DNA from: a gamma proteobacterium symbiont of Ctena orbiculata
Lineage (GTDB): Bacteria; Pseudomonadota; Gammaproteobacteria; Chromatiales; Chromatiaceae
NCBI GenBank assembly: GCA_003058495.1
Contig: QBVC01000012.1
Coordinates: 62,001-126,000 of the forward strand
Length of the DNA: 64,000 nt
Direction: 5' to 3'
Shown: piece by piece, positions 1 to 64,000 of the stretch
Layout of the letters: every line of letters begins with the position of its first letter
Numbering within the stretch: position 1 is the first letter of the stretch
Notes under the pieces: model-generated
Database searches by the model: none
Told to the model about the DNA's origin: nothing
The model's input: only the letters and a program-made list of their open reading frames with translations
Program-made: the position numbers and the translations under genes

Positions 1-547
1 TGTGAATGTGCAGGTTCTCCAGCTCGGCCAGGTTGAGCTCCCTGCCCACCGCCAGCAGGTCGAGCGCCTGTCCACCCGCCATGCCGCGGGAGCCGCTGGC
101 CCGGGCCAGGGCCTCGACCATGGTGAGCCGGATCTCGGCGTCGGCCTGCATGCACGGGTCGCAGCAGAGGGATTTGAAGGCCAGCGACTGCAGCGCGTCG
201 CCCACCAGGATCGCCGTCGCTTCATCGTAGGCGCGATGACAGGTGGGTTGGTTTCGCCTCAGATCGTCATCGTCCATCGCCGGCAGATCGTCATGCACCA
301 GGGAGTAGGCATGGATCAGTTCAACGGCGCTGGCGGGGGCATCGAGCCTTTCCCAAGCGATATCAAGGGCCTGGCCGGAGCCGTACACAAGCATCGGCCG
401 AATGCGCTTGCCGCCGTTTAGGGTGGCGTAACGCATCGCCCCGTGCAGCCTTGTGGGGCGGGTTGTGGGGGGAGGGAGGAGCCGGTCAAGCGCCTGTTCG
501 ACACGCGCCTGGCACTCGAGGGTGAACGCCTTCAGGGCATCATTCAT
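1..547 (-). CDS. ispA: Farnesyl diphosphate synthase (partial)
   Basis: Polyprenyl synthetase that condenses IPP with DMAPP and GPP to give farnesyl diphosphate for quinones and undecaprenyl lipid. The gene reads leftwards and runs off the window edge, so only about the first 182 residues are present. They include the substrate-binding run LNGGKRIRP and the first aspartate-rich motif DDLPAMDDDDLRR, which is typical of short-chain bacterial synthases, followed by GDALQSLAF. The ATG at 545-547 overlaps the end of xseB by 8 bases, so the two are translationally coupled. xseB-ispA is the usual gammaproteobacterial order, and dxs would be expected beyond the edge. Confidence 0.95.
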   Translation of the reverse strand, partial: MNDALKAFTLECQARVEQALDRLLPPPTTRPTRLHGAMRYATLNGGKRIRPMLVYGSGQALDIAWERLDAPASAVELIHAYSLVHDDLPAMDDDDLRRNQPTCHRAYDEATAILVGDALQSLAFKSLCCDPCMQADAEIRLTMVEALARASGSRGMAGGQALDLLAVGRELNLAELENLHIH

Positions 548-779
548 TGTCATCGGAGAAGGGTATCAGCTCGGATGCCTGGGTGTCGCCGTTGAGCATG
601 CGTACCTTCTGTTCCGCGTCTTGCAGCGAGGTTTGGCAGATCCGGGTCAGGGCCACACCACGCTCGAATGATTTCAACGACTCCTCGAGGGAGAGGTCGC
701 CCTGTTCCAACGACTCAACGAGGGCCTCCAGCTCCTTCATCGCCTCTTCAAAGGGGGGTGTCTTCTGTTTTCTCGGCAC
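540..779 (-). CDS. xseB: Exodeoxyribonuclease VII small subunit
   Basis: Small subunit of exonuclease VII, which degrades single-stranded DNA together with XseA. The 79-residue product has the normal family length. It has the characteristic core FEEAMKELEALVESLEQGDLS followed by SLKSFERGVAL and a C-terminal helix. It is the first gene of a leftward xseB-ispA operon that diverges from parE. xseA is not in the window, which is normal because it usually lies elsewhere. Confidence 0.95.
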   Translation of the reverse strand: MPRKQKTPPFEEAMKELEALVESLEQGDLSLEESLKSFERGVALTRICQTSLQDAEQKVRMLNGDTQASELIPFSDDNE

Positions 780-821
780 TTTTTCAGTCGCTTTTTCGTG
801 GCTTGCGGAATCTGTTGAGTA

Positions 822-850
822 AACTAACCTACCCCCGATGCGCCGGTCAA
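822..850 (-). promoter_or_regulatory. Possible sigma70 promoter for xseB-ispA
   Basis: On the minus strand TTGACC (845-850) is followed after 17 bases by TTAGTT (822-827), about 45 bases before the xseB start. The -35 is good and the -10 is poor. This is inferred from pattern only. Confidence 0.3.
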
Positions 851-978
851 TGACGGCGGCGAATCCGGTTGGCTGCAGAGGCTGTGGCGGGGGTGTGACG
901 GGAGACTCGCCAGCTCTCTCCCAGGTGTGTAAACTCCCCGCCGTTGAAAACCCAAATGCATAGGATCGACAGAGTAAG

Positions 979-2865
979 ATGAGTGGCAGTTACGACGCTT
1001 CTGATATCGAAGTCCTCAGCGGACTGGAACCGGTGCGCAAGCGACCCGGGATGTACACCGATACGTCCCGGCCCAATCATCTCGCCCAGGAGGTCATTGA
1101 CAACAGCGTGGATGAAGCCGTTGCCGGCTATGCCAAGTCGATCGAGGTTACCCTGCATATCGATGGCTCGCTGGAGGTGGTGGACGATGGTCGCGGCATG
1201 CCCGTGGACATCCATCCCCAGCAGGGCGTGCCGGGGGTCGAGGTGATCCTCACCAAGCTCCATGCCGGGGGCAAGTTTTCCAACAAAAGCTATCGCTTCT
1301 CCGGCGGTCTGCACGGGGTGGGTGTCTCCGTGGTGAATGCCCTCTCCAAGCATCTGGAGGTGTGGGTGCGGCGGGATGGCAAGGAGTTCAATATGGCCTT
1401 CGCCAATGGTCATAAGGTCTCCGATCTCGAGGTCGTGGGTAAGGTGGGGCGCAACAATACCGGCACCCGGCTGCGCTTCTGGCCCGATGCGAACTATTTC
1501 GACTCGGCGCGCTTCTCCACCCGCCAGCTGCGCCATGTCCTCAGGGCCAAGGCGGTGCTCTGTCCGGGGCTGAAGGTCTCTTTCCACGATGAGAAGAGTG
1601 GTGAAAAGGAGGCCTGGGTCTACGAGGACGGCTTGAGAGACTATCTGCTGGATGCCTTGCAGGGGCTCGAGAAGATACCTCAAGAGGCGTTTGTCGGCGA
1701 GATGTCGGGGAATGCCGAAAGTGCTGCCTGGGCCGTGGTCTGGCTGCCCGAGGGCGGAGAGCCGGTGACCGAGAGCTATGTCAACCTGATTCCCACCTCC
1801 CAGGGCGGAACCCACGTGAATGGACTGCGCACCGGTCTCACGGACGCGGTCAGGGAGTTCTGCGAATTCCGCAATCTACTTCCCCGAGGCGTCAAGCTGA
1901 CGCCGGAAGATGTCTGGAACCGCGTCTGCTTCGTGCTCTCCGTCAAACTCCAGGATCCTCAATTCTCCGGCCAAACCAAAGAGCGTCTCTCTTCAAGGGA
2001 GTGCGCCGCCTTTGTCTCGGGGGTGGTCAAGGACTCCTTCAGCCTGTGGCTGAATCAGCATACGGATGTGGGTGAACAGCTTGCCGATATGGCGATTACA
2101 TCCGCCCAGAGCAGGATGCGGGCGGGACGCAAGGTTGCGAGAAAAAAGGTCACCCAGGGACCGGCGCTGCCGGGAAAACTGGCCGACTGCAGTTCAGCGG
2201 ATCCGGGCAGGAGCGAGCTCTTTCTGGTGGAGGGCGATTCGGCCGGGGGATCGGCTAAACAGGCGAGGGACCGGGAGTTTCAGGCGATCATGCCGCTGCG
2301 CGGCAAGATCCTCAACACCTGGGAGGTGGAGCACGGCGACGTCTTGGCCTCCCAGGAGGTGCATGACATTGCGGTTGCCATCGGGGTGGAGCCCGGCAGC
2401 GACGATCTGTCGAACCTGAGATTCGGCAAGATCTGTATCCTCGCCGATGCGGATTCCGACGGCCTGCATATCGCAACCCTGCTGTGTGCCCTGTTTCTGC
2501 GCCATTTCAAGCAACTCGTGGAGCAGGGGCATGTCTATATTGCTATGCCGCCGCTCTACCGGATCGACGTGGGCAAGCAGGTCTTTTACGCCTTGGACGA
2601 TTCGGAAAAACAGGGCGTGCTGGACCGGATCGAGGCGGAGAGACTGCGCGGCAAGGTGAATGTGCAGCGCTTTAAGGGTCTGGGTGAGATGAATCCGTTG
2701 CAACTGCGCGAGACAACCATCCACCCGGATACCCGCAAGCTGATCCAGCTGACGGTAAAGCATGGCGACAATACGAACCGTGTCATGGACATGATGCTGG
2801 CGAAAAAACGCTCGTCTGACCGAAAAAAATGGCTGGAAGATAAAGGGGATATGGCAGAAATATAA
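979..2865 (+). CDS. parE: DNA topoisomerase IV subunit B (ParE)
   Basis: ATPase subunit of topoisomerase IV, which decatenates replicated chromosomes with ParC. The 628-residue product matches the usual ParE length of about 630 and lacks the long insert of gammaproteobacterial GyrB. The N-terminus has LEPVRKRPGMY and the GHKL site EVIDNSVDEA, then the ATP-lid GLHGVGVSVVNAL. The TOPRIM part has LVEGDSAGGSA and the metal-binding ADADSDGLHIATLL. The C-terminus has QRFKGLGEMNP. The ATG at 979 is where family members start. parC is not adjacent. Confidence 0.96.
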   Translation: MSGSYDASDIEVLSGLEPVRKRPGMYTDTSRPNHLAQEVIDNSVDEAVAGYAKSIEVTLHIDGSLEVVDDGRGMPVDIHPQQGVPGVEVILTKLHAGGKFSNKSYRFSGGLHGVGVSVVNALSKHLEVWVRRDGKEFNMAFANGHKVSDLEVVGKVGRNNTGTRLRFWPDANYFDSARFSTRQLRHVLRAKAVLCPGLKVSFHDEKSGEKEAWVYEDGLRDYLLDALQGLEKIPQEAFVGEMSGNAESAAWAVVWLPEGGEPVTESYVNLIPTSQGGTHVNGLRTGLTDAVREFCEFRNLLPRGVKLTPEDVWNRVCFVLSVKLQDPQFSGQTKERLSSRECAAFVSGVVKDSFSLWLNQHTDVGEQLADMAITSAQSRMRAGRKVARKKVTQGPALPGKLADCSSADPGRSELFLVEGDSAGGSAKQARDREFQAIMPLRGKILNTWEVEHGDVLASQEVHDIAVAIGVEPGSDDLSNLRFGKICILADADSDGLHIATLLCALFLRHFKQLVEQGHVYIAMPPLYRIDVGKQVFYALDDSEKQGVLDRIEAERLRGKVNVQRFKGLGEMNPLQLRETTIHPDTRKLIQLTVKHGDNTNRVMDMMLAKKRSSDRKKWLEDKGDMAEI

Positions 2866-2886
2866 CCATTGATCCGGGGTGGAGAG

Positions 2887-3441
2887 ATGACAAGTTATCG
2901 CGATTGTTTAGCCAAGGCAGTGATGGGTTTGGGTCAAGGTCTTGTGCTCTTGGCCCTTGTTGCCCTGAGCCCGTGGCAGCCGGTTGAGGGTGCGGATTTC
3001 CAACCCCTTGATGAGGTCGCCCTCATGAGCCTGGCAGAGCATCACAAGGCCATGCGACAGCTGGCGCCGCAACTGCGCATACAATTGCGGACCATGCGCA
3101 TGAGTATGAAGTTCGATGTCCGGGAGATACACAATATCGAACGCAGCGTAGAAAAGGCGCAATCAGACATAGAGCGCTTGATCGCCATGCACAACACGAA
3201 TCGGGTCAACTCCATCCGGGCGCACTTTCTGGTGGATGACCTGCGACGCAAGGCCGCGTCCCTGGATCAAGGCCTGTCCCATGTGACCCAACGGATCGCG
3301 AACAAATACAGTTTCGCTGAGGAGCAGGAGATTCAGGATCAAACCCTCGGTGTAGAGGATGCCCAACTGTTATCCCTGCTTCGGGACTATAGCCGGCTGG
3401 TGAATCAGAGCCTGCAGCTGGTATCCGCGGAGCGTCAGTAA
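2887..3441 (+). CDS. Hypothetical exported helical protein
   Basis: I do not recognise a family. From the ATG at 2887 the product is about 184 residues. It has a hydrophobic N-terminal segment (VLLALVALSPW) and a likely signal peptidase site after PVEGA. The rest is charged and mostly helical, with many Arg, Gln and Met residues, suggesting a periplasmic coiled-coil protein. GGAGAG lies almost against the ATG, so the true start could be a nearby alternative such as TTG at 2869, which lacks a ribosome binding site. It follows parE by 21 bases and may be cotranscribed with it. Confidence 0.6.
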   Translation: MTSYRDCLAKAVMGLGQGLVLLALVALSPWQPVEGADFQPLDEVALMSLAEHHKAMRQLAPQLRIQLRTMRMSMKFDVREIHNIERSVEKAQSDIERLIAMHNTNRVNSIRAHFLVDDLRRKAASLDQGLSHVTQRIANKYSFAEEQEIQDQTLGVEDAQLLSLLRDYSRLVNQSLQLVSAERQ

Positions 3442-3638
3442 GCTGCCTTTGCTTCGCAGCAACGCTGAGCGGGATATTGCAGCGATTTGTCATATATCAA
3501 TGATTGTAATCCGTACGTCATGCATGATCATACCCTGTCAATAATTTTGTCCGGTCAACTCTGGCGTTATGGTCCCCATATCACCATTCCCGACCTGGGT
3601 TTTGGCCCGATGCCAGCTCTCTGGCAATAGATTTGATA

Positions 3639-4259
3639 ATGCAGAAAACGGCTCTTTACCTGGCCATCGCGCTGGCGGGTGGCATACTCATCTGGATGCT
3701 CTTTCTTTGGCAACCCGAAACTGGAGAGGGAGATGGCGGCAGCGGTCCCTTCATCTCCCCGCAGCCTGCAGGGGGCGACTTTTCCCTTGTTTCCAATCAA
3801 GGGCCGGTCAGCCTGAGCGACTACCTGGGCAAGGTCGTGCTCCTCTACTTTGGCTATACCTGGTGTCCGGATATCTGTCCCACCAATCTAACCATGATGG
3901 CTTCAGCCCTGTCCGAGATGGATGCCGCCGAGCGTCTGCAGATACAACCGCTGTTTGTGAGTGTCGATCCGGATCGCGACACCCCACAACGCTTGCAGGA
4001 GTATGTCGAGTATTTCCACTCTTCACTCATCGGCCTCACCGGGAGCAAGCCTGAGATCGACGAGGTTGTGGGGCGTTACGGCGCCGCCTATCGCATCGTG
4101 GACAAGAAGCGTGACGCACCCTATGTCGTCGACCACACCGCGGACACCTACATCATCGATAAACAGGGCAGGTTGGTGCGAAAGATTTCCCACGGCGCCA
4201 GCAGCGAGGAGTTGCTGGGCGCGCTGCGTCCGCTGCTTCAGGAGAATCTGAGCAGATAG
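3639..4259 (+). CDS. SCO1/SenC family copper chaperone
   Basis: Membrane-anchored thioredoxin-fold protein that delivers copper to the CuA site of cytochrome c oxidase subunit II. The product of about 206 residues has one N-terminal membrane helix (residues 4-24). The copper-binding CxxxC lies in FGYTWCPDICPTNL, and the distal histidine in VVDHTADTYIID. A TTG two codons upstream is possible, but ATG 3639 is the simpler start. In Pseudomonas a SenC gene sits at the end of the cox cluster. Here it is about 14 kb away from it. Its 3' end overlaps the opposing ppx gene by 22 bases. Confidence 0.9.
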   Translation: MQKTALYLAIALAGGILIWMLFLWQPETGEGDGGSGPFISPQPAGGDFSLVSNQGPVSLSDYLGKVVLLYFGYTWCPDICPTNLTMMASALSEMDAAERLQIQPLFVSVDPDRDTPQRLQEYVEYFHSSLIGLTGSKPEIDEVVGRYGAAYRIVDKKRDAPYVVDHTADTYIIDKQGRLVRKISHGASSEELLGALRPLLQENLSR

Positions 4260-5767
4260 CCCGCCGCTTCCAGGTAGTCGGCCTCCTGCTCCAGCTCCTT
4301 CCGGGTCAATGGATGGTGGGCGATCCACTCCTCGGGAAATACCAGGGATATCCTGTTCTCTTCCACCTCGAGCCGAGGTATGGGTTTGGCGACGGATGAC
4401 CTGGCGCGATGGGTCAATACCGAGAGTCGGAGCAGGACACAGAGCTGCCTGGTGCAGTTCACCACCTCTGTGGGCAGGGCCTCGAAGACATCGCTGGGAA
4501 ATTTCCGCCTATGACCCCGGATCATGGCGGCGAGGACCTTCTGCTCCTGCAGGGAGAAACCGGAAAGATCGGATTTTTCCAACAGGTAGGCGCCATGTTT
4601 CTGGAACTGGCTGTGGGAAACCGTGAGCCCGATTTCATGCACCTGGGCGGCCCAGGAGAGCATCGCGCGGTGGCGAGGCTCCTGCAGATTCCAGCTTCGC
4701 TTCGCCTGTTCCAGGAGGGCCAGCGCGGTCGCCTCCACGCGCTCAACCTGCTCCAGATCCACATCGTAACGGCGCATCAGGGTCTTCAGTGTGCGCTCGC
4801 GGGCATCCTCCTGCTGGCTGCGCCCGACCATATCGTAGATCAGGCCCTCCCGCAGCGCCTCTGTGGAGACCTCCATGTGGTCGATGCCGATCTGCTCGAA
4901 GATCGCCGACAGCACGGCCAGACCCCCGGCAAATACCGGTTTTCTCTCTTCGGATATCCCCTTCAGGGCGGCCTTGTCGATGCTTCCCGCATCGATCAAA
5001 GTCCGTTTCAGACGCTCCAGCGATTCACAGCAGATCCCGGTTTCGCTCCAGCCCTGCTGCAGGATGGCGTTGCCGATCGATTTGATACTGCCCGAGCTGC
5101 CGATTGCCCGGGTCCAATCCCCATCCCTGAATTCATATCTCACCGGCCGGATCTCCAGGCTGCAGGCGAGCTCCGCATCGCGCATCGCCTGCGGCGTAAT
5201 CTTGCCGTCGGCGAAGAACCGGCGGCTGATGCTGACGCAGCCCATGTGCAGGCTCTCCCGCTCTTCGGGTTGATAACCCTGGCCGATGATCAGCTCGGTA
5301 CTGCCGCCGCCGATGTCGACCACCAGGCGCTTTTCATCGCCCGCGGCAAGCCCATGGGCGACCCCGAGATAGATCAGCCGCGCCTCTTCCCGTCCGGCGA
5401 TAATCTCGATCGGATGCAGCAGCGCCTTCTCCGCCTGGCCGTGAAAATTGTCATCGGGGTGAATCTGGCGCATGGTGTTGGTGCCGACGACGCGGACGTT
5501 CTCCGCCGGCAGGGGACGCAGACGTTGCGCGTACCTGCGCAGGCACTCCAGGGCGCGTTCGGCAACAAGGGGTTCGAGGCGCTTGTCCCTGGTCAGGCCC
5601 TCGCCAAGTCTGACCATCTCTTTCATTCTGTCGATGATCTGCAGGTGGCCCTCTACGACCCGGGCAACAATCAGGTGAAAACTGTTCGAACCGAGGTCAA
5701 TGGCGGCGATTGCTTCATCGAGATTGACCTCCGGGATCTGTTCCGACATCTTCTCAATTGACTCCAT
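4238..5767 (-). CDS. ppx: Exopolyphosphatase / Ppx-GppA phosphatase
   Basis: Hydrolyses terminal phosphates of polyphosphate, and family members can also act on pppGpp. The 509-residue length fits Ppx and GppA. The actin-like ATPase fold shows IAAIDLGSNSFHLIVARV at the N-terminus, then VVGTNTMRQ, the catalytic-loop Glu in AGREEARLIYLGV, and the phosphate loop VVDIGGGSTELI. A C-terminal HD-like helical domain follows (VHEIGLTVSHSQFQKHGAYLL). The start could be ATG 5767 or the downstream ATG of MSEQIPE. ppk is not nearby. It is convergent with the SCO gene. Confidence 0.92.
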   Translation of the reverse strand: MESIEKMSEQIPEVNLDEAIAAIDLGSNSFHLIVARVVEGHLQIIDRMKEMVRLGEGLTRDKRLEPLVAERALECLRRYAQRLRPLPAENVRVVGTNTMRQIHPDDNFHGQAEKALLHPIEIIAGREEARLIYLGVAHGLAAGDEKRLVVDIGGGSTELIIGQGYQPEERESLHMGCVSISRRFFADGKITPQAMRDAELACSLEIRPVRYEFRDGDWTRAIGSSGSIKSIGNAILQQGWSETGICCESLERLKRTLIDAGSIDKAALKGISEERKPVFAGGLAVLSAIFEQIGIDHMEVSTEALREGLIYDMVGRSQQEDARERTLKTLMRRYDVDLEQVERVEATALALLEQAKRSWNLQEPRHRAMLSWAAQVHEIGLTVSHSQFQKHGAYLLEKSDLSGFSLQEQKVLAAMIRGHRRKFPSDVFEALPTEVVNCTRQLCVLLRLSVLTHRARSSVAKPIPRLEVEENRISLVFPEEWIAHHPLTRKELEQEADYLEAAGYLLRFS

Positions 5768-5945
5768 GGGGGACTGTTGGGTGTACGTCGTGCGCTGTTG
5801 GCTAAATCAATGGGTGCGACATCATATCAGGAATCATTGTCCCTAGCCTGTTGTCGTACCTTTGACTGTCGGAGTCAGGTTCGCACGGGCTATCCGGGGG
5901 AGTTGTAGCGGGTGCGCACATTGTCGCTAAACGAGTGGTAACGGG

Positions 5946-5968
5946 CCCGGGAGTGATAGACTCCCGGG
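5946..5968. other. Perfect 9-bp stem hairpin upstream of Nudix gene
   Basis: CCCGGGAGT at 5946-5954 is the exact reverse complement of 5960-5968, with a 5-base loop. It lies 57 bases upstream of the Nudix start, in the gap diverging from ppx, and has no T-run. It may be a leader hairpin or a palindromic binding site. Confidence 0.5.
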
Positions 5969-6024
5969 GTGGATTTAAAACAATCGGAGAGAATATTGTC
6001 TGCCGAGTCGATAGGTTCCGAAGC

Positions 6025-6600
6025 ATGAAGTATTGCAGCCACTGCGGCGCGGAGGTCGGGGTCAAGGTCCCCGAGGGTGACAACAGGCCAAGATATGTAT
6101 GCGACAGCTGCAGTACCGTGCACTACCAAAATCCGAAGATCGTGGTCGGATGCATTCCTGTGTGGGAGCAGCAGATTCTCCTCTGCCGCAGGGCGATCGA
6201 ACCGCGCTACGGTCTGTGGACCGTGCCGGCAGGATTCATGGAGAATGGCGAGACCAGTCAGCAAGGGGCGGCACGGGAAACCCTCGAGGAGGCCTGTGCC
6301 CGGGTGGAAATAGATGGGCTCTACACCCTCTTCAACCTGCCGCACATCAACCAGGTCTACCTGCTGTTTCGCAGCCGGCTGCTCGATCTGGAATTTGCCG
6401 CCGGCGACGAAAGCCTGGAGGTCAGACTGTTCCACGAGCGGGAGATACCCTGGGACAGGCTTGCCTTTCCGGTGATAAAGGAGGCGCTGAAACTCTATTG
6501 CGCCGATCGTGAAACGGGAAGCTATCCCCTGCGTGGCGGTACCATAATTCGTGCCGCGGACAAGACCCCAGGCTACCGTATCATCCTCGATCCGGACTAG
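6025..6600 (+). CDS. Nudix hydrolase with N-terminal zinc ribbon
   Basis: Pyrophosphohydrolase of the Nudix superfamily; the substrate cannot be read from sequence. The 191-residue product starts with a zinc ribbon (CSHCG at 4-8 and CDSCS near 28-32). The Nudix box follows, running from GFMENGE to [11 protein letters not shown], with the expected REXXEE core. The zinc-ribbon arrangement resembles NudC-like and COG1051 proteins, but the size is smaller than NudC. I chose ATG 6025, which places the zinc ribbon at the N-terminus. The open frame extends 30 codons upstream to a GTG without support. Confidence 0.88.
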
Positions 6601-6633
6601 CGTTTCCCCTGTTCCCGCATACGGTGGGGAACG

Positions 6634-7473
6634 TTAGAGGCCTGACCCGCCATAGCTGGGCACCAGACGTACGTTGTTTGCCACATAGCCCTCATCCTTG
6701 TCACTCTTCTGGATGTAGAACTCGAGGATGGAGTCCCGGTTCGACATCACATCGTCGGTGACCTCGTCGGCCAGTTCGTTGGCATGGCAAAAGACGCTTT
6801 CGTAGGGGGAGCCATCCTGGCGCGGATCGATGATCCACATATTGGGATCGATACGCTTGAGAAAGCGTAGAAAACCGTAGCCTTTCTCGGGAAACCATTT
6901 TGCGCAGACACCGCGGACGCAGGAGCCCGGCTCACCCCACTCATTGCGGGGTTCATAGGAGATCGGCAGCAGGTCGGGGATCAGAAAGCCCGAATAGTAG
7001 TCATCGACGAGTCGACGCAGCTCCTGGGATACATTGCGAAAGCCGAGGAGCTCCACCCGACAGCCGCGATCCTGCAGGGCGGTGACGACCTGGAGAAAAT
7101 CGCCATCGCCGGTGACCAGCAGCAGTAGATCGAGTTTGTCCGATTGCAACATGGCGTCGACCGCCATATCCAGATCCGCGTTTGCCTTGGTGGTGACATT
7201 GCCCTCGTCATCGGTATAGCGGCGGACGTTCTTGACGATGACCTTCCAGCCAAACTCCCTGACCATTTGCTGATAGGTCATGGCACGACGACGATACTCC
7301 GGATCTTCCTTGGCGCGCTCCTGGTCGAAGGCGATATAGGTGTTGAGTCTGAGCAGCGATCCTCCGTATCGCGCTGCGAACATCCTCAGGATGTCATAGC
7401 GCAGTTGGTAACCACCGTTGTAACGGACATTTTCGGCGTCGACAAACACGCCAATCTTGATATCTTGATGCAA
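6634..7473 (-). CDS. NYN-domain (LabA/PIN-like) protein
   Basis: Putative RNA-processing nuclease. Residues 1-165 form an NYN/LabA-like PIN domain with the acidic active site in KIGVFVDAENVRY, then ADLDMAVDAM and LLLLVTGDGDFLQVV. Residues 185-279 contain a second domain with a cold-shock/OB-like pattern (CAKWFPEKGYGFLRFL and later VFCHANEL), suggesting nucleic-acid binding. Family proteins with this layout are common but poorly characterised. It is transcribed away from zwf across a 446-base gap. Confidence 0.85.
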   Translation of the reverse strand: MHQDIKIGVFVDAENVRYNGGYQLRYDILRMFAARYGGSLLRLNTYIAFDQERAKEDPEYRRRAMTYQQMVREFGWKVIVKNVRRYTDDEGNVTTKANADLDMAVDAMLQSDKLDLLLLVTGDGDFLQVVTALQDRGCRVELLGFRNVSQELRRLVDDYYSGFLIPDLLPISYEPRNEWGEPGSCVRGVCAKWFPEKGYGFLRFLKRIDPNMWIIDPRQDGSPYESVFCHANELADEVTDDVMSNRDSILEFYIQKSDKDEGYVANNVRLVPSYGGSGL

Positions 7474-7919
7474 TGTGTAATTCCTGAAGCCAATAAAAAA
7501 ATAAAAACAGTGTTAGGTGCTATGTGATGAAGCGACAAATCCTCGGTTTAAGCTGTTGACGGTTGCAAGCCATGAACCAAACAGCGTCGATCACGCCGCC
7601 GGCGCGACCGATGGTTCGGGTAGCCGGATCTGTAGCCGATTTGTAGAAAGATGGAATACCAACCAAATAAATTAGATAGCCTGGTGGCTAAAATCGTTTC
7701 ATTCGTATTAACTTTTTTGTGTACGGTAATTATACAACGGATTTGGGAATAATTTTAATTGCAGGCTACACTAACTCCTACAAAATTGCGGGATATGCAA
7801 GCTATCGCACACTGTTGTCAATCTGTTTTCAGTAATCAGCATGATTGATACAGGTTTTAGCGCTGGAACATAGGGTAAGATGGTCCGAGAACAATAAAAT
7901 ATGCCCAAAGGCGGGTCGC
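7474..7919. other. Divergent intergenic region, NYN gene / zwf
   Basis: 446 bases with no convincing gene. The middle (about 7640-7790) is markedly AT-rich compared with the surrounding genes and probably holds the zwf promoter. I could not fix a convincing -35/-10 pair. A short palindrome, AGCC-tggt-GGCT, lies near 7678-7689. Confidence 0.5.
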
Positions 7920-9455
7920 ATGAGAGTCACAGATCTTTCTCCACACCAACGCATTGACGCCAGCGAGTTGTTTCTGCAGGCAGACCGCCTGGAACCCTGC
8001 GTGTTGGTCATTTTCGGCGCCGCAGGGGATTTGACCAGGCGCAAACTGATACCCGCCCTCTATAACCTGGTTCGGGAACAGGCACTGGATGAGCGTTTCG
8101 CTGTGATCGGCTACAGCCGTAGCCCGCAAGGGGATGATCAATATCGCGATCTCCTGCTGGATAGCCTCAGTCACTATTCCCGGGCCCAACCCATCGATGA
8201 AAAACTGTGGCGGGGATTCAGCCGGCGCATCAGCTACGTACAAGGCAATTTTGAGGATCCAGAGGGTTATGCGGCGCTGCGCAATGGATTGGAGTCGGTG
8301 GAGCGCCTCATCGGCAGCGACGGCAACCGTCTCTTCTACCTGGCCACGCCTCCCTCCGCGGCACCCATAATCCTACACCGCCTGAGTGAGGCCGGCCTGC
8401 TGCAGGCGGGCGGCGCGGACAGCCCCTGGACCCGGATCATTATGGAGAAACCCTATGGGCGCGATCTCGAATCGGCGAGCGATCTGAACCGGATCGTGGC
8501 CGAGGTGTTGCAAGAGGATCAGGTCTATCGCATCGATCACTATCTTGGCAAGGAGACGGTACAGAATATCTTGGTCGCCCGGCTCGGGAACACCATATTC
8601 GAACCCCTGTGGAACCGGAAATATATCGACCATATCCAGATCACCGCGGCGGAGTCGATCGGCGTCGAGGGGCGGGGCAGGTTCTACGAAAGGACCGGCG
8701 TGGTGCGGGATATGGTGCAGAGTCACCTGCTTCAGGTCCTCTCCCTCTGCGCCATGGAGCCCCCGGTCTCCTTCGCCGCCGATGATATTCGCGACAAGCG
8801 GGTCGAAGTGCTGCGCTCCCTGCGCCAATTCACCGCCGAGGAGGTTTTTGAGAATGTGGTCTTCGGTCAGTACCGCGGCTATCGCGACGAGGAGAACGTG
8901 GATCGGCAGTCGAGAACACCCACCTACGCCGCCATCATGTGTTTTATCGACAACTGGCGTTGGCAGGGCGTGCCGTTTTTTCTGCGCGTCGGCAAACACC
9001 TGTCGCAACGTTTGACTGAGATCTCGGTGGTATTCCGTCCCGTACCCTTGTGCCTGTTTGGGCGTGACGACGTGTGCCAGGATCTCGAACCGAATGTGTT
9101 GACCATACGCATCCAGCCCGACGCGGGCATGGCCCTGAAGATTTCCAGCAAACGCCCCGGCGGTGAGATGGAGGTGGCTTCGGTGGAGATGGACTTCAGC
9201 TACTCCGAGACCTACACCCATCCGATCAGGGATGCCTATGAACGACTCCTGCTCGATGCGGTAAAGGGGGATGCCACGCTGTTTGCCAGACGCGACGAGG
9301 TGGAGTTCGCCTGGCGCTTCATCACGCCCATCCTAAGCAGCTGGGAAGGAGCGACAAGACGCCAACCCGTGTTCTACGCAGAGGGCAGCGAGGGCCCCGT
9401 GGAAGCCGAAAATCTGATGGCTCGTCACAGTCGCCAGTGGCGGGGGATCTGCTGA
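7920..9455 (+). CDS. zwf: Glucose-6-phosphate 1-dehydrogenase
   Basis: Oxidises glucose 6-phosphate to 6-phosphogluconolactone with reduction of NADP+, the first step of the oxidative pentose phosphate pathway. The 511-residue product shows the nucleotide-binding start LVIFGAAGDLTRRKLIPALYNL, the substrate motif RIDHYLGKETVQN containing the catalytic His region, and EKPYGRDLESA. ATG 7920 is preceded by AAAGGCGGG. The open frame continues 25 codons upstream to a TTG with no homology-like content. Its stop overlaps the start of pgl by one base. Confidence 0.97.
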   Translation: MRVTDLSPHQRIDASELFLQADRLEPCVLVIFGAAGDLTRRKLIPALYNLVREQALDERFAVIGYSRSPQGDDQYRDLLLDSLSHYSRAQPIDEKLWRGFSRRISYVQGNFEDPEGYAALRNGLESVERLIGSDGNRLFYLATPPSAAPIILHRLSEAGLLQAGGADSPWTRIIMEKPYGRDLESASDLNRIVAEVLQEDQVYRIDHYLGKETVQNILVARLGNTIFEPLWNRKYIDHIQITAAESIGVEGRGRFYERTGVVRDMVQSHLLQVLSLCAMEPPVSFAADDIRDKRVEVLRSLRQFTAEEVFENVVFGQYRGYRDEENVDRQSRTPTYAAIMCFIDNWRWQGVPFFLRVGKHLSQRLTEISVVFRPVPLCLFGRDDVCQDLEPNVLTIRIQPDAGMALKISSKRPGGEMEVASVEMDFSYSETYTHPIRDAYERLLLDAVKGDATLFARRDEVEFAWRFITPILSSWEGATRRQPVFYAEGSEGPVEAENLMARHSRQWRGIC

Positions 9456-10144
9456 TGGAGCGGTTCATTGTCGATCAATTGGAGTTTGTCGAACAGGCGG
9501 AACGATGGATCTTCAGCAAGATCCAGCAGGTGCTCGAGTCGTCGCAGCGCTGCCACCTGATGCTGGCCGGCGGCGCGACACCACTGCCCGTCTATCAACG
9601 CCTGGCTGAGCGCAAGGCGCTGCCCTGGTCGCGCATCAACCTCTATTTCGGTGATGAGCGTTGCGTGCCGGTGGACACCCCGGAGAGTAACTACGCCTCG
9701 GTGATGCACAGCCTGTTTCCCGATGGAGACCGTCCGGAAGGCATGAATGTCTACCGCATGTGCGGCGAAGAGGATCCCGACAAGGCGGCGAGGGCCTACG
9801 AACTGGTTCTGCCGCGACGGATCGATATCCTCCTGCTCGGTGTGGGGGACGACGGGCACACGGCATCGCTATTTCCCGGTTCGGTGGCCCTGGATGAAGA
9901 GGAGCGGCGGGTGATGCCGGCGATTGGCACCAAGCCGCCGCTGCAGCGCCTGACCATCACGCCTCCCGTGATCCAAGGCGCCAGCCACCTCCTGGTCATG
10001 GTGCAGGGGGAGGAGAAGGCCGATGCGGTCCGCAGTGCCCTGGTCAATCACGACGTTCCGGCCGCCCTGGCATTGGGCGGGGACTGGTTGATGGACAAGG
10101 GGGCGGCCCGATCGCTGCCGGAAGATCAGCGCTTGGGTTTTTAG
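9455..10144 (+). CDS. pgl: 6-phosphogluconolactonase
   Basis: Hydrolyses 6-phosphogluconolactone to 6-phosphogluconate. The 229-residue product belongs to the DevB/SOL type, with LAGGATPLPVYQRLA, WSRINLYFGDERCVP, and GVGDDGHTASLFPGS. Its ATG shares one base with the zwf stop (TGATG), and a GGGGGA ribosome site lies inside the zwf end, which indicates coupling. An upstream in-frame GTG at 9437 is less likely as the start. Confidence 0.96.
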   Translation: MERFIVDQLEFVEQAERWIFSKIQQVLESSQRCHLMLAGGATPLPVYQRLAERKALPWSRINLYFGDERCVPVDTPESNYASVMHSLFPDGDRPEGMNVYRMCGEEDPDKAARAYELVLPRRIDILLLGVGDDGHTASLFPGSVALDEEERRVMPAIGTKPPLQRLTITPPVIQGASHLLVMVQGEEKADAVRSALVNHDVPAALALGGDWLMDKGAARSLPEDQRLGF

Positions 10145-10192
10145 CGGACCCCCGAGCGGGTGAACCACGAATACCACTGACAGGAACAGACG

Positions 10193-11608
10193 ATGCCTGA
10201 ACAGAAGCAGTTTCATATCGGCCTCATCGGGCTGGGGGTCATGGGACGCAACCTGGCGCTGAACATGGAGGACAAGGGATTTCCGGTTGCGGTATGGAAC
10301 CGGCGCAGCGAGGCAATCACCGAATTCCTGGCGCAAAACCGGGATCGGCGCTTTGGCGGCGACCCGGATCTGGCCCGCTTTGTCGCCATGCTGGAGCGGC
10401 CCCGACGTATCCTCCTGATGATCAAGGCGGGAGATCCGGTGGATCAGGTGATCGAACGTTTGATCCCGCTGCTGGAACCCGGCGACATCATCATGGATGG
10501 CGGTAACTCCTGGTTCGAGGATACCCGGCGCCGCGAGCGCTACCTTCGCGACAAAGGGCTCCATTTCGTCGGTGTCGGCATCTCCGGCGGCGAGGAGGGG
10601 GCGCGTCTCGGCCCCTCGATGATGCCGGGAGGATCGAGGGAGTCCTATGGGGAGGTGAGTCCCGTATTCGAGGCGATCACCGCCCAGACCGAGGCGGGTT
10701 CCTGCGTCACCCATGTGGGACCGGACGGTGCCGGCCATTTCGTCAAGATGGTGCACAACGGCATCGAGTATGCGGATATGCAGCTGCTGGCAGAGGCCTA
10801 CGACCTGATGGGGCGGGGTCTGGGTCTCAATGAAAGCGAGATGGCCGAGCAGTTCGAGCAGTGGAACCAGGGGCCGATGGAGTCGTTCCTGGTTGAATTG
10901 ACGGCCCGGGTGATGAAGGCCGTGGATAGTGAAAGCGGGACTCCCCTGGTGAACCTGGTGATGGACAAGGCGGGGCAGAAGGGGACCGGACGCTGGACCG
11001 TGCAGGCAGCCCTGGAGGAGGGTGTGGCGGTGCCCGGTATCGCCGCCGCTGTGGATGCACGGCTGCTCTCGTCCATGAAGGAGCAGCGGGTGGCGGCATC
11101 CAGACTGCTTCAGGGGCCAACGCTGAAACCTCCCGCCGAGATGGAATACCTGTTGGCGGATCTCCATGGCGCTATCTACGCCTCGAGGATTACCGCCTAT
11201 GCACAGGGACTGGATCTGATACAGGGTGCCTCGCATCGCTATGATTGGTCGATCGACCTGGCGGAGATTGCGCGTATTTGGAAGGGGGGGTGCATTATCA
11301 GGGCGCGACTGCTCGACCCCATTCGCGAGGCCTATGCCAAGGACCAAAGGCCGCGGAACCTGATGGTCGATCCTGCCTTGGGTAGCCAGTTACAGGGGTT
11401 GCAGGGGGCATGGCGCAGGGTGCTGGGGTTTTCCACCATCGCCGGGATCCCGGTTCCGGTGATGAGCGCCTGCCTCAACTATTTCGACAGCTACCGCACC
11501 GAGCGCCTGCCGCAAAACCTGACCCAGGCGCAACGCGACGCTTTCGGCGCCCACACCTATGAGCGCCTGGACCACCCGGAGTGGGGTTTCGTCCATTCGG
11601 AGTGGTAG
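10193..11608 (+). CDS. gnd: 6-phosphogluconate dehydrogenase, decarboxylating
   Basis: Oxidatively decarboxylates 6-phosphogluconate to ribulose 5-phosphate, giving NADPH. The length of 471 residues fits the dimeric long form. Visible motifs are the Rossmann start IGLIGLGVMGRNLALNMEDKG, GISGGEEGARLGPSMMPGG, and the active-site stretch HFVKMVHNGIEYADMQLLAEAY, then DKAGQKGTGRWT. AGGAAC precedes the ATG. Together zwf-pgl-gnd encode the complete oxidative branch in one operon; the gap before gnd is 48 bases. Confidence 0.97.
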   Translation: MPEQKQFHIGLIGLGVMGRNLALNMEDKGFPVAVWNRRSEAITEFLAQNRDRRFGGDPDLARFVAMLERPRRILLMIKAGDPVDQVIERLIPLLEPGDIIMDGGNSWFEDTRRRERYLRDKGLHFVGVGISGGEEGARLGPSMMPGGSRESYGEVSPVFEAITAQTEAGSCVTHVGPDGAGHFVKMVHNGIEYADMQLLAEAYDLMGRGLGLNESEMAEQFEQWNQGPMESFLVELTARVMKAVDSESGTPLVNLVMDKAGQKGTGRWTVQAALEEGVAVPGIAAAVDARLLSSMKEQRVAASRLLQGPTLKPPAEMEYLLADLHGAIYASRITAYAQGLDLIQGASHRYDWSIDLAEIARIWKGGCIIRARLLDPIREAYAKDQRPRNLMVDPALGSQLQGLQGAWRRVLGFSTIAGIPVPVMSACLNYFDSYRTERLPQNLTQAQRDAFGAHTYERLDHPEWGFVHSEW

Positions 11609-11689
11609 CGAAGGAGAAGACCACAGAGACTACTGTGCTTAAATCGAGAGCGGAATCAATGGCTGAGTATTGTGAGTAATCAGGTAACA

Positions 11690-11720
11690 ATTTGCGTTTA
11701 TTAGCGTTCATTTGCGGACT
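11690..11720. repeat. Single end of the dispersed inverted-repeat family
   Basis: These 31 bases differ at 2 positions from the terminal repeat of the element at 46007-46164. A hairpin GACTCTT/AAGAGTC (11717-11735) follows. A separate inverted pair ACTACTGTG (11629-11637) and CACAGTAGT (11735-11743) surrounds it. This looks like a decayed copy with only one recognisable end. Confidence 0.7.
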
Positions 11721-11751
11721 CTTTTTTGAAGAGTCACAGTAGTAGATCGCG

Positions 11752-12540
11752 CTACAGGTCCTGCCAGTCGGTCAACAGCAGCCCCGAGGCGATACCCGCC
11801 AATCCGGCGCCGACGATACCCCCCGCCACCGCGCCCGGCAGGTTGTCGTGAATCACCTTCAAGGCGTCAGCCATGGGTCCGGCGACACTGTCGTCGATAC
11901 TGCCGATCATGACGAAGAAACAGAGCGCGATAAAGGCCGATACCCCGACACCCACCATCAGGCCATCTCCCAACGGCGGCAGCAGGTTGTCGTAGAGCTT
12001 GATAAACCCGGGCACCATGGCGACATAGAGGATGCCGGTCAGGGGACAGAGCAGGGCCACAGTGATATTGATCGGAATCGCATCGACGGCGCTGGTGAGC
12101 AGCAGATAGACGAGCGCGGCCAGCCAGCCGGCGCTGAATCCCGCCAGGGTTTTTGCATCCGCACGATTGACCCTTGAGCCCATGGAGTAGATCCCGTAGA
12201 GGGCGCCGACAACCGCACCCGCGACAGAGACCAGGATCAGGAGCAGAAACAGGTCCACCGGCGGATCGCTGAGAATGAAATAGAAGATGGAGAGGGGTGA
12301 TACGATGGTCGTCATCAATACCGCAAGCCGCATACTGCTGTAGATCAAGGCGCCCAGGGTGCCGGCAAGCACGGCGGCAATGAGGTTGGCATCGATGGGG
12401 AGCCGCCAATGGTCGGCAAAAGCGGAGAGGAAGACGAACAGCATGGCGTAGAGGAGGCCGATAAAGGCCCAGATCGCCCCCCGGATCAGGGCCTCTTTGA
12501 CGCGCTGCAAGGATAGGGCTGGGTGACGCGGTTGTTGCAT
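11752..12540 (-). CDS. Hypothetical multi-pass membrane protein
   Basis: 262 residues with about seven to eight hydrophobic segments, many Gly and Ala, and no charged catalytic motif. The C-terminus holds GAVAGGIVGAGLAGIASGLLL, a glycine-zipper-like helix. I cannot assign a family. ATG 12540 was chosen because the region upstream in the same frame overlaps the preceding gene and lacks membrane character. It lies 11 bases after the DUF4870-like gene and is probably in the same operon. Confidence 0.65.
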   Translation of the reverse strand: MQQPRHPALSLQRVKEALIRGAIWAFIGLLYAMLFVFLSAFADHWRLPIDANLIAAVLAGTLGALIYSSMRLAVLMTTIVSPLSIFYFILSDPPVDLFLLLILVSVAGAVVGALYGIYSMGSRVNRADAKTLAGFSAGWLAALVYLLLTSAVDAIPINITVALLCPLTGILYVAMVPGFIKLYDNLLPPLGDGLMVGVGVSAFIALCFFVMIGSIDDSVAGPMADALKVIHDNLPGAVAGGIVGAGLAGIASGLLLTDWQDL

Positions 12541-12551
12541 ACTCCGGAAAT

Positions 12552-12914
12552 TCAGCCGTTGCCCGAGCTGTACATCTCCCTTCCCTCCGAGAGTCTCAGC
12601 CAGCCCTTGATAATGCGGTAGATCAACCAGACCGCGTTGGCAAACAGCAGCAGATAGCCTACGAGGATAAAGGCGGTGGCGAAACCGATGCTCACCCACA
12701 GCAGGCTGAACCAGAAGGTGCGTATCTGCCACCTGAAGTGTGATTCCAGCCAGCTGCCCCTGACATCCTCGCGTTTGACATAGTTGATGATGACCGCAAC
12801 CAGAAAGGTAATCACGAACAGGAACGAGATTGCCTGCAGTGCGTAAACAGCCAGGGTGATGTGCTTGTCGCGATCGCTGTTGTCGGCGTCGATTTGGCTT
12901 GCTGACAGGTTCAT
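12552..12914 (-). CDS. DUF4870-like small membrane protein
   Basis: 120 residues with three predicted membrane helices (ALQAISFLFVITFLVAVIIN, FWFSLLWVSIGFATAFILVGY, and a third following closely). The pattern of the DUF4870/Tic20-like family is visible: WLESHFRWQIRTFWFS between helices and a C-terminal WLIYRIIKGWLRL. The function is unknown. It precedes a larger membrane protein by 11 bases. Confidence 0.75.
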   Translation of the reverse strand: MNLSASQIDADNSDRDKHITLAVYALQAISFLFVITFLVAVIINYVKREDVRGSWLESHFRWQIRTFWFSLLWVSIGFATAFILVGYLLLFANAVWLIYRIIKGWLRLSEGREMYSSGNG

Positions 12915-13003
12915 GCCTACATCATGTCACTGTTCATAAAGATATGCCAGGGAGTTTATCCAACCTCGATACAATTGGAAATGGAGACCCATGGATTCCG
13001 TAC

Positions 13004-13009
13004 TATAAT
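13004..13009 (+). promoter_or_regulatory. Possible -10 element upstream of CofD-like gene
   Basis: A consensus TATAAT sits about 100 bases before the CofD-like start. No good -35 at 16-18 bases is present; TTGGAA lies too far upstream, so this is tentative. Confidence 0.3.
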
Positions 13010-13112
13010 TAGCCTGTCTGGTGGTGATTGTGTATCTTTTCTGTTTTCAAACCTGGTCCATGGTAGACCCTTATAGAGCACTGCGAGCGGCAGTTGAGCG
13101 AATAGACGCTTC

Positions 13113-14303
13113 ATGAAAGGCACCTATGTAACCCGCGCAGTGCGCATTCCCGATCCCCTCCGCATCAGTCGCTACCAAAAGAGCCCTGAACTTGGACCGA
13201 GGATACTCTTCTTCAGCGGCGGCAGCGCCCTCAATGAAGTGAGCAGGGTGCTGAAAAACTACACCCACAATTCGATACATCTGGTTACCCCCTTCGACTC
13301 CGGCGGCAGTTCCGCAAAGCTGCGGCAGGCGTTCGACATGCCCTCGATCGGCGATCTGCGCAGCCGCCTCATCGCATTGGCGGATGAGACCGTTACCGGC
13401 CATCCGGAGGTCTACGATCTTCTGACCTACCGTTTTCCCAGCAAGGCCGGGAAGGGCGAGCTGCTGCATCAGCTGGCGTCGATGATCAGAGGCAGGCACC
13501 CGCTGGTGGAACCGGTGAGCAATCCGATCCGGCGTATCATCCGCAACCAGCTGGGCTACTTTTACGATGCCATGCCGGCGAAGTTCGATCTGCGCGGAGC
13601 CAGTATCGGCAACCTGGTTTTGAGCGGGGGTTATCTCAACAACCATGAACATCTCGATCCGATCATATTTCTGTTCGAAAAACTGGTCGGCGTGCAGGGG
13701 GTGGTCCGTGCGGTGGTAAACGACAACTACCATCTAGCGGCGGAGCTGGAGGATGGCAGCCGCATCGTCGGTCAGCACCTCCTTACCGGCAAGGAGGTCT
13801 CCCCCCTAGAGAGCCCGGTCAAGCATCTCCACCTCTCGCGGCAGACGGACAGCTATGCGCCGGTGGAGTCGCAGCTGCGGAAAAAGAACCACAAGCTGAT
13901 CCAGAAAGCGGATCTGATCGTCTATCCACCCGGCAGCTTCTATTCCAGCCTGGTGGCCAACCTGCTGCCTCGCGGGGTCGGTGCAGCGATCGCGGACAAC
14001 GGCTGTCCCAAGGTCTACGTGCCGAATCTGGGAAAGGATCCGGAACAGCTGGGGATGAGCCTGGACGACGCCGTGGGCCAGTTGCTTCACTATTTGGGGA
14101 GGGGGCGGTCCGATAGCGCCAGGGGGCGCCTTTTGGATTTTATCCTCCTTGACAACAAAAACGGCCGCTACCCGTCGCCACTCTCGGCCAAGCCTCTGCA
14201 GGAACTCGGTATCCAGGTCATCGACACAACCCTCGTCACCGCCCAGAGCGCCCCTTACTACGATTCTAGAATGCTGGTCTCGGCGCTGCTCTCCCTTACC
14301 TAG
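13113..14303 (+). CDS. CofD/YvcK-related protein (GAK-system type)
   Basis: 396 residues of the CofD-like superfamily, related to 2-phospho-lactate transferase and YvcK/GlmR. Visible are the glycine-rich nucleotide loop ILFFSGGSALNEVSRVL, THNSIHLVTPFDSGGSSAKLR, RGASIGNLVLSGGYL, and ADLIVYPPGSFYSSLVANLLP. The long N-terminal lead and overall pattern resemble the CofD-related proteins described with the 'GAK' set (an ATP-grasp protein and HprK-related kinases). None of those partners is in this window. The activity is unknown. A ribosome site before ATG 13113 is weak. Confidence 0.8.
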   Translation: MKGTYVTRAVRIPDPLRISRYQKSPELGPRILFFSGGSALNEVSRVLKNYTHNSIHLVTPFDSGGSSAKLRQAFDMPSIGDLRSRLIALADETVTGHPEVYDLLTYRFPSKAGKGELLHQLASMIRGRHPLVEPVSNPIRRIIRNQLGYFYDAMPAKFDLRGASIGNLVLSGGYLNNHEHLDPIIFLFEKLVGVQGVVRAVVNDNYHLAAELEDGSRIVGQHLLTGKEVSPLESPVKHLHLSRQTDSYAPVESQLRKKNHKLIQKADLIVYPPGSFYSSLVANLLPRGVGAAIADNGCPKVYVPNLGKDPEQLGMSLDDAVGQLLHYLGRGRSDSARGRLLDFILLDNKNGRYPSPLSAKPLQELGIQVIDTTLVTAQSAPYYDSRMLVSALLSLT

Positions 14304-14325
14304 CGCCAGGCAAATATTAAGAACT

Positions 14326-14354
14326 AGCCGCAAATGAACGCATATCACCGCGAA
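14326..14354. repeat. Single end of the dispersed inverted-repeat family
   Basis: Closely matches the left end of the element at 37544-37693, with about three differences over 29 bases. No matching partner is visible nearby. Confidence 0.6.
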
Positions 14355-14520
14355 ACGGTTTGCGAGCCGGTTCGCCGCAGCGGTACGAGGGGGATTTCCA
14401 TGGGGAGAAGAGGGAGATGAAATCGGCAAAATACCGTATATACTCAGGTGATATTCTCGCTGCAGGCAGCATCCGGCGATGATCTGATCATTACATTGGG
14501 GTTCGCGCTGTCAATCCTGT

Positions 14521-14539
14521 CCTTGCCGTTTCGGCAAGG
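14521..14539. other. Hairpin in the desaturase leader
   Basis: CCTTGCCG and CGGCAAGG form a perfect 8-bp stem with a TTT loop. It ends 25 bases before the preferred desaturase start (14565), so it lies in the mRNA leader or acts as a palindromic operator. Confidence 0.45.
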
Positions 14540-14564
14540 CATCACCAATGCCTACAGGTTATTC

Positions 14565-15746
14565 ATGATATTCAATGGCTTATTCGATTTGTCCCTATCC
14601 GGTTTTATCCTCCTTACCCTGGTCCTGACCCATATCACCATCGTTTCGGTGACGGTCTACCTGCATCGTCACCAGGCCCATCGGGCACTCGATCTCCACC
14701 CGCTGTTGAGCCACTTCTTCCGTTTCTGGTTGTGGCTGACCACCGGCATGGTGACCCGCGAATGGGTGGCGATCCATCGCAAACACCATGCGAAGTGTGA
14801 AACCGAGAGCGATCCCCACAGTCCGCAGACCAGGGGATTGGGCAAGGTGTTGTGGCAGGGGGCGGAGCTCTATCAGGAGGAGGCGGGGAACCCGGAAACC
14901 CTGGAGCGCTACGGCAAGGGGACCCCGGATGACTGGCTGGAGCGCAAGCTCTATCAACGGCACAACTATTCGGGCATCCTGCTGTTGTTGCTTCTCGAGA
15001 TTATCCTGCTTGGCCCCGCGGGGATTACGCTCTGGGCGATCCAGATGATCTGGATTCCATTCTGGGCGGCGGGTGTGATCAACGGCATCGGCCACTATTG
15101 GGGCTACCGTAATTTCGAAATCCCCAATGCCTCGACCAATATCGTTCCCTGGGGCATTTTCATCGGGGGAGAGGAGCTGCACAACAACCACCACGCCTTC
15201 GCCAGTTCGGCCAAGCTGTCGAATCGCTGGTGGGAGTTCGACCTGGGCTGGTTCTACATCAGGCTCTTCTCCATCCTGGGGCTTGCACAAGTACTCAAGG
15301 TCGCCCCCAGGCGCGCCTTTGTCGACGAGCGGCCCCAGCTAGACATGGATGCGATAAAGGCGCTCACCGTCAACCGTCTGCAGCTCTTCAGCGACTATCG
15401 CCGCAAGGTCATGAAGCCGGTATTCCGCGATGAGATCAGACAGGCCAAACGGCCGATACGGCGTCTCTACCGCAGTGCCCAGCGGCTGGTGCGCCTGGAC
15501 AGCATGCTGTTGAGCGACAGCGACCTGGCGCAGTTGAAAGAGATCCTCGACACCAATGCGGCGTTGAACAAGGTCTACGAGTTCAAGCTCAAGCTGCAGG
15601 CGATCTGGGAACAGCAGACCTCCAGCCACGAAAAACGCCTCGAGGCCCTCAGTCAATGGTGTGCCCAGGCGGAGGAGAGCGGCGTGGAGGCGCTGCGGGA
15701 GTTCGTCTCTATCCTCAGATCCTACGGCATGAGACCGCTACGCTGA
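14565..15746 (+). CDS. Acyl-lipid/acyl-CoA fatty acid desaturase (DesA-like)
   Basis: Membrane di-iron desaturase that inserts a double bond into a saturated acyl chain. The histidine boxes are HRHQAH, HRKHH (in WVAIHRKHHAKCETESDPH) and HNNHH (in GGEELHNNHHAF). Four hydrophobic segments flank them, and a charged helical tail of about 130 residues follows. The open frame extends upstream to GTG 14448. Pseudomonas DesA proteins begin at the equivalent of MIFNGLFDLS, and an AGG ribosome site lies before ATG 14565, so I use that start (393 aa). Confidence 0.88.
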   Translation: MIFNGLFDLSLSGFILLTLVLTHITIVSVTVYLHRHQAHRALDLHPLLSHFFRFWLWLTTGMVTREWVAIHRKHHAKCETESDPHSPQTRGLGKVLWQGAELYQEEAGNPETLERYGKGTPDDWLERKLYQRHNYSGILLLLLLEIILLGPAGITLWAIQMIWIPFWAAGVINGIGHYWGYRNFEIPNASTNIVPWGIFIGGEELHNNHHAFASSAKLSNRWWEFDLGWFYIRLFSILGLAQVLKVAPRRAFVDERPQLDMDAIKALTVNRLQLFSDYRRKVMKPVFRDEIRQAKRPIRRLYRSAQRLVRLDSMLLSDSDLAQLKEILDTNAALNKVYEFKLKLQAIWEQQTSSHEKRLEALSQWCAQAEESGVEALREFVSILRSYGMRPLR

Positions 15747-15780
15747 CACCGGCGCCCGCTTCAGCGCCCTGGCGAGTCGG

Positions 15781-16203
15781 CTAGAGTTTATTCGGGTTTC
15801 CCTGGGTGATCTTTATGAAGTCTCTTTTGTGTTTACGTTGCTTCATCATGTTCCTGGGTATCTTGTAGGCCTTCCAGATAGCGCCATCCTCCACGATCAG
15901 GCGGCACTCTCTTCCCTTGCCCCCGCGCTGTTTACAGAGACAGCCATTGTCATCGATGTGCCACTTGCCCTGTTGTCTCTTGCCCTTGCTCAATTGGATA
16001 TAGCTGCCATCGGGTGCGTAGTAGGTGGTGATCTTGTAGCCGCGGGAGACATGGATCGCCTCTACCGTATTACCGCTGATTAAGGCAGCGACTTCATCAC
16101 CCGTGAGATCTTTTGCCAAGGCGTTTAGAGGTGTGCAGGTAATAACGAGAAAGGTACAAATTGTCGTGAATAGATCCCTGTAGAGCCTGCTGGTGCTGTT
16201 CAT
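15781..16203 (-). CDS. Hypothetical exported protein (DUF995-like)
   Basis: 140 residues with a signal peptide (LFTTICTFLVITCTPLNALA). The mature part reads LTGDEVAALISGNTVEAI, then YYAPDGSYIQL and GKWHIDDNGCLCKQRG, which resembles the DUF995 pattern of small exported proteins of unknown function. There are three Cys in the mature protein. The ATG at 16203 has a strong GGAGG 6 bases upstream; an upstream in-frame start at 16221 would place the ribosome site inside the gene. Confidence 0.7.
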   Translation of the reverse strand: MNSTSRLYRDLFTTICTFLVITCTPLNALAKDLTGDEVAALISGNTVEAIHVSRGYKITTYYAPDGSYIQLSKGKRQQGKWHIDDNGCLCKQRGGKGRECRLIVEDGAIWKAYKIPRNMMKQRKHKRDFIKITQGNPNKL

Positions 16204-16335
16204 CTGTCCCTCCTGAAACAACTCTCCATGAAAAAAAGATCTATGCTAAATATAGTCAGGTCGATCCGAAACAGGGCATTGATCTGCGGTTGCCAGCGAC
16301 TGACAGGTAAATCGGCTGGTGTCTGGAGGTGACGA

Positions 16336-16551
16336 ATGGCGGACTCGTTCAACAAGCTTTGGCTCAAAGGACAGGCGGAAGAGGATATCTATTTCGCCAA
16401 GCGTGATCGTGAACTGATCGCGGCGCTGCGCAAGAAGAAGGGTGACGGATCCGCCGACTCGACAGCGGTTGAAGAGCAAGACTCAAGCAGTGACGCTTCA
16501 AAAACAGTCACGGACGGCAGTCAGAGATCAAAAAAAAGTTCCGGCAGTTGA
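16336..16551 (+). CDS. Small hydrophilic protein
   Basis: 71 residues. The first 35 (starting MADSFNKLWLKGQAEEDIYF) look folded and well composed. The tail is a Ser/Asp/Lys-rich low-complexity stretch. GGAGGTGACGA precedes the ATG, which supports translation. I do not recognise a function. Confidence 0.6.
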   Translation: MADSFNKLWLKGQAEEDIYFAKRDRELIAALRKKKGDGSADSTAVEEQDSSSDASKTVTDGSQRSKKSSGS

Positions 16552-16600
16552 ACAGAGGTTTGCACCGACAGCAGGTTGAATCCCTGCAATGGTGGTATAT

Positions 16601-17683
16601 CTATCCCTGACTCAACAGGTTTCTCAAGTCGATCACTGCCGCATTGGCCCGAGATATATATGAGGCCATGACCAGTGAGTAGTTGGCGAAGATGCCCAAT
16701 CCGCTGCCATTCAATACCACAGGGCTGCTGATCGGGCCCTGGGTGGCTTCCAGCTCGCGGATGATCTGGCGCAGGCTGACCAGGGCGTTCTTCTTTCTCA
16801 GGATCTCCTGGAAATCGATCTCCACCGCATGGAGGAAATGGATCAGGGCCCAGGTCGCGCCACGGGCCTCGTAGAAGACATCGTCGATCTCCAGCCAGGG
16901 TGTCTGTACCCTGACATGATCCGAGGTGGTGGTGGACTGCGCCGCGGCGGGGTCCCCGGCCAGGTCGGTATTGATGCGCTCCTGTCCGACGCTGGCGCTC
17001 AAGCGCTGGGAGAGGCTGCCGAGGCGCTTTTCGACAACAGCCAGCCAGTCGCGCAGATTATCCGCGCGGGCGAAGAACTGGGTGCTCTCCTGCCCCTGCT
17101 GGGAGAGGCCGCCGAGATAGCGCCTGAGCGCCTCCAGGCCCTTGCGATACTCCCCCTCGGTGGAGGGAAAGATCCAGGAGTCGTTGCTGTAGTTGAACTG
17201 GGGTTCGGCGATGGCCAGATCCTCGTTCTCCAGGGATTGGGACTGGGAGCGGCTCATGTCGTTGCGCAGGGATCGCGCCAGGTCCCGGGCCTGGGTGAGG
17301 GCGCCGAACTCCCAGTTGGGGATATTGTCGAGGAAGACGCTCGGCGGCATGATGTCGTTGCTCAGATAGCCCCCCGGTTTTTCCAACAGGGTCTCCATGA
17401 CGCTGATCAGGCTGGCGGTGGTGTAGGAGCCGGTGACCGGTTCCAGGTTCATCTCCTTGAGCATGCTGCGGGTGTTGTCGCGCACATCGAAGGGCTCCGG
17501 CACGCTGCTCCAATAGAGACCGAGGAGAAACAGCATCACCGCGAGTGTGATGACGCCCAGACCGCTGCCCCAGATCCAGCCCTTCTCCCGCAATGTCTGG
17601 GGGTGGTAGAGCCTGGCGATACGGTTGATCAGTTGCTTGCTGCCCAGGAGCAGTTTTCCAATAAGCGCTTTCACCGGTTTCAA
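16601..17683 (-). CDS. DUF2333 family membrane-anchored protein
   Basis: 360 residues with one N-terminal transmembrane helix (GLGVITLAVMLFLLGLYW) and a large periplasmic part. It matches the DUF2333 pattern: NTRSMLKEMNLEPVTGSYTTASLISVMETLLEKPGGYLSND and DNIPNWEFGALTQARDLAR. The function is not established. It is convergent with the small gene at 16336 and is followed upstream by a repeat-bearing gap. Confidence 0.85.
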   Translation of the reverse strand: MKPVKALIGKLLLGSKQLINRIARLYHPQTLREKGWIWGSGLGVITLAVMLFLLGLYWSSVPEPFDVRDNTRSMLKEMNLEPVTGSYTTASLISVMETLLEKPGGYLSNDIMPPSVFLDNIPNWEFGALTQARDLARSLRNDMSRSQSQSLENEDLAIAEPQFNYSNDSWIFPSTEGEYRKGLEALRRYLGGLSQQGQESTQFFARADNLRDWLAVVEKRLGSLSQRLSASVGQERINTDLAGDPAAAQSTTTSDHVRVQTPWLEIDDVFYEARGATWALIHFLHAVEIDFQEILRKKNALVSLRQIIRELEATQGPISSPVVLNGSGLGIFANYSLVMASYISRANAAVIDLRNLLSQG

Positions 17684-17829
17684 TCCCTAGTCTGACGTCT
17701 GCTAAGTGATTATCTATGGTAAACGCCCGATGCCGCCCAATGCCACTGTTTTCCCGTTAAACTATTAGAATTGCCGGTAAGCGCGGCAGGCCCGAGGCAA
17801 GAGATTTCTCATGAAGGGATGGTTTTTGA

Positions 17830-17934
17830 CCTCGTTCCCACGCTCTTGCGTGGGAATGCATACGGTGGTTAGAGCCGTAGCGAGAGACATTTGATGAGGG
17901 TATCCCGTTCCCACGCAGGAGCACGGGAACGAGG
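17830..17934. repeat. Palindromic intergenic repeat
   Basis: Outer arms CCTCGTTCCCACGC (17830-17843) and 17921-17934 are inverted copies with one mismatch. Inside are two further hairpins (TTCCCACGC/GCGTGGGAA and CGTTCCC/GGGAACG). The look is that of a dispersed palindromic element of Chromatiales-type genomes, although no second copy is in this window. Confidence 0.65.
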
Positions 17935-17946
17935 CAAAGAATGCTC

Positions 17947-17964
17947 GGTGCGGCAAGCCGCACC
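17947..17964. terminator. Hairpin downstream of cyoE
   Basis: GGTGCGG-caag-CCGCACC forms a perfect 7-bp stem 8 bases after the cyoE stop, without a T-run. The sequence GCAAGCCGCACCCTACAG recurs inside the element at 46007-46164, so it may be a mobile palindrome used as a terminator. Confidence 0.4.
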
Positions 17965-17971
17965 CTACAGG

Positions 17972-18892
17972 TTAGCTTGTGACTCCAGGCAGCAACAGGC
18001 TCAGATAGTGATCGGCCAGCAGCAGGGTGAAGAGCAGGCTCAAGTAGAGAATGGAAAAGGCGAAGGTCTTCATGGCGTGTTCGCGACCGTCGCTGCGCAA
18101 CAACCTGACGGCATGGTAGATGAAGAGAGAGCCCAACAGGACCGCGCCGCAGAGATAGAGATAACCGCTCATCTGAATGACGAAGGGGAGCAGGGTGACC
18201 GCCAGCAGCATAATGGCGTAGATCAGTATCTGCTGTTTGGTGAAGTCGATGCCGTGGGTGACCGGGAGCATCGGCACATCGGCCTTGGCGTAGTCGTCGC
18301 GGCGGTGGATCGCCAGCGGCCAGAAGTGGGGAGGGGTCCAGACAAAGATGATCAACAGCAGCAGAAAGGATTCGATGGTGACCTCGCCGGTGATGGCGCA
18401 CCAGCCGAGCAGGGGCGGGGCGGCCCCGGCCAAACCGCCCCAGACGATGTTCTGCGGCGTGTTGCGCTTCAGATAGAGGGTGTAGATGACGGCGTAACCG
18501 ATCAAGGCGAAAAAGGTAAGCAGGGCGGTCAGCGGATTGACCAGGAAGTAGAGCAGGAGCATCGAAATCGCGCCCAGCAGCAGGGCAAAGCTCAGCGCAT
18601 GGGGGGTGTCCATGTGGCCGCTGGGTATGGGACGCCAGCTGGTTCTGTCCATCATGGCATCGATGCGCTGATCGATGACATGGTTGATCACCGCCCCCGA
18701 GGCGGCGGCCAGGGAGATGCCGAGCAGACCGAAGAGCAGCGGCTGCAAGGGCGCTAGACCATCGTGGGAGAGCAGCATGCCGACCAGTGCGGTAAAGGCG
18801 ATGAGCAGCACGACCTTGGGTTTGGTCATCTCGTAGTAGTGGCGCCAGGCAAAGCTGACGCCCTGCTGGGTCGAAATATTACTGATGGCCAT
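17972..18892 (-). CDS. cyoE: Protoheme IX farnesyltransferase (heme O synthase)
   Basis: UbiA-type membrane enzyme that farnesylates heme B to heme O. The 306-residue protein has about nine membrane helices. The first prenyl-binding motif is ASGAVINHVIDQRIDAMMDRT and the second is RRDDYAKADVPMLP. Further typical parts are TKPKVVLLI and WTPPHFWPLAI. AAGGAGG lies before ATG 18892. It overlaps the preceding gene by 14 bases. Heme A synthase (ctaA/cox15), normally just upstream in this cluster, is absent. Confidence 0.95.
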   Translation of the reverse strand: MAISNISTQQGVSFAWRHYYEMTKPKVVLLIAFTALVGMLLSHDGLAPLQPLLFGLLGISLAAASGAVINHVIDQRIDAMMDRTSWRPIPSGHMDTPHALSFALLLGAISMLLLYFLVNPLTALLTFFALIGYAVIYTLYLKRNTPQNIVWGGLAGAAPPLLGWCAITGEVTIESFLLLLIIFVWTPPHFWPLAIHRRDDYAKADVPMLPVTHGIDFTKQQILIYAIMLLAVTLLPFVIQMSGYLYLCGAVLLGSLFIYHAVRLLRSDGREHAMKTFAFSILYLSLLFTLLLADHYLSLLLPGVTS

Positions 18893-19520
18893 AGCGACCT
18901 CCTTGAGCCCAGTTTTCAGAGGCTTTGAGTAGTTTTTCCAGATCCTGAAGGATCTCTTTGGAACTGTTCTTGGTGGTGTCGTGTTTCATCATCAGATCAC
19001 CCCGGGGATCGATGAGAAAAATAGGTATCGCCTGTTCCGACAATTGCAACGGAAACAGCGATTCGACGCCGCCGCGCTGGCTGCTGTCGGCGATCAGCAG
19101 CTGGGTGCCTTCGAGTCCTCCCAGATTGGGCAGCTCGAGACGGCCGTTGGCATCGGGCATGAGAATCAACAGGCGGGCGATACGCTGACGATTTGCCGCG
19201 GTGGCGCGGCGGAGTTGGCGAACCAGGATCAGGATCTCGATGCAGGCGGCATCGCACCCGCCCTCGCTGACCAGGGTCATGCTCCACATATCCTGCACGG
19301 ACTGCCAGTCGAACCAGTCGCCCGCCGCTGTCTGCAGTCGCAGTGACTCGACGGGCCTCGGCGGATCGATCAGCTCACCGTGATTGGTGCGTCCCATGGG
19401 CAGCCATTGGGGATTGAGAAAGAGCACCCAGGCGGCAATCATCGGCAGGGCGAAGAGTGCGATCAACAGCCACAGGGAGGCAAGAGAGCGCGGCCTGTCG
19501 TTGTCCACGAGGCTGGTCAT
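18879..19520 (-). CDS. Cox-cluster membrane protein (SCO-like fold, no CxxxC)
   Basis: 213 residues with one N-terminal membrane helix (LWLLIALFALPMIAAWVLFL) and a periplasmic thioredoxin-like part (MTLVSEGGCDAACIEILILVRQLR, later IPIFLIDPRGDLMM). It occupies the position of PA0111 in the Pseudomonas cox cluster, between SURF1 and the heme enzymes, and is likely to help oxidase assembly. The CDAAC pair matches the SCO CxxxC spacing only loosely. Its ATG overlaps the SURF1 stop by 4 bases. Confidence 0.8.
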   Translation of the reverse strand: MTSLVDNDRPRSLASLWLLIALFALPMIAAWVLFLNPQWLPMGRTNHGELIDPPRPVESLRLQTAAGDWFDWQSVQDMWSMTLVSEGGCDAACIEILILVRQLRRATAANRQRIARLLILMPDANGRLELPNLGGLEGTQLLIADSSQRGGVESLFPLQLSEQAIPIFLIDPRGDLMMKHDTTKNSSKEILQDLEKLLKASENWAQGGRYGHQ

Positions 19521-20254
19521 CGGCTGGCTCCTTGCGCTTCCGTCTTGTGCAGGGAGAGACGCAACCAGACCAGCAGGGTGATCAGGGCGAAGGCGAACCA
19601 TTGCACGGCATAGCCGATGTGCATCATGTCGCTGACCCGGGGATGGGGCCATTGACGGACGAAGCCGTGCCCGTCCCCGGGCGACTGCAGGATGACGAAG
19701 GGGAGGATCTCGAGGCCCGACCAGCCACTGAAATGGTCCAGGGTGAGAAAGGGCCAGCGGGGAGGTTTGGCGCCCGGTCCGGCGTCGTCCTGGCGCAGTT
19801 CGATGGCCGGAGGCCGTGGAATCCTGACCTCGCCCTCCACCCTCACCGTCTCTTCCATTTCCGCCTCGAGCAGGGCCCGGTCAAGCTGATCATGGGCGAT
19901 CCAGCCACGGTTGATCAGCACCACGCCGGCATTCTCAAAGAGTTGCAATGGGGTAATGAGATGGTATCCGGTTTTGCCCTGATGCTTGCGGTTTTCGATC
20001 AAGATGCTGCGCTGGTTCAGATAGCGTCCCTGGGCTTCTACCTTGCGAAACAGCAGCTGTTCCGCATCCGGCAGGGGGCCGTTGAGCGACAGTTGGGGCT
20101 GCTTGCGCCGCATCTCCAGGGCCGAGCCCTGGCTGCGCTTCTGTTCCGCGCGATCGAGCTGCCACAGTCCGAGGCCGAAAAACAGGGGCGCCAGTATTAC
20201 CATGATTACTGTAGGGATAGCCTGGGCGCGAAATTGACGGGTGCTGCTGGTCAT
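19517..20254 (-). CDS. SURF1 family oxidase assembly protein
   Basis: Assembly factor for cytochrome c oxidase, probably for heme insertion into subunit I. 245 residues with an N-terminal helix (TVIMVILAPLFFGLGLWQLDRA) and a C-terminal helix (MHIGYAVQWFAFALITLLVWLRL). It has the SURF1 signatures RKHQGKTGYHLITPL and VLINRGWIA. The operon continues into the next gene through an ATGA overlap. Confidence 0.93.
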   Translation of the reverse strand: MTSSTRQFRAQAIPTVIMVILAPLFFGLGLWQLDRAEQKRSQGSALEMRRKQPQLSLNGPLPDAEQLLFRKVEAQGRYLNQRSILIENRKHQGKTGYHLITPLQLFENAGVVLINRGWIAHDQLDRALLEAEMEETVRVEGEVRIPRPPAIELRQDDAGPGAKPPRWPFLTLDHFSGWSGLEILPFVILQSPGDGHGFVRQWPHPRVSDMMHIGYAVQWFAFALITLLVWLRLSLHKTEAQGASR

Positions 20255-20334
20255 AGGGACTATAGTGATATTATCTGTTCCTGTTACTGCGGTATCGGCA
20301 GGCTGACTCTTTCAATTCCGGACCGGGAGATATC

Positions 20335-20559
20335 ATGGACATCATTTTCAAACTACCGGTGCTGCTGGTCTTGGCATTCATTCTCTTCTCCCTGTTTCAG
20401 GGAATGTACTACATGGCCAAAGATGACGGCAGGAACGAAAGCACCCGTGTGGTCCGCGCATTGACCCTGCGGGTGGTGTTGTCATTACTGCTGTTCATCA
20501 TTCTCATGGTGGGTTACTTCTTCGGTCTTCTCCAGCCTCATGGCCTGTTACCGCAATAG
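20335..20559 (+). CDS. DUF2909 twin transmembrane protein
   Basis: 74 residues with two membrane helices around a short charged loop (MAKDDGRNESTRVVRALTLR). It matches the DUF2909 'twin transmembrane protein' found in the cox clusters of Pseudomonas (PA0109 position). It faces opposite to the rest of the cluster and ends 4 bases from the end of coxC. GGGAG precedes the ATG. Its role is unknown. Confidence 0.85.
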   Translation: MDIIFKLPVLLVLAFILFSLFQGMYYMAKDDGRNESTRVVRALTLRVVLSLLLFIILMVGYFFGLLQPHGLLPQ

Positions 20560-20563
20560 GGGC

Positions 20564-21436
20564 TCAGAGCCAGTAGACGAAGACAAACAGTCCCAACCAG
20601 ACCACATCTACGAAGTGCCAGTACCAGGCTACTGCCTCGAAGGCGAAGTGGTTGTGGGCGCTGAAGTGGCTCTTCATGCTGCGTCCGAGAATCGCCATCA
20701 GCATCACCGCGCCCATGGTAACGTGGAAGCCGTGAAAGCCCGTTAACATGTAGAAAGTGGAACCATAGGCGCCGGTTTCCAGGGTGAGGTTCAGATCGGA
20801 ATAGGCATGACCGTATTCGTAGGCCTGAAAACCGACGAAGAGCAGACCCAGTGCAATGGTGGCGATCAGTCCCCAAACCAGCTGTTTCTGATTATCAATT
20901 TTCAATCCCCAGTGAGCCCAGGTGATCGTGGCGCCGCTGGTGAGCAGGATCAGGGTGTTGAGTGCTGGTATGCCCCATGCCCCCATCGGTTGAAAGTCAC
21001 CCCCCAGTTCACCGGGTCCGTGCGAGGGCCAGACGGCCTCGAAACCGTTGTAGAGTATCTCATTGGTAACACCGAGATAGCCTTCTCCGCCCAGCCAGGG
21101 CAGGGCGATGTTGCGGATATAGTAGAGCGAGCCGAAAAAGGTGAGAAAGAAGAAGACCTCGGAGGCGATAAACCAGAACATGCCCATGCGGAACGAGGTA
21201 TCGACCTGCTTGTTATAGCAGTCGCTCAGATTCTCGCCGATCACATCGCGGAACCAGCCGTAGAGCAGAACGAAAAAGAGCAACAGCCCCGCGATCACCA
21301 GGAAGCTGCCGATGGAGACCCCGTTCATGGCCAATGCGCCACCGAAAAGGGTCATCAGCAGGGAGGCCATGCCAATGATAGGCCATGGACTGGGCTCGGG
21401 TATGAAATAGTCCCCGCTATGTTCCTTTACCGACAT
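20564..21436 (-). CDS. coxC: Cytochrome c oxidase subunit III
   Basis: 290 residues, seven membrane helices, no redox cofactor. The pattern is typical: PSPWPIIGMASLLMTLFGGAL, WFRDVIGENL, FRMGMFWFIASEVFFFLTFFGSLYY, GATITWAHWGLK, TGFHGFHVTMGAVML, and the end VAWYWHFVDVVWLGLFVFVYW. The conserved membrane Glu lies in ASEVFFF. It is the last gene of the leftward DUF2244-coxB-coxA-ctaG-coxC run. Confidence 0.96.
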   Translation of the reverse strand: MSVKEHSGDYFIPEPSPWPIIGMASLLMTLFGGALAMNGVSIGSFLVIAGLLLFFVLLYGWFRDVIGENLSDCYNKQVDTSFRMGMFWFIASEVFFFLTFFGSLYYIRNIALPWLGGEGYLGVTNEILYNGFEAVWPSHGPGELGGDFQPMGAWGIPALNTLILLTSGATITWAHWGLKIDNQKQLVWGLIATIALGLLFVGFQAYEYGHAYSDLNLTLETGAYGSTFYMLTGFHGFHVTMGAVMLMAILGRSMKSHFSAHNHFAFEAVAWYWHFVDVVWLGLFVFVYWL

Positions 21437-21503
21437 GCTGATGCTCCTCTGGTTGTAGATCTTATTGTCATAGTCAATCTGTTGGCTTTATGTTGTCTGT
21501 TGG

Positions 21504-22112
21504 TCACTTATCTTGATTTGCCGCGATTAGCTGCGGAGAGTCACTCTTCCTCTCTCCCTGTTCTTCCTCTTTCAGGCGCATGAAGCTATACGAGAGGGTC
21601 AACGAGTTGATCTCCGGTGGCAGATCCGCGGAGACCATGAAGCGCAGCGGCATGGTTGTCTCCTGGCTGCCCTCGAGCCGCTGCTTGTTGAAGCAGAAAC
21701 ACTCCATCTTGCTGAAATAGGGCGTTGCCTGCCAGGGCGCCACGCTCGGTATCGCCTGACCGGTTACCGAGGCACTGCTGCGGTTGCGGGCGTGAAAGTT
21801 GATCTCGTAGGTCTGGCCGGGATGGACACGCATCTTGGCGGTCTCGGCGCTGAACTCCCAGGGCAGGTTCGGATTGACCGTGGTGTCGAACTTCACCGTG
21901 ACCCAGCGGTTCTCGTCCACACGATCCGTGACCTGGGCTATCTTACCGATCTCGCCGCGTTGGGCGAGAGATTGGGTCCCGGTTATCTGGCAAAAGAGAT
22001 TGTAGAGGGGGACCAGGGCAAAGCCGAAGCCGAACATCGCCACCACCACGAGGGAGAGTATCAGTGTGGTGCGACGATTCTTGCTTCGGTTGTCAGCCAT
22101 GGATTCACTCAT
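21504..22112 (-). CDS. ctaG: Cytochrome c oxidase assembly protein CtaG/Cox11
   Basis: Delivers copper to the CuB site of subunit I. 202 residues, one N-terminal membrane helix (TLILSLVVVAMFGFGFALVPLY), and the copper motif MECFCFNKQ. The C-terminal part carries LPPEINSLTLSYSF. Its ATG overlaps the stop of the small upstream gene (ATGA). A second ATG four codons in (MADNRS) is an alternative start. Confidence 0.95.
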   Translation of the reverse strand: MSESMADNRSKNRRTTLILSLVVVAMFGFGFALVPLYNLFCQITGTQSLAQRGEIGKIAQVTDRVDENRWVTVKFDTTVNPNLPWEFSAETAKMRVHPGQTYEINFHARNRSSASVTGQAIPSVAPWQATPYFSKMECFCFNKQRLEGSQETTMPLRFMVSADLPPEINSLTLSYSFMRLKEEEQGERKSDSPQLIAANQDK

Positions 22113-22261
22113 TGCATTGCCTGGGTGCCGACAACGCGGAAAATACCGCTCCAGAATGGAAAGGAGGTGATGAGAAAAAAGAGTGCCAGTCCAGCCAGCC
22201 CCCAGGCCAGGCGCACGTTCTTTCGTCTCAGTTCGGGTGTTTGGTATTCAGGTATTCGCAT
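22109..22261 (-). CDS. Small cytochrome oxidase assembly protein
   Basis: 50 residues beginning MRIPEYQTPELRRKN. One membrane helix (LAWGLAGLALFFLITSFPFW) is followed by SGIFRVVGTQAMQ. It lies between coxA and ctaG, where a small single-helix 'cytochrome oxidase small assembly protein' is often present in proteobacteria. Overlap with ctaG through ATGA supports real translation. It is too short to be picked by many gene callers. Confidence 0.8.
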   Translation of the reverse strand: MRIPEYQTPELRRKNVRLAWGLAGLALFFLITSFPFWSGIFRVVGTQAMQ

Positions 22262-22276
22262 TGGCTTTTGAATCTC

Positions 22277-23872
22277 CTACTTGATTTGAGGCGCCACGGT
22301 CCAGGTGTGGAAAGCCGGAGGCGAGTCGAGCTCCCACTCCAGGCCTTTCGCCCCTTCCCAGGCCCGCTTCTCTGCCTTCTTGCCGCCGCGGATGGTCTTG
22401 ATGATGATATAGAGAAACAGCAGGTGGCTGAGACCGAAGACCATCGCGCCGATGCTCGACACCACGTTGAACTCGGTAAAGATCATATTGTAGTCGACGA
22501 TCCTTCGCGGCATCCCGGCGAGGCCGAGGAAGTGCTGCGGGAAGAAGGTGATATTGAAGCTGATCACATTGATCCAGAAAAAGAGTTTTCCCAGCTTCTC
22601 GTCATACATGTGCCCGGTCCACTTCGGCAGCCAGTAGAAGACCCCGGCAAAGAGGCCGAATACCGCCCCCGGCATCAGCACATAGTGGAAGTGGGCGACC
22701 ACGAACATGCTGTCGTGGTACTGCATGTCCGCGGGCACCACCGCCAGCATCACCCCGCTCAAGCCACCGAAGGTGAACATCAGCACAATGCCCACCGCGA
22801 ACAGCATCGGGGTCTCGAAGGTCATGGCGCCGCGCCACATGGTGGCGATGAAGTTGAAGATCATCAGTCCCACCGGTATCGAGATCAGGATGGTGCCGAT
22901 CATGAAATAGGTGACCGCACCCAGGGACATGCCGATGGTGTATTGGTGGTGGGCCCACACCACCATGCCGATGGTGGCCACTGCGAGCATCGCGCCGACC
23001 ATCGATTTATAGCCGAACAGGGGCTTGCGGGCGAAGGCAGGGATGACATGGGATAGCACGCCGATGGAGGGCAGTAGCAGGATGTAGACCTCGGGGTGGC
23101 CGAAGAACCAGAACAGATGCTGGAACAGCACCGGATCGCCACCACCCGCGGCGTCGAAGAAGCTGGTGCCGAAGTGGCGGTCAAACAGCAGCATGGTGAC
23201 GCCCCCCGCCAGCACCGGCACCACCAGGATCAGCAGGAAGGCGGTAACCAGCCAGGTCCAGCAGAACATCGGCATCTTGAACAGTGACATACCCGGGGCA
23301 CGCATATTCAACAGGGTGACGATAATGTTGATCGAGGCCAGCACCGAGGAGATACCCAGCAGGTGGACGGCGAAGATCAGGAAGTCCATCGACATGCCGA
23401 CCTGTACCGACAACGGGGGATAGAGGGTCCAGCCGGTGTTGATCTGGGTGCCGCCGCCGGGGAAGAAGGGCACAACGAAGGAGAGAATCAGCATGGTCGC
23501 TGCGGCGGGAAGCACCCAGAAGCTGAGGTTGTTCATGCGCGGCAGGGCCATGTCCGGGGCGCCGATCATCATCGGGATCATCCAGTTGGCGAGTCCCGCT
23601 GCCGCCGGCATGACCGCGCCGAAGATCATGATCAGGGCATGGTTGGTGACCAGGTTGTTGTAGAGGTCGGGATCGAGCATCTGGATACCCGGCATGAACA
23701 GCTCCATGCGGATCAGCATGGCGCTGGCGCCGCCGAGGAAGAGCATGGTCAGTGCGAACAGCAGGTAGAGGGTGCCGATGTCCTTGTGGTTGGTGCTGAA
23801 GAGCCAGCGTTTCCAACCTTTCGGGGCATCGTGGTGATGGGCCTCATCATGGCTCAGAGTCGTTGTACTCAT
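22277..23872 (-). CDS. coxA: Cytochrome c oxidase subunit I
   Basis: Catalytic subunit of an A-type heme-copper oxidase that reduces O2 and pumps protons. 531 residues with twelve membrane helices. The CuB region is LFWFFGHPEVYILLLPSIG, with the His-Tyr pair and the proton-channel Glu of A1-type enzymes. The heme region is VVAHFHYVLMPGAVFG. The N-terminus is His-rich (DEAHHHDAP). GAGGAG lies before ATG 23872; the open frame upstream overlaps coxB and is not used. Confidence 0.97.
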   Translation of the reverse strand: MSTTTLSHDEAHHHDAPKGWKRWLFSTNHKDIGTLYLLFALTMLFLGGASAMLIRMELFMPGIQMLDPDLYNNLVTNHALIMIFGAVMPAAAGLANWMIPMMIGAPDMALPRMNNLSFWVLPAAATMLILSFVVPFFPGGGTQINTGWTLYPPLSVQVGMSMDFLIFAVHLLGISSVLASINIIVTLLNMRAPGMSLFKMPMFCWTWLVTAFLLILVVPVLAGGVTMLLFDRHFGTSFFDAAGGGDPVLFQHLFWFFGHPEVYILLLPSIGVLSHVIPAFARKPLFGYKSMVGAMLAVATIGMVVWAHHQYTIGMSLGAVTYFMIGTILISIPVGLMIFNFIATMWRGAMTFETPMLFAVGIVLMFTFGGLSGVMLAVVPADMQYHDSMFVVAHFHYVLMPGAVFGLFAGVFYWLPKWTGHMYDEKLGKLFFWINVISFNITFFPQHFLGLAGMPRRIVDYNMIFTEFNVVSSIGAMVFGLSHLLFLYIIIKTIRGGKKAEKRAWEGAKGLEWELDSPPAFHTWTVAPQIK

Positions 23873-23885
23873 ATCTCGTTCTCCT

Positions 23886-25028
23886 CTATCTGGCCTGTTT
23901 GACGTCTGCAGGCTGCACGACATCACCCGTATTGTTATCCCAGGCATTGCGTTCGTAGGTAACGATCGCCGCGATCTCCAGGTCGTTCAGCGAGTTCCAG
24001 GGCTGCATCGCCGTGCCCTCCTTGCCGTTAAGCACGATATTCAGATGATCAGCGATCGGTCCGATGGTGAGGGCTGAGCCCTTGAGGGCGGGGAAGGCGG
24101 GGGGCAGACCCATGCCCGTTGCCTGGTGGCAGGCGCCGCACTTTGTCTCGTAGAGGGGTTTGCCCTTGGCCATCAGTTCATCCATGCTCCAGGTCTTGTC
24201 GGCGCTTGCCTCGGCCGCGGCGGCGATCTTGACCGCCTTTTGGTCATCCACCCAGGCCGCGAACTTCTCCTGGGAGACCGACTCCACCACGATCGGCATG
24301 CGCGAGTGCCAGGTACCGCAGAGCTCGGCGCACTGGCCGCGGAAAACGCCTTCCCGGTTGAGCTCGGCCCAGGTCTCGGTGACGTAGCCGGGGATGGCAT
24401 CCTTCTTCACCGCCAACTCGGGTACCCAGAAGGCGTGCAGGACATCCGCCGAGGTATGGAGGAAGCGGATCTTCACCCCGGTGGGCAGCACGAGACGGTT
24501 GTCTACCTCTCTCAAATAGAGATCGCCGGACTCCTCCTCCGGTACATAGCGACTCTCCACTTTGATATCGTGATCCAGGTAGTCGAACTCCCACCACCAC
24601 TGGTGGCCGGTCACCTTGACGTCCATGATGTTCTCTTCCTTGGGCACATCCCAGACCTTTTTCAGCACCGCGTCCGCTTTTCCGGCTATGGTCAAATCCA
24701 CCCCCAGCACCATCACCGGCACGATGACCCAGGACCAGTTGCCGAACCAGGAGTTGTGGAATTCCTGGTCGGCCTCGTAGCCCCGGCTCTTGCGATGAAA
24801 ATAGAGCGAGTAGAAGACGATTGCGAAGACGATGCACAGGAGAAAGGTGGCGATACCCATGGTCATCATATGGATATCGAAGATCTCCTGGGCGACATTG
24901 GCCGCGGGCTCGGGGAAATTGAGACCATATTCAGCCGATACACTACCCGTCGCCAGCAGCAATGCGGCTGCCAACACCCTGTCTTTGCCCAATAATGAAC
25001 GGTTGGTCTGTTTGTTTTGATTCTGCAT
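23886..25028 (-). CDS. coxB: Cytochrome c oxidase subunit II with C-terminal cytochrome c
   Basis: 380 residues: signal sequence, two membrane helices, CuA cupredoxin domain and a fused cytochrome c domain. CuA ligands are visible in RGQCAELCGTWHSRMPI, and the electron-entry aromatics in TGHQWWWEFDY. The C-terminal heme site is CGACH, with an axial Met in GTAMQPW. The fusion makes this a caa3-type (or cao3-type) oxidase. It lies between DUF2244 and coxA. Confidence 0.96.
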   Translation of the reverse strand: MQNQNKQTNRSLLGKDRVLAAALLLATGSVSAEYGLNFPEPAANVAQEIFDIHMMTMGIATFLLCIVFAIVFYSLYFHRKSRGYEADQEFHNSWFGNWSWVIVPVMVLGVDLTIAGKADAVLKKVWDVPKEENIMDVKVTGHQWWWEFDYLDHDIKVESRYVPEEESGDLYLREVDNRLVLPTGVKIRFLHTSADVLHAFWVPELAVKKDAIPGYVTETWAELNREGVFRGQCAELCGTWHSRMPIVVESVSQEKFAAWVDDQKAVKIAAAAEASADKTWSMDELMAKGKPLYETKCGACHQATGMGLPPAFPALKGSALTIGPIADHLNIVLNGKEGTAMQPWNSLNDLEIAAIVTYERNAWDNNTGDVVQPADVKQAR

Positions 25029-25033
25029 ACCGA

Positions 25034-25513
25034 TCAGACGCCCTCGATTGCGTTTTTTAGTTTGTTGGCGAGCATCTCTCGCTCCTCTTCCAGCAGGTTC
25101 TTTCCTATTTCAATGTATTCGCCATGAGATCCGATCAGCAGGCGGCTTGGATACCAGCCTTTCGGATCCTGGTTTTGAATGATCTTCAACCAGGCCTTGT
25201 GAAAACACTTCTCTCCCCGCTGGCCACGGTTGTCGCTGACCCTTACATGGGTGGCATCGATATGGATGAATTCCCGGGTATGGGCACAGCAGCTTTGGCA
25301 GTAGATGGCAACGCCGACGATGAGAATCTCAAGGCCGGTGAAGGGAATTACCAGCCAGGCGCCGAGGGAGAGGAAGTAGAGACCAACCAGTGAGATGCAA
25401 AATGCCAGCAACAGGAACAGCCATTTCGACTGATTCCAGGTCAGGTTTCTGTTGGGTTGGACAACGAGTACAGCTTCGTCGCTATCACTTGTTTGGGGTG
25501 CCCTAAGGACCAT
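25034..25513 (-). CDS. DUF2244 family membrane protein
   Basis: 159 residues with two adjacent membrane helices (WLFLLLAFCISLVGLYFL and LGAWLVIPFTGLEILIVGVAIY) and a soluble C-terminal part. It matches DUF2244, a family often first in proteobacterial cox operons. Its role is not established. It is separated from coxB by 5 bases and is the first gene after the FNR-box region. Confidence 0.88.
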   Translation of the reverse strand: MVLRAPQTSDSDEAVLVVQPNRNLTWNQSKWLFLLLAFCISLVGLYFLSLGAWLVIPFTGLEILIVGVAIYCQSCCAHTREFIHIDATHVRVSDNRGQRGEKCFHKAWLKIIQNQDPKGWYPSRLLIGSHGEYIEIGKNLLEEEREMLANKLKNAIEGV

Positions 25514-25563
25514 TTGACATCCTGCAGTTTGCTCTGACGGCCGATACTGCCTGGCGTCGCTTG

Positions 25564-25577
25564 TTGATCCAGATCAA
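25564..25577. promoter_or_regulatory. FNR/ANR box (perfect)
   Basis: TTGATCCAGATCAA matches the TTGAT-N4-ATCAA consensus exactly. It is 51 bases upstream of the first gene of the cox operon. This position suits an oxygen-responsive regulator of the CRP/FNR family. Confidence 0.8.
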
Positions 25578-25585
25578 TTGGTTTA

Positions 25586-25599
25586 TTGACCTGGATCAA
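25586..25599. promoter_or_regulatory. Second FNR/ANR box (one mismatch)
   Basis: TTGACCTGGATCAA has one deviation from the FNR consensus. Its centre is 22 bp (two helical turns) from the first box, so two dimers could bind on the same face. Confidence 0.7.
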
Positions 25600-25713
25600 A
25601 AGAATATGACAAACATGGGGCTAAAGGCAATAACTAAGTTCTCTTCTCAGCTGGAGACAAGGCACTGATAATTAATTAGAAAAATTGAATATAGCGAATT
25701 TGTAAAACGAAAT

Positions 25714-25739
25714 GGCGGGTTTTGCCGGAAAAATCCGCC
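25714..25739 (-). terminator. Likely terminator of the FmdE-like gene
   Basis: A 10-bp stem (one G-T pair) at 25714-25723 and 25730-25739 with a 6-base loop, followed on the minus strand by a T-rich tract. It sits about 76 bases after the stop at 25815. Confidence 0.55.
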
Positions 25740-25814
25740 CGCAGTGATCACCCGGTGAATAAAGCCACAGATATAATGATGGAAATCAGCCTGGTTTCTG
25801 CTCGCTGCGAAGTC

Positions 25815-26348
25815 TCAACAGCGGCTGAGTCGGGGGTTTGGAAAGGCCTCTTCGAGATCGAGGGACCAGATCTCCTCGGTCATTGACTCCTTGAGGGTTT
25901 CCAGGCGCTCGAGCTGTTGCTTGCTGGCCTCGTTGCTGTCGATCCTGTCGAGCAGTTGAAGAAACTCCGGGGAGACGATGCCCGGGGCCAGCTTCAGCTG
26001 CAGGCGATGCCTGCCGTCACTCAGCCGCCAGCTGTAGTCCATATCGCTCACGCAGCGGGCATCGGTGGTGGCGCAGGTCAATTTAAAACGTCCCCCGGAG
26101 ACACAGCCGGTGACATATTCGATGGTGTCCCTCACGCCCGGCCCCGGGTGCCCGCTTTCGATGACCAGATCCTGGCGTTCCCAGGTCCGCTCAGCGGAGA
26201 GCAGCCTGGCGGCATACTGCAGCATCCTGAAGGCGAGGGCACAGCCCCAGTAGGCGTTGCCCTGATGGAACTTCAGCGCATCGCCGTAGTTCAGGATCAG
26301 GGGCGCGCCATGGTCGTTGATTTGAAGCTCTTTGTTTCCCATTTTCAT
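25815..26348 (-). CDS. FmdE-like domain protein
   Basis: 177 residues. The N-terminal half resembles the FmdE domain: FHQGNAYWGCALAFRMLQYA followed by VRDTIEYVTGCVSGG, the position where FmdE proteins have 'CxxDa...vtGCtxG'. The first His and Cys are partly conserved. The family is named after a formylmethanofuran dehydrogenase subunit, but bacterial members have mixed or unknown roles. GGAG precedes the ATG. No C1-pathway or molybdenum genes are next to it. Confidence 0.6.
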   Translation of the reverse strand: MKMGNKELQINDHGAPLILNYGDALKFHQGNAYWGCALAFRMLQYAARLLSAERTWERQDLVIESGHPGPGVRDTIEYVTGCVSGGRFKLTCATTDARCVSDMDYSWRLSDGRHRLQLKLAPGIVSPEFLQLLDRIDSNEASKQQLERLETLKESMTEEIWSLDLEEAFPNPRLSRC

Positions 26349-26439
26349 CCGCTCCTTCCTCGGATCTATTATAATTCGATAAGTAGAATAAAGCTTAATT
26401 GCAAGCGAGTCTGTCTATGACTGTCGTGGTCTGGTGGTG

Positions 26440-29154
26440 ATGCAAACACCCTGGCATACCATCGATGTTGACACGCTCCTACAGCGTATCGACAGCAGCG
26501 TATCCGGTTTGTCGATGGATGAGGCCGCTCTTCGTCTGCAGCGGTACGGACCTAATCGCCTGCCTGAACCCAAGCCCCGTCATCCCCTGGTGCGCTTTCT
26601 CTATCAATTCCACAATGTTCTCATCTATGTCCTGATCATCGCGGGTGTGGTGACCGCCCTGCTGCAGCACTGGTTGGATGCCAGTGTGATTTTCGGTGTG
26701 GTGATCGTGAATGCCCTCATCGGTCATATTCAGGAGGGCAAGGCCGAGGATGCGTTAAAGGCGATCCGGCTTATGTTGTCACCGCGGGCCATGGTGATGC
26801 GCCACGGCAAGCAGATCTCCATCGATGCGGAGCTGCTGGTGATGGGGGATATCGTACTGCTGCAGTCGGGAGACAGGGTCCCCGCGGATTTGCGATTGGT
26901 ACAGCTCAAGGGATTGCAGATTCAGGAGTCCGCATTGACCGGTGAATCGATGCCGGTGGAAAAGTGCACCCAACCCATGGCGAGGGATCTCACCCTGGCA
27001 GACCGTTCGAATATGGCCTATTCGGGAACCCTTGTGACCCACGGCAAAGGCGTTGGCGTGGTGGTGACCACCGGTGCGGAGACGGAGATCGGCCACATCA
27101 GCTCATTGGTTGCCGAGGTGGAGCAGGTTACCACGCCGCTGTTGCGGCAGATGGCGCAATTCGGACGCTGGTTGACCGGCGGTATTCTGGTGATCGCCCT
27201 GTTTACCTTTTTCTATGGCGTGGTGCTGCGGGACTACAGCATGACGGAGATGTTTCTCGCCTCGGTAAGTCTTGCGGTGGCGGCGATTCCGGAGGGTCTG
27301 CCCGCGATCATGACCATAACCCTGGCAGTCGGCGTACAGCGGATGGCCCAGCGCAACGCGATTATCAGGCGGCTTCCCGCGGTGGAGACCCTCGGATCGG
27401 TGAAGGTGATCTGTACCGACAAGACCGGGACCCTGACCCGCAATGAGATGACGGTTCGATCGATAGCGACCGCGCATGAGACCTATGCGGTGAGCGGTAC
27501 CGGCTATGATTCCCATGGCACTATCCTGCCCGCGGGTGATGATCTTCACAGCGAGGAGCAGTCCCTGCTCAATGTGATGATGCGCGGAGCGGTCCTCTGC
27601 AACGACGCCTCCCTGGAGTTGCATGACGATGAGTGGCGGGTCAATGGTGATCCCATGGAAGGCGCCCTGTTGATCGCCGGGATCAAGGCCGGCCTGGACA
27701 TCGAGTTCGTCACTAAACAGTATCCGCGCAACGATCTCATCCCGTTTGAATCGGAACACCGTTTCATGGCGACGCTTCATCACAGCCATACCGGGACCGC
27801 CTTCATCATCCTCAAAGGCGCCCCGGAGCGGCTGCTGAAGCTGTGCAGGCTGCAAAGGACGCTGGAGGGTGATCGTCCGCTGGAGCTGAATCATTGGAAC
27901 CAACGCATCGAATCGCTCGCGGCTCAGGGGCAGCGGGTTTTGGCGATCGCGGTGAAGCAGGTTCCCGGTGACAGGCTCGAACTGAACTTCCAGGATGTTG
28001 AGGATGGCATGGTCCTGCTGGGTCTGTTCGGCTTGATTGATCCGCCAAGGGAGGAGGCCATCGAGGCGGTGGCGGTCTGTGCACAAGCCGGAATCAGAGT
28101 GAAGATGATCACGGGTGATCACAGTACCACCGCACAGGCCATCGCCCGACAACTGAGTCTGGTCAATACGGAAGAGGTTTTATCGGGCCAGGATCTGCAG
28201 ACCATGGACGATGCGACACTGCGTGGAAAGGTCAAGGATATCGATGTCTATGCCCGGGTCAGCCCGGAGCACAAGTTGCGTCTGGTTACCCAGCTTCAGG
28301 CCTTGGGATACGTCGCGGCCATGACCGGGGATGGGGTCAACGACTCTCCCGCATTGAAGCGCGCGGACGTGGGCACCGCAATGGGTATGAATGGTACCGA
28401 GGCGGCCAAGGAGGCCTCCGAGATGGTCCTTGCCGATGACAACTTCGCCTCGATCGTGCAAGCCGTGAAAGAGGGGCGCACTGTCTACGACAATCTTAGA
28501 AAGGCGATACTCTTCATTCTACCCACCAACGGTGGTGAAGCGTTGATCATTCTGAGCGCGATCATACTCGGATTTCATCAACTCCCGCTGACCCCGGTGC
28601 AGATCCTCTGGGTCAACATGATAACCGCGGTAACCCTGGCGCTCTCATTGGCGCTCGAACCGCCTGAAACGAATGTCATGACCCGGGCCCCGAGAGAATC
28701 CAAGGCTCCGCTGTTGACCGGACTGCTGCTATGGCGAATAGCGTTTGTCTCCACAATCCTGACCGGCGGCACCATTGGCCTGTTCATCTGGGTGAGAGGG
28801 CAGGGCATGAATATAGAGGAGGCAAGGACAGTTGCCGTCAATGCCCTCGTCATGTTCGAAATATTCTATCTTTTCAATGCCCGGTACTTGACCGCTTCGG
28901 TACTCAATTGGAAGGGATTTGTGGGAAACAGATATGTTCTTTACGCCATCGGGTTACTGTTGATTTTTCAGATGGGTTTCACCTACCAGCCCCATCTGCA
29001 GATGTTGTTCGGCACTCGCGGGCTCGATTTTTCGATTTGGATACGGATTACCCTTGTCACCGCTTCCGTTCTCCTGCTGGTGGAGATAGAGAAATCGATC
29101 GTCCGCTCGATTATCGAGAGCAGGGAAGGTAAAGCCGGGGAAGTGGATGATTGA
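26440..29154 (+). CDS. P2-type cation-transporting ATPase
   Basis: 904 residues with the full layout of a P-type ATPase. There is an N-terminal cation ATPase domain, actuator motif LTGES, M4 motif IPEGLPA (E285), phosphorylation site CTDKTGTLT (D327), nucleotide-domain KGAPERLL, hinge MTGDGVNDSPALK, and six C-terminal helices. Compared with SERCA, M5 keeps N697 and E700 and M6 keeps N726 and T729, but the Asp corresponding to SERCA D800 is Ala730. It is therefore not a straightforward Ca2+ pump, and Na+, K+ or another cation is possible. GTG 26434 is an alternative start. Confidence 0.9.
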   Translation: MQTPWHTIDVDTLLQRIDSSVSGLSMDEAALRLQRYGPNRLPEPKPRHPLVRFLYQFHNVLIYVLIIAGVVTALLQHWLDASVIFGVVIVNALIGHIQEGKAEDALKAIRLMLSPRAMVMRHGKQISIDAELLVMGDIVLLQSGDRVPADLRLVQLKGLQIQESALTGESMPVEKCTQPMARDLTLADRSNMAYSGTLVTHGKGVGVVVTTGAETEIGHISSLVAEVEQVTTPLLRQMAQFGRWLTGGILVIALFTFFYGVVLRDYSMTEMFLASVSLAVAAIPEGLPAIMTITLAVGVQRMAQRNAIIRRLPAVETLGSVKVICTDKTGTLTRNEMTVRSIATAHETYAVSGTGYDSHGTILPAGDDLHSEEQSLLNVMMRGAVLCNDASLELHDDEWRVNGDPMEGALLIAGIKAGLDIEFVTKQYPRNDLIPFESEHRFMATLHHSHTGTAFIILKGAPERLLKLCRLQRTLEGDRPLELNHWNQRIESLAAQGQRVLAIAVKQVPGDRLELNFQDVEDGMVLLGLFGLIDPPREEAIEAVAVCAQAGIRVKMITGDHSTTAQAIARQLSLVNTEEVLSGQDLQTMDDATLRGKVKDIDVYARVSPEHKLRLVTQLQALGYVAAMTGDGVNDSPALKRADVGTAMGMNGTEAAKEASEMVLADDNFASIVQAVKEGRTVYDNLRKAILFILPTNGGEALIILSAIILGFHQLPLTPVQILWVNMITAVTLALSLALEPPETNVMTRAPRESKAPLLTGLLLWRIAFVSTILTGGTIGLFIWVRGQGMNIEEARTVAVNALVMFEIFYLFNARYLTASVLNWKGFVGNRYVLYAIGLLLIFQMGFTYQPHLQMLFGTRGLDFSIWIRITLVTASVLLLVEIEKSIVRSIIESREGKAGEVDD

Positions 29155-29157
29155 GGA

Positions 29158-29189
29158 TCCCTGTCCTGGTGAGTCCACCAAGACAGGGA
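29158..29189. terminator. Bidirectional hairpin between convergent genes
   Basis: TCCCTGTC...GACAGGGA with an inner TGGTG/CACCA pair gives a stem of 13 pairs with one mismatch. It lies directly after the ATPase stop and before the end of the opposing gene. Confidence 0.55.
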
Positions 29190-29200
29190 AGTAGAGAAAA

Positions 29201-29683
29201 CTAGGAAGCAGCCTTCTTCTTGGCGCGACGGCGGCGGCGAGTCTTATCCACGGCCTTCTCCACTGATTTGGCCGCTTTCTCATACTCTTTGACCATCTTT
29301 GCGCGTGCTCTCTGCATGGCGGCATAGAGGCCTTTGGCAAGGCGCTCGGCCTTGCGTTGATCACCGGCCGCGGCGCTGCGGGCAGCCCTGACCTCTTTCA
29401 ATTTTGCCTGGGCGGCAGCAAGACGCTCTCTGGCTTTTTCCTTGCTGGCCGGAGTCTTTGCATTGGCAACCGCAGTGCGGGCCTTGCCAACCCTTTCACT
29501 GTTGGTGGCCACTGCTTTATCCTGGCGTTCGACAGCCTTGTTGGCTGCGTTTAATCTGCTCAGGGCGCGCTTGTTGGAAGCGGATAAACTGACTTCTGCC
29601 TGTAAAGCCTCAACGATTGTATCCATTGAGATAACTTTTCTTTTTGCTCTACGGCGTTTCTTCACTGTTTTCTTTAAAGCCAT
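29201..29683 (-). CDS. Histone H1-like Lys/Ala-rich protein
   Basis: 160 residues, very rich in Lys, Ala and Arg, with basic ends (MALKKTVKKRRRAKRK and KTRRRRRAKKKAAS) and a long helical, coiled-coil-like middle. The composition resembles bacterial histone H1-like DNA-binding proteins such as AlgP or Hc1, but no PAKKP repeats are present. GGAGTACCA precedes the ATG. A nucleoid role is inferred from composition only. Confidence 0.65.
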   Translation of the reverse strand: MALKKTVKKRRRAKRKVISMDTIVEALQAEVSLSASNKRALSRLNAANKAVERQDKAVATNSERVGKARTAVANAKTPASKEKARERLAAAQAKLKEVRAARSAAAGDQRKAERLAKGLYAAMQRARAKMVKEYEKAAKSVEKAVDKTRRRRRAKKKAAS

Positions 29684-30356
29684 TGGTACTCCTTAGTGAT
29701 TGAAGAATCATGCACAATATAGTTGCTGATTCGTATTAGAACAACTCTTATCTATGATTTTTATGTATAAAATTACTTTTTTTCAGTTTTTAATCTCATT
29801 TTTTATACTTTGGTAAGGGATTATCTACTGAAAACGACATACGCATCACAGTCTGGTCAATGTAACAAGTCATGTGTGTACGGCTGAACAATCAAAGCGT
29901 GCGGCGCTTTTGTTTACCAAACTTAACAGCGCTATCTCGAATTAAAACTGTGTGATTCTTCGGCAGATCATTCAAAATCTTGAATCCGGATTCATCCGCA
30001 GGGACGGTTTAAGGCCGCTACCTGAGCGATACCCTCGATTGCTGTGTTTCAATATATCCATTCTAGCCTGCAACCGTCATAGGCTGTGCCTATAGTTGTC
30101 AAAGGGGCTTGGTCGTCAAGCTTGAAGTTTCATTAGCTCAACGAAAGCCGGTTTACCGGTCTATAGGATTGCTCTAGAGCTATTGCGCGACCACTATCCT
30201 GCTGCTGTCGCAACGCTGCCTGCTCCATATTGGGTTCTGCAAGGTAAGAAGTGTCGAGATGAATTTCAAGCACCCTGCCCCGCTTCTCTTGTGGGAAATA
30301 TTTTACAAATCCAGATCTCAATTTATGGCTATACTGGCCTAAAAAAGGCGCTTCCC
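29684..30356. other. Long intergenic region
   Basis: About 670 bases without a convincing gene. The first 130 bases are AT-rich and probably include the promoter for the H1-like gene. Small palindromes occur (ATAGGC-tgt-GCCTAT near 30082). The open frame of the downstream transporter continues back to 30183, but that part has no protein-like pattern. I see no tRNA. Confidence 0.5.
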
Positions 30357-32186
30357 ATGATAGAAAATGGAGTTACAGACCCCCACACCCTGGCAGTCTT
30401 GATCCTCACGATTGTTGCATTGATCCTGTTCAGCCGTGAGAACATTCCCCTCGAGACATCATCCTTGCTGGTGTTGACGCTGCTTGCAGTGGGATTTGAA
30501 ATCTTTCCCTATCAGGGAGCGGCGGGAAAGATTGATGCAATCGACTTTTTTCGGGGTTTCGGGCATGAAGCGCTGGTCGCCGTTTGTGCCTTGATGGTGG
30601 CTGGACACGGCCTGGTTCGTTCCGGTGCGCTGGAACCGGTGGGGAGAACCTTGGCGAGACTTTGGCGCGCAAGTCCCAGCCTCTCGTTCCTCGCAACGCT
30701 GTTGATTGCCGGAGTTCTCAGCGCATTCATCAACAATACCCCGATTGTAATACTGCTGCTGCCGATATTGGTCAGTGTATCCTTGCAGACCAAATCCAAT
30801 GCCTCGTCACTGCTCATGCCGATGGGTTTCGCCACGCTGATTGGCGGCATGAGCACTACCATCGGCACCTCCACCAATCTCCTGGTGATCGGTGTCGCCG
30901 CCGACCTCGGGTTGCGCCGCATGGAGATGTTCGATTTCATCGTGCCTGCATTGATCGCCAACGGAGCCGGGTTGCTCTATCTCTGGCTGGTTGCCCCGCG
31001 GATACTTCCTAAACGTGAACTGGTGCTGGCCGATAGCTCACCGAGGATTTTCACCGCCCACCTGGTGATCAAGGAGGAGAGCAGGGCAGCGGGTATGAAA
31101 CTCTCCGAAGTGATAGCGCTTACTCACAATGCCATGAATGTGGAAAGGATCCGGCGCAGTGAGACTACCTATATCATGCCCCTGCCTGATGCCGTCATCA
31201 ATCCGGGTGACCGTTTGCTGGTGCACGATACGCCAGCTCAGTTAAAGGAGTTTGAGCAGCAGCTCGGCGCAACGCTCTACTCGGCGGGTGACGAAGTCGA
31301 TGAAGACCATCCATTGAAGGCGGAAGACCAACAGCTTGCCGAGGCAATCGTGTTTCGCGGATCACCGCTGCAGAACCGAACCCTCAACGAAATGCGCTTT
31401 ACCGACAGCTACCAACTGGTCGTGCTGGCGATTCATCGCGCCAACGAACGTATAAAGGCCATGCCCCAGGGCTTGGGAAATCTCAATCTCAGAATAGGCG
31501 ATGTGTTGCTGGTACAGGGTAAGCGGAGTCAGATCAGTGAATTGAAGCAGCAGTCGATCGTGATGGTGCTCGATTCAACCACGGATCTGCCCCACACCCG
31601 GAAGGCACCCTATTCGCTGGGGATCATGCTCGGCATCATTCTGTTGGCCGCGTTCGGTATCCTCCCCATCTCTGTAAGCGCCATAGCCGGGGTGTTGCTG
31701 ATGCTGATGTGCGGTTGCCTCTCCTGGCGCGATGCCGGCCGGGCCCTCAATGCTCAGGTGATTCTGATTATCGTAGCCAGCCTGGCGTTGGGGAATGCCT
31801 TGCTGATGACCGGGGGCAGTGATCTACTGGCGAATCTGTTTCTTGCTATCACTGCCGGCGCGTCGTCAACTCTGGTGCTGAGCGGATTGATCCTGGTGAT
31901 GGCGGTATTGACGAACATCGTTTCCAACAACGCCGCAGCGGTAATCGGAACGCCCATCGCCATCAGTATCGCAGACTCCCTGCAACTGCCGGCGGAACCC
32001 TTCATCCTCGCGGTGCTGTTCGGCGCCAATATGAGCTATGCGACGCCAATGGCCTATCAGACCAATTTGCTGGTCATGAGTGCTGGAAACTACAAGTTCT
32101 CCGATTTCGTACGCGTGGGCCTGCCGCTGATTTTTATCATGTGGTTGGCCTACAGCTGGCTGCTGCCGACCCTGTATGGTGTTTGA
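30357..32186 (+). CDS. SLC13-type transporter with two RCK_C domains
   Basis: 609 residues. Two membrane halves of the ArsB/NhaD / DASS (SLC13) type flank two cytoplasmic TrkA-C (RCK_C) domains at about residues 210-410. Typical motifs are FINNTPIVILLLPI and MGFATLIGGMSTTIGTSTNLL in the first half, and TNIVSNNAAAVIGTPIAI and MSYATPMAYQTNLLV in the second. Proteins of this layout include sulfate and other anion transporters; the substrate is not clear here. AAGG lies 9 bases before ATG 30357. Confidence 0.88.
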   Translation: MIENGVTDPHTLAVLILTIVALILFSRENIPLETSSLLVLTLLAVGFEIFPYQGAAGKIDAIDFFRGFGHEALVAVCALMVAGHGLVRSGALEPVGRTLARLWRASPSLSFLATLLIAGVLSAFINNTPIVILLLPILVSVSLQTKSNASSLLMPMGFATLIGGMSTTIGTSTNLLVIGVAADLGLRRMEMFDFIVPALIANGAGLLYLWLVAPRILPKRELVLADSSPRIFTAHLVIKEESRAAGMKLSEVIALTHNAMNVERIRRSETTYIMPLPDAVINPGDRLLVHDTPAQLKEFEQQLGATLYSAGDEVDEDHPLKAEDQQLAEAIVFRGSPLQNRTLNEMRFTDSYQLVVLAIHRANERIKAMPQGLGNLNLRIGDVLLVQGKRSQISELKQQSIVMVLDSTTDLPHTRKAPYSLGIMLGIILLAAFGILPISVSAIAGVLLMLMCGCLSWRDAGRALNAQVILIIVASLALGNALLMTGGSDLLANLFLAITAGASSTLVLSGLILVMAVLTNIVSNNAAAVIGTPIAISIADSLQLPAEPFILAVLFGANMSYATPMAYQTNLLVMSAGNYKFSDFVRVGLPLIFIMWLAYSWLLPTLYGV

Positions 32187-32213
32187 GGCGCCATAGTCCT
32201 GTTTGACCGTGAC

Positions 32214-32317
32214 TGGTGGGGCAGGGCCCCACCCTACAGCCTTGCCGGGAGGCGGTAAAAAAAGAATGAATCCCACTAGAGGGTGGGCGGTGGGTAGGGT
32301 GGGGCCCTGCCCCACCA
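32214..32317. repeat. 104-bp element with perfect 24-bp inverted ends
   Basis: Bases 32214-32237 and 32294-32317 are exact inverted copies (starting TGGTGGGGCAGGGCCCC). The element fills the gap between two convergent genes and could act as a terminator. The end sequence CCCTACAG relates it loosely to the palindromes at 17947 and 46060. Confidence 0.8.
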
Positions 32318-32342
32318 TTATGGGCTGGCAATCAGCGGCCGC

Positions 32343-32936
32343 TCACCGAGGCAAATAGCGGTAGTGCCCGGTGATCGGATAGTGGAACAGCATATCCTCC
32401 AGTTTGGGTCCTGCGCCGATGTTGTGGACAATCAGGGGCGCACCAGTCTCCGCGCTGAATCTGTCGGTGACTATGCCGATATGGGGCAGATTGCCGGGGA
32501 GCATCCAGGTGACGATATCGCCGCTTCTGTAATCACTGCCGCGTTGAGTTACCGGGAGACTCCGGCCGTGGCGGCTGAAATAGACCTGCAGGTTGGGTAC
32601 CCGCCGGTGATCGATGTTGCTGTCGGCCTTTTCCAGGCCCCAGATTCGCCGTGAGGGGTAGCGCTCAAAATGTGAGTTCATATCCTCGTGCACCAGCCGT
32701 TGCAGATCAATGTCGAGTGCACGGTAGGCACGGATCAAAACATCAGTGCAGACACCAATATGGTCAGGCACATCACCGTTAGGATAGCCGATTGACAGGT
32801 ACGAACCGTCGTATCTGACGCTATGCGTGGTGCGTTCCAGGGCCGCTGCAACAAGTCTGTCCTCGAGCTGCCCCGCCAGGCAGAAACCGGACAACAGCAT
32901 CAGGATCGGAGTGGGTACGCTATTCCGCAACTGCAA
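32343..32936 (-). CDS. DUF1287 family exported protein
   Basis: About 197 residues with an N-terminal signal sequence (PILMLLSGFCLAGQ). The DUF1287 (YijF-like) pattern is clear: GDVPDHIGVCTDVLIRAYRALDIDLQRLVHEDM, NIDHRRVPNLQVYF and GDIVTWMLPGNLPHIGIV. The conserved Cys and His arrangement resembles NlpC/P60-like amidases, but activity is unproven. Only TTG codons are available for a start that keeps the whole signal peptide; ATG 32900 is the alternative. Confidence 0.85.
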   Translation of the reverse strand: MQLRNSVPTPILMLLSGFCLAGQLEDRLVAAALERTTHSVRYDGSYLSIGYPNGDVPDHIGVCTDVLIRAYRALDIDLQRLVHEDMNSHFERYPSRRIWGLEKADSNIDHRRVPNLQVYFSRHGRSLPVTQRGSDYRSGDIVTWMLPGNLPHIGIVTDRFSAETGAPLIVHNIGAGPKLEDMLFHYPITGHYRYLPR

Positions 32937-32986
32937 AAAGATATCGAATCTCCTCTATCGGCCCTATGTATACCGCTGGATCTGGA

Positions 32987-34504
32987 TCAGGCGGTGTTAC
33001 TGACCAGGCTGCCGAAGCGTTCGGCGGTCATGTTCAGGAAGCGCCTATTCATGGGCGTCAGCTCATTCAGTATGACTTTTACCTTCTCTGCATCCCTGTC
33101 CCGGATGGCGATATCCAGTTCTCCTGTTCCCTGCTGATTTCTCAGCCGGTACCAGACCCGGTACATTTGTGAGATCTCGTCTGTCTCCTGTTTCGATGGG
33201 AAGAGCGATTTCAGCGATTCCTCATCACTCACACCGCGAGACTCCGCGTCGTGCTCAATTCGCTGCAGGGTATTGTCCAGGGCGATTATATCCTCATCAT
33301 CGAGGTCGAGCGGGGCAAACTTCTCCAGAATCTCCCAACGAAAACGGAAGGCATACCTGAGGGTGGTCGCCAGGGCGGAAAGTTCAAGGGGAATTTCCGC
33401 CGTATTGATTGCGCCAACCTCTTCGATGAAGCCGATCTGGAAGCTGTCGATCTTTCCCTTTCTGCCCAGTCTATCGATGGCGCAGACCACCGGTTTGTAG
33501 ATCTTGTCCGATGCCGTATTGAATACGGCCTGGATCGGCTCGAATCTGCGTCCCGAACCAATTTTACGAATGACATGGAAGAGTTCGTTCTGCCAGCGGC
33601 TGTCATTTGTGCATTTCTCGATGACGTCCACGAGATCGCCCCATCTGTCCGGCTGGTCGAGGAAGTCGAAAATGTCCAATGCATCCTTGTTGGCATAGCG
33701 AATGACAGCACGGTTGAGATCTTCAATCCGGATCATGCTGTGAGGATCCTCAACACATATCTCCACCCACGGCATCAAGGGTTGTTTAAACAGGTTCTTG
33801 CGGGGAGGGCTGATGGCCTCGACTATCCTGTTGGCTATCTCCGGCAGATTCTCCTCCAGTGAGGGATTAACCGGATCGAGACCATAGAGTGGATCTTTAT
33901 TGATAAAGACCATGCGCAGGAACTTTTCAACCTCGGAGGGTCTTGCGGCGACCGCATGATAGCCTTCTATGGGATCGGGTACGGCAATCTCGGGATGGTG
34001 GAGACAGATCAGGCGATCCGCCGATGATTGCTGGCCTTCGAAAATCCCGGTCTCAAACAGGCACCAGTCCCAGTCATCACTCGGGTCCGGTAACAGCAGA
34101 ATAAACCAGTTCGCCTTGCATATCTCTGTGGTGATCTTGTCACGCCAGGGCTTGCCTGAGATATTTTCCGTAAATTCTGCCTGATAAGTGATAGCGAGCT
34201 TGTCGGCCGATTTCTTGCGCAGAATATCCACTACCGCTTTTGCGGTCTTTTCATCCTTGGCTTTGTAGGAGAAGAAGACGTTGATGGTTTTATGGGTCAG
34301 CGCAGGAAGCAGTTTGCGCAGCGACTTCAACCCATCCGCCTCGTTTGCAAGCAGATCGGCGGCACGGCGGATGTTTTCGGCTGCACCCTGGTGGCTGTTG
34401 AGATAGCTGGATATCTCCGCATCGCGCAGCAGCTGTGTCCCTGGCGAGGCGGGGTGAATGGCTATACTCGGTTCAGGGTTGATCGATTGATTGCTTCCCA
34501 TCAT
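32987..34504 (-). CDS. TIR-like domain protein
   Basis: 505 residues from ATG 34504, which has AGGAGG 9 bases upstream. After a 70-residue helical N-terminus comes a TIR-like domain (about 74-205): NVFFSYKAKD, then GKPWRDKI, ANWFILLLPDP, and DWCLFETGIFEG. E151 in DWCLFE aligns with the catalytic Glu of TIR NADases. The remaining 300 residues are charged and helical, without a family I recognise. It stands alone and is not next to an obvious sensor, SIR2, cyclase or nuclease. A role in defence or NAD-linked signalling is inferred. Confidence 0.7.
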   Translation of the reverse strand: MMGSNQSINPEPSIAIHPASPGTQLLRDAEISSYLNSHQGAAENIRRAADLLANEADGLKSLRKLLPALTHKTINVFFSYKAKDEKTAKAVVDILRKKSADKLAITYQAEFTENISGKPWRDKITTEICKANWFILLLPDPSDDWDWCLFETGIFEGQQSSADRLICLHHPEIAVPDPIEGYHAVAARPSEVEKFLRMVFINKDPLYGLDPVNPSLEENLPEIANRIVEAISPPRKNLFKQPLMPWVEICVEDPHSMIRIEDLNRAVIRYANKDALDIFDFLDQPDRWGDLVDVIEKCTNDSRWQNELFHVIRKIGSGRRFEPIQAVFNTASDKIYKPVVCAIDRLGRKGKIDSFQIGFIEEVGAINTAEIPLELSALATTLRYAFRFRWEILEKFAPLDLDDEDIIALDNTLQRIEHDAESRGVSDEESLKSLFPSKQETDEISQMYRVWYRLRNQQGTGELDIAIRDRDAEKVKVILNELTPMNRRFLNMTAERFGSLVSNTA

Positions 34505-34748
34505 CTTTGCTGCCCTCCTAGGCCCAATCAAAATTGCACCGAAACAGATCCCCTATTGAACTGAGTATAGGTAAGCGGACCACCGTGGCAATTGTGAATA
34601 TTACCGACAGAGGAGAGAGAGACCGAAAACCGGTCTCGCTGTTTTCAGGTTAACGCTCTATGCTAAACCTTAGGCTATGGGCCGATGCCCGAATCTGGTG
34701 CCATGGTTGCTTGGCTCGCCCTGGCCGTCAACTCCCTTAGGTATCGCC

Positions 34749-35300
34749 ATGCAAAGCGACGAAATCGGTCAGCTCATCGATTTTTGGTTTTCCGACCGGG
34801 TCAAACCGCTGCGCTTCAATTCGACCGCGGCATTCGATGCGGAGATTAGGGATCGCTATTTCGCCCTTTGGCAGCGGGCGCAAAGGGGTGAGCTGGAACA
34901 CTGGAGAGGATCAAAGGAGGGCTGCATTGCGCTGGTAATCCTGCTCGACCAGTTTCCCCTGAATATGTTCCGCGGTCATGCCGAGGCCTTTGCCACCGAA
35001 GCGCACTCGCGGGATGTTGCCGGCTACGCCATCGAAGCCGGCTTCGACAGAGAGATGCCCGCTGAATGGCGGGCGTTTCTCTACCTGCCCTACATGCACA
35101 GCGAGTCCCCGTCCGATCAGGAGAGATCGGTCGCGCTATTTGAATCGGCGGGCCTGAAGTCAAACCTCAAATGGGCGATACACCATCGGGAGCTGATCCG
35201 TCGTTTCGGGCGTTTTCCCCACAGGAATGAGATCCTGGGGCGCGAGAGCACCGCAGACGAGATCGGCTATCTGAAATCGGATCAGGCCTTTACAGGTTGA
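34749..35300 (+). CDS. DUF924 family protein
   Basis: 183 residues matching DUF924: IDFWFSDRVKPLRFN, FALWQRAQRGELEHWRG, ALVILLDQFPLNMFRG, FLYLPYMHSE and WAIHHRELIRRFGRFPHRNEILGRES. This is an all-helical, TPR-like soluble family with unknown function. ATG 34749 is chosen because homologues begin near the sequence EIGQLIDFW; the frame upstream is not protein-like. Confidence 0.9.
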   Translation: MQSDEIGQLIDFWFSDRVKPLRFNSTAAFDAEIRDRYFALWQRAQRGELEHWRGSKEGCIALVILLDQFPLNMFRGHAEAFATEAHSRDVAGYAIEAGFDREMPAEWRAFLYLPYMHSESPSDQERSVALFESAGLKSNLKWAIHHRELIRRFGRFPHRNEILGRESTADEIGYLKSDQAFTG

Positions 35301-35344
35301 GCCTCCGGGTATCTCCCGCGCTGGATGCCCAGCCATCAGGGCGG

Positions 35345-37417
35345 CTAACGCCCGAATGATTTCATTATCGCCGCTGCTACCGGCGCGTAATGGTCGATCT
35401 CCATGGTGAAGGATCCGCGGCCGTGGGTTGCGGAGCGCAGTTCCGTGGCATAGCCGAACATCTCTGAGAGCGGCACCTGATTGCGGATCGCCTTTATCTG
35501 GCCGGGCTTGTCCGAGACGGCATCGATTTCGGCCCGTCGATTGGCCAGTTGCGCCAGGACATCGCCGAGATGCTCTTCGGGGGTGAGTACCTCACAGCGT
35601 ACGATCGGTTCCAGCAGCACCGGTATCCCTTTCTCCAGGCCATCGCGCAGCGCCATGCCCGCCGCCACCTGGTAGGCCAGCGGATTGGAGTCCACTTTAT
35701 GCTCCGACCCATCGACAAGCACCACTTTGAGATCGGTTACCGGATAACCGCCGATCACCCCGCTTCGGGCCGCTTCCCGGATGCCTTTCTCCACCGCGGG
35801 GATATAGGCGGCGGAGAGGGTGTTGCCGCTGATGTTGTTTTCGAACAGCAGGCCGCTGCCGGTATCACCCGGGTGTATGTCGACGACGACATGCCCATAT
35901 TGGCCGTGACCCCCGGTCTGCCTGACGAAAAGTCCCTCCACCGCCATTGCCGGCCGGGTGAGGGTCTCCTTATAGGCGACCTTTGGATTGCCGGTGCGCA
36001 CATTGACCCCTTGCTCGCGCTTCAATCGCTCCAGCAGTACCTCGAGATGGAGTTCTCCCATGCCGGAGAGAATGGTCTGCCCGGTCTCATCGTCGGTTAC
36101 CGCCTTGAAGGTTGGATCGTCTTCCGCAAGATTGTGCAGGGCGTCGGCCAGCCGCTCATGATCCTGCGCGGTGACCGGCGCCACCGTGATCTTGATCACC
36201 GGATCGGGAAAGTTGATCGATTCGAGGACGATCGGTTTTTGCGGATCGCAAAGGGTGTCCCCGGTCACCGCGTCCTTCATCCCCAACAGGGCGGCGATGT
36301 CACCGGCGTGGATGGCATCGATATCCTCCCGGTGCTCCGCATACATTCTTTCCAGGCGCCCAACCCTTTGATTGCGCGTGTGGCGTGGATTGAGCACACT
36401 GGAGCCCGATCTCAGACAGCCCGAGTAGACGCGGGCGTAGCAGAGACGCCCGGCATAGGGATCGGTGACGGTCTTGAAGATCAGTGCGCCGAGGGGTTCG
36501 TCGTCACTGGGGGAGCGCAGCACAGGCTCACCGCTCTGCGGGTGACTGCCCTTGGTCTCGCCGATATCGAGGGGCGAGGGTAGATAGCGGATGACCGCAT
36601 CCAGCAGGGGTTGAACGCCCTTGTTCCTCAGCGCGCTGCCGCAGAGCACCGGTACGATCCTGCCGTTCAGCGTCGCGCGACGCAGTGCGCCATGGATGCT
36701 CGACTCATCCGCCTCGCCATCTTCCAGCCACAGTGACAGCAGGTCGTCATCCGCTTCGGCAAGCCGCTCGATCATCGCCGCACGGGCAGCCCCGGCAGCC
36801 TCCCTGTGTTGCGATGGTATCGCTTCACACTCTCTGTGGGCGCCGAATTCATCACGCCAGCGAATCAGCTGCAGGGTGATCAGGTCGATGACCCCTGCAA
36901 ATTCCGATTCCGCGCCCAACGGCAACTGAATCGGGATCGGATTGGCGCCGAGCTGCTCATCGATGGTGGCAACCGCATGCTCGAAGTCGGCGCCGATGCG
37001 ATCCATCTTGTTGATGAAGCAGAGACGCGGCACCCGGTAGCGGTCCGCCTGCCGCCAAACCGTTTCGCTTTGGGGTTCCACGCCCTGGGAGGCGTCGAAC
37101 ACGACCACGGCCCCATCCAATACGCGCAAGGCCCGCTGCACCTCGGCGGTAAAGTCGATATGTCCGGGGGTATCGATAAGGTTGATCTGATGCTCTTCCC
37201 AAAAGGCGGATACCGCCGCATCGACGATGGTGATGCCGCGCTCTCGCTCCTGGTCCATCCAGTCGGTGACGGTGGTGCCGCTGTCCACCGAACCCAGCTG
37301 ATGGGTGCGACCGGCATAATAGAGAATGCGCTCCGTGGTGGTGGTCTTGCCGGCGTCGATATGGGCGATCAAACCGATATTGCGCAAGCGTTCAATGGGT
37401 ACGGCTTTGGCGGTCAT
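35345..37417 (-). CDS. fusA: Elongation factor G (stand-alone copy)
   Basis: 690 residues with all EF-G domains. The GTPase motifs are AHIDAGKTTTTE, DTPGHIDFT and NKMDRIGADF. Domain IV has GGHGQYGHVVVDI and domain V ends with EMFGYATELRSATHGRGSFTMEIDHY. It is not beside rpsL, rpsG or tuf, so it is probably a second EF-G (EF-G2-like) rather than the str-operon copy. It could be specialised for recycling or slow translation. It follows dsrB across a MITE-like element. Confidence 0.9.
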   Translation of the reverse strand: MTAKAVPIERLRNIGLIAHIDAGKTTTTERILYYAGRTHQLGSVDSGTTVTDWMDQERERGITIVDAAVSAFWEEHQINLIDTPGHIDFTAEVQRALRVLDGAVVVFDASQGVEPQSETVWRQADRYRVPRLCFINKMDRIGADFEHAVATIDEQLGANPIPIQLPLGAESEFAGVIDLITLQLIRWRDEFGAHRECEAIPSQHREAAGAARAAMIERLAEADDDLLSLWLEDGEADESSIHGALRRATLNGRIVPVLCGSALRNKGVQPLLDAVIRYLPSPLDIGETKGSHPQSGEPVLRSPSDDEPLGALIFKTVTDPYAGRLCYARVYSGCLRSGSSVLNPRHTRNQRVGRLERMYAEHREDIDAIHAGDIAALLGMKDAVTGDTLCDPQKPIVLESINFPDPVIKITVAPVTAQDHERLADALHNLAEDDPTFKAVTDDETGQTILSGMGELHLEVLLERLKREQGVNVRTGNPKVAYKETLTRPAMAVEGLFVRQTGGHGQYGHVVVDIHPGDTGSGLLFENNISGNTLSAAYIPAVEKGIREAARSGVIGGYPVTDLKVVLVDGSEHKVDSNPLAYQVAAGMALRDGLEKGIPVLLEPIVRCEVLTPEEHLGDVLAQLANRRAEIDAVSDKPGQIKAIRNQVPLSEMFGYATELRSATHGRGSFTMEIDHYAPVAAAIMKSFGR

Positions 37418-37543
37418 TGCTCAAGGTCTTGTTGTTGTTACAGCCTGTAGATAAACGAACACAACCCATTCTAGTCTAGACGAGCCTGTTGCGGTAATGG
37501 TTGGTGGGACTACTACAGGAGTTCGATGATGAATTTATAAGGA

Positions 37544-37693
37544 ATTCAAGCCGCAAATGAACGCCAATCACCGCAAATTTTACGCGAATTTTTTATGCTG
37601 GTTACCTCATATCCATACGGGAGCATGGGAATGAGGATTCAACGAAATGATTTGCGTCCATTTGCGGTGATTGGCGTAATTTGCGGCTTGAAT
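37544..37693. mobile_element. MITE-like element, about 150 bp
   Basis: Imperfect 34-35 bp inverted ends (37544-37578 and 37660-37693), beginning ATTCAAGCCGCAAAT, differ by one substitution and one deletion. The interior (about 80 bases) has no gene. It ends 1 base before the dsrB stop. No transposase or clear target duplication is visible. It is related to the element at 46007-46164. Confidence 0.75.
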
Positions 37694-37694
37694 C

Positions 37695-38771
37695 TCAAAA
37701 CCGCAGATGGCTCGAGGCGTTAAGACTCTTTTGCTGGCCGCGCCAGTTGTCGATGTGGAACTTGGTGAACGGCAGCTCGGTCAGCTCGAAGAAGCGGGGC
37801 CAGCCGATGCGCTCCACCCAATCGTTGATCCGTTCCCAATCCTGCGCGTCCTGCTGATAGGCAGCCAAAATCCGCGTTACCACGGCAGTGGCCTCCGGCC
37901 AGCGTGGCGGATTGTTGGGGATGCCTGCGGCGACCAGTTTCTGAAAGGTCGGTCTGCCGCGGGCGTTGGAGTGGTTGCCGCCGATCCAGACCGCCAGCTT
38001 GGAGTGTTGGGGATCATTGATCTGCATCGGCGGACAGGGGGGATAACAGGCGCCGCAGCAGACACACTTGCGCTCATCGACCTCCAGCGAAGGCTTGCCG
38101 TTGACCATCGCCGGGCGGATCGCGGCGACCGGGCAGCGGGCGACCACCGAGGGGCGCTCACAGACGTTGGCCACCTGGTCGTGGTTGATCTTCGGCGGCT
38201 TGGTGTGCTGGATGTTGATGGCGATGTCACCCTGTCCGCCGCAGTTGATCTGACAGCAGGAGGTGGTGATATGGACCCGGTTCGGCATATTCCAGGCGCG
38301 GAATTCGCCGATCAGCTGATCCATCATCGATTTCACCACGCCGGAGGCGTCGGTGGCGGGGATGTCGCAGTGGAGCCAGCCCTGGGTATGGGAGATCGAA
38401 GTGACCGAGTTGCGGGTGCCGCCGACGATAAAGCCGCTGCCCTCCAGCGCCTCGATCAGCGGATCCACCTTGGCGCCGTCCGCGACCATGAATTCGATAT
38501 TGCTGCGAATGGTGAAGCGCAGATAACCGTCGGCGTAGCGGTCGCCGATCTCGCAGAGCTTGCGCAGGGTGAAGAGGTCGAGAATGCGTTGCGTGCCTGC
38601 GCGCACGGTCCATATCGCCTCCCCGCCATGGGCGATATGCTTCAACACCCCCGGCTTGGGGTCTTCATGATAGTGCCATTGACCGAAATTCCGCTTCATC
38701 ACGGGATGCATATATTGCATGCCGTCGGGACACCCGCTCTCTATGGGGACTCTGCGTTGTTTGGCTGGCAT
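37695..38771 (-). CDS. dsrB: Dissimilatory sulfite reductase beta subunit (oxidative type)
   Basis: 358 residues. It pairs with DsrA to bind siroheme and [4Fe-4S] clusters; in sulfur oxidisers the enzyme runs in reverse, from stored sulfur to sulfite. The signature TTSCCQINCGGQGDIAINIQ is the oxidative-type form. The ferredoxin insert has CVCCGACYPPCPP. ATG 38771 follows dsrA by 11 bases. No dsrE, dsrF, dsrH or dsrC follows; the next items are a MITE-like element and fusA. Confidence 0.95.
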   Translation of the reverse strand: MPAKQRRVPIESGCPDGMQYMHPVMKRNFGQWHYHEDPKPGVLKHIAHGGEAIWTVRAGTQRILDLFTLRKLCEIGDRYADGYLRFTIRSNIEFMVADGAKVDPLIEALEGSGFIVGGTRNSVTSISHTQGWLHCDIPATDASGVVKSMMDQLIGEFRAWNMPNRVHITTSCCQINCGGQGDIAINIQHTKPPKINHDQVANVCERPSVVARCPVAAIRPAMVNGKPSLEVDERKCVCCGACYPPCPPMQINDPQHSKLAVWIGGNHSNARGRPTFQKLVAAGIPNNPPRWPEATAVVTRILAAYQQDAQDWERINDWVERIGWPRFFELTELPFTKFHIDNWRGQQKSLNASSHLRF

Positions 38772-38782
38772 CGATTCGGCTC

Positions 38783-40027
38783 CTACGCTGCGCTGTTTTT
38801 ACGTTCAATCCACTTCGCGGCCTCCTGCTCCCAATTGTCCGTCCTGACATAGGAGTTCTCCCGCGGATGAACGATCATGTTGGGGTCCATGTCGATGTTC
38901 AGCGCATCAAGGAAGTTGACCAGTCCGATGCGCTCTATCATCTCTCCGATGCGTTCATGCTCCAGGGCGTTCTCGGCGAAGAAGTCGATCACCTCTTCGG
39001 CGAGTTCCACCAGGCGCTCATAGTCCTCTTCCCGTTCCAGCTTCATGAAGGGCACGATGACGGTGCCGAAGCGGTCGCCGATCTTCAGCGTGCGTTTGCC
39101 GCCGATGAGGATGCTGACGCCCCTGTCGCTTCCCGGAGATAGGGCCTTCGGCATCACATTCAGGCAGTGCATGCAGCGCACGCAGTTGCGGTTGTCCACC
39201 TTGAGGCTGTCATCCTCGTTCAACGATAGGGCATGAGTCGGGCAGCGGCTGATGACATTGTCCACCAGATAGTTGCGGCCTTTGACGGCGACATACTCGG
39301 CTACCGCCTGCTGATCCACCTGCATCTCGTCGCGCCAGGTGCCTATGACCGCAAAATCGGCCCGTTCGATGGCGTTCATGCAGTCGTTGGGACAGCCGGA
39401 CACCTTGAATTTGAATTTATAGGGAAGGGCGGGGCGGTGCATCTCGTCGAGAAAGTTGTTGACCAGCCTGCGGTGGATGTCGTGCTCGTTGGTGCAGGAC
39501 TGTTCGCAGCGGGCCGAGCCGACGCAGGATTGCGCCGTTCTGACACAGGGACCGGCCCCCCCGAGATCGAAGCCGTAGTCGTTGATCTCGTCGAAGAACT
39601 GCTGGGTGTTCTCCGTGGTGGCGCCGATGAACATGATGTTCCCGGTCTGGCCATGGAAGGTGACCAGGCCGGAGCCCCACTTCTCCCAGCTCTCCGCCAG
39701 CTGTCTCAGGCAGTCTGTGGTGTAGTAGTTGCCCGCCGGGGGCTGAACCCGCAGGGTGTGGAACTCTTTCGATCTGGGAAAAAGCTCACCCACCTCCGAA
39801 AAGCGGGGTATGATGCCGCCGCCATAGCCGAAGACGCTCACCGTCCCCCCTTTCCAATAGCCCTTGATCGTCTCGTAGGAGTGCTCCAACTGCCCGAGGA
39901 GATCATTGGTGGTCTCGCGTATGCGGGGATCTGCGTGGTGGTCGCGCAGGCGTTTTATGCCGGTGATGAAACTGGGCCACTCGCCACTCTCCAGCTGGTC
40001 GAGCATAGGTGTCTGGTGCTTATTCAT
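38783..40027 (-). CDS. dsrA: Dissimilatory sulfite reductase alpha subunit (oxidative type)
   Basis: 414 residues. The siroheme and cluster cysteines are in CVRTAQSCVGSARCEQSC and SGCPNDC, and the ferredoxin domain in CVRCMHCLNVMPKAL. YGGGIIPRFSEV and HTLRVQPPAGNYYTT are typical of DsrA. It is the first gene of a two-gene unit. Upstream is an AT-rich region with a palindrome and a divergent regulator gene. Confidence 0.95.
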   Translation of the reverse strand: MNKHQTPMLDQLESGEWPSFITGIKRLRDHHADPRIRETTNDLLGQLEHSYETIKGYWKGGTVSVFGYGGGIIPRFSEVGELFPRSKEFHTLRVQPPAGNYYTTDCLRQLAESWEKWGSGLVTFHGQTGNIMFIGATTENTQQFFDEINDYGFDLGGAGPCVRTAQSCVGSARCEQSCTNEHDIHRRLVNNFLDEMHRPALPYKFKFKVSGCPNDCMNAIERADFAVIGTWRDEMQVDQQAVAEYVAVKGRNYLVDNVISRCPTHALSLNEDDSLKVDNRNCVRCMHCLNVMPKALSPGSDRGVSILIGGKRTLKIGDRFGTVIVPFMKLEREEDYERLVELAEEVIDFFAENALEHERIGEMIERIGLVNFLDALNIDMDPNMIVHPRENSYVRTDNWEQEAAKWIERKNSAA

Positions 40028-40052
40028 GTCGGCTCACCCGGTAGGATTGTTG

Positions 40053-40079
40053 TGAGAATAAAAATAGAAATTATTCTCA
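40053..40079. promoter_or_regulatory. Operator-like palindrome upstream of dsrA
   Basis: TGAGAATAA and TTATTCTCA form perfect 9-bp arms separated by 9 bases, 26-52 bases before the dsrA start. The half-sites look Fur-like, but the spacing is longer than a normal 7-1-7 Fur box. It could also form an mRNA hairpin. Confidence 0.5.
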
Positions 40080-40315
40080 TCCATGTTCCTATAAAAATAG
40101 TTGATTAAAACAGTATGTTTATATCACCAATGGAATAGTGCGAATTGATGTTTATTTATAGTTTTTCTATATTTTTCAGATGACTGTAGAAAAATCTTCA
40201 GAAGATCATATAATAGCCGTAATTAAATAGTGGTTTTGTGTTGCATATTAAGAGACGAGGCTTGCTTGCGGACCGCCCAGGTGAGCTGAGTAAGGCAAGA
40301 CTCGCTACCGGGTAG

Positions 40316-42670
40316 ATGAAAATGACTGCCACTGGGAACTCACACAATCGGCTTCTGCAACAGCAGCTCACCGAGATCCTCGCCGATATCGAGGGCAACT
40401 GGCCGGTACTCCCTTCGGGTATGTGGAATGCCTCAGGGGTCAGGTCGGTTTTACGCCATCTCCATGAAATGACCCGCAAGAGCCGCCAGGCCGGTCTGGT
40501 CAACATCAACAAGCTCACCCAGCTGATGGACCAGGCGATCAACGAGATCTTTCAGGAAGGGATCCAGCCCGACAGGGAAGAGATCGATCTTCTCAATCAA
40601 TACCTCGACGAGCTGAAGGCCGCGGTGGCCGCCACCGAGGCGCCGGGTAGCGGCGGGACGGCGGTGGACTCATCCTTCGAGGTGATCTATCTCCATCCCG
40701 AAAATCGGGCTCAGGATCAAATCACTGAAGCCATAGCGAAGAACGGATGGCGGGTTCTCAGCGTCCATGGTATCGAGGAACTGCGCACCGCTTTGGCGGG
40801 TGAGAAGGCCAGGGTTCTGCTTGTGGATACCGAGTACATGCAGCAGATGGGCGAAGTCAACCGCTTCCTCGACGAGCTGCGCGCGCAGAAGAAACGGCGG
40901 CCGGAACTGATCTTTCTCTCCAATCAATGCGATATCGAAATCCGTCTCGAGGTATTGCGAACAGGCGCCACCCAGTGCTTCTCGAAGCCGGTCAACATCA
41001 ACGACCTGATGTTGAGCATCAAGCAGATCATCTCGCCGGAAGTGCAGCCCCATAACCGGGTCCTGATCGTCGAGGATGACGAGTCCCAGGCGCAATTCGC
41101 GAGCGCACTGCTGCGCAAGGGTTCACTGGAAACCCTGGCCATCACCGATCCGTTGCATGTGATGGAGGCGGTAGCGCGGTTTCAGCCCGACCTTATCCTC
41201 ATGGATCTCTACATGCCCGGCGCCAACGGCATCGAACTGACACAGGTCATCCGCGAAAGGGATGAATCGCTGACCATACCCATCGTGTTTCTCTCCGGCG
41301 AGGACGACCTGGAGAAAAAGCTGTTGGCGCTCCATTCGGGGGCGGATGACTTTCTGACCAAACCGGTGAGGCCGCAACATCTGCTGGCGACGGTGAAAAC
41401 CCGCATCAACAGGGCCAAGGCGATATTCGCCGCGGGGGTCAAGGGCCATATCGATCATCCAACCGGTCTCCGCAACAGAAGACAGCTGTTGCAGCAGCTC
41501 GATCTTTGCAGCTATGAGATGGCTAGCAAAGACTCGATATGCGCACTGTTTTACATCACCCTCGCAGATCAGGAGCAAAATCCCCATGACCTCGAGAGCG
41601 ATGAACTGAATACCCTGCTGTTGGATATCGCCGTCCTCGCGGAAACCCTATTCGGCAAGCGCGACTTCATCGCCAGAACCGACAAACAGAGTCTGGGAAT
41701 ACTGCTGCAGCGTAAAGCGGAGGCGGATGTCGAGGCCCTTGGCAGCGCGCTCTGTGAACAGCTCAATGAGGCGCTCGCCGGCGATTCCACATCCCAGGAT
41801 GCGCAGCGCTTCGGTGTCGGTTTGGAGCTGATAGACGCCGATCCGCTGAGCGCCTATGTCCACCTCTCCCATGCGGAGGCTGCAGCCCTGCAGGCCTATC
41901 GGGGGGGGGAGGAGGGCTATCTGCGTTATCAGGAGCCGAGCGGCGCTGCCGAGGCCCATGATACGGCCAGCGACGATTTCCAGAAGCATCAATTTGCGAC
42001 TGCCCTGCAGACGGGCCTGATAGAGTTCATCGACCAGCATTTCACGGCATCCCTCGATTTCGGCAAGGAGATCACGGAACTGATGCCCATGCCGGCGCCG
42101 GCGACCGATATCGTGCTGATCTCCGATGATATCTATCTCACCGCGGAACAGTATGGACTGAGCGATAGCTTCGATCAGTACATCTGTAAGAATGTGATCA
42201 AGCGCCTGGGAGATAACGCCCTGAAGGGGGATAAGACCCAGATCATCGTCCGCCTGTCCGCCCACGCGGCCAACGATGAGAAGATCCTCGAGTTCATCAG
42301 AACCGAGTTGCGCAACCTGCAGCTGGTAGGCACAGGTTTGATGGTGGAGTTCAATCTGCCCTCGCTGGCATCGAATCTGAAACAGGCACGACACTTCCTC
42401 GGCGAGCTCTCCGCCATGGGCATCGCCTCCCTGCTCGGTAATTTCGCCTGCAACGAGACAGCCTATAAGGTGCTGGCCTATCTGAAGGCCGATGGGGTGC
42501 GGCCACACATCTCGTTGATGCAGACCAGCCAGGAAAAGATCCAGGAGATCGCCACTCAGGTGCATTCACTGCATGCAAAGATAATATTGCCGAGAGTGGA
42601 ACATTTCGGTCAGATCAGCCTGCACTGGTCGGATGCGGCGGATTTTGTGCAAACAGACTACGACGATTGA
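40316..42670 (+). CDS. HPt-REC-REC regulator with degenerate GGDEF and EAL
   Basis: 784 residues. An HPt-like helical domain comes first (about 1-105), then a degenerate receiver (D171 kept but the acidic pocket lost). A complete receiver follows, with EDDES, phospho-Asp D297 (LMDLYMPG) and K349 (TKP). The GGDEF-like domain begins HPTGLRNRRQL but has lost GGDEF, and an EAL-like domain has lost the EAL motif. It probably signals through phosphorylation and perhaps c-di-GMP binding, without making or degrading it. It diverges from dsrA across 288 bases. Confidence 0.85.
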   Translation: MKMTATGNSHNRLLQQQLTEILADIEGNWPVLPSGMWNASGVRSVLRHLHEMTRKSRQAGLVNINKLTQLMDQAINEIFQEGIQPDREEIDLLNQYLDELKAAVAATEAPGSGGTAVDSSFEVIYLHPENRAQDQITEAIAKNGWRVLSVHGIEELRTALAGEKARVLLVDTEYMQQMGEVNRFLDELRAQKKRRPELIFLSNQCDIEIRLEVLRTGATQCFSKPVNINDLMLSIKQIISPEVQPHNRVLIVEDDESQAQFASALLRKGSLETLAITDPLHVMEAVARFQPDLILMDLYMPGANGIELTQVIRERDESLTIPIVFLSGEDDLEKKLLALHSGADDFLTKPVRPQHLLATVKTRINRAKAIFAAGVKGHIDHPTGLRNRRQLLQQLDLCSYEMASKDSICALFYITLADQEQNPHDLESDELNTLLLDIAVLAETLFGKRDFIARTDKQSLGILLQRKAEADVEALGSALCEQLNEALAGDSTSQDAQRFGVGLELIDADPLSAYVHLSHAEAAALQAYRGGEEGYLRYQEPSGAAEAHDTASDDFQKHQFATALQTGLIEFIDQHFTASLDFGKEITELMPMPAPATDIVLISDDIYLTAEQYGLSDSFDQYICKNVIKRLGDNALKGDKTQIIVRLSAHAANDEKILEFIRTELRNLQLVGTGLMVEFNLPSLASNLKQARHFLGELSAMGIASLLGNFACNETAYKVLAYLKADGVRPHISLMQTSQEKIQEIATQVHSLHAKIILPRVEHFGQISLHWSDAADFVQTDYDD

Positions 42671-42763
42671 TGGTTGTCGCCTAAAACAAGACAGAGATCC
42701 GTACCGTAGATCCATGCTGAAGAATCAGCTCAGCGGCCCGGGTCCGCTCCTGCCATTGTCGAC

Positions 42764-43114
42764 TCAGGATTTGGTCTCCAACAGCGCCACCTTGGTTGCA
42801 GCCGATATCCTGTCGATCTCCAACAGAAGTTCACAACACTCCGTCAATCTGTCCAATGGGGTGGGATCATCGGCGCAGCTGCAGCCGGCGACGATGCCCG
42901 CATAGATGACCGATACCCGGCAGTGAATCACCGCCGCATCCGCCTCACTGCCGACGACGATGACGCTGAAGGGCTCCGGGCTGACCATGCTGCTCTGGGA
43001 GAGGCCCTGCTGCAGGGGTAGCCGGTCGGCTTCGAGCGCTTCCAATTCCGCCTTCAGGGTCTGATTGAATCCTGGACTGCTCCAGGCATCCCGCGCTTTT
43101 GGGAGGTGGATCAT
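42764..43114 (-). CDS. Conserved hypothetical protein with GCSCADDPTP motif
   Basis: 116 residues, soluble. The most striking part is VIYAGIVAGCSCADDPTPLDRLTECCELLLEID, with three clustered Cys. The pattern GCSCADDPTP also occurs, as I recall, in unnamed gammaproteobacterial proteins. No function is known to me. It diverges from the GTPase pair. Confidence 0.65.
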   Translation of the reverse strand: MIHLPKARDAWSSPGFNQTLKAELEALEADRLPLQQGLSQSSMVSPEPFSVIVVGSEADAAVIHCRVSVIYAGIVAGCSCADDPTPLDRLTECCELLLEIDRISAATKVALLETKS

Positions 43115-43203
43115 TGCTGCTCCCCGGGTGGCTTAGCTTCTGTTTCTACCGTATTCTCTTCAATCATGATTATGTCGCAAGCTATTCGTAAACGTCCAGG
43201 TCG

Positions 43204-44703
43204 ATGACAGAGCAGCAGCCTCCGCCGTCGCATAAGCGTCTGCTACGCCTGCTCCTGGTGGTGGCGCTGCTGTTTCTCTCCCTGCTGGCGCTGCTGCTGG
43301 TGTTGCAGCTGACCGAATCCGCACTCAGTGTGTGGCAGATACTCGACCAGCTGTCTCCGCTTCTGCTCGCCGTTTACGCCATCGGCCTGTTCGGCTTCGC
43401 GCTGCTGGTAACGCTCCTGAGTTGGCTTCTGCTGCGGCCCAAGGGTAGACGCGCCGAGCGCAGGACGGGGCCATCACTGCCGGGGGACAGGGAGGCCCTC
43501 GCGGAGGCATTGGCGCAGGCGGATGGAAAAGGGGTGGACACCGCCGGGGCGCGACAAGAGCTGCAGGAACTCGACCGGCGACGGGACCAATTGACCTTCT
43601 ATGTGGCCTTCTTCGGCGCCGTCTCCGCGGGCAAGAGCGCGCTGATCAGAGCGATTACCGGTGCCGAGGGCATAGCGGTCGATGTGCGCGCCGGCACCAC
43701 CCGGCAGATCGCCCACTACCGCTACCATGGAGACCCGGGGGTCGATCTCCAGCTGACCGATGCGCCGGGCATCCTCGACATCGATCCGGAGCTGGTGCGC
43801 ATTGCCCGCGAGGAGGCGCGGCGCGCCCAGCTGGTGATCTATGTCTGTGACGGTGAGCTGACCCGGGATCAGCACCGCGAGCTGGTCGAACTGCAAACCC
43901 TCGAGCGGCCACTGATCCTGGCCCTGAACAAGCAGGATCGCTACAGCGACCGGGATCTCGAGGCAGTCGTCGGCCGGCTTCGAGAACGTCTGCCGGAGAT
44001 CGAGGTCATTCCTGTTCAGGCGGGGGGCAAGGAGGAGGTCATTCGCCTCGACGCCTCGGGCAGCGAGCGGCGCGAGCTGCGCGACAGGGAGGCAAGGATC
44101 GAGGGATTGATGGCCGCGATCGAGAAGCGTATCGCAACCGAGAGGGAGGGGCTCGATGCGCGGCGGGATGAGAGCCTGGTACGGCTGGGTGGCGAGAAGC
44201 TCCACCAGGCGACCCAGGCCCACCGCCGTCAACAGGGGGAGAAGCTGGTGAGAGACTACACCGCCAAGGCGATGCTGGGCGCCGTGGCGGCGGTGAGTCC
44301 GGGAACCGATATCCTGATCCAGGGCTACCTCGGGGTGCAGATGGTGAAGGCCCTCACCGCCCTCTACGAGGTGAAGGCCAAAGAGGTCGATGTTGAACAT
44401 TTCATCGACCTCGCCAGTCAGAACCTGGGCAAGCGCATGACCCTGGTACTGGCCATGGCCGGCAATGTGTTGAAGGCCTTTCCGGGGGTCGGGACAGTGA
44501 CCGGCGGCTTGATGCACGCCGTCGCCTACGGCTTGATCTTCGAGGGTCTGGGCAAGGCCGTGCTGAAGACCCTTGAGGAGAGCGGTTCACTCCAGACCCT
44601 TCAGGCGTTGGACTATTTCGAGGAGGCAATCAGTGGAGATCTGGAAGGCCGTGCAAAATATTTTGCCCGGCTGGCTTTGGAAGAGTTCGGAAAAAGGCAG
44701 TGA
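43204..44703 (+). CDS. Membrane-linked GTPase (DUF697-type)
   Basis: 499 residues. Two N-terminal membrane helices (RLLRLLLVVALLFLSLLALLLVL and LLLAVYAIGLFGFALLVTLLSW) are followed by an Era/dynamin-like GTPase: P-loop FFGAVSAGKSALIRA, switch AGTTRQ, G3 DAPGI and G4 NKQD. The C-terminal part has small hydrophobic segments like those of DUF697/YcjF proteins. It overlaps the next GTPase by 71 bases, so the two are probably coordinated partners. Confidence 0.8.
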   Translation: MTEQQPPPSHKRLLRLLLVVALLFLSLLALLLVLQLTESALSVWQILDQLSPLLLAVYAIGLFGFALLVTLLSWLLLRPKGRRAERRTGPSLPGDREALAEALAQADGKGVDTAGARQELQELDRRRDQLTFYVAFFGAVSAGKSALIRAITGAEGIAVDVRAGTTRQIAHYRYHGDPGVDLQLTDAPGILDIDPELVRIAREEARRAQLVIYVCDGELTRDQHRELVELQTLERPLILALNKQDRYSDRDLEAVVGRLRERLPEIEVIPVQAGGKEEVIRLDASGSERRELRDREARIEGLMAAIEKRIATEREGLDARRDESLVRLGGEKLHQATQAHRRQQGEKLVRDYTAKAMLGAVAAVSPGTDILIQGYLGVQMVKALTALYEVKAKEVDVEHFIDLASQNLGKRMTLVLAMAGNVLKAFPGVGTVTGGLMHAVAYGLIFEGLGKAVLKTLEESGSLQTLQALDYFEEAISGDLEGRAKYFARLALEEFGKRQ

Positions 44704-45994
44704 CGCCGGCGGAAGGTCGCAGGATGAAGGTCATCTCCATCTGGCGAGGGAGAACCTGCGCGAACTGCTGGAGGATGAGCGCCTGCCCGACAGCGTCCGC
44801 GACAGCCTCAAGGATGACTTCATGCAGGTCGAGGCGATGCTCGACAAGCTCGAACACGGCCATCTCCATATCGCGGTCTTCGGCCGGGTCAGTGTGGGTA
44901 AGTCGGCACTGCTGAACGCCCTGCTGGGGGAGGCGCGGTTCGCGGTCAGCGCCCTCCACGGTGAGACCCGCCACAGCGAGATGGCGCCCTGGCGGGAGAT
45001 CGAGGCCGGCGGGGTCTACCTGATCGACACCCCGGGCATCAACGAGGTCAGCGGTGAAGCGCGGGAGCGAATGGCCGAGGATGTGGCGGGTCGCGCCGAC
45101 CTGGTGCTGTTCGTGGTGGATGGCGACCTGACCCAGACCGAGTTGCATGCGATCCAAACCCTGCATCGGCGTAATCGACCGATCCTGGTGGTGCTCAACA
45201 AGTCGGACCGCTATAGCGGCGATGAGTTGGCGCTGCTGCTCTCCAGCCTGCAGCGGAAACTGCAGCCACTGGTCTCACCCACCTATATCGTGACCGCGGC
45301 GGCCGATCCCGCGGAGCGGATCTATCTGCAAACCGACGAACAGGGAGAGGAGCGCGAGATTCGCAAACGACCCCAGTCCGATGTGGACCGCCTCACGAGC
45401 AGTCTTTGGCGGTTGATCGAAAAGGAGGGGATGGCACTCTCCGCCCTCAATGCCAGCCTCTTCGCCGGCGAACTCAGCGACGAGGTGGCGGGCCGCATCG
45501 TAGCGGTGCGCCAGGAGGTCGCGGAGCGGGTGATCCGGGGTTACTGCCTGGGCAAGGGGGTGGCGGTGGCGCTGAATCCGATCCCGGTGGCCGACCTGGT
45601 GGCGGCCCTCGCCCTCGATGCCTCCATGGTCATGCACCTGGCCCGGGTCTACGGCATGTCGGTATCCCGGGGCGAGGCGGGGGATCTGATCAGGACCATC
45701 GGCGCCCAGATGGCGCTGCTGATGGCGACCGTATGGACGGTGAATCTGGCCGCCAGCGCCCTCAAGGCGGGCAGTGCGGGCCTCTCGACCCTGGTGACGG
45801 CCGCGGCCCAGGGGGCGATGGGTTACTACACCACCTATATCGTCGGCAAGGCGGCGCAACGCTACTTCGCCCAGGGCCGCTCATGGGGGAGCGGCGGACC
45901 CAAGACCATCGTGTCGCAGATCCTGGAGTCGGTGGACAAGGACTCCATCCTGGAGCAGGCCAGGGAGGACATCCGGCAACGGCTGCGTGCCTAG
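44633..45994 (+). CDS. Second GTPase of the pair (DUF697-type)
   Basis: 453 residues from a GTG start. The GTG at 44633 has AGGAGG 6 bases upstream, inside the preceding gene; the frame further upstream (to 44573) is not needed. G motifs are FGRVSVGKSALLNALLG, GETRHSE, DTPGI and NKSD. The C-terminal half has ALNPIPVADLVAALALDASMV and other hydrophobic segments, as in DUF697. Function in envelope or stress homeostasis is only a guess. Confidence 0.8.
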   Translation: MEIWKAVQNILPGWLWKSSEKGSDAGGRSQDEGHLHLARENLRELLEDERLPDSVRDSLKDDFMQVEAMLDKLEHGHLHIAVFGRVSVGKSALLNALLGEARFAVSALHGETRHSEMAPWREIEAGGVYLIDTPGINEVSGEARERMAEDVAGRADLVLFVVDGDLTQTELHAIQTLHRRNRPILVVLNKSDRYSGDELALLLSSLQRKLQPLVSPTYIVTAAADPAERIYLQTDEQGEEREIRKRPQSDVDRLTSSLWRLIEKEGMALSALNASLFAGELSDEVAGRIVAVRQEVAERVIRGYCLGKGVAVALNPIPVADLVAALALDASMVMHLARVYGMSVSRGEAGDLIRTIGAQMALLMATVWTVNLAASALKAGSAGLSTLVTAAAQGAMGYYTTYIVGKAAQRYFAQGRSWGSGGPKTIVSQILESVDKDSILEQAREDIRQRLRA

Positions 45995-46006
45995 CCTGGG
46001 TTGAAA

Positions 46007-46164
46007 AGTCCGCAAATGAACGCGAATGAACGCAAATGTTTCTCCTGTTCCCATGCTGCCGCAAGCCGCACCCTACAGATCTGAGATATTGATTTCCACA
46101 GAGAATCCTGGAAACCAGAATGAATAACTCTTAATTTGCGTTCATTCGCGTTCATTTGCGGACT
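46007..46164. mobile_element. MITE-like element, 158 bp, perfect 31-bp inverted ends
   Basis: 46007-46037 and 46134-46164 are exact inverted copies, starting AGTCCGCAAATGAACGC. The interior is about 96 bases and carries the sequence GCAAGCCGCACCCTACAG also seen near 17954. There is no coding capacity and no clear target-site duplication. Partial relatives are at 11690, 14326 and 37544. Confidence 0.85.
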
Positions 46165-46188
46165 GACAAAACGCAAGCAGATCGCACC

Positions 46189-46878
46189 TCAGTAGTTGAC
46201 CTCCACCGCCGTGCAGAGATAGCGCATCAGCGAATCGGTCTGCTTGAAGCCCCTGGTGACGAAGCTGCAAAACGACGGCTTGTGGATCTGATCAGGGTCA
46301 AAGCCCCTGATGGCGATGAAATCCTTGCGTTTCAGATCCTCGATCAACGGGTGATCGGCGGCAAAGCCCCGCGGCGGCCTGACCAGGGAATCCCCCGCCA
46401 GCTGAAAGTGCTTGCGGAAAGGCCCCTCCTTCAGCGCCGCCTGCCAGGCGGCAGGATTGTCGGTAATGAAGTTTCTGATCTTCGCCAGGGTCTTGGCTTC
46501 AGGGTGCCAAATGCCCGCACCGATGAAGCAGTCACCGGGTTCGATATGGAGATAGAAGCCGGGGGCGTGTACGTCCTTGCCCAGATTGTGCCTGAATTGG
46601 ATGCCGATATTGGTTTTATAGGGCCGCTTGTCCTTGGAGAAACGGGTGTCGCGATAGACCCGCATCAGTGAACCGCCGGTTTTTTTCGCGACGGCACGGA
46701 ACTCTCCGGAGATACCGCCCAGCTTTGGCGCCATCTCTTCAATGAAGACGAGGGCAGGCTCCCTGATGTAGGATTCGTAGCGATGCTTATTGTCGGCGAA
46801 CCAGGTTCGGTCGTTGTTCTGCGCCAAGGCTGTTAGAAAAGGGAGGGTTTGTTGCGGGAATCCCTTGAACCTCTCCAT
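46189..46878 (-). CDS. DUF2461 / TIGR02453 family protein
   Basis: 229 residues with the clear family pattern: FKGFPQQTLPFLTALAQNNDRTWFADNKHRYE, then RVYRDTRFSKDKRPYKTNIGIQF, GFYLHIEPGDCFIGAGIWHPE and KRKDF. It is a soluble protein of unknown function. It ends 24 bases after a MITE-like element and starts 11 bases after a small Cys-rich gene in the same direction. Confidence 0.9.
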   Translation of the reverse strand: MERFKGFPQQTLPFLTALAQNNDRTWFADNKHRYESYIREPALVFIEEMAPKLGGISGEFRAVAKKTGGSLMRVYRDTRFSKDKRPYKTNIGIQFRHNLGKDVHAPGFYLHIEPGDCFIGAGIWHPEAKTLAKIRNFITDNPAAWQAALKEGPFRKHFQLAGDSLVRPPRGFAADHPLIEDLKRKDFIAIRGFDPDQIHKPSFCSFVTRGFKQTDSLMRYLCTAVEVNY

Positions 46879-46889
46879 CTGCGGCCAGC

Positions 46890-47135
46890 TCAGATGCCGT
46901 ATTTGCTGTGAATGGCATGTCTGACCGGACAGGTGCAGACCAACTCCTTACCCAGCTGGGAACTGTAAGGGCAGTCGCAGCCCTTGCCGCAGACCATTCT
47001 CGAGGTGTTGTCGGCGGTCAGGCGGATACCGCACAGCTTGTAGTCGCTATCGGTGAGGCAGGCGTGATGCTTGGTGCATTTCTTCGCCTCCAACAGGGTT
47101 TCCAGGGGAATATTGAATCGCTTGGGACTATGCAT
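46890..47135 (-). CDS. Small cysteine-rich protein
   Basis: 81 residues with eight Cys: KKCTKHHACLT, KLCGI, CGKGCDCPYSSQLG and VCTCPVRHAIHSKYG. The arrangement suggests metal or Fe-S binding (two CxC pairs and CxxxC). I do not recognise the family. It lies just upstream of the DUF2461 gene and may be cotranscribed. Confidence 0.65.
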   Translation of the reverse strand: MHSPKRFNIPLETLLEAKKCTKHHACLTDSDYKLCGIRLTADNTSRMVCGKGCDCPYSSQLGKELVCTCPVRHAIHSKYGI

Positions 47136-47228
47136 CAGCCTAGGTTATCGCAAAAAACAGATTCCCTTCCACTTCAGGCAGGGTGAATTGGATGTGCAGA
47201 TTCCACCCAAGGCAACCTGAAACCCGTG

Positions 47229-47480
47229 CTAGATGCCGCCGACAAGTGATGCATGTACACCGCTTCTTGTGAAGTGAGAGAGCAGCTCCCTGGAGTGAAT
47301 TGTCTGCGGATCGTAGTCAACCACCATCAGGTGCGGAGTCTTGATATGGGCACAGGCACTTACAATTCCGCTTACACCAGACAGCTTTTTTTCAATATTA
47401 TGTATCTGTTCGTGTGACAAAGACTCGTTGATATGAACCACAGCATTGGCATCATAATGGATCATCTTTTCCTCCGACAC
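47229..47480 (-). CDS. HMA-like small protein lacking CxxC
   Basis: 83 residues with a ferredoxin-like beta-alpha-beta-beta-alpha-beta pattern (NAVVHINESLSHEQIHNIEKKLSGVSGIVSA...HLMVVDYDP...GVHASLVGGI). It resembles heavy-metal-associated domains, but the CxxC is absent and only one Cys remains. Metal transfer is therefore doubtful, and a sensor or partner role is possible. It is adjacent and divergent to the CPA2 antiporter. Confidence 0.65.
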   Translation of the reverse strand: MSEEKMIHYDANAVVHINESLSHEQIHNIEKKLSGVSGIVSACAHIKTPHLMVVDYDPQTIHSRELLSHFTRSGVHASLVGGI

Positions 47481-47609
47481 GGCATATCCGTTAAGATTGA
47501 AATTAGCTCAGATGGTGTTGATTACAATGAGGGTTTGTCCCAACAGCTTTTAGGGTTAATAAAGACCAATAACAGAAGGACCTGTCAGGCCAACGGGTGA
47601 CGAGGCTAT

Positions 47610-49337
47610 ATGCATCTCGATACATTTCTCTTTTCCGCTTTGCTGTTGCTGCTGGCGACATCCATTGCCGTGACCCTGTTCAAGCATCTGGGGCTGGGTT
47701 CCGTGCTGGGACTTTTGGTGGCGGGCATTATCGTCGGTCCTCACTCGCCCGGCCCCTACGTGACCGAGCATGTGGGGGATGTCAGACACTTCACCGAACT
47801 GGGCGTGGTCCTGCTGCTGTTCATTATCGGCCTGGAGATGAGACCGAAGCGTTTGTGGGCCCTGCGCCGGGAGGTCTTCGGTCTGGGACTGCTGCAGATC
47901 CTCGTCACCGGACTGGCGTTGGCGATCTATTTCTACCAATGGCAGTCCTCCTGGCCGCTCTCGCTGTTGATAGGCGTGACTTTCGCGCTCTCCTCCACCG
48001 CCTTTGTGATCCAGATCCTGCAGGAGAGGGGCGAGATCGCGAGCAAGCACGGCATGACCGCCTTTTCGATCCTGCTGATGCAGGATCTGGCCATTGTGCC
48101 GCTGTTGGCCCTGGTGCCGCTCTTTTCCGAGACTGGCGGGGTCTCCGCCGAGATCCCCGCCTGGCAGCAACTGATGCTGGAGATCGGCATGATCGCCATG
48201 GTGGTGACGGTGGGGCGCTATCTGCTGCCGGTCGTGCTCAACCATTTGGCCAAGCAGGGCAACAGAGAGGGCTTTCTCCTGGTGGTCATGCTGGCGGTCT
48301 TCCTCGCGGCCTGGGTCATGGACAAGGTGGGTCTCTCCATGGCCCTCGGCGCCTTTGTCATGGGGATGCTGCTTTCCGGATCGAGCTATCGGTTGCAGAT
48401 ACAGGCCTTTGTCGAACCCTACAAGGGCCTGCTGATGAGTCTCTTCTTCGTCGCGGTGGGCATGTCGATCGATTTTGCGGCCATCTCGCAACAGCTGTTG
48501 ATGTTCGTGCAACACGTTGTGGTGATTGTATTGATCAAGCTGTCGGTACTGTTTTTTCTTGCCCTCGGTTTCGGCGTTTCCAAGCAGATCGCGATGCGGA
48601 TCAGTTTTTTTCTCGCCCAAGGCGGGGAGTTCGGTTTTGTCCTCTTTGCCGCCGCCAAGGCGCTGGATGTGATCGATGACGGCACCTTCGTGATCGCCGT
48701 GGGCGTGATTTCGGTCACCATGTTGATTACCCCTTTGCTGATTCGCATCAGCGATCATTTGGCAAGACAACACGACAGCGCCGCTTCCGAGGCCGACCAT
48801 CTGCGATATCCCGCGGATCAGGGTGATGAGAACAGACGCCGGGTGATCATCGGCGGTTACGGGCGTGTGGGACACACCGTGGCGGTACTGCTGCATACCA
48901 GCGGGGTGCCGTTGGTGGTCTTCGATACCAGTCCCGAACGTGTCGCTCAGGGGAAGAAGGATGGCCTGCCCGTCTATTACGGGGACATCAGTGATCCCGA
49001 TCTGCTCGATACCGCGAATCTGGGCAGTGCCTCCCTGCTGGTGTTGACTGTCGATAGCCATAGTACCGCTTTGCGCACCCTCTCTCATGCGCGCAACACC
49101 TATCCGCATGTCCCGGTGGTCTCAAGGGCGCGGGATCTAGAGACTGTCGGCCATCTGGTGAGTGCGGGGGCAAGCCATGCCTTTCCCGAAGCCCTGGAGA
49201 GCAGCCTGCGCCTGGGCGCCATCGCCCTGCAGATGGTCGATGTGCCCCAGGACAACGTTGATCTGCTGCTGCAGGGAGTGAGACAGGACAACTACACCCT
49301 GGTGAAATCGGAGGAGGATGTGGTGCGCAAAAAATAG
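47610..49337 (+). CDS. CPA2-type cation:proton antiporter with TrkA-N domain
   Basis: 575 residues. Twelve or so membrane helices of the Kef/CPA2 type (LLVAGIIVGPHSPG, FIIGLEMRPKRLW, FALSSTAFVIQIL, DLAIVPLLALVPL and LGAFVMGMLLSGSSYRLQIQ) precede a cytoplasmic NAD-binding TrkA-N domain (RRVIIGGYGRVGHTVAVLL at about 410). It resembles KefB/KefC potassium efflux systems, but the glutathione-specific gating residues cannot be judged by eye. ACGAGG precedes the ATG. Confidence 0.9.
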   Translation: MHLDTFLFSALLLLLATSIAVTLFKHLGLGSVLGLLVAGIIVGPHSPGPYVTEHVGDVRHFTELGVVLLLFIIGLEMRPKRLWALRREVFGLGLLQILVTGLALAIYFYQWQSSWPLSLLIGVTFALSSTAFVIQILQERGEIASKHGMTAFSILLMQDLAIVPLLALVPLFSETGGVSAEIPAWQQLMLEIGMIAMVVTVGRYLLPVVLNHLAKQGNREGFLLVVMLAVFLAAWVMDKVGLSMALGAFVMGMLLSGSSYRLQIQAFVEPYKGLLMSLFFVAVGMSIDFAAISQQLLMFVQHVVVIVLIKLSVLFFLALGFGVSKQIAMRISFFLAQGGEFGFVLFAAAKALDVIDDGTFVIAVGVISVTMLITPLLIRISDHLARQHDSAASEADHLRYPADQGDENRRRVIIGGYGRVGHTVAVLLHTSGVPLVVFDTSPERVAQGKKDGLPVYYGDISDPDLLDTANLGSASLLVLTVDSHSTALRTLSHARNTYPHVPVVSRARDLETVGHLVSAGASHAFPEALESSLRLGAIALQMVDVPQDNVDLLLQGVRQDNYTLVKSEEDVVRKK

Positions 49338-49656
49338 GGGGTGTCTACTACAGAGCGTCTGAATGGCTAACAGATTATAGTAGTTAATTACATGCTAAAG
49401 CATTTCATCGACAGCATGTTACAGCATAATTCCCATCTATTTTCTGTCTAAATTAACACAGTTTAACACTCAGGTATTACAAATGAAATCGTTCTCGTCT
49501 AAGATGGGAGAACAACAGGAGATATCCTGTGCTAAGCAGAAAAAAGTCCGGTTATTGGGAACAGGTTGGAGGAGAAACCAACGCGTCTGTTGACTGAACC
49601 GGTGACCAAGGAACAGCAGGCGGGTTATGTGGCTTTCAAGACGGGGAGAGAACAAA
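49338..49656. other. Intergenic region with short repeats
   Basis: About 320 AT-rich bases. Short direct repeats occur (CAGCAT near 49412 and 49423; TTAACAC near 49454 and 49464). A short ORF from GTG near 49529 (start LSRKKSGYWEQV) and an overlapping ORF in another frame near 49566 are present without firm support. Confidence 0.4.
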
Positions 49657-49830
49657 ATGCCAAAGCTAACCAGTGGGCTTACCCAGAAGGAGCGGCTGAA
49701 GGTCATCCAATCGATCGACATGATCAAATCGGCGCAGAATGCTCACGAGAGACAGGTGCTTCTGCGCTATCGCAACATGGTCGCGAGGGAGTTTCACGAC
49801 GCCCAGTCGTCCGCGACGATCAGCGGCTAG
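49657..49830 (+). CDS. Small hypothetical protein
   Basis: 57 residues, hydrophilic and mostly helical (MPKLTSGLTQKERLKVIQSI, RQVLLRYRNMVAREFHDAQ). GGGGAGAG lies upstream of the ATG. An ORF in another frame overlaps it. Function unknown and reality uncertain. Confidence 0.45.
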   Translation: MPKLTSGLTQKERLKVIQSIDMIKSAQNAHERQVLLRYRNMVAREFHDAQSSATISG

Positions 49831-49851
49831 CCCGTCGCAATATCCAATTAG

Positions 49852-50610
49852 TCAGCCGCTAGCCCTGCCATCCGCCTCTGCCGAGAGCGTCCTGCCATTG
49901 AGTGCCTTGCTGTCCGGACCCATCAGATAGAGATAGTCGTTCATGAGGCTGTCGGGCAGGGGCAGGGTGCCGGGATCTTCACCCGGATAGGCCCAGGCGC
50001 GCAGTGAAGTCCGGGTCGGGCCCGGTGCGATGCTGTTGACCCGTATATGGCTATTTTCCAGTTCGTCGGCCAGGGTCTGCATCAAGCCCTCGATGGCGAA
50101 CTTGGATACGCCATAGGCGCCCCAGTAGGCCCTGCCCCTTCGCCCCACCCGATCGGATGTAAAGAGGATTGAGGCGTCATCCGCCTTGCGCAGCAGGGGC
50201 AGACAGGCCTGGGTGAGGAGAAAGGCTGCGGTGAGATTGACCTGGATGACGCTGTTCCAGGTCGCGGGGTCGTAGTCGTCGACACGACTCAGCAGCGCCA
50301 GCTTCGCGGCATTGTGCAGCAGGCCGTGCAGCTCTCCGAACTCCCGGTGGAGACTCTCTCCCAGGGCGTAGTAATCCTCGGCGGGCGCCTTCTCCAGATC
50401 GAAGGGGATCAGCGCGGGTGTCGGCCAACCGGCCGCCTCGATCGCATCGTAGGTCTCCTCCAGCCTGCCTTGATGGCGACCCAGCAGCACCACGGTCGCG
50501 CCATGTTCGGCAAATGCCTTGGCGGCTGCCTGGCCGATGCCGCGTCCGGCTCCGGTTACCAGAATCACACGCTCCCGGAGGAGATCTTTGGCGGGGATAT
50601 AGTCTTGCAT
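49852..50610 (-). CDS. YciK-type short-chain dehydrogenase/reductase
   Basis: 252 residues. The Rossmann motif is VILVTGAGRGIGQAAAKAF, the catalytic Tyr and Lys are in YWGAYGVSKFAIEG, and NNAG is replaced by HNAAK. Members of this YciK-like group are of uncertain substrate. ATG 50610 begins MQDYIPAKD, which fits family starts; the frame upstream (to 50952) belongs to another gene's shadow. It follows mupP and ubiG as in P. aeruginosa (PA3173 position). Confidence 0.88.
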   Translation of the reverse strand: MQDYIPAKDLLRERVILVTGAGRGIGQAAAKAFAEHGATVVLLGRHQGRLEETYDAIEAAGWPTPALIPFDLEKAPAEDYYALGESLHREFGELHGLLHNAAKLALLSRVDDYDPATWNSVIQVNLTAAFLLTQACLPLLRKADDASILFTSDRVGRRGRAYWGAYGVSKFAIEGLMQTLADELENSHIRVNSIAPGPTRTSLRAWAYPGEDPGTLPLPDSLMNDYLYLMGPDSKALNGRTLSAEADGRASG

Positions 50611-50677
50611 GGCGTGGCCTGGTTCCGGTCGGGCGAGCATTATAACGACCGGCGGCCGCATGGGATAATGAAAATCA

Positions 50678-51328
50678 TCAAAGCCACTCGAGGATCTCCA
50701 TCGGATGGTTGATCTGCCCGTCCGCCTGCCAATCCGAGGGATTGTCGTCGTCATCGAGATAACCGAACAGGGCGACCAGGGTCTTGGTGCCGGCATTGCG
50801 GCCGGCCTCGATATCGCGAATCGCATCACCCACATAGAGCGCCTGCCACGGGTCGGCCCCAGCCTGCCGGCAGGCATGGAGTATGGGTTGGGGATGCGGT
50901 TTTGCATGGGGGGTGGTGTCGCCGCTGACAATGGCGCTGGCGCGCTGGTCAAAACCCAGCTTCTGCATCAAGGGATCTGTCAGCCAGGTGGGTTTGTTGG
51001 TGACTATGCCCCAGTGGATACCCCGCGCCTCGAGTTCATCGATCAATGTTTCCATCCCGGCAAAGGGCTTGGTGAAGAGGGCTATATTGTCGGCGTAGAT
51101 ATGCAGGAACCGCTGCTGCAGTTCCCGATAACCGGGATCGCCGGGATCGATGTCAAACGCCACCTTCAGCATCGCCCGGCTGCCGTGAGAGACCGCCGGA
51201 CGGAGCTTTTCAAAGGGAATCTCCTCCCGGCCTTGCTGGACCAGCACCCGATTGAGGGCGAAATGGAGATCGGCGGCGGTGTCCGCAAAGGTACCGTCAA
51301 GATCGAAAAGCACGCATTTGATCGTCAT
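50678..51328 (-). CDS. mupP: HAD phosphatase, MupP/phosphoglycolate phosphatase type
   Basis: 216 residues. HAD motifs are FDLDGTFADTAADL, then VTNKPTWLTDPLM, and VGDAIRDIEAGRNAG. In Pseudomonas the gene at this position (PA3172, between ubiG and yciK) is MupP, an N-acetylmuramic acid 6-phosphate phosphatase used in peptidoglycan recycling. The synteny supports that name, but a phosphoglycolate phosphatase (gph) activity is also possible. It is 26 bases after ubiG. Confidence 0.82.
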   Translation of the reverse strand: MTIKCVLFDLDGTFADTAADLHFALNRVLVQQGREEIPFEKLRPAVSHGSRAMLKVAFDIDPGDPGYRELQQRFLHIYADNIALFTKPFAGMETLIDELEARGIHWGIVTNKPTWLTDPLMQKLGFDQRASAIVSGDTTPHAKPHPQPILHACRQAGADPWQALYVGDAIRDIEAGRNAGTKTLVALFGYLDDDDNPSDWQADGQINHPMEILEWL

Positions 51329-51354
51329 TTCAGTCAGCAGCGGGGGTCAGTCTG

Positions 51355-52068
51355 TCAACGGTCATCTTTGCTGGCGGCGACCAGGTAGTTGACATCTACA
51401 TCGTCAGTCAGCTTGTAGGTTTGGGTGAGGGGATTGTAACCCATGCCCGTCATGCCGAGGCTGTTGAGCTCGGCCTTCCGCATCCAGGCGTGGAGCTCGG
51501 AGGGGCGGATGAACTTGGCGTAATCGTGGGTCCCTTTGGGCAACAGTTTCAACAGATACTCGGCGCCCAGGATAGTGAACAGATAGGACTTCGGATTGCG
51601 GTTGATGGTGGAGAAGAAAAGCCTGCCCCCCGGTTTGACCAGGCGGGCGCAGGCGCTTACCACCGAAGTGGGGTCGGGTACATGTTCCAGCATCTCCATG
51701 CAGGTGATCAGATCGAAACTCTCCGGCTGCTCCCGCGCCAGGCGTTCGACCGGGATGCGTTCGTAATTGATCTCCAGTCCCGACTCGAGCAGATGCAGCC
51801 TGGCCACCTGAAGAGGCGCCTCACCCATATCGATACCTGTCACCTGGGCGCCATGGGCGGCCATGCTCTCGGAGAGAATCCCGCCGCCGCAGCCGACGTC
51901 GAGCACCCGTCTGCCCTCCAATGGAGTAAAGCGCAGAATATAGTCAAGGCGCAGCGGATTGATCTCATGCAGGGGTTTGAACTCGCTGTGCGGATCCCAC
52001 CAGCGGGAGGCCAGCTCTTCGAACTTGCTCACCTCGGCATGGTCGACATTGATCTGTTCAGTGCTCAT
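51355..52068 (-). CDS. ubiG: Ubiquinone biosynthesis O-methyltransferase
   Basis: 237 residues. SAM-dependent enzyme for both O-methylations of ubiquinone. Motifs are [28 protein letters not shown] and [14 protein letters not shown], with the typical start [26 protein letters not shown]. It begins a leftward ubiG-mupP-yciK unit. The upstream gap is occupied by palindromic repeats. Confidence 0.96.
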
Positions 52069-52120
52069 AGGTTGATGTTTGTTGTATCGAATCTGTTATG
52101 CGGGGACACTCTGACCAACT

Positions 52121-52188
52121 CGTCATTCCGGCGAAAGCCGGAATCTATCTGTTTGATATTTCTGGATCCCGGCATGCGCCGGGATGAC
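52121..52188. repeat. Paired palindromic repeat (GTCATTCCGGC type)
   Basis: A hairpin ATTCCGGC-gaaa-GCCGGAAT (52124-52143) and a second, ATCCCGGC-atgc-GCCGGGAT (52166-52185), are set as an inverted pair: GTCATTCCGGC and GCCGGGATGAC. This pattern is widely dispersed in proteobacterial genomes. Confidence 0.75.
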
Positions 52189-52226
52189 GAATAACATATT
52201 AACCGGGATGACGAATAACATATTAA
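52179..52226. repeat. Perfect 24-bp tandem duplication
   Basis: 52179-52202 (starting CCGGGATGACGAATAAC) is repeated exactly at 52203-52226. It includes one arm of the adjacent palindrome and probably arose by slippage. Confidence 0.85.
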
Positions 52227-52278
52227 TCAGACCTTCCTTAGGTTACACATCGCAGAACCGTTTTTCGAGGGATGCCGT

Positions 52279-53610
52279 TTAGTTGTCGACATCCGCCGCC
52301 AGGATGCGTTCACGCCAATCCCTGCTGTGTCCACTCAGCTGCTGCAGATCCAGGGTTGTCAGACTGCCTTCGCTGACCAGGTGACGGCCCGCCACCCAGA
52401 CGTGGGAGACCTGTTCGCGCCCCGCGGCATAGACCAGTTGCGATATCGGATGGTAGACCGGCAGGGTGTTGATCCTGTTCAGGTCCACCGCAACCAGGTC
52501 GGCGGACTTGCCGGGCTCGAGGGATCCTGTCTCCTGCTGCAGGCCGAGGGCGCGGGCGCCGTTGATGGTCGCCATGGAGAGCGCCTTGGCGGCGGGCAGG
52601 GCGCTGGCGTCCTTCGCCACCCCCTTGGCCAGCAGGGCGGCGCTGCGCATTTCGCTGAACATATCCAGGTCGTTGTTGCTGGCGGCGCCGTCGGTGCCCA
52701 GCGCCACATTGACCCCCGCCTCGATCAATTCGGTGACGGGACAGAAACCGCTCGCCAATTTCAAATTGGATTCGGGGCAGTGCACCACCTGGCCGCCACT
52801 GGCGGCGAAGCGCTCGATCTCGCCCTCCTCGAGATGGGTCATGTGTACCGCCGCCAGGGAAGGCGAGAGCAGTCCCAGGTCATTCAGCCTCTCCATCGGT
52901 CGCTTGCCCTGGTGCTGCAGCCCCTGCACGATTTCGTCATGGGTCTCATGGAGATGCATATGCACCGGTATCTCGAGCTCGTCCGCCAGGGTGCGGATTC
53001 GCTCCAGGATGGGATCGGCCACGGAGTAGGGGGCGTGGGGCGCGAAGGCGGTGTGGATGATCGGATTGGTGCGGAACTGATCGTGCACCTGCAGCCCCTT
53101 GTGCAGGTAGTCGTCGCCATCGCTGGCCCAGGCGGAGGGGAAGTCGATGGCGATCAGGCCGAGTACGGCCCGGATCCCCGCGCTGCTCGCCACCCGACCG
53201 GTGATGTCGGGAAAGAAATACATGTCGTTGAAGCAGGTGGTGCCGCCGAGGAGCATCTCGGCGACCGCCAGCTGGGTGCCGTCGTGGATGAACTCCTCGC
53301 TCACCCACCTCGCCTCGGCGGGCCAGATGTGTTCGTTCAACCAGGTCATCAACGGCATGTCGTCGGCGAGACCCCTGAGCAGGGCCATCGCGGCATGGGT
53401 GTGGCTGTTGATCAGTCCGGGGATGAGCGCATGGCCGGGCAGGCTGATCTCTTGTGCCGAGTGGTATTGCTCAGCCACCTTGTCTGTGGGAAGGATCGCG
53501 CTAATGCGGCCCCGGTTCACCACCAGGGTATGGTCGCTGAGGAGCAGGTTTTCCGGCACCACCGGGATGATCCATTGCGCATGGATGAGTTGATCGACCG
53601 CTTCTGGCAT
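52279..53610 (-). CDS. mtaD: 5-methylthioadenosine / S-adenosylhomocysteine deaminase
   Basis: 443 residues of the amidohydrolase superfamily. The metal-binding histidines are in [28 protein letters not shown] and [20 protein letters not shown]. In P. aeruginosa the gene at this place (PA3170) is a methylthioadenosine deaminase, which agrees with mtnA being next to it. It may also act on S-adenosylhomocysteine. ATG 53610 is preferred over 53616 because AGAGAG then sits at a better distance. Confidence 0.88.
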
Positions 53611-53692
53611 CGTCATCTCTCTGTCATTGCTAGATAGGTATGAGACACTACACTCGCAACCTGAACAAATGCAACGCCAGCTTAAGAGAAGT

Positions 53693-54778
53693 ATGTCTAT
53701 GGATCTCTCACAACATATGAATCGGATAACCGGCGATGACGCCATCATCTGGCGGGAAGGCCGTCTCTACCTGCTGGATCAGCGCAGGCTGCCCGCCGAG
53801 GTGAATTTCCTCGAACTCAACAGCGCGGCCGAAACCGCCCGGGCGATCACCGACATGGTGGTGCGCGGGGCGCCGGCGATCGGCATCACCGCGGCCTACG
53901 GCGTGGTCCTTGCTGGGGCGAATGCGTTTCGCGCATCCGCAGCCCGGTGGCAGGCCGCCATCAGGGACGACATCGAACACCTGGGTCGATCCAGGCCGAC
54001 AGCGGTCAATCTCTTCTGGGCACTGAAGAGGATGGAGGCCCTGCTGGCGGAACTGCCCGCGGACAGGGATCCCAGCGATGCCCTGTTGCAGGAGGCGATT
54101 GCGATCCATCAGGCGGATATCCGGGCGAACCGGCATATGGGCGAGCTGGGCGCCTCCCTTATCGGGGCGGGGAGCGGCGTCATCACCCATTGCAACGCCG
54201 GGGCCCTGGCCACCGGCGGTTACGGCACCGCCCTGGGGGTGATCCGCTCGGCGCACAAGCGGGGGCTGATCCGGGAGGTCCTCGCCGACGAGACCCGTCC
54301 CTGGCTGCAGGGCGCCCGCCTCACCGCCTGGGAGCTGCTGCAGGATCAGATCCCGGTCACCCTGCTGGCGGATGGGGCCGCCGCCCATCGTATGGCCCAG
54401 GGAGGGATCGACTGGATCATCGTGGGATCGGACCGGATTGCGGCGAATGGAGACGTGGCGAACAAGATCGGCACCTACGGCCTGGCGGTGGCGGCGAAGC
54501 ATCATGGCGTCCAGGTGATGGTGGCGGCGCCGACCTCGACCATCGATATGGAGCTGGCCGGCGGCAGCGAGATTCCGATCGAAGTGAGGGGAGAGGAGGA
54601 GCTGCTCGGATGCGGGGGTCGGCAGGTCGCCGCGAAGGGTGCCGGGGTATGGAATCCGGTATTCGATGTCACGCCAAACGAATTGATCGACGCCATCGTC
54701 ACGGAAAGGGGTGTTGTGACCTCGCCAAATCGGAAAAAGATGGAAAATTTGATGGCGAATCGGCCTGAGAGCCCCTGA
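53693..54778 (+). CDS. mtnA: Methylthioribose-1-phosphate isomerase
   Basis: 361 residues. Isomerises methylthioribose 1-phosphate to methylthioribulose 1-phosphate in methionine salvage. Typical motifs are [16 protein letters not shown], the catalytic Cys in [16 protein letters not shown], and the catalytic Asp in [17 protein letters not shown]. It is divergent from mtaD by 82 bases. The later genes of the pathway (mtnB, mtnC, mtnD) are not in the window. Start ATG 53693 has TAAGAGAAG upstream. Confidence 0.95.
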
Positions 54779-54800
54779 AATTGCTTTTCAGGCGCTTTTT
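54774..54800 (+). terminator. Rho-independent terminator of mtnA
   Basis: CCTGAAA/TTTCAGG stem (54774-54780, 54786-54792) followed by a run of five T. It starts within the mtnA stop codon region. Confidence 0.75.
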
Positions 54801-54824
54801 ATACAGCACTGTGTCAGGGGGCTA

Positions 54825-54833
54825 TGGTACAAT
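54825..54833 (+). promoter_or_regulatory. Extended -10 promoter for gyrA
   Basis: TGGTACAAT gives an extended -10 (TGn plus TACAAT), about 60 bases before the gyrA start. No strong -35 is seen at the usual distance, as is common for extended -10 promoters. Confidence 0.5.
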
Positions 54834-54892
54834 ACTCCTTTTCTGACGCCCCGCAGTGATGGCGGGGGCGGCTGCGGAAGACCAGGAGCCCA

Positions 54893-57469
54893 ATGACCGA
54901 ATTCGCCAAAGAAGTTCTCCCTGTCAATCTCGAAGACGAGATGCGGCAATCCTACCTGGACTACGCCATGAGCGTCATCGTGGGACGGGCCCTGCCGGAT
55001 GTCCGCGACGGACTCAAGCCTGTCCACCGCCGCGTCCTCTACGCGATGAACGAGCTGGGCAACGACTGGAACAAGCCCTACAAGAAATCGGCGCGCATCG
55101 TGGGTGATGTGATCGGTAAGTACCATCCCCATGGCGATACCGCCGTCTACGATACCATCGTGCGCATGGCCCAGCCCTTCTCCATGCGCTACATGCTGGT
55201 CGACGGCCAGGGCAACTTCGGCTCGGTGGACGGGGACTCCCCCGCGGCGATGCGTTACACCGAGGTGCGCATGGCGCGCATCGCCCATACCCTGCTCGAC
55301 GATCTCGACAAGGAGACGGTCGACTTCATCGCCAACTACGATGAGACCGAGCGCGAACCCGCGGTACTCCCGGCGCGCATCCCCAACCTCCTGGTCAACG
55401 GCTCCGCCGGCATCGCCGTGGGTATGGCGACCAACGTGCCGCCGCACAACCTCAACGAGGTGGTCAACGCCTGCGTCGCGCTGATCGATGAGCCCTCCAT
55501 CGGCATCGATCAGTTGATGGCCCATCTGCCAGGCCCCGATTTTCCCACCGCGGGCCTGATCAACGGCGCCAGCGGCATCAACGAGGCCTACCACACCGGG
55601 CGCGGCAGGATCTACATGCGTGCGCGCAGCGAGATCGAGACCGACGAGAGCAGCGGCAAGCAGACCATCATCGTCAACGAGCTCCCCTATCAGGTCAACA
55701 AGGCCAGGCTGATCGAGAAGATCGCCGAGCTGGTGAAGGATAAGCGCATCGAGGGCATCACCGAGCTGCGCGACGAGTCGGACAAGGACGGGATGCGCAT
55801 CGTCATCGAACTGCGCCGCGGTGAAGTGGCGGAGGTGGTGCTCAACAACCTCTACCAGCAGACCGCCATGCAGAGCGTCTTCGGCATCAACATGGTGGCC
55901 CTGGTGGATGGCCGCCCGCGCCTGCTCAACCTCAAGCAGCTGCTGGAGTTCTTTATCCGCCACCGCCGCGAGGTGGTGACCCGGCGCACCCTCTATGAAC
56001 TGCGCAAGGCGAGGGACAGGGCCCATGTGCTGGAAGGCCTGGCGGTGGCGCTGGCCAACATCGATGAAGTGATCCAGTTGATCAAGCAGGCTGCCAATTC
56101 GGCTGAAGCTAAAAAGGGTCTGCTGGAACGGGTCTGGCAGTCTGGTGTAGTGGAGAAAATGCTGGAGCGCGCAGGTGCATCGAGCACCCGTCCCGAAGAG
56201 CTAACCGATGAATTCGGTCTGACACCTGAAGGTTACCGTCTAACCGAGGTTCAGGCCCAAGAGATATTGAATATGCGCCTGCACCGCCTGACCGGTTTGG
56301 AGCAGGACAAGATCATTAAGGAATACGAGGAGCTGCTGGAAGCAATAGCAGACTTGCTCGATATTCTCGGCAGTCCCGACCGCCTGATGCAGGTGATCCG
56401 TGACGAGTTGGAGGAGATACGGGAGCAGTATGGGGATGAGCGCCGCACCGAGATCATCGAGAACCGCCTCGACCTCACCCTGGAGGATCTGATCACCGAG
56501 GAGGATGTGGTGGTGACCCTCTCCCATGCGGGTTATGCCAAGGCGCAGCCGATCACCACCTACCAGGCCCAGCGGCGGGGCGGCAAGGGCAAGATCGCAA
56601 CCGCCACCAAGGATGAGGATTTCGTCGACAAGCTCTTCATCGCCAGCACCCACGACACCATCCTCTGTTTCTCCAACATGGGCAAGGTCTACTGGCTCAA
56701 GGTCTACGAGCTGCCCCAGGCCGGGCGCAACGCCCGCGGCAAGCCGATCGTCAACCTGCTGCCGCTGGACGGGGAGGAGCAGATCAACGCCATCCTACCG
56801 GTCCGGGAATATGATGCCGATCGCTATGTCTTCATGGCGACCAGCTCCGGCACGGTGAAGAAGACCTCGCTGGAGGCCTTCTCCCGGCCCCGGGCCAACG
56901 GCATCATCGCGGTCGACCTGCGCGACGGCGACAAACTGGTCGGCGTCGCCGTCACCGACGGCGAACAGGACATCCTGCTCTTCAGCAGCAGCGGCAAGGC
57001 GGTCCGTTTCCCGGAAGCGAAAGTCAGGGCGATGGGACGCACCGCCTGCGGAGTTCGCGGTATCCGCATGGATGAGAAGCATCGGCTTGTCTCCCTCATC
57101 GTCGCCCAGGAAGGCGACATATTGACCGTCACCGGGAACGGCTACGGCAAGCGTACCCCCATCGATGAGTATCCGGTGCATGGACGCGGCGGGCAGGGCG
57201 TGATCTCCATCCAGACCTCGGAGCGCAACGGCTCGGTGGTCGGCGCCGTGCAGGTGGTCGAAGAGGATGAGGTGATGATGATCTCCGACGGCGGCACCCT
57301 GGTGCGCAACCGGGTCAGCGAGATCTCGCAGATGGGGCGCAATACCCAGGGCGTGATCATGATCCGTCTCAACGAGGACGAGCGGCTGATCGGCCTGGAG
57401 CGGATCGAGAATCTCGACGCCGATTCCGATGAGAACGGGGAAGCGGACCAGGACAGCGCAAGTGACTGA
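54893..57469 (+). CDS. gyrA: DNA gyrase subunit A
   Basis: 858 residues. Cuts and rejoins DNA in negative supercoiling with GyrB. The N-terminal part shows [25 protein letters not shown] and the active Tyr122 in [11 protein letters not shown]. The quinolone region has T83 (Ser83 in E. coli) and D87 in [11 protein letters not shown]. The C-terminal beta-propeller shows the GyrA box QRRGGKG. The protein ends with an acidic tail ([19 protein letters not shown]). Confidence 0.98.
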
Positions 57470-57631
57470 CCCTGCGATCGCTGCCGGCGTGAGCCTCAAG
57501 CCATTTCCCGGCTCGAATGAGGCGGATTGATCGAATCGATCCGATGCTTGCCCGGTCGCTGTTCACCCTGGATCTGTCTACAGCATGTTTATTGATTAGA
57601 TTTCCTTCACCACCTATTTGAGAGGCTATAG

Positions 57632-58714
57632 ATGTCACGAGTCTTTAACTTCAGTGCCGGTCCTGCAATGTTACCGGAAGAGGTTCTGCAACAGGCCAGG
57701 GAAGAGATGCTGGATTGGCACGGCAGCGGGATGTCCGTCATGGAGATGAGCCACCGGGGCAAGGAGTTCATGTCCATCGCTGAAGAGGCGGAAGCGGATC
57801 TGCGCGGATTGTTGCAGATACCCGCGAACTATAAAGTGATGTTCCTCCAGGGTGGTGCATCGAGCCAGTTTGCCATGGTGCCGATGAACCTGACCCGGGA
57901 CAATGCGAAGGTCGACTATATCAATACCGGCTCCTGGTCGAAAAAGGCGATTGCGGAGGCCAAGCGCTTTGCCGAGGTCAATCTGGCAGCAACCACCGAG
58001 GATGCCAAGTTCACCACCACGCCGGCGCAGTCCGATCTCAAGCTCGATCCGGCAGCCGCCTATGTTCACTACACGCCCAATGAGACCATTCAGGGGGTGG
58101 AGTTCCCCTATGTGCCGGAGACCGGCGGTGTGCCGCTGGTCGCCGATTTCTCCTCGACCATCCTTTCGCGCCCGATCGATGTGAATAAATACGGGATCAT
58201 CTATGCCGGTGCGCAAAAGAACATCGGGCCTGCCGGTCTGACCCTTGCCATCGTGCGCGAGGATCTGATCGGAAACGCCGTCGACAATACCCCGGTGATG
58301 TTCCAGTACACGACTCACAGCGACAATGGTTCGATGTACAACACACCGCCGACCTACGGCTGGTACCTGGCGGGACTGGTGTTTAAATGGCTCCAGGAGA
58401 AGGGTGGTCTGAGTGGCATGGCGGCGATCAATCAGCGCAAGGCGGACGCCCTCTACAATACCATCGACAATTCCGATTTCTACGCCAATCCGGTATCGAC
58501 CGAGAGCCGTTCCTGGATGAACGTGCCCTTCACCCTGGCCGACGCCTCGCTGGATGGAAAGTTCATCGAGGAGGCGAGCGCGGCGGGGCTGAAGACCCTC
58601 AAGGGCCACCGCTCGGTGGGGGGCATGCGCGCCAGCATCTATAACGCCATGCCTGAAGCGGGGGTCAAGGCGCTAATCGATTTCATGGTTGAGTTTGAAC
58701 GGGTCAATGGATAA
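57632..58714 (+). CDS. serC: Phosphoserine aminotransferase
   Basis: 360 residues. PLP enzyme that converts phosphohydroxypyruvate to phosphoserine, and also acts in pyridoxine synthesis. It has [41 protein letters not shown], and the PLP Lys in [18 protein letters not shown] precedes the ATG. The next gene, serA, starts 5 bases after its stop. Confidence 0.97.
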
Positions 58715-58719
58715 GTAAC

Positions 58720-59895
58720 ATGTACAAGATTCTTACCTTAAACAATATCTCTGTGGCGGGCCTTGATCGTCTGCCCCGGGATCACTATGAAGTGGCCTCG
58801 GAAATCACCCACCCGGATGCGATCCTGCTGCGTTCCCACAAGATGCATGGCATGACGATCCCAGAAACGGTGAAGGCGATCGGTCGGGCCGGTGCCGGTG
58901 TCAACAATATTCCGGTGGCCGAGATGACCGAAAAGGGGATCCCCGTCTTCAATGCCCCGGGGGCCAATGCCAATGCGGTGAAGGAGCTGGTACTCGCCGG
59001 TGCGCTGCTGGCGGCGCGAAACCTGGGGCAGGCCTGGCGCTTTGCCACCGAGCTGACGGGGGATGACGGAACCATCAACAAGCAGGTCGAGTCCGGAAAG
59101 AAGAATTTTGTCGGCTTCGAGCTGCCGGGGCGCACCATGGGCGTCATCGGCCTCGGCGCCATCGGCGTCAAGGTTGCCAATGCCTGTCGGGCCCTGGGCA
59201 TGAACGTGATCGGCTACGATCCCACGATTACGGTCCAGAGCGCATGGAAACTCGCTTCCGAGGTGGAGCAGGCATTGAGTGTGGACGACCTGCTCTCCAA
59301 GTCGGACTTCGTCTCGTTTCACGTGCCGCTGACGGATGCCACCGCCAATATGATCAATGCGGATCGGCTGAACCTGATGAAGCCCGGATCGGTGCTGCTC
59401 AATTTCGCCCGCAACGGCATCATCGACGACCAGGCCACGGTGGACGCCCTGGACAGCGGTCAACTCTATGCCTACGTGTGCGATTTCCCCAGTAATCTGC
59501 TCAAGGGCCACCCCAGGGTGATTACCCTGCCTCACCTGGGAGCCTCCACCAAGGAGGCGGAAGACAACTGTGCGATCATGGTGGCGGAGCAGGTTCGCGA
59601 CTACCTGGAGAACGGCAATATAACCAATTCAGTCAATTTCCCCGACATCAATCTGCCGAGGAACGGCGGGTATCGCATCGCCGTGGTAAACAACAATGTA
59701 CCCAACATGGTGGGGCAGATCTCCACCGATCTGGCGAACGAGGGATTGAACATCCTCGACATGCTCAACAAGTCCCGTGACAACATTGCGGTAACGCTGC
59801 TCGACGTGGACAGGCAACCCTCGAGAGAGTTATTGCAGACCCTCGCTTCCATCGATGGTGTATTATCGGTACGCTCCCTCACAGGAAATAGTTAG
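58720..59895 (+). CDS. serA: D-3-phosphoglycerate dehydrogenase
   Basis: 391 residues. Catalyses the first step of serine synthesis, giving the substrate for SerC. Features are the NAD-binding VIGLGAIGVKVANACRALGM, the catalytic FARNGIIDD, and TLPHLGASTKEAEDNCA; the C-terminal part is an ACT domain (IAVVNNNVPNMVGQIS). In P. aeruginosa no serA sits between serC and pheA, so this is a difference within an otherwise matching block. serB is not present here. Confidence 0.93.
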   Translation: MYKILTLNNISVAGLDRLPRDHYEVASEITHPDAILLRSHKMHGMTIPETVKAIGRAGAGVNNIPVAEMTEKGIPVFNAPGANANAVKELVLAGALLAARNLGQAWRFATELTGDDGTINKQVESGKKNFVGFELPGRTMGVIGLGAIGVKVANACRALGMNVIGYDPTITVQSAWKLASEVEQALSVDDLLSKSDFVSFHVPLTDATANMINADRLNLMKPGSVLLNFARNGIIDDQATVDALDSGQLYAYVCDFPSNLLKGHPRVITLPHLGASTKEAEDNCAIMVAEQVRDYLENGNITNSVNFPDINLPRNGGYRIAVVNNNVPNMVGQISTDLANEGLNILDMLNKSRDNIAVTLLDVDRQPSRELLQTLASIDGVLSVRSLTGNS

Positions 59896-59927
59896 GACTA
59901 GGCGTCAACTGGCCACTGGATCAATCG

Positions 59928-61013
59928 ATGAACGACGATGCGAAACTGAATGCCATGCGTGACCGGATCGACGAGATCGACCTGCAGCTGCAGCAGCTGA
60001 TCAGTGAGCGCGCGGAAGCGGCCCAGGAGGTTGCGCGCATCAAGCTGGAACAGGATCCGCAGACGGCGTTCTATCGTCCGGAGCGCGAGGCCGAGGTGTT
60101 GCGGCGTGTCAAGTCGCGTAATCCGGGGCCCCTGGAAGATGAGGAGATGGCTAGACTGTTCCGCGAGATCATGTCGGCCTGCCTGGCCCTGGAACAGCCC
60201 CTGAGCATCGCCTTTCTCGGCCCGGACGGCACCTACACCCAGGAGGCCGTGCTCAAACACTTCGGTCATTCGGTACGCACCATGGCCATGGGATCGATCC
60301 CGGATACCTTCCGCGAGGTCGAGGCCGGGGCCTGTCACTACGGCGTGGTGCCGGTGGAGAATTCGACGGAAGGCGTGATTACCCACACCCTGGATACCTT
60401 CGTCACCTCGCCGCTGCGAATCTGCGGCGAGGTCTCGCTGCCGATCAATCATCAGCTGCTCAGCAGTGCGCAGAGCACCGCGCAGATCAAGCGGGTCTAC
60501 TCCCATGCCCAATCCCTGGCCCAGTGCCGGGGGTGGCTCGATCAGCACCTGCCCCATGCGGAGCGGGTCGCGGTGGGCAGCAATGCGGAGGCCGCCAGGC
60601 TCGCCACCGAGACGGCCGATACCGCGGCCATTGCGGGGGAGGCTGCCGCTGAGATCTACCGGCTCAAGCTGCTGGCATCGAACATCGAGGATGAACCCGG
60701 CAACACGACCCGGTTTCTGGTGATCGGCAAACAGGATGCGCCGGCCAGCGGCGATGACAAGACCAGCATCATGTTCTCCACCCATAACAAGGCGGGGGGC
60801 CTGCATGCCATGTTGTCGCCGTTCGCCGAACACGGCATCAGCATGACGCGCATCGAGTCCCGGCCCTCCCGGCGGGGGCGCTGGGACTATCTCTTTTTCA
60901 TCGATGTGGAGGGGCATAGAAGTGATGACAATCTCGCCATGGCCCTGCACGAAATCGAACAGGCGGCCACCCAGTTCAAGGTTCTCGGCTCCTATCCGCA
61001 GGCAACCATATAG
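59928..61013 (+). CDS. pheA: Chorismate mutase / prephenate dehydratase (P-protein)
   Basis: 361 residues in three parts: AroQ chorismate mutase (RDRIDEIDLQLQQLISERAE), prephenate dehydratase (IAFLGPDGTYTQEA, PVENSTEGVITHTLD, and GNTTRFLVI), and a C-terminal ACT domain with the phenylalanine-binding ESRPSRRGRWDYLFFID. It converts chorismate to phenylpyruvate and is usually feedback-inhibited by phenylalanine. It is in the order serA-pheA-hisC-tyrA-aroA. Confidence 0.97.
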   Translation: MNDDAKLNAMRDRIDEIDLQLQQLISERAEAAQEVARIKLEQDPQTAFYRPEREAEVLRRVKSRNPGPLEDEEMARLFREIMSACLALEQPLSIAFLGPDGTYTQEAVLKHFGHSVRTMAMGSIPDTFREVEAGACHYGVVPVENSTEGVITHTLDTFVTSPLRICGEVSLPINHQLLSSAQSTAQIKRVYSHAQSLAQCRGWLDQHLPHAERVAVGSNAEAARLATETADTAAIAGEAAAEIYRLKLLASNIEDEPGNTTRFLVIGKQDAPASGDDKTSIMFSTHNKAGGLHAMLSPFAEHGISMTRIESRPSRRGRWDYLFFIDVEGHRSDDNLAMALHEIEQAATQFKVLGSYPQATI

Positions 61014-61052
61014 CGGCAGGATTCACGCTCCACATTGCCATGGTTGAGTACT

Positions 61053-62177
61053 ATGAGAGGTCAGACAAATCCATATCTTGAGCTTGCGGCGCCGGGAATC
61101 GGGGCCCTGAACCCCTATCTCCCCGGCAAGCCGATATCCGAGCTGGAGCGTGAGCTGGGTATCAGCCACTCGATAAAACTGGCATCCAATGAAAATCCGC
61201 TGGGCGTCAGCGATAAGGTCATCGAGGCGATAGCCAACTGCAGCCCCGAGTTGTCGCGCTACCCCGACGGCGGCGCCTTCCAGCTGCGTCAGCGGCTCGC
61301 CGAGAAGCATGGCGTCGATCCCGGCTGCATCACCCTCGGCAACGGTTCCAATGATGTCTTGGATATGGTCGCCCGGGTGTTTCTTTCACCCGGCGTGGAA
61401 TCCCTGTTCTCGCAATACGCCTTTGCCGTCTATCCCATCAGCAGCCAGGCCGCGGGGGCGAAGCTGGTGATCGCGCCCGCCAGGGAGTACGGCCACGACC
61501 TCGATCGCATGCTGCAGCTGGTTACCCCAAGGACCAGGGTGATCTGGATTGCCAATCCCAACAACCCGACGGGAACCTGGCTCGCGCGGGATGAGCTGCT
61601 CGACTTCCTGACCCAGCTGCCGGATCATCTCATCCTGGTGCTGGACGAGGCCTATATCGAATATGTTCAGCAGAGCGACTATCCCGACGGCACCGCCTGG
61701 CTGTCGCGATTTCCCAACCTGATCGTGACCCGCACCTTTTCCAAGGCCTACGGACTCGCATCGCTGCGCGTCGGCTATGGGATATCCAATCCCGACCTTG
61801 CCGATCTGTTGAACCGGGTTCGGCAGCCGTTCAACGTCAACACGCCGGCACAGTCGGCGGCGCTGGCGGCGCTGCAGGATCAGGCCTTCATCCAACGTTC
61901 GATTGCCCTCAACAACAGGGGTATGCAACAGTACCGGCAAGGCTTCGAGAGGTTGGGGCTTGAAGCCATCCCCTCTGTGGCGAATTTCGTCACTGTGGAT
62001 TTTGCCGAGGAGGCTTCCAGGATCGATCGGGCGCTATTGAGCGAGGGCTGTATTACCCGCCCGATTGCAAACTACGGACTGCCCAACCACTTGCGAATTT
62101 CAATCGGTCTGGAAGAGGAAAACGATCGCCTCCTGGCGACACTGGCGAAGGTGCTTAAACCTAGATTCCGCAGTTGA
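61053..62177 (+). CDS. hisC: Histidinol-phosphate / aromatic aminotransferase
   Basis: 374 residues. PLP aminotransferase class II with SIKLASNENPLG, GNGSNDVLD, NPNNPTGTW, the Asp-Ala-Tyr in VLDEAYIEY, and the PLP Lys in TRTFSKAYGLASLRVGYG. Its place between pheA and tyrA suggests that it mainly transaminates aromatic keto acids (hisC2 type), while histidinol phosphate may also be used. Start ATG 61053 is preferred to the upstream TTG. Confidence 0.93.
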   Translation: MRGQTNPYLELAAPGIGALNPYLPGKPISELERELGISHSIKLASNENPLGVSDKVIEAIANCSPELSRYPDGGAFQLRQRLAEKHGVDPGCITLGNGSNDVLDMVARVFLSPGVESLFSQYAFAVYPISSQAAGAKLVIAPAREYGHDLDRMLQLVTPRTRVIWIANPNNPTGTWLARDELLDFLTQLPDHLILVLDEAYIEYVQQSDYPDGTAWLSRFPNLIVTRTFSKAYGLASLRVGYGISNPDLADLLNRVRQPFNVNTPAQSAALAALQDQAFIQRSIALNNRGMQQYRQGFERLGLEAIPSVANFVTVDFAEEASRIDRALLSEGCITRPIANYGLPNHLRISIGLEEENDRLLATLAKVLKPRFRS

Positions 62178-62402
62178 CCGCTCCATTCTGCTACTAAGTT
62201 GAGGAATGATATGAAAAAATGTTCGATAGAGGGTATCACCCGCTGGGTGAGTCACGCTACAGGGCGAATTGCACGCTTGTGGCGGCGCATGGCAGCGTTG
62301 CAACTCCTTGCAATAACAGGCTATTGCGCGTCGTTGCGCCTTGCCCTGCACCCCCACAAGCGCACACTTCACCCTGTTCAACTGCGGATTCTAGGGTAAA
62401 CG
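62178..62402. repeat. Long hairpin-rich intergenic sequence
   Basis: Arms 62271-62285 (GCACGCTTGTGG...) and 62351-62365 are imperfect inverted copies (12 of 15). Inside is GCAATA-acaggc-TATTGC. Overall it could fold into a hairpin of about 95 bases. A 63-codon open frame from 62211 (MKKCSIEG...) is not convincing as a gene. It looks like a dispersed element within the aromatic operon. Confidence 0.5.
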
Positions 62403-63272
62403 GTGATTGAAAAGCTTGCGATTATCGGCGTCGGCCTGATCGGGGGCTCCGTTGCCCTGGCCCTGAAGGAAGAGGGGCTGGTCAGGGAGGTGGTTGGCTG
62501 CGGTCGGGGCAAGGCCAATTTGGCCAAAGCCCGGACTCTGGGTGTGATCGACCACTACACCCATGACGTGGCCGCTGCGGTCCAAGGCGCCGATATGGTC
62601 CTGCTCTCGGTGCCATTGGGGGCGATGCGCGACACCCTCGAGGCGATGCGCGGCCAGCTTGCGGCCGATGCCGTGGTAACCGATGCCGGCAGTGTCAAAG
62701 GCAGCGTGGTGAATGATGTACGGGCGGTGTTTGGCGAAATGCCCGGGTTTTTTGTCCCTGGCCACCCCATTGCGGGTACCGAGCGCAGCGGCGCCGCGGC
62801 GGCCTTTGCCGAGTTGTATCGCAATCGCAGGGTCATTCTCACGCCGCTGCCGGAGACGGACCGGCAAGCCCTGCAGCGGGTTGAAAAGCTGTGGCGGCAG
62901 TGCGGGGCGGAAGTGGTGGAGATGACGGTTGAACACCATGACGAGGTTTTGGCCGCCACCAGCCACCTGCCGCATATGCTGGCTTTCACCCTGGTCGACA
63001 GCCTGGCGCGGATGAAAGAGAACGATGAAATCTTCAGCTTCGCCGCCGGAGGCTTCAGGGACTTTACCCGGATTGCATCGAGCAACCCGGTCATGTGGCG
63101 CGACATCTGTATCGCCAATCAACGATCCCTGAACGAGATGCTGACCCGCTTCGCCGATGAGCTGCATGAGCTGGCGGCGCTGCTGCAGCAGGGCGATGAG
63201 AAGGGATTGCTGGAGATATTCGAGCGTGCGAAACAGGCGCGCGACAGATTTGTGGATGGTGTGGATCGTTGA
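62403..63272 (+). CDS. tyrA: Prephenate dehydrogenase
   Basis: 289 residues from a GTG start. NAD-binding IIGVGLIGGSVALALKEEG, then DAGSVKGSVV, the substrate stretch GHPIAGTERSG, and SHLPHMLAFTLVD. It makes 4-hydroxyphenylpyruvate (or works on arogenate). In Pseudomonas it is fused with aroA; here the two are separate and adjacent, with no gap. No chorismate mutase or ACT domain is attached. Confidence 0.95.
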   Translation: MIEKLAIIGVGLIGGSVALALKEEGLVREVVGCGRGKANLAKARTLGVIDHYTHDVAAAVQGADMVLLSVPLGAMRDTLEAMRGQLAADAVVTDAGSVKGSVVNDVRAVFGEMPGFFVPGHPIAGTERSGAAAAFAELYRNRRVILTPLPETDRQALQRVEKLWRQCGAEVVEMTVEHHDEVLAATSHLPHMLAFTLVDSLARMKENDEIFSFAAGGFRDFTRIASSNPVMWRDICIANQRSLNEMLTRFADELHELAALLQQGDEKGLLEIFERAKQARDRFVDGVDR

Positions 63273-64000
63273 TTGACGGGTAGTATCAAGTTGCAACAAA
63301 GACTCAATTTTCAAATTCAACCCGGTGGAGAACTGAACGGCAACCTGCGTGTCCCCGGCGACAAGTCGATTTCGCACAGATCGATCATGCTCGGCTCACT
63401 GGCCGATGGGGTAACCCGTGTCAAGGGCTTTCTCGAGGGTGAAGACAGCCTCGCCACGCTCAATGCCTTCCGCCAGATGGGGGTGACCATCGAGGGGCCT
63501 GATTCGGGGCGGCTGACGATCCGCGGCGTCGGCGTCGACGGGCTGCAGCTGCCGCAGAACCCATTGGATCTGGGGAATTCCGGTACCTCCATGCGCCTGC
63601 TCACCGGCCTCCTGGCGGGGCAGGGCATGGCGGTGACACTGACCGGCGACAGCTCCCTCTCGGGGCGTCCGATGAAGCGGGTAATCGATCCGCTTTCGCA
63701 GATGGGGGCGGATATCGGTTCAACAGCTGAATTCACCGCGCCCTTGCAGATACATCCCCGAACCCGCTTGCAGGGCATCGATTACCCCCTGCCGATGGCC
63801 AGCGCACAAGTCAAATCCGCGCTCCTGTTGGCGGGGCTGTTTGCGGAGGGGGAGACCTGTGTCACCGAACCGGCGCCCACCCGGGATCATACGGAGCGTA
63901 TGCTGCAGGGCTTCGGTTATCCGGTGAGACGCAGCGGCAACAGGATATGTCTCACCGGAGGGGGGCGATTGACAGGCTGTGAGATCGATATACCCGCGGA
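63273..64000 (+). CDS. aroA: 3-phosphoshikimate 1-carboxyvinyltransferase (partial)
   Basis: EPSP synthase of the shikimate pathway, cut by the window edge after about 242 residues. The N-terminus reads PGGELNGNLRVPGDKSISHR and is followed by LGNSGTSMRLLTGLLAG and SAQVKSALLLAGLFA, all typical. The start is uncertain: TTG 63273 directly follows the tyrA stop, and TTG 63291 is the alternative; no ATG is available near. Confidence 0.95.
   Translation, partial: MTGSIKLQQRLNFQIQPGGELNGNLRVPGDKSISHRSIMLGSLADGVTRVKGFLEGEDSLATLNAFRQMGVTIEGPDSGRLTIRGVGVDGLQLPQNPLDLGNSGTSMRLLTGLLAGQGMAVTLTGDSSLSGRPMKRVIDPLSQMGADIGSTAEFTAPLQIHPRTRLQGIDYPLPMASAQVKSALLLAGLFAEGETCVTEPAPTRDHTERMLQGFGYPVRRSGNRICLTGGGRLTGCEIDIPA

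Follow-up and report, generated by a model that had tools for sequence, protein, structure and literature searches.

Known dsrAB arrangements in sulfur oxidisers

The Allochromatium vinosum-type operon (dsrABEFHCMKLJOPNRS) is among the closest described systems to the locus studied here, and several genomes with extra dsrAB copies are already in print. The metagenome-assembled genomes ALJR17 and MASP15 each hold two dsrAB sets, read as a duplication in ALJR17 and as a transfer in MASP15 in the available part of that report (PMC10686091). Multiple dsrAB copies are also listed for two Thioalkalivibrio genomes, in an available text that does not show their gene contexts (PMC6382920). Thiobacillus denitrificans is described with two lone dsrA genes, and C. 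tepidum with a second dsrAB carrying a frameshift (PMC2702494, as far as accessible). Desulfopila and CG2_30_53_67 each carry one oxidative and one reductive dsrAB set (PMC7596348), and genomes with both kinds of set are likewise mentioned in the accessible part of PMC11406059. For the Riftia symbionts an ambiguous abundance pattern of DsrAB is noted in the available excerpt (PMC7787665). No account of a second dsrAB in Thiodiazotropha or Endoriftia turned up in the openly accessible main-text parts of the literature searched, nor did any description of a conserved stand-alone unit.

We analysed a 64-kb stretch of DNA (64,000 nucleotides, hereafter the window) from a gammaproteobacterial symbiont of Ctena orbiculata, which is a member of Candidatus Thiodiazotropha. 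The window holds a stand-alone dsrA-dsrB pair. The pair resembles the A. vinosum-type operon in its two subunits and cofactor cysteines, and its DsrA is 74-78% identical to named Chromatiaceae copies; unlike that operon, it has no dsrEFHC behind it, has a private upstream block and is a second copy in its genome. With ALJR17 and MASP15 it shares the presence of two dsrAB sets in one oxidiser genome, but those are two single MAGs for which the available text describes neither genus-wide keeping nor an upstream region. The lone dsrA genes of T. denitrificans also encode an extra DsrA outside the cluster (78-83% identity), as reported in the part seen, and have no dsrB partner there, whereas the window unit has both subunits. 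In Desulfopila and CG2_30_53_67, according to the accessible text, one of the two sets is reductive, while both are of the sulfur-oxidiser kind here.

The stand-alone pair and its neighbours

Both genes lie on the reverse strand. The dsrA gene (38783..40027, 414 aa) matched TIGR02064 with 605.6 bits (cut-off 392.85) and dsrB (37695..38771, 358 aa) matched TIGR02066 with 524.5 bits (cut-off 341.5). dsrB follows dsrA after a gap of 11 bp, with the dsrA start at 40027 and the dsrB stop at 37695. The initial annotation had described an oxidative-type pair here with nothing else of the dsr pathway in 64 kb, and this observation held. The pair is intact, and a tblastn search of the window with the genome's own Dsr proteins as queries returned these two genes and no other dsr gene above 40 bits. 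The pair is not part of a dsr operon, as dsrEFHCMKLJOP do not stand behind it; the copy on contig C34 of the same genome is.

The pair had also been described as bounded by a MITE-like element and fusA. Both neighbours are real: a dispersed palindromic (MITE/REP-like) element, recognised by its inverted-repeat arms, lies at 37544..37693, and an EF-G gene at 35345..37417 (reverse strand, TIGR00484, 918 bits). The element sits between dsrB and the EF-G gene, however, so that the two stand on one side of the pair. On the other side is a divergent gene for a response regulator with an EAL domain (40316..42670, forward strand, Pfam), which has a common intergenic region with dsrA and whose GGDEF match falls slightly under its cut-off. 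Among the matches listed, the palindromic element had 65 in the genome, its own two included, mostly of 27-55 bp and to the arms; it is a neighbour and stands outside the mechanism of the pair. The EF-G gene adjoins the pair in eight genomes of the genus, and also adjoins a cut copy in G016. It gave one match per genome at E 1e-250 in the ten genomes of the genus searched and none in two genomes of genus g20, and could therefore be a second EF-G specific to this lineage. Further along, at 32987-34531, lies a gene for a 514-aa protein that may act in defence or signalling, with a TIR_2 match of 25.3 bits (Pfam cut-off 28 bits); G007 has no more than partial matches to it at the corresponding place.

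The window dsrA does not lie in a viral genome: it is set among housekeeping genes, including those for gyrase A, cytochrome oxidase and EF-G. One scan of IMG/VR gave two contigs with relatives of the window copy at 73-75% identity. In the record IMGVR_UViG_3300030085_001709 (L353, 4004-5622), which is filed as viral, a DsrC-family match stands directly before a dsrA that is 75% identical to the window's, and no dsrB match was found in the 4.4 kb behind that dsrA.

A complete dsr operon elsewhere in the genome

The genome of the symbiont comprises 4.53 Mb in 51 contigs, and the window covers positions 62001-126000 of contig C8. Contig C34 holds another dsrA-dsrB, followed by dsrE, F, H, C, M, K, L, J, O and P, which makes a complete dsrABEFHCMKLJOP operon; the family-model matches of DsrM, J and P are below the curated cut-off, and DsrL was assigned by gene position and a match to an NAD(P)-binding model. 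Between the stand-alone and operon copies, identity is 69% in DsrA and 72% in DsrB. The initial annotation had left open whether the pair was a second copy or the remnant of a split operon, and had expected its partners to come from elsewhere. A search of the whole genome found the other dsrAB, dsrEFH and dsrC in the operon on C34, along with the remaining partners (DsrM, K, L, J, O and P); the pair is a second copy, and a split operon was rejected since a complete one with its own dsrAB exists on another contig. Both copies are also present in the single-contig assemblies G005 and G154, so an assembly or binning artefact was rejected as well.

Genome-wide we found one dsrE and one DsrK over the cut-off. 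DsrC-family proteins were more numerous, with five over the cut-off and a sixth, on C14, below it; the contigs concerned are C34, C9, C33, C24 and C14, and none of these proteins is on the window's contig. With one dsrE and one DsrK for two copies of dsrAB, the stand-alone enzyme would have to share its partners with the operon enzyme.

Occurrence in Thiodiazotropha and genus g20

An operon-type DsrA, 68-70% identical to the window copy, was found in all 22 genomes of the genus searched. The stand-alone DsrA was full length in 18 of them, the window's included (84-100% identity), and cut at a contig edge in G016 (87% identity); it was not found in G007, G008 and G019. Genus g20 carries both dsrAB types in all five genomes searched. 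One contig matched to its genome G040, from a Lamellibrachia anaximandri endosymbiont (L085), indicates that g20 consists of tubeworm symbionts; in the host's genus, a Candidatus Thiodiazotropha endolucinida contig (L083) was matched to G002. The initial annotation had reasoned that if this were the only dsrAB of its genome and many related species shared the stand-alone arrangement, it would be a normal lineage feature rather than a split or a duplicate. The pair is not the only dsrAB in the genome, but its presence is normal for the genus.

Intactness and selection

Over their aligned lengths, neither the 18 full-length copies of the genus nor the five of g20 contained a stop. After pairs with saturated or tiny dS had been dropped, the median dN/dS within the genus was 0.036 for the stand-alone dsrA (highest 0.126; 101 of 153 pairs usable) and 0.031 for dsrB (highest 0.058; 73 of 153), values that are rough because synonymous distances were saturated in many pairs. 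These ratios indicate that the pair is under purifying selection. In the same four genomes, dN of the stand-alone copies was 1.6 to 4.2 times that of the operon copies (12 comparisons), and this faster evolution could reflect a weaker need.

The DsrAB sequences were also aligned to 3mm5. In 85 operon-type rows 19 cysteine columns are conserved, and every one of them was kept in 12 stand-alone rows of the genus, three of g20 and six of other families. We take these conserved cysteines to be the ligands of the siroheme-[4Fe-4S] and ferredoxin clusters. Among positions near-invariant in the 85 rows (160 in DsrA, 168 in DsrB), the 12 genus rows change one in each subunit, and the g20 rows change three in DsrA and four in DsrB. 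These counts take 12 of the 18 genus and three of the five g20 stand-alone rows, because eleven close rows had been left out of the quick DsrAB tree.

A conserved block upstream of dsrA

Upstream of dsrA, at 40094..40138 on the reverse strand, lies a 45-bp block in which 31 of 45 columns were invariant over 18 genomes, compared with 4 of 82 other well-filled upstream columns. A 22-base stretch of the block had a best match of 18-22 of 22 before the 18 stand-alone dsrA genes of the genus. Before eight operon dsrA genes (six of the genus, two of g20) the best match was 11-13 of 22, not above that of shuffles; 300 shuffled upstream regions gave 12 of 22 on average and 15 at most. As the consensus was built from the stand-alone copies, their own match is by construction, and the test lies in the absence of the block before the operon dsrA genes and at the empty sites of G001 and G003 described below. 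In the upstream regions of g20 the match was 14-15 of 22, which is only suggestive with shuffles reaching 15.

The block was also sought in retrieved loci totalling about 482 kb, some of them overlapping and two from g20, with other stand-alone loci left out. Five hits were obtained, all before a stand-alone dsrA, and within these loci the block was on that ground rejected as a general regulon site. We infer that it is the putative promoter and regulator site of the stand-alone pair.

Proposed role of the pair

Most of the genus keeps the pair behind a conserved upstream region of its own, which suggests a functional second enzyme under separate control rather than a split operon. We consider it probable, at about 0.7, that the stand-alone dsrAB encodes a separately regulated oxidative DsrAB isozyme that uses the DsrC, DsrL and DsrMKJOP of the operon. 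Judged from sequence, it would be a second oxidative-type dissimilatory sulfite reductase (rDsrAB), encoded beside the operon by two genes that form a unit of their own under a putative promoter. Under a presumed switching condition this putative promoter would be turned on and an alpha2beta2 siroheme enzyme expressed. The enzyme would probably work in the direction that oxidises DsrC-bound sulfane sulfur to sulfite, with the DsrEFH/DsrC sulfur relay, DsrL and DsrMKJOP presumably supplied by the operon on the other contig. The roles assigned here to the relay, DsrL and DsrMKJOP are those generally known for the pathway. In this way the cell could change the amount or the kinetic type of its reductase independently of the rest of the pathway. 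The private block and the natural losses of the pair make such a division of labour testable.

Chromosomal sites, moves and losses

Three kinds of chromosomal site are used by the pair within the genus, each of them with the block. In eight genomes the pair lies between the response regulator and EF-G, as in the window; in four (G013, G014, G015 and G017) it stands beside a regulator 40-45% identical and without EF-G; and in six it is elsewhere, with G010 seen only in part. In five genomes with a moved pair the old site, with the regulator next to EF-G, is empty. At the two of these sites that were examined, in G001 and G003, the block was absent (12-14 of 22). G007 and G008 have no dsrAB between the response regulator and EF-G, which are neighbours 369 bp apart, and here a partial block is left (16 and 18 of 22), which points to a deletion of the pair; in the operon tree both genomes are sisters of genomes with the pair.

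The losses in G007 and G008, the absence in G019 and the faster evolution of the stand-alone copies are what one would see if the pair were a redundant copy, there for dosage or as a relic, without a distinct role and heading to loss. We think this unlikely, given the low dN/dS, the lack of stops in 18 of 18 full-length genus copies and an upstream block that was kept through relocation.

In G011 the pair comes last in a cluster of genes on one strand, after those for a molybdopterin oxidoreductase, an FeS protein, a NarJ-like protein, a ferredoxin, a thioredoxin/NHL protein, SoxY, SoxZ and a YeeE-family transporter, and other parts of such a cluster lie near the pair in G009 and G021. A similar island has been reported in lucinid symbionts, where soxY-S1c adjoins YeeE/D, dsrAB and dmsAB; in the available part of that text the dsrAB is not called a second copy (PMC11237559). 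We take it to be the same kind of island as that at the relocated site of the G001 subclade. Both clusters would suit an enzyme shifted toward another sulfur source, such as sulfane sulfur supplied through SoxYZ and a YeeE-family importer, or one working toward sulfite reduction. Against such an enzyme, SoxYZ and YeeE adjoin the pair in only three of 18 genomes (G001, G003 and G011), the YeeE gene occurs in four of the 22 genus genomes and has a stop inside in G001 and G003, and it was not found in the window's genome; the protein also groups with sulfur oxidisers. A reductive or substrate-shifted enzyme is improbable in our judgement, and the separately regulated oxidative isozyme remains the preferred reading.

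The pair did change its site within the genus, and a transposase lies downstream of it in one g20 genome (L165); no mobile-element gene was tied to the pair. Five of 72,556 plasmid records gave a match, all below 60% identity and none over more than 80% of the query. A plasmid origin was rejected, there being no close copy among these records.

Phylogenetic position and origin

Thiodiazotropha and g20 have stand-alone copies that formed one clade in the DsrAB trees (support 100/99), among the type-I sequences and in a group with Chromatiaceae, Thiothrix and Thioalkalivibrio. The initial annotation had proposed a tree to see whether the window copy groups with oxidative or other lineages, and it grouped with the DsrAB of sulfur oxidisers; the trees contained no reductive-type reference, and the copy is called oxidative for its identity to the copies of sulfur oxidisers and its place among them. 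The operon DsrAB of both genera were type II, together with families f35, f126, f85, f15 and f62 (100/98), of which f15 and f62 fell elsewhere in the quick DsrAB tree. A recent duplication of the operon copy was rejected, since a single clade of the stand-alone and operon type II copies had an AU p of 1.5e-33. L083 and L085 were left out of the trees, being the same contigs as G002 and G040, and L057 lacks the start of its dsrA. Of 80 named loci, 27 were included in the quick DsrAB tree and 25 in the DsrKL tree. Within the genus, the shallow groups of the operon and stand-alone trees agreed, and one deeper split differed and followed the chromosomal site.

In a quick tree of DsrKL the operons of Thiodiazotropha and g20 grouped with Chromatiaceae (35 rows, support 98), while a single clade of operon DsrAB, family type-I and stand-alone rows was rejected (p = 6e-99). 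With its DsrAB outside and its DsrKL among Chromatiaceae, the operon has a dsrAB with another history than its dsrKL, and most simply the operon dsrAB would have been replaced in place. The stand-alone pair could then be the family's displaced old copy, which survived outside the operon with its own promoter when the dsrAB of another lineage took its place. One clade of stand-alone and family type-I rows was not rejected in alignments of 59 rows (p = 0.565 and p = 0.344); it was rejected, however, in one of 52 rows (p = 0.0091, lnL 42 lower), and a clade of the stand-alone copies with the Granulosicoccaceae-like L084 and L087 did better than the free tree by a lnL of 13.9 (p = 0.718). A displaced copy is a possible origin, which we rate as less likely than not.

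To the other origin we give about an even chance: dsrAB alone would have come horizontally from another gammaproteobacterium into the ancestor of Thiodiazotropha and g20, or have been passed between the two. In the more careful trees the stand-alone clade is separate from the type-I clade of its own family, and the position with L084 and L087 was the best of those tested (with L084 alone, lnL was 0.28 higher than in the free tree). Five of six lone dsrAB pairs of other families, belonging to four families, formed a clade of their own in the quick tree (support 97). The position of the stand-alone clade is weakly supported, though, and neither a linked mobile-element gene nor a close plasmid copy speaks for a transfer. 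Both accounts concern the origin of the pair and are compatible with a separately regulated isozyme.

Two genera known for clam and tubeworm symbionts carry two DsrAB of different lineages (18 of 22 and five of five genomes searched), while the symbiont literature, in its accessible parts, treats DsrAB as one enzyme. Marker surveys with dsrA or dsrAB will assign a single such organism to two lineages, and if only the operon copy is used its placement will be wrong by comparison with DsrKL.

Lone dsrAB pairs in other families

Among the 80 nearest named relatives, all whose surrounding DNA was long enough had canonical operons, with L083 and L085 as the clear exceptions; several of the contigs end too early for the operon context to be judged. 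A class-wide search of 369 genomes gave 111 with a long DsrA hit, 11 of them with two (counts read by eye, fragments left out); outside the eleven stand G518, whose second hit is cut at a contig edge, and G356, with a second hit at 50%. Two of the eleven were Thiodiazotropha. As far as the retrieved stretches of the other nine show, six had a lone dsrAB pair (five families), a lone dsrA was present in two, and the last had two operons. A DsrC-family gene stands beside two of the six lone pairs. No neighbour family was common to the pairs of the genus, g20 and the other families besides dsrB and frames overlapping dsrAB, and a conserved neighbour gene was accordingly rejected as a clue to function.

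Stand-alone dsrAB pairs may tentatively be seen as a recurrent class in sulfur-oxidising Gammaproteobacteria, although we hold this to be rather less probable than not: a separately switched DsrAB of another lineage would stand beside the operon enzyme, the cell would choose between the two reductases, both running on one DsrC-DsrL-DsrMKJOP machinery, and in some lineages the second would be wired to SoxYZ/YeeE import or to a DsrC of its own.

Other additional dsr genes were seen in the same searches. Genera g4, g16 and g36 of the host's family have lone dsrA genes as well, and dsrA without dsrB in the retrieved DNA, as in Thiobacillus denitrificans, was found at L178, L180, L191, L197, L247 and L249 (several genera). 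Three loci of the host's family (L187 of G066, L188 of G073 and L200 of G026) hold a further dsrA about 50% identical. At L187 and L188, dsrB and a distant DsrL match (34-35%) come after this dsrA, and at L187 matches to DsrC, M, K and J do so too; such a locus is a different second dsr cluster. Outside the family, G354 appears to have two canonical dsr operons in one genome (L245 and L246), the second of them cut by the contig end.
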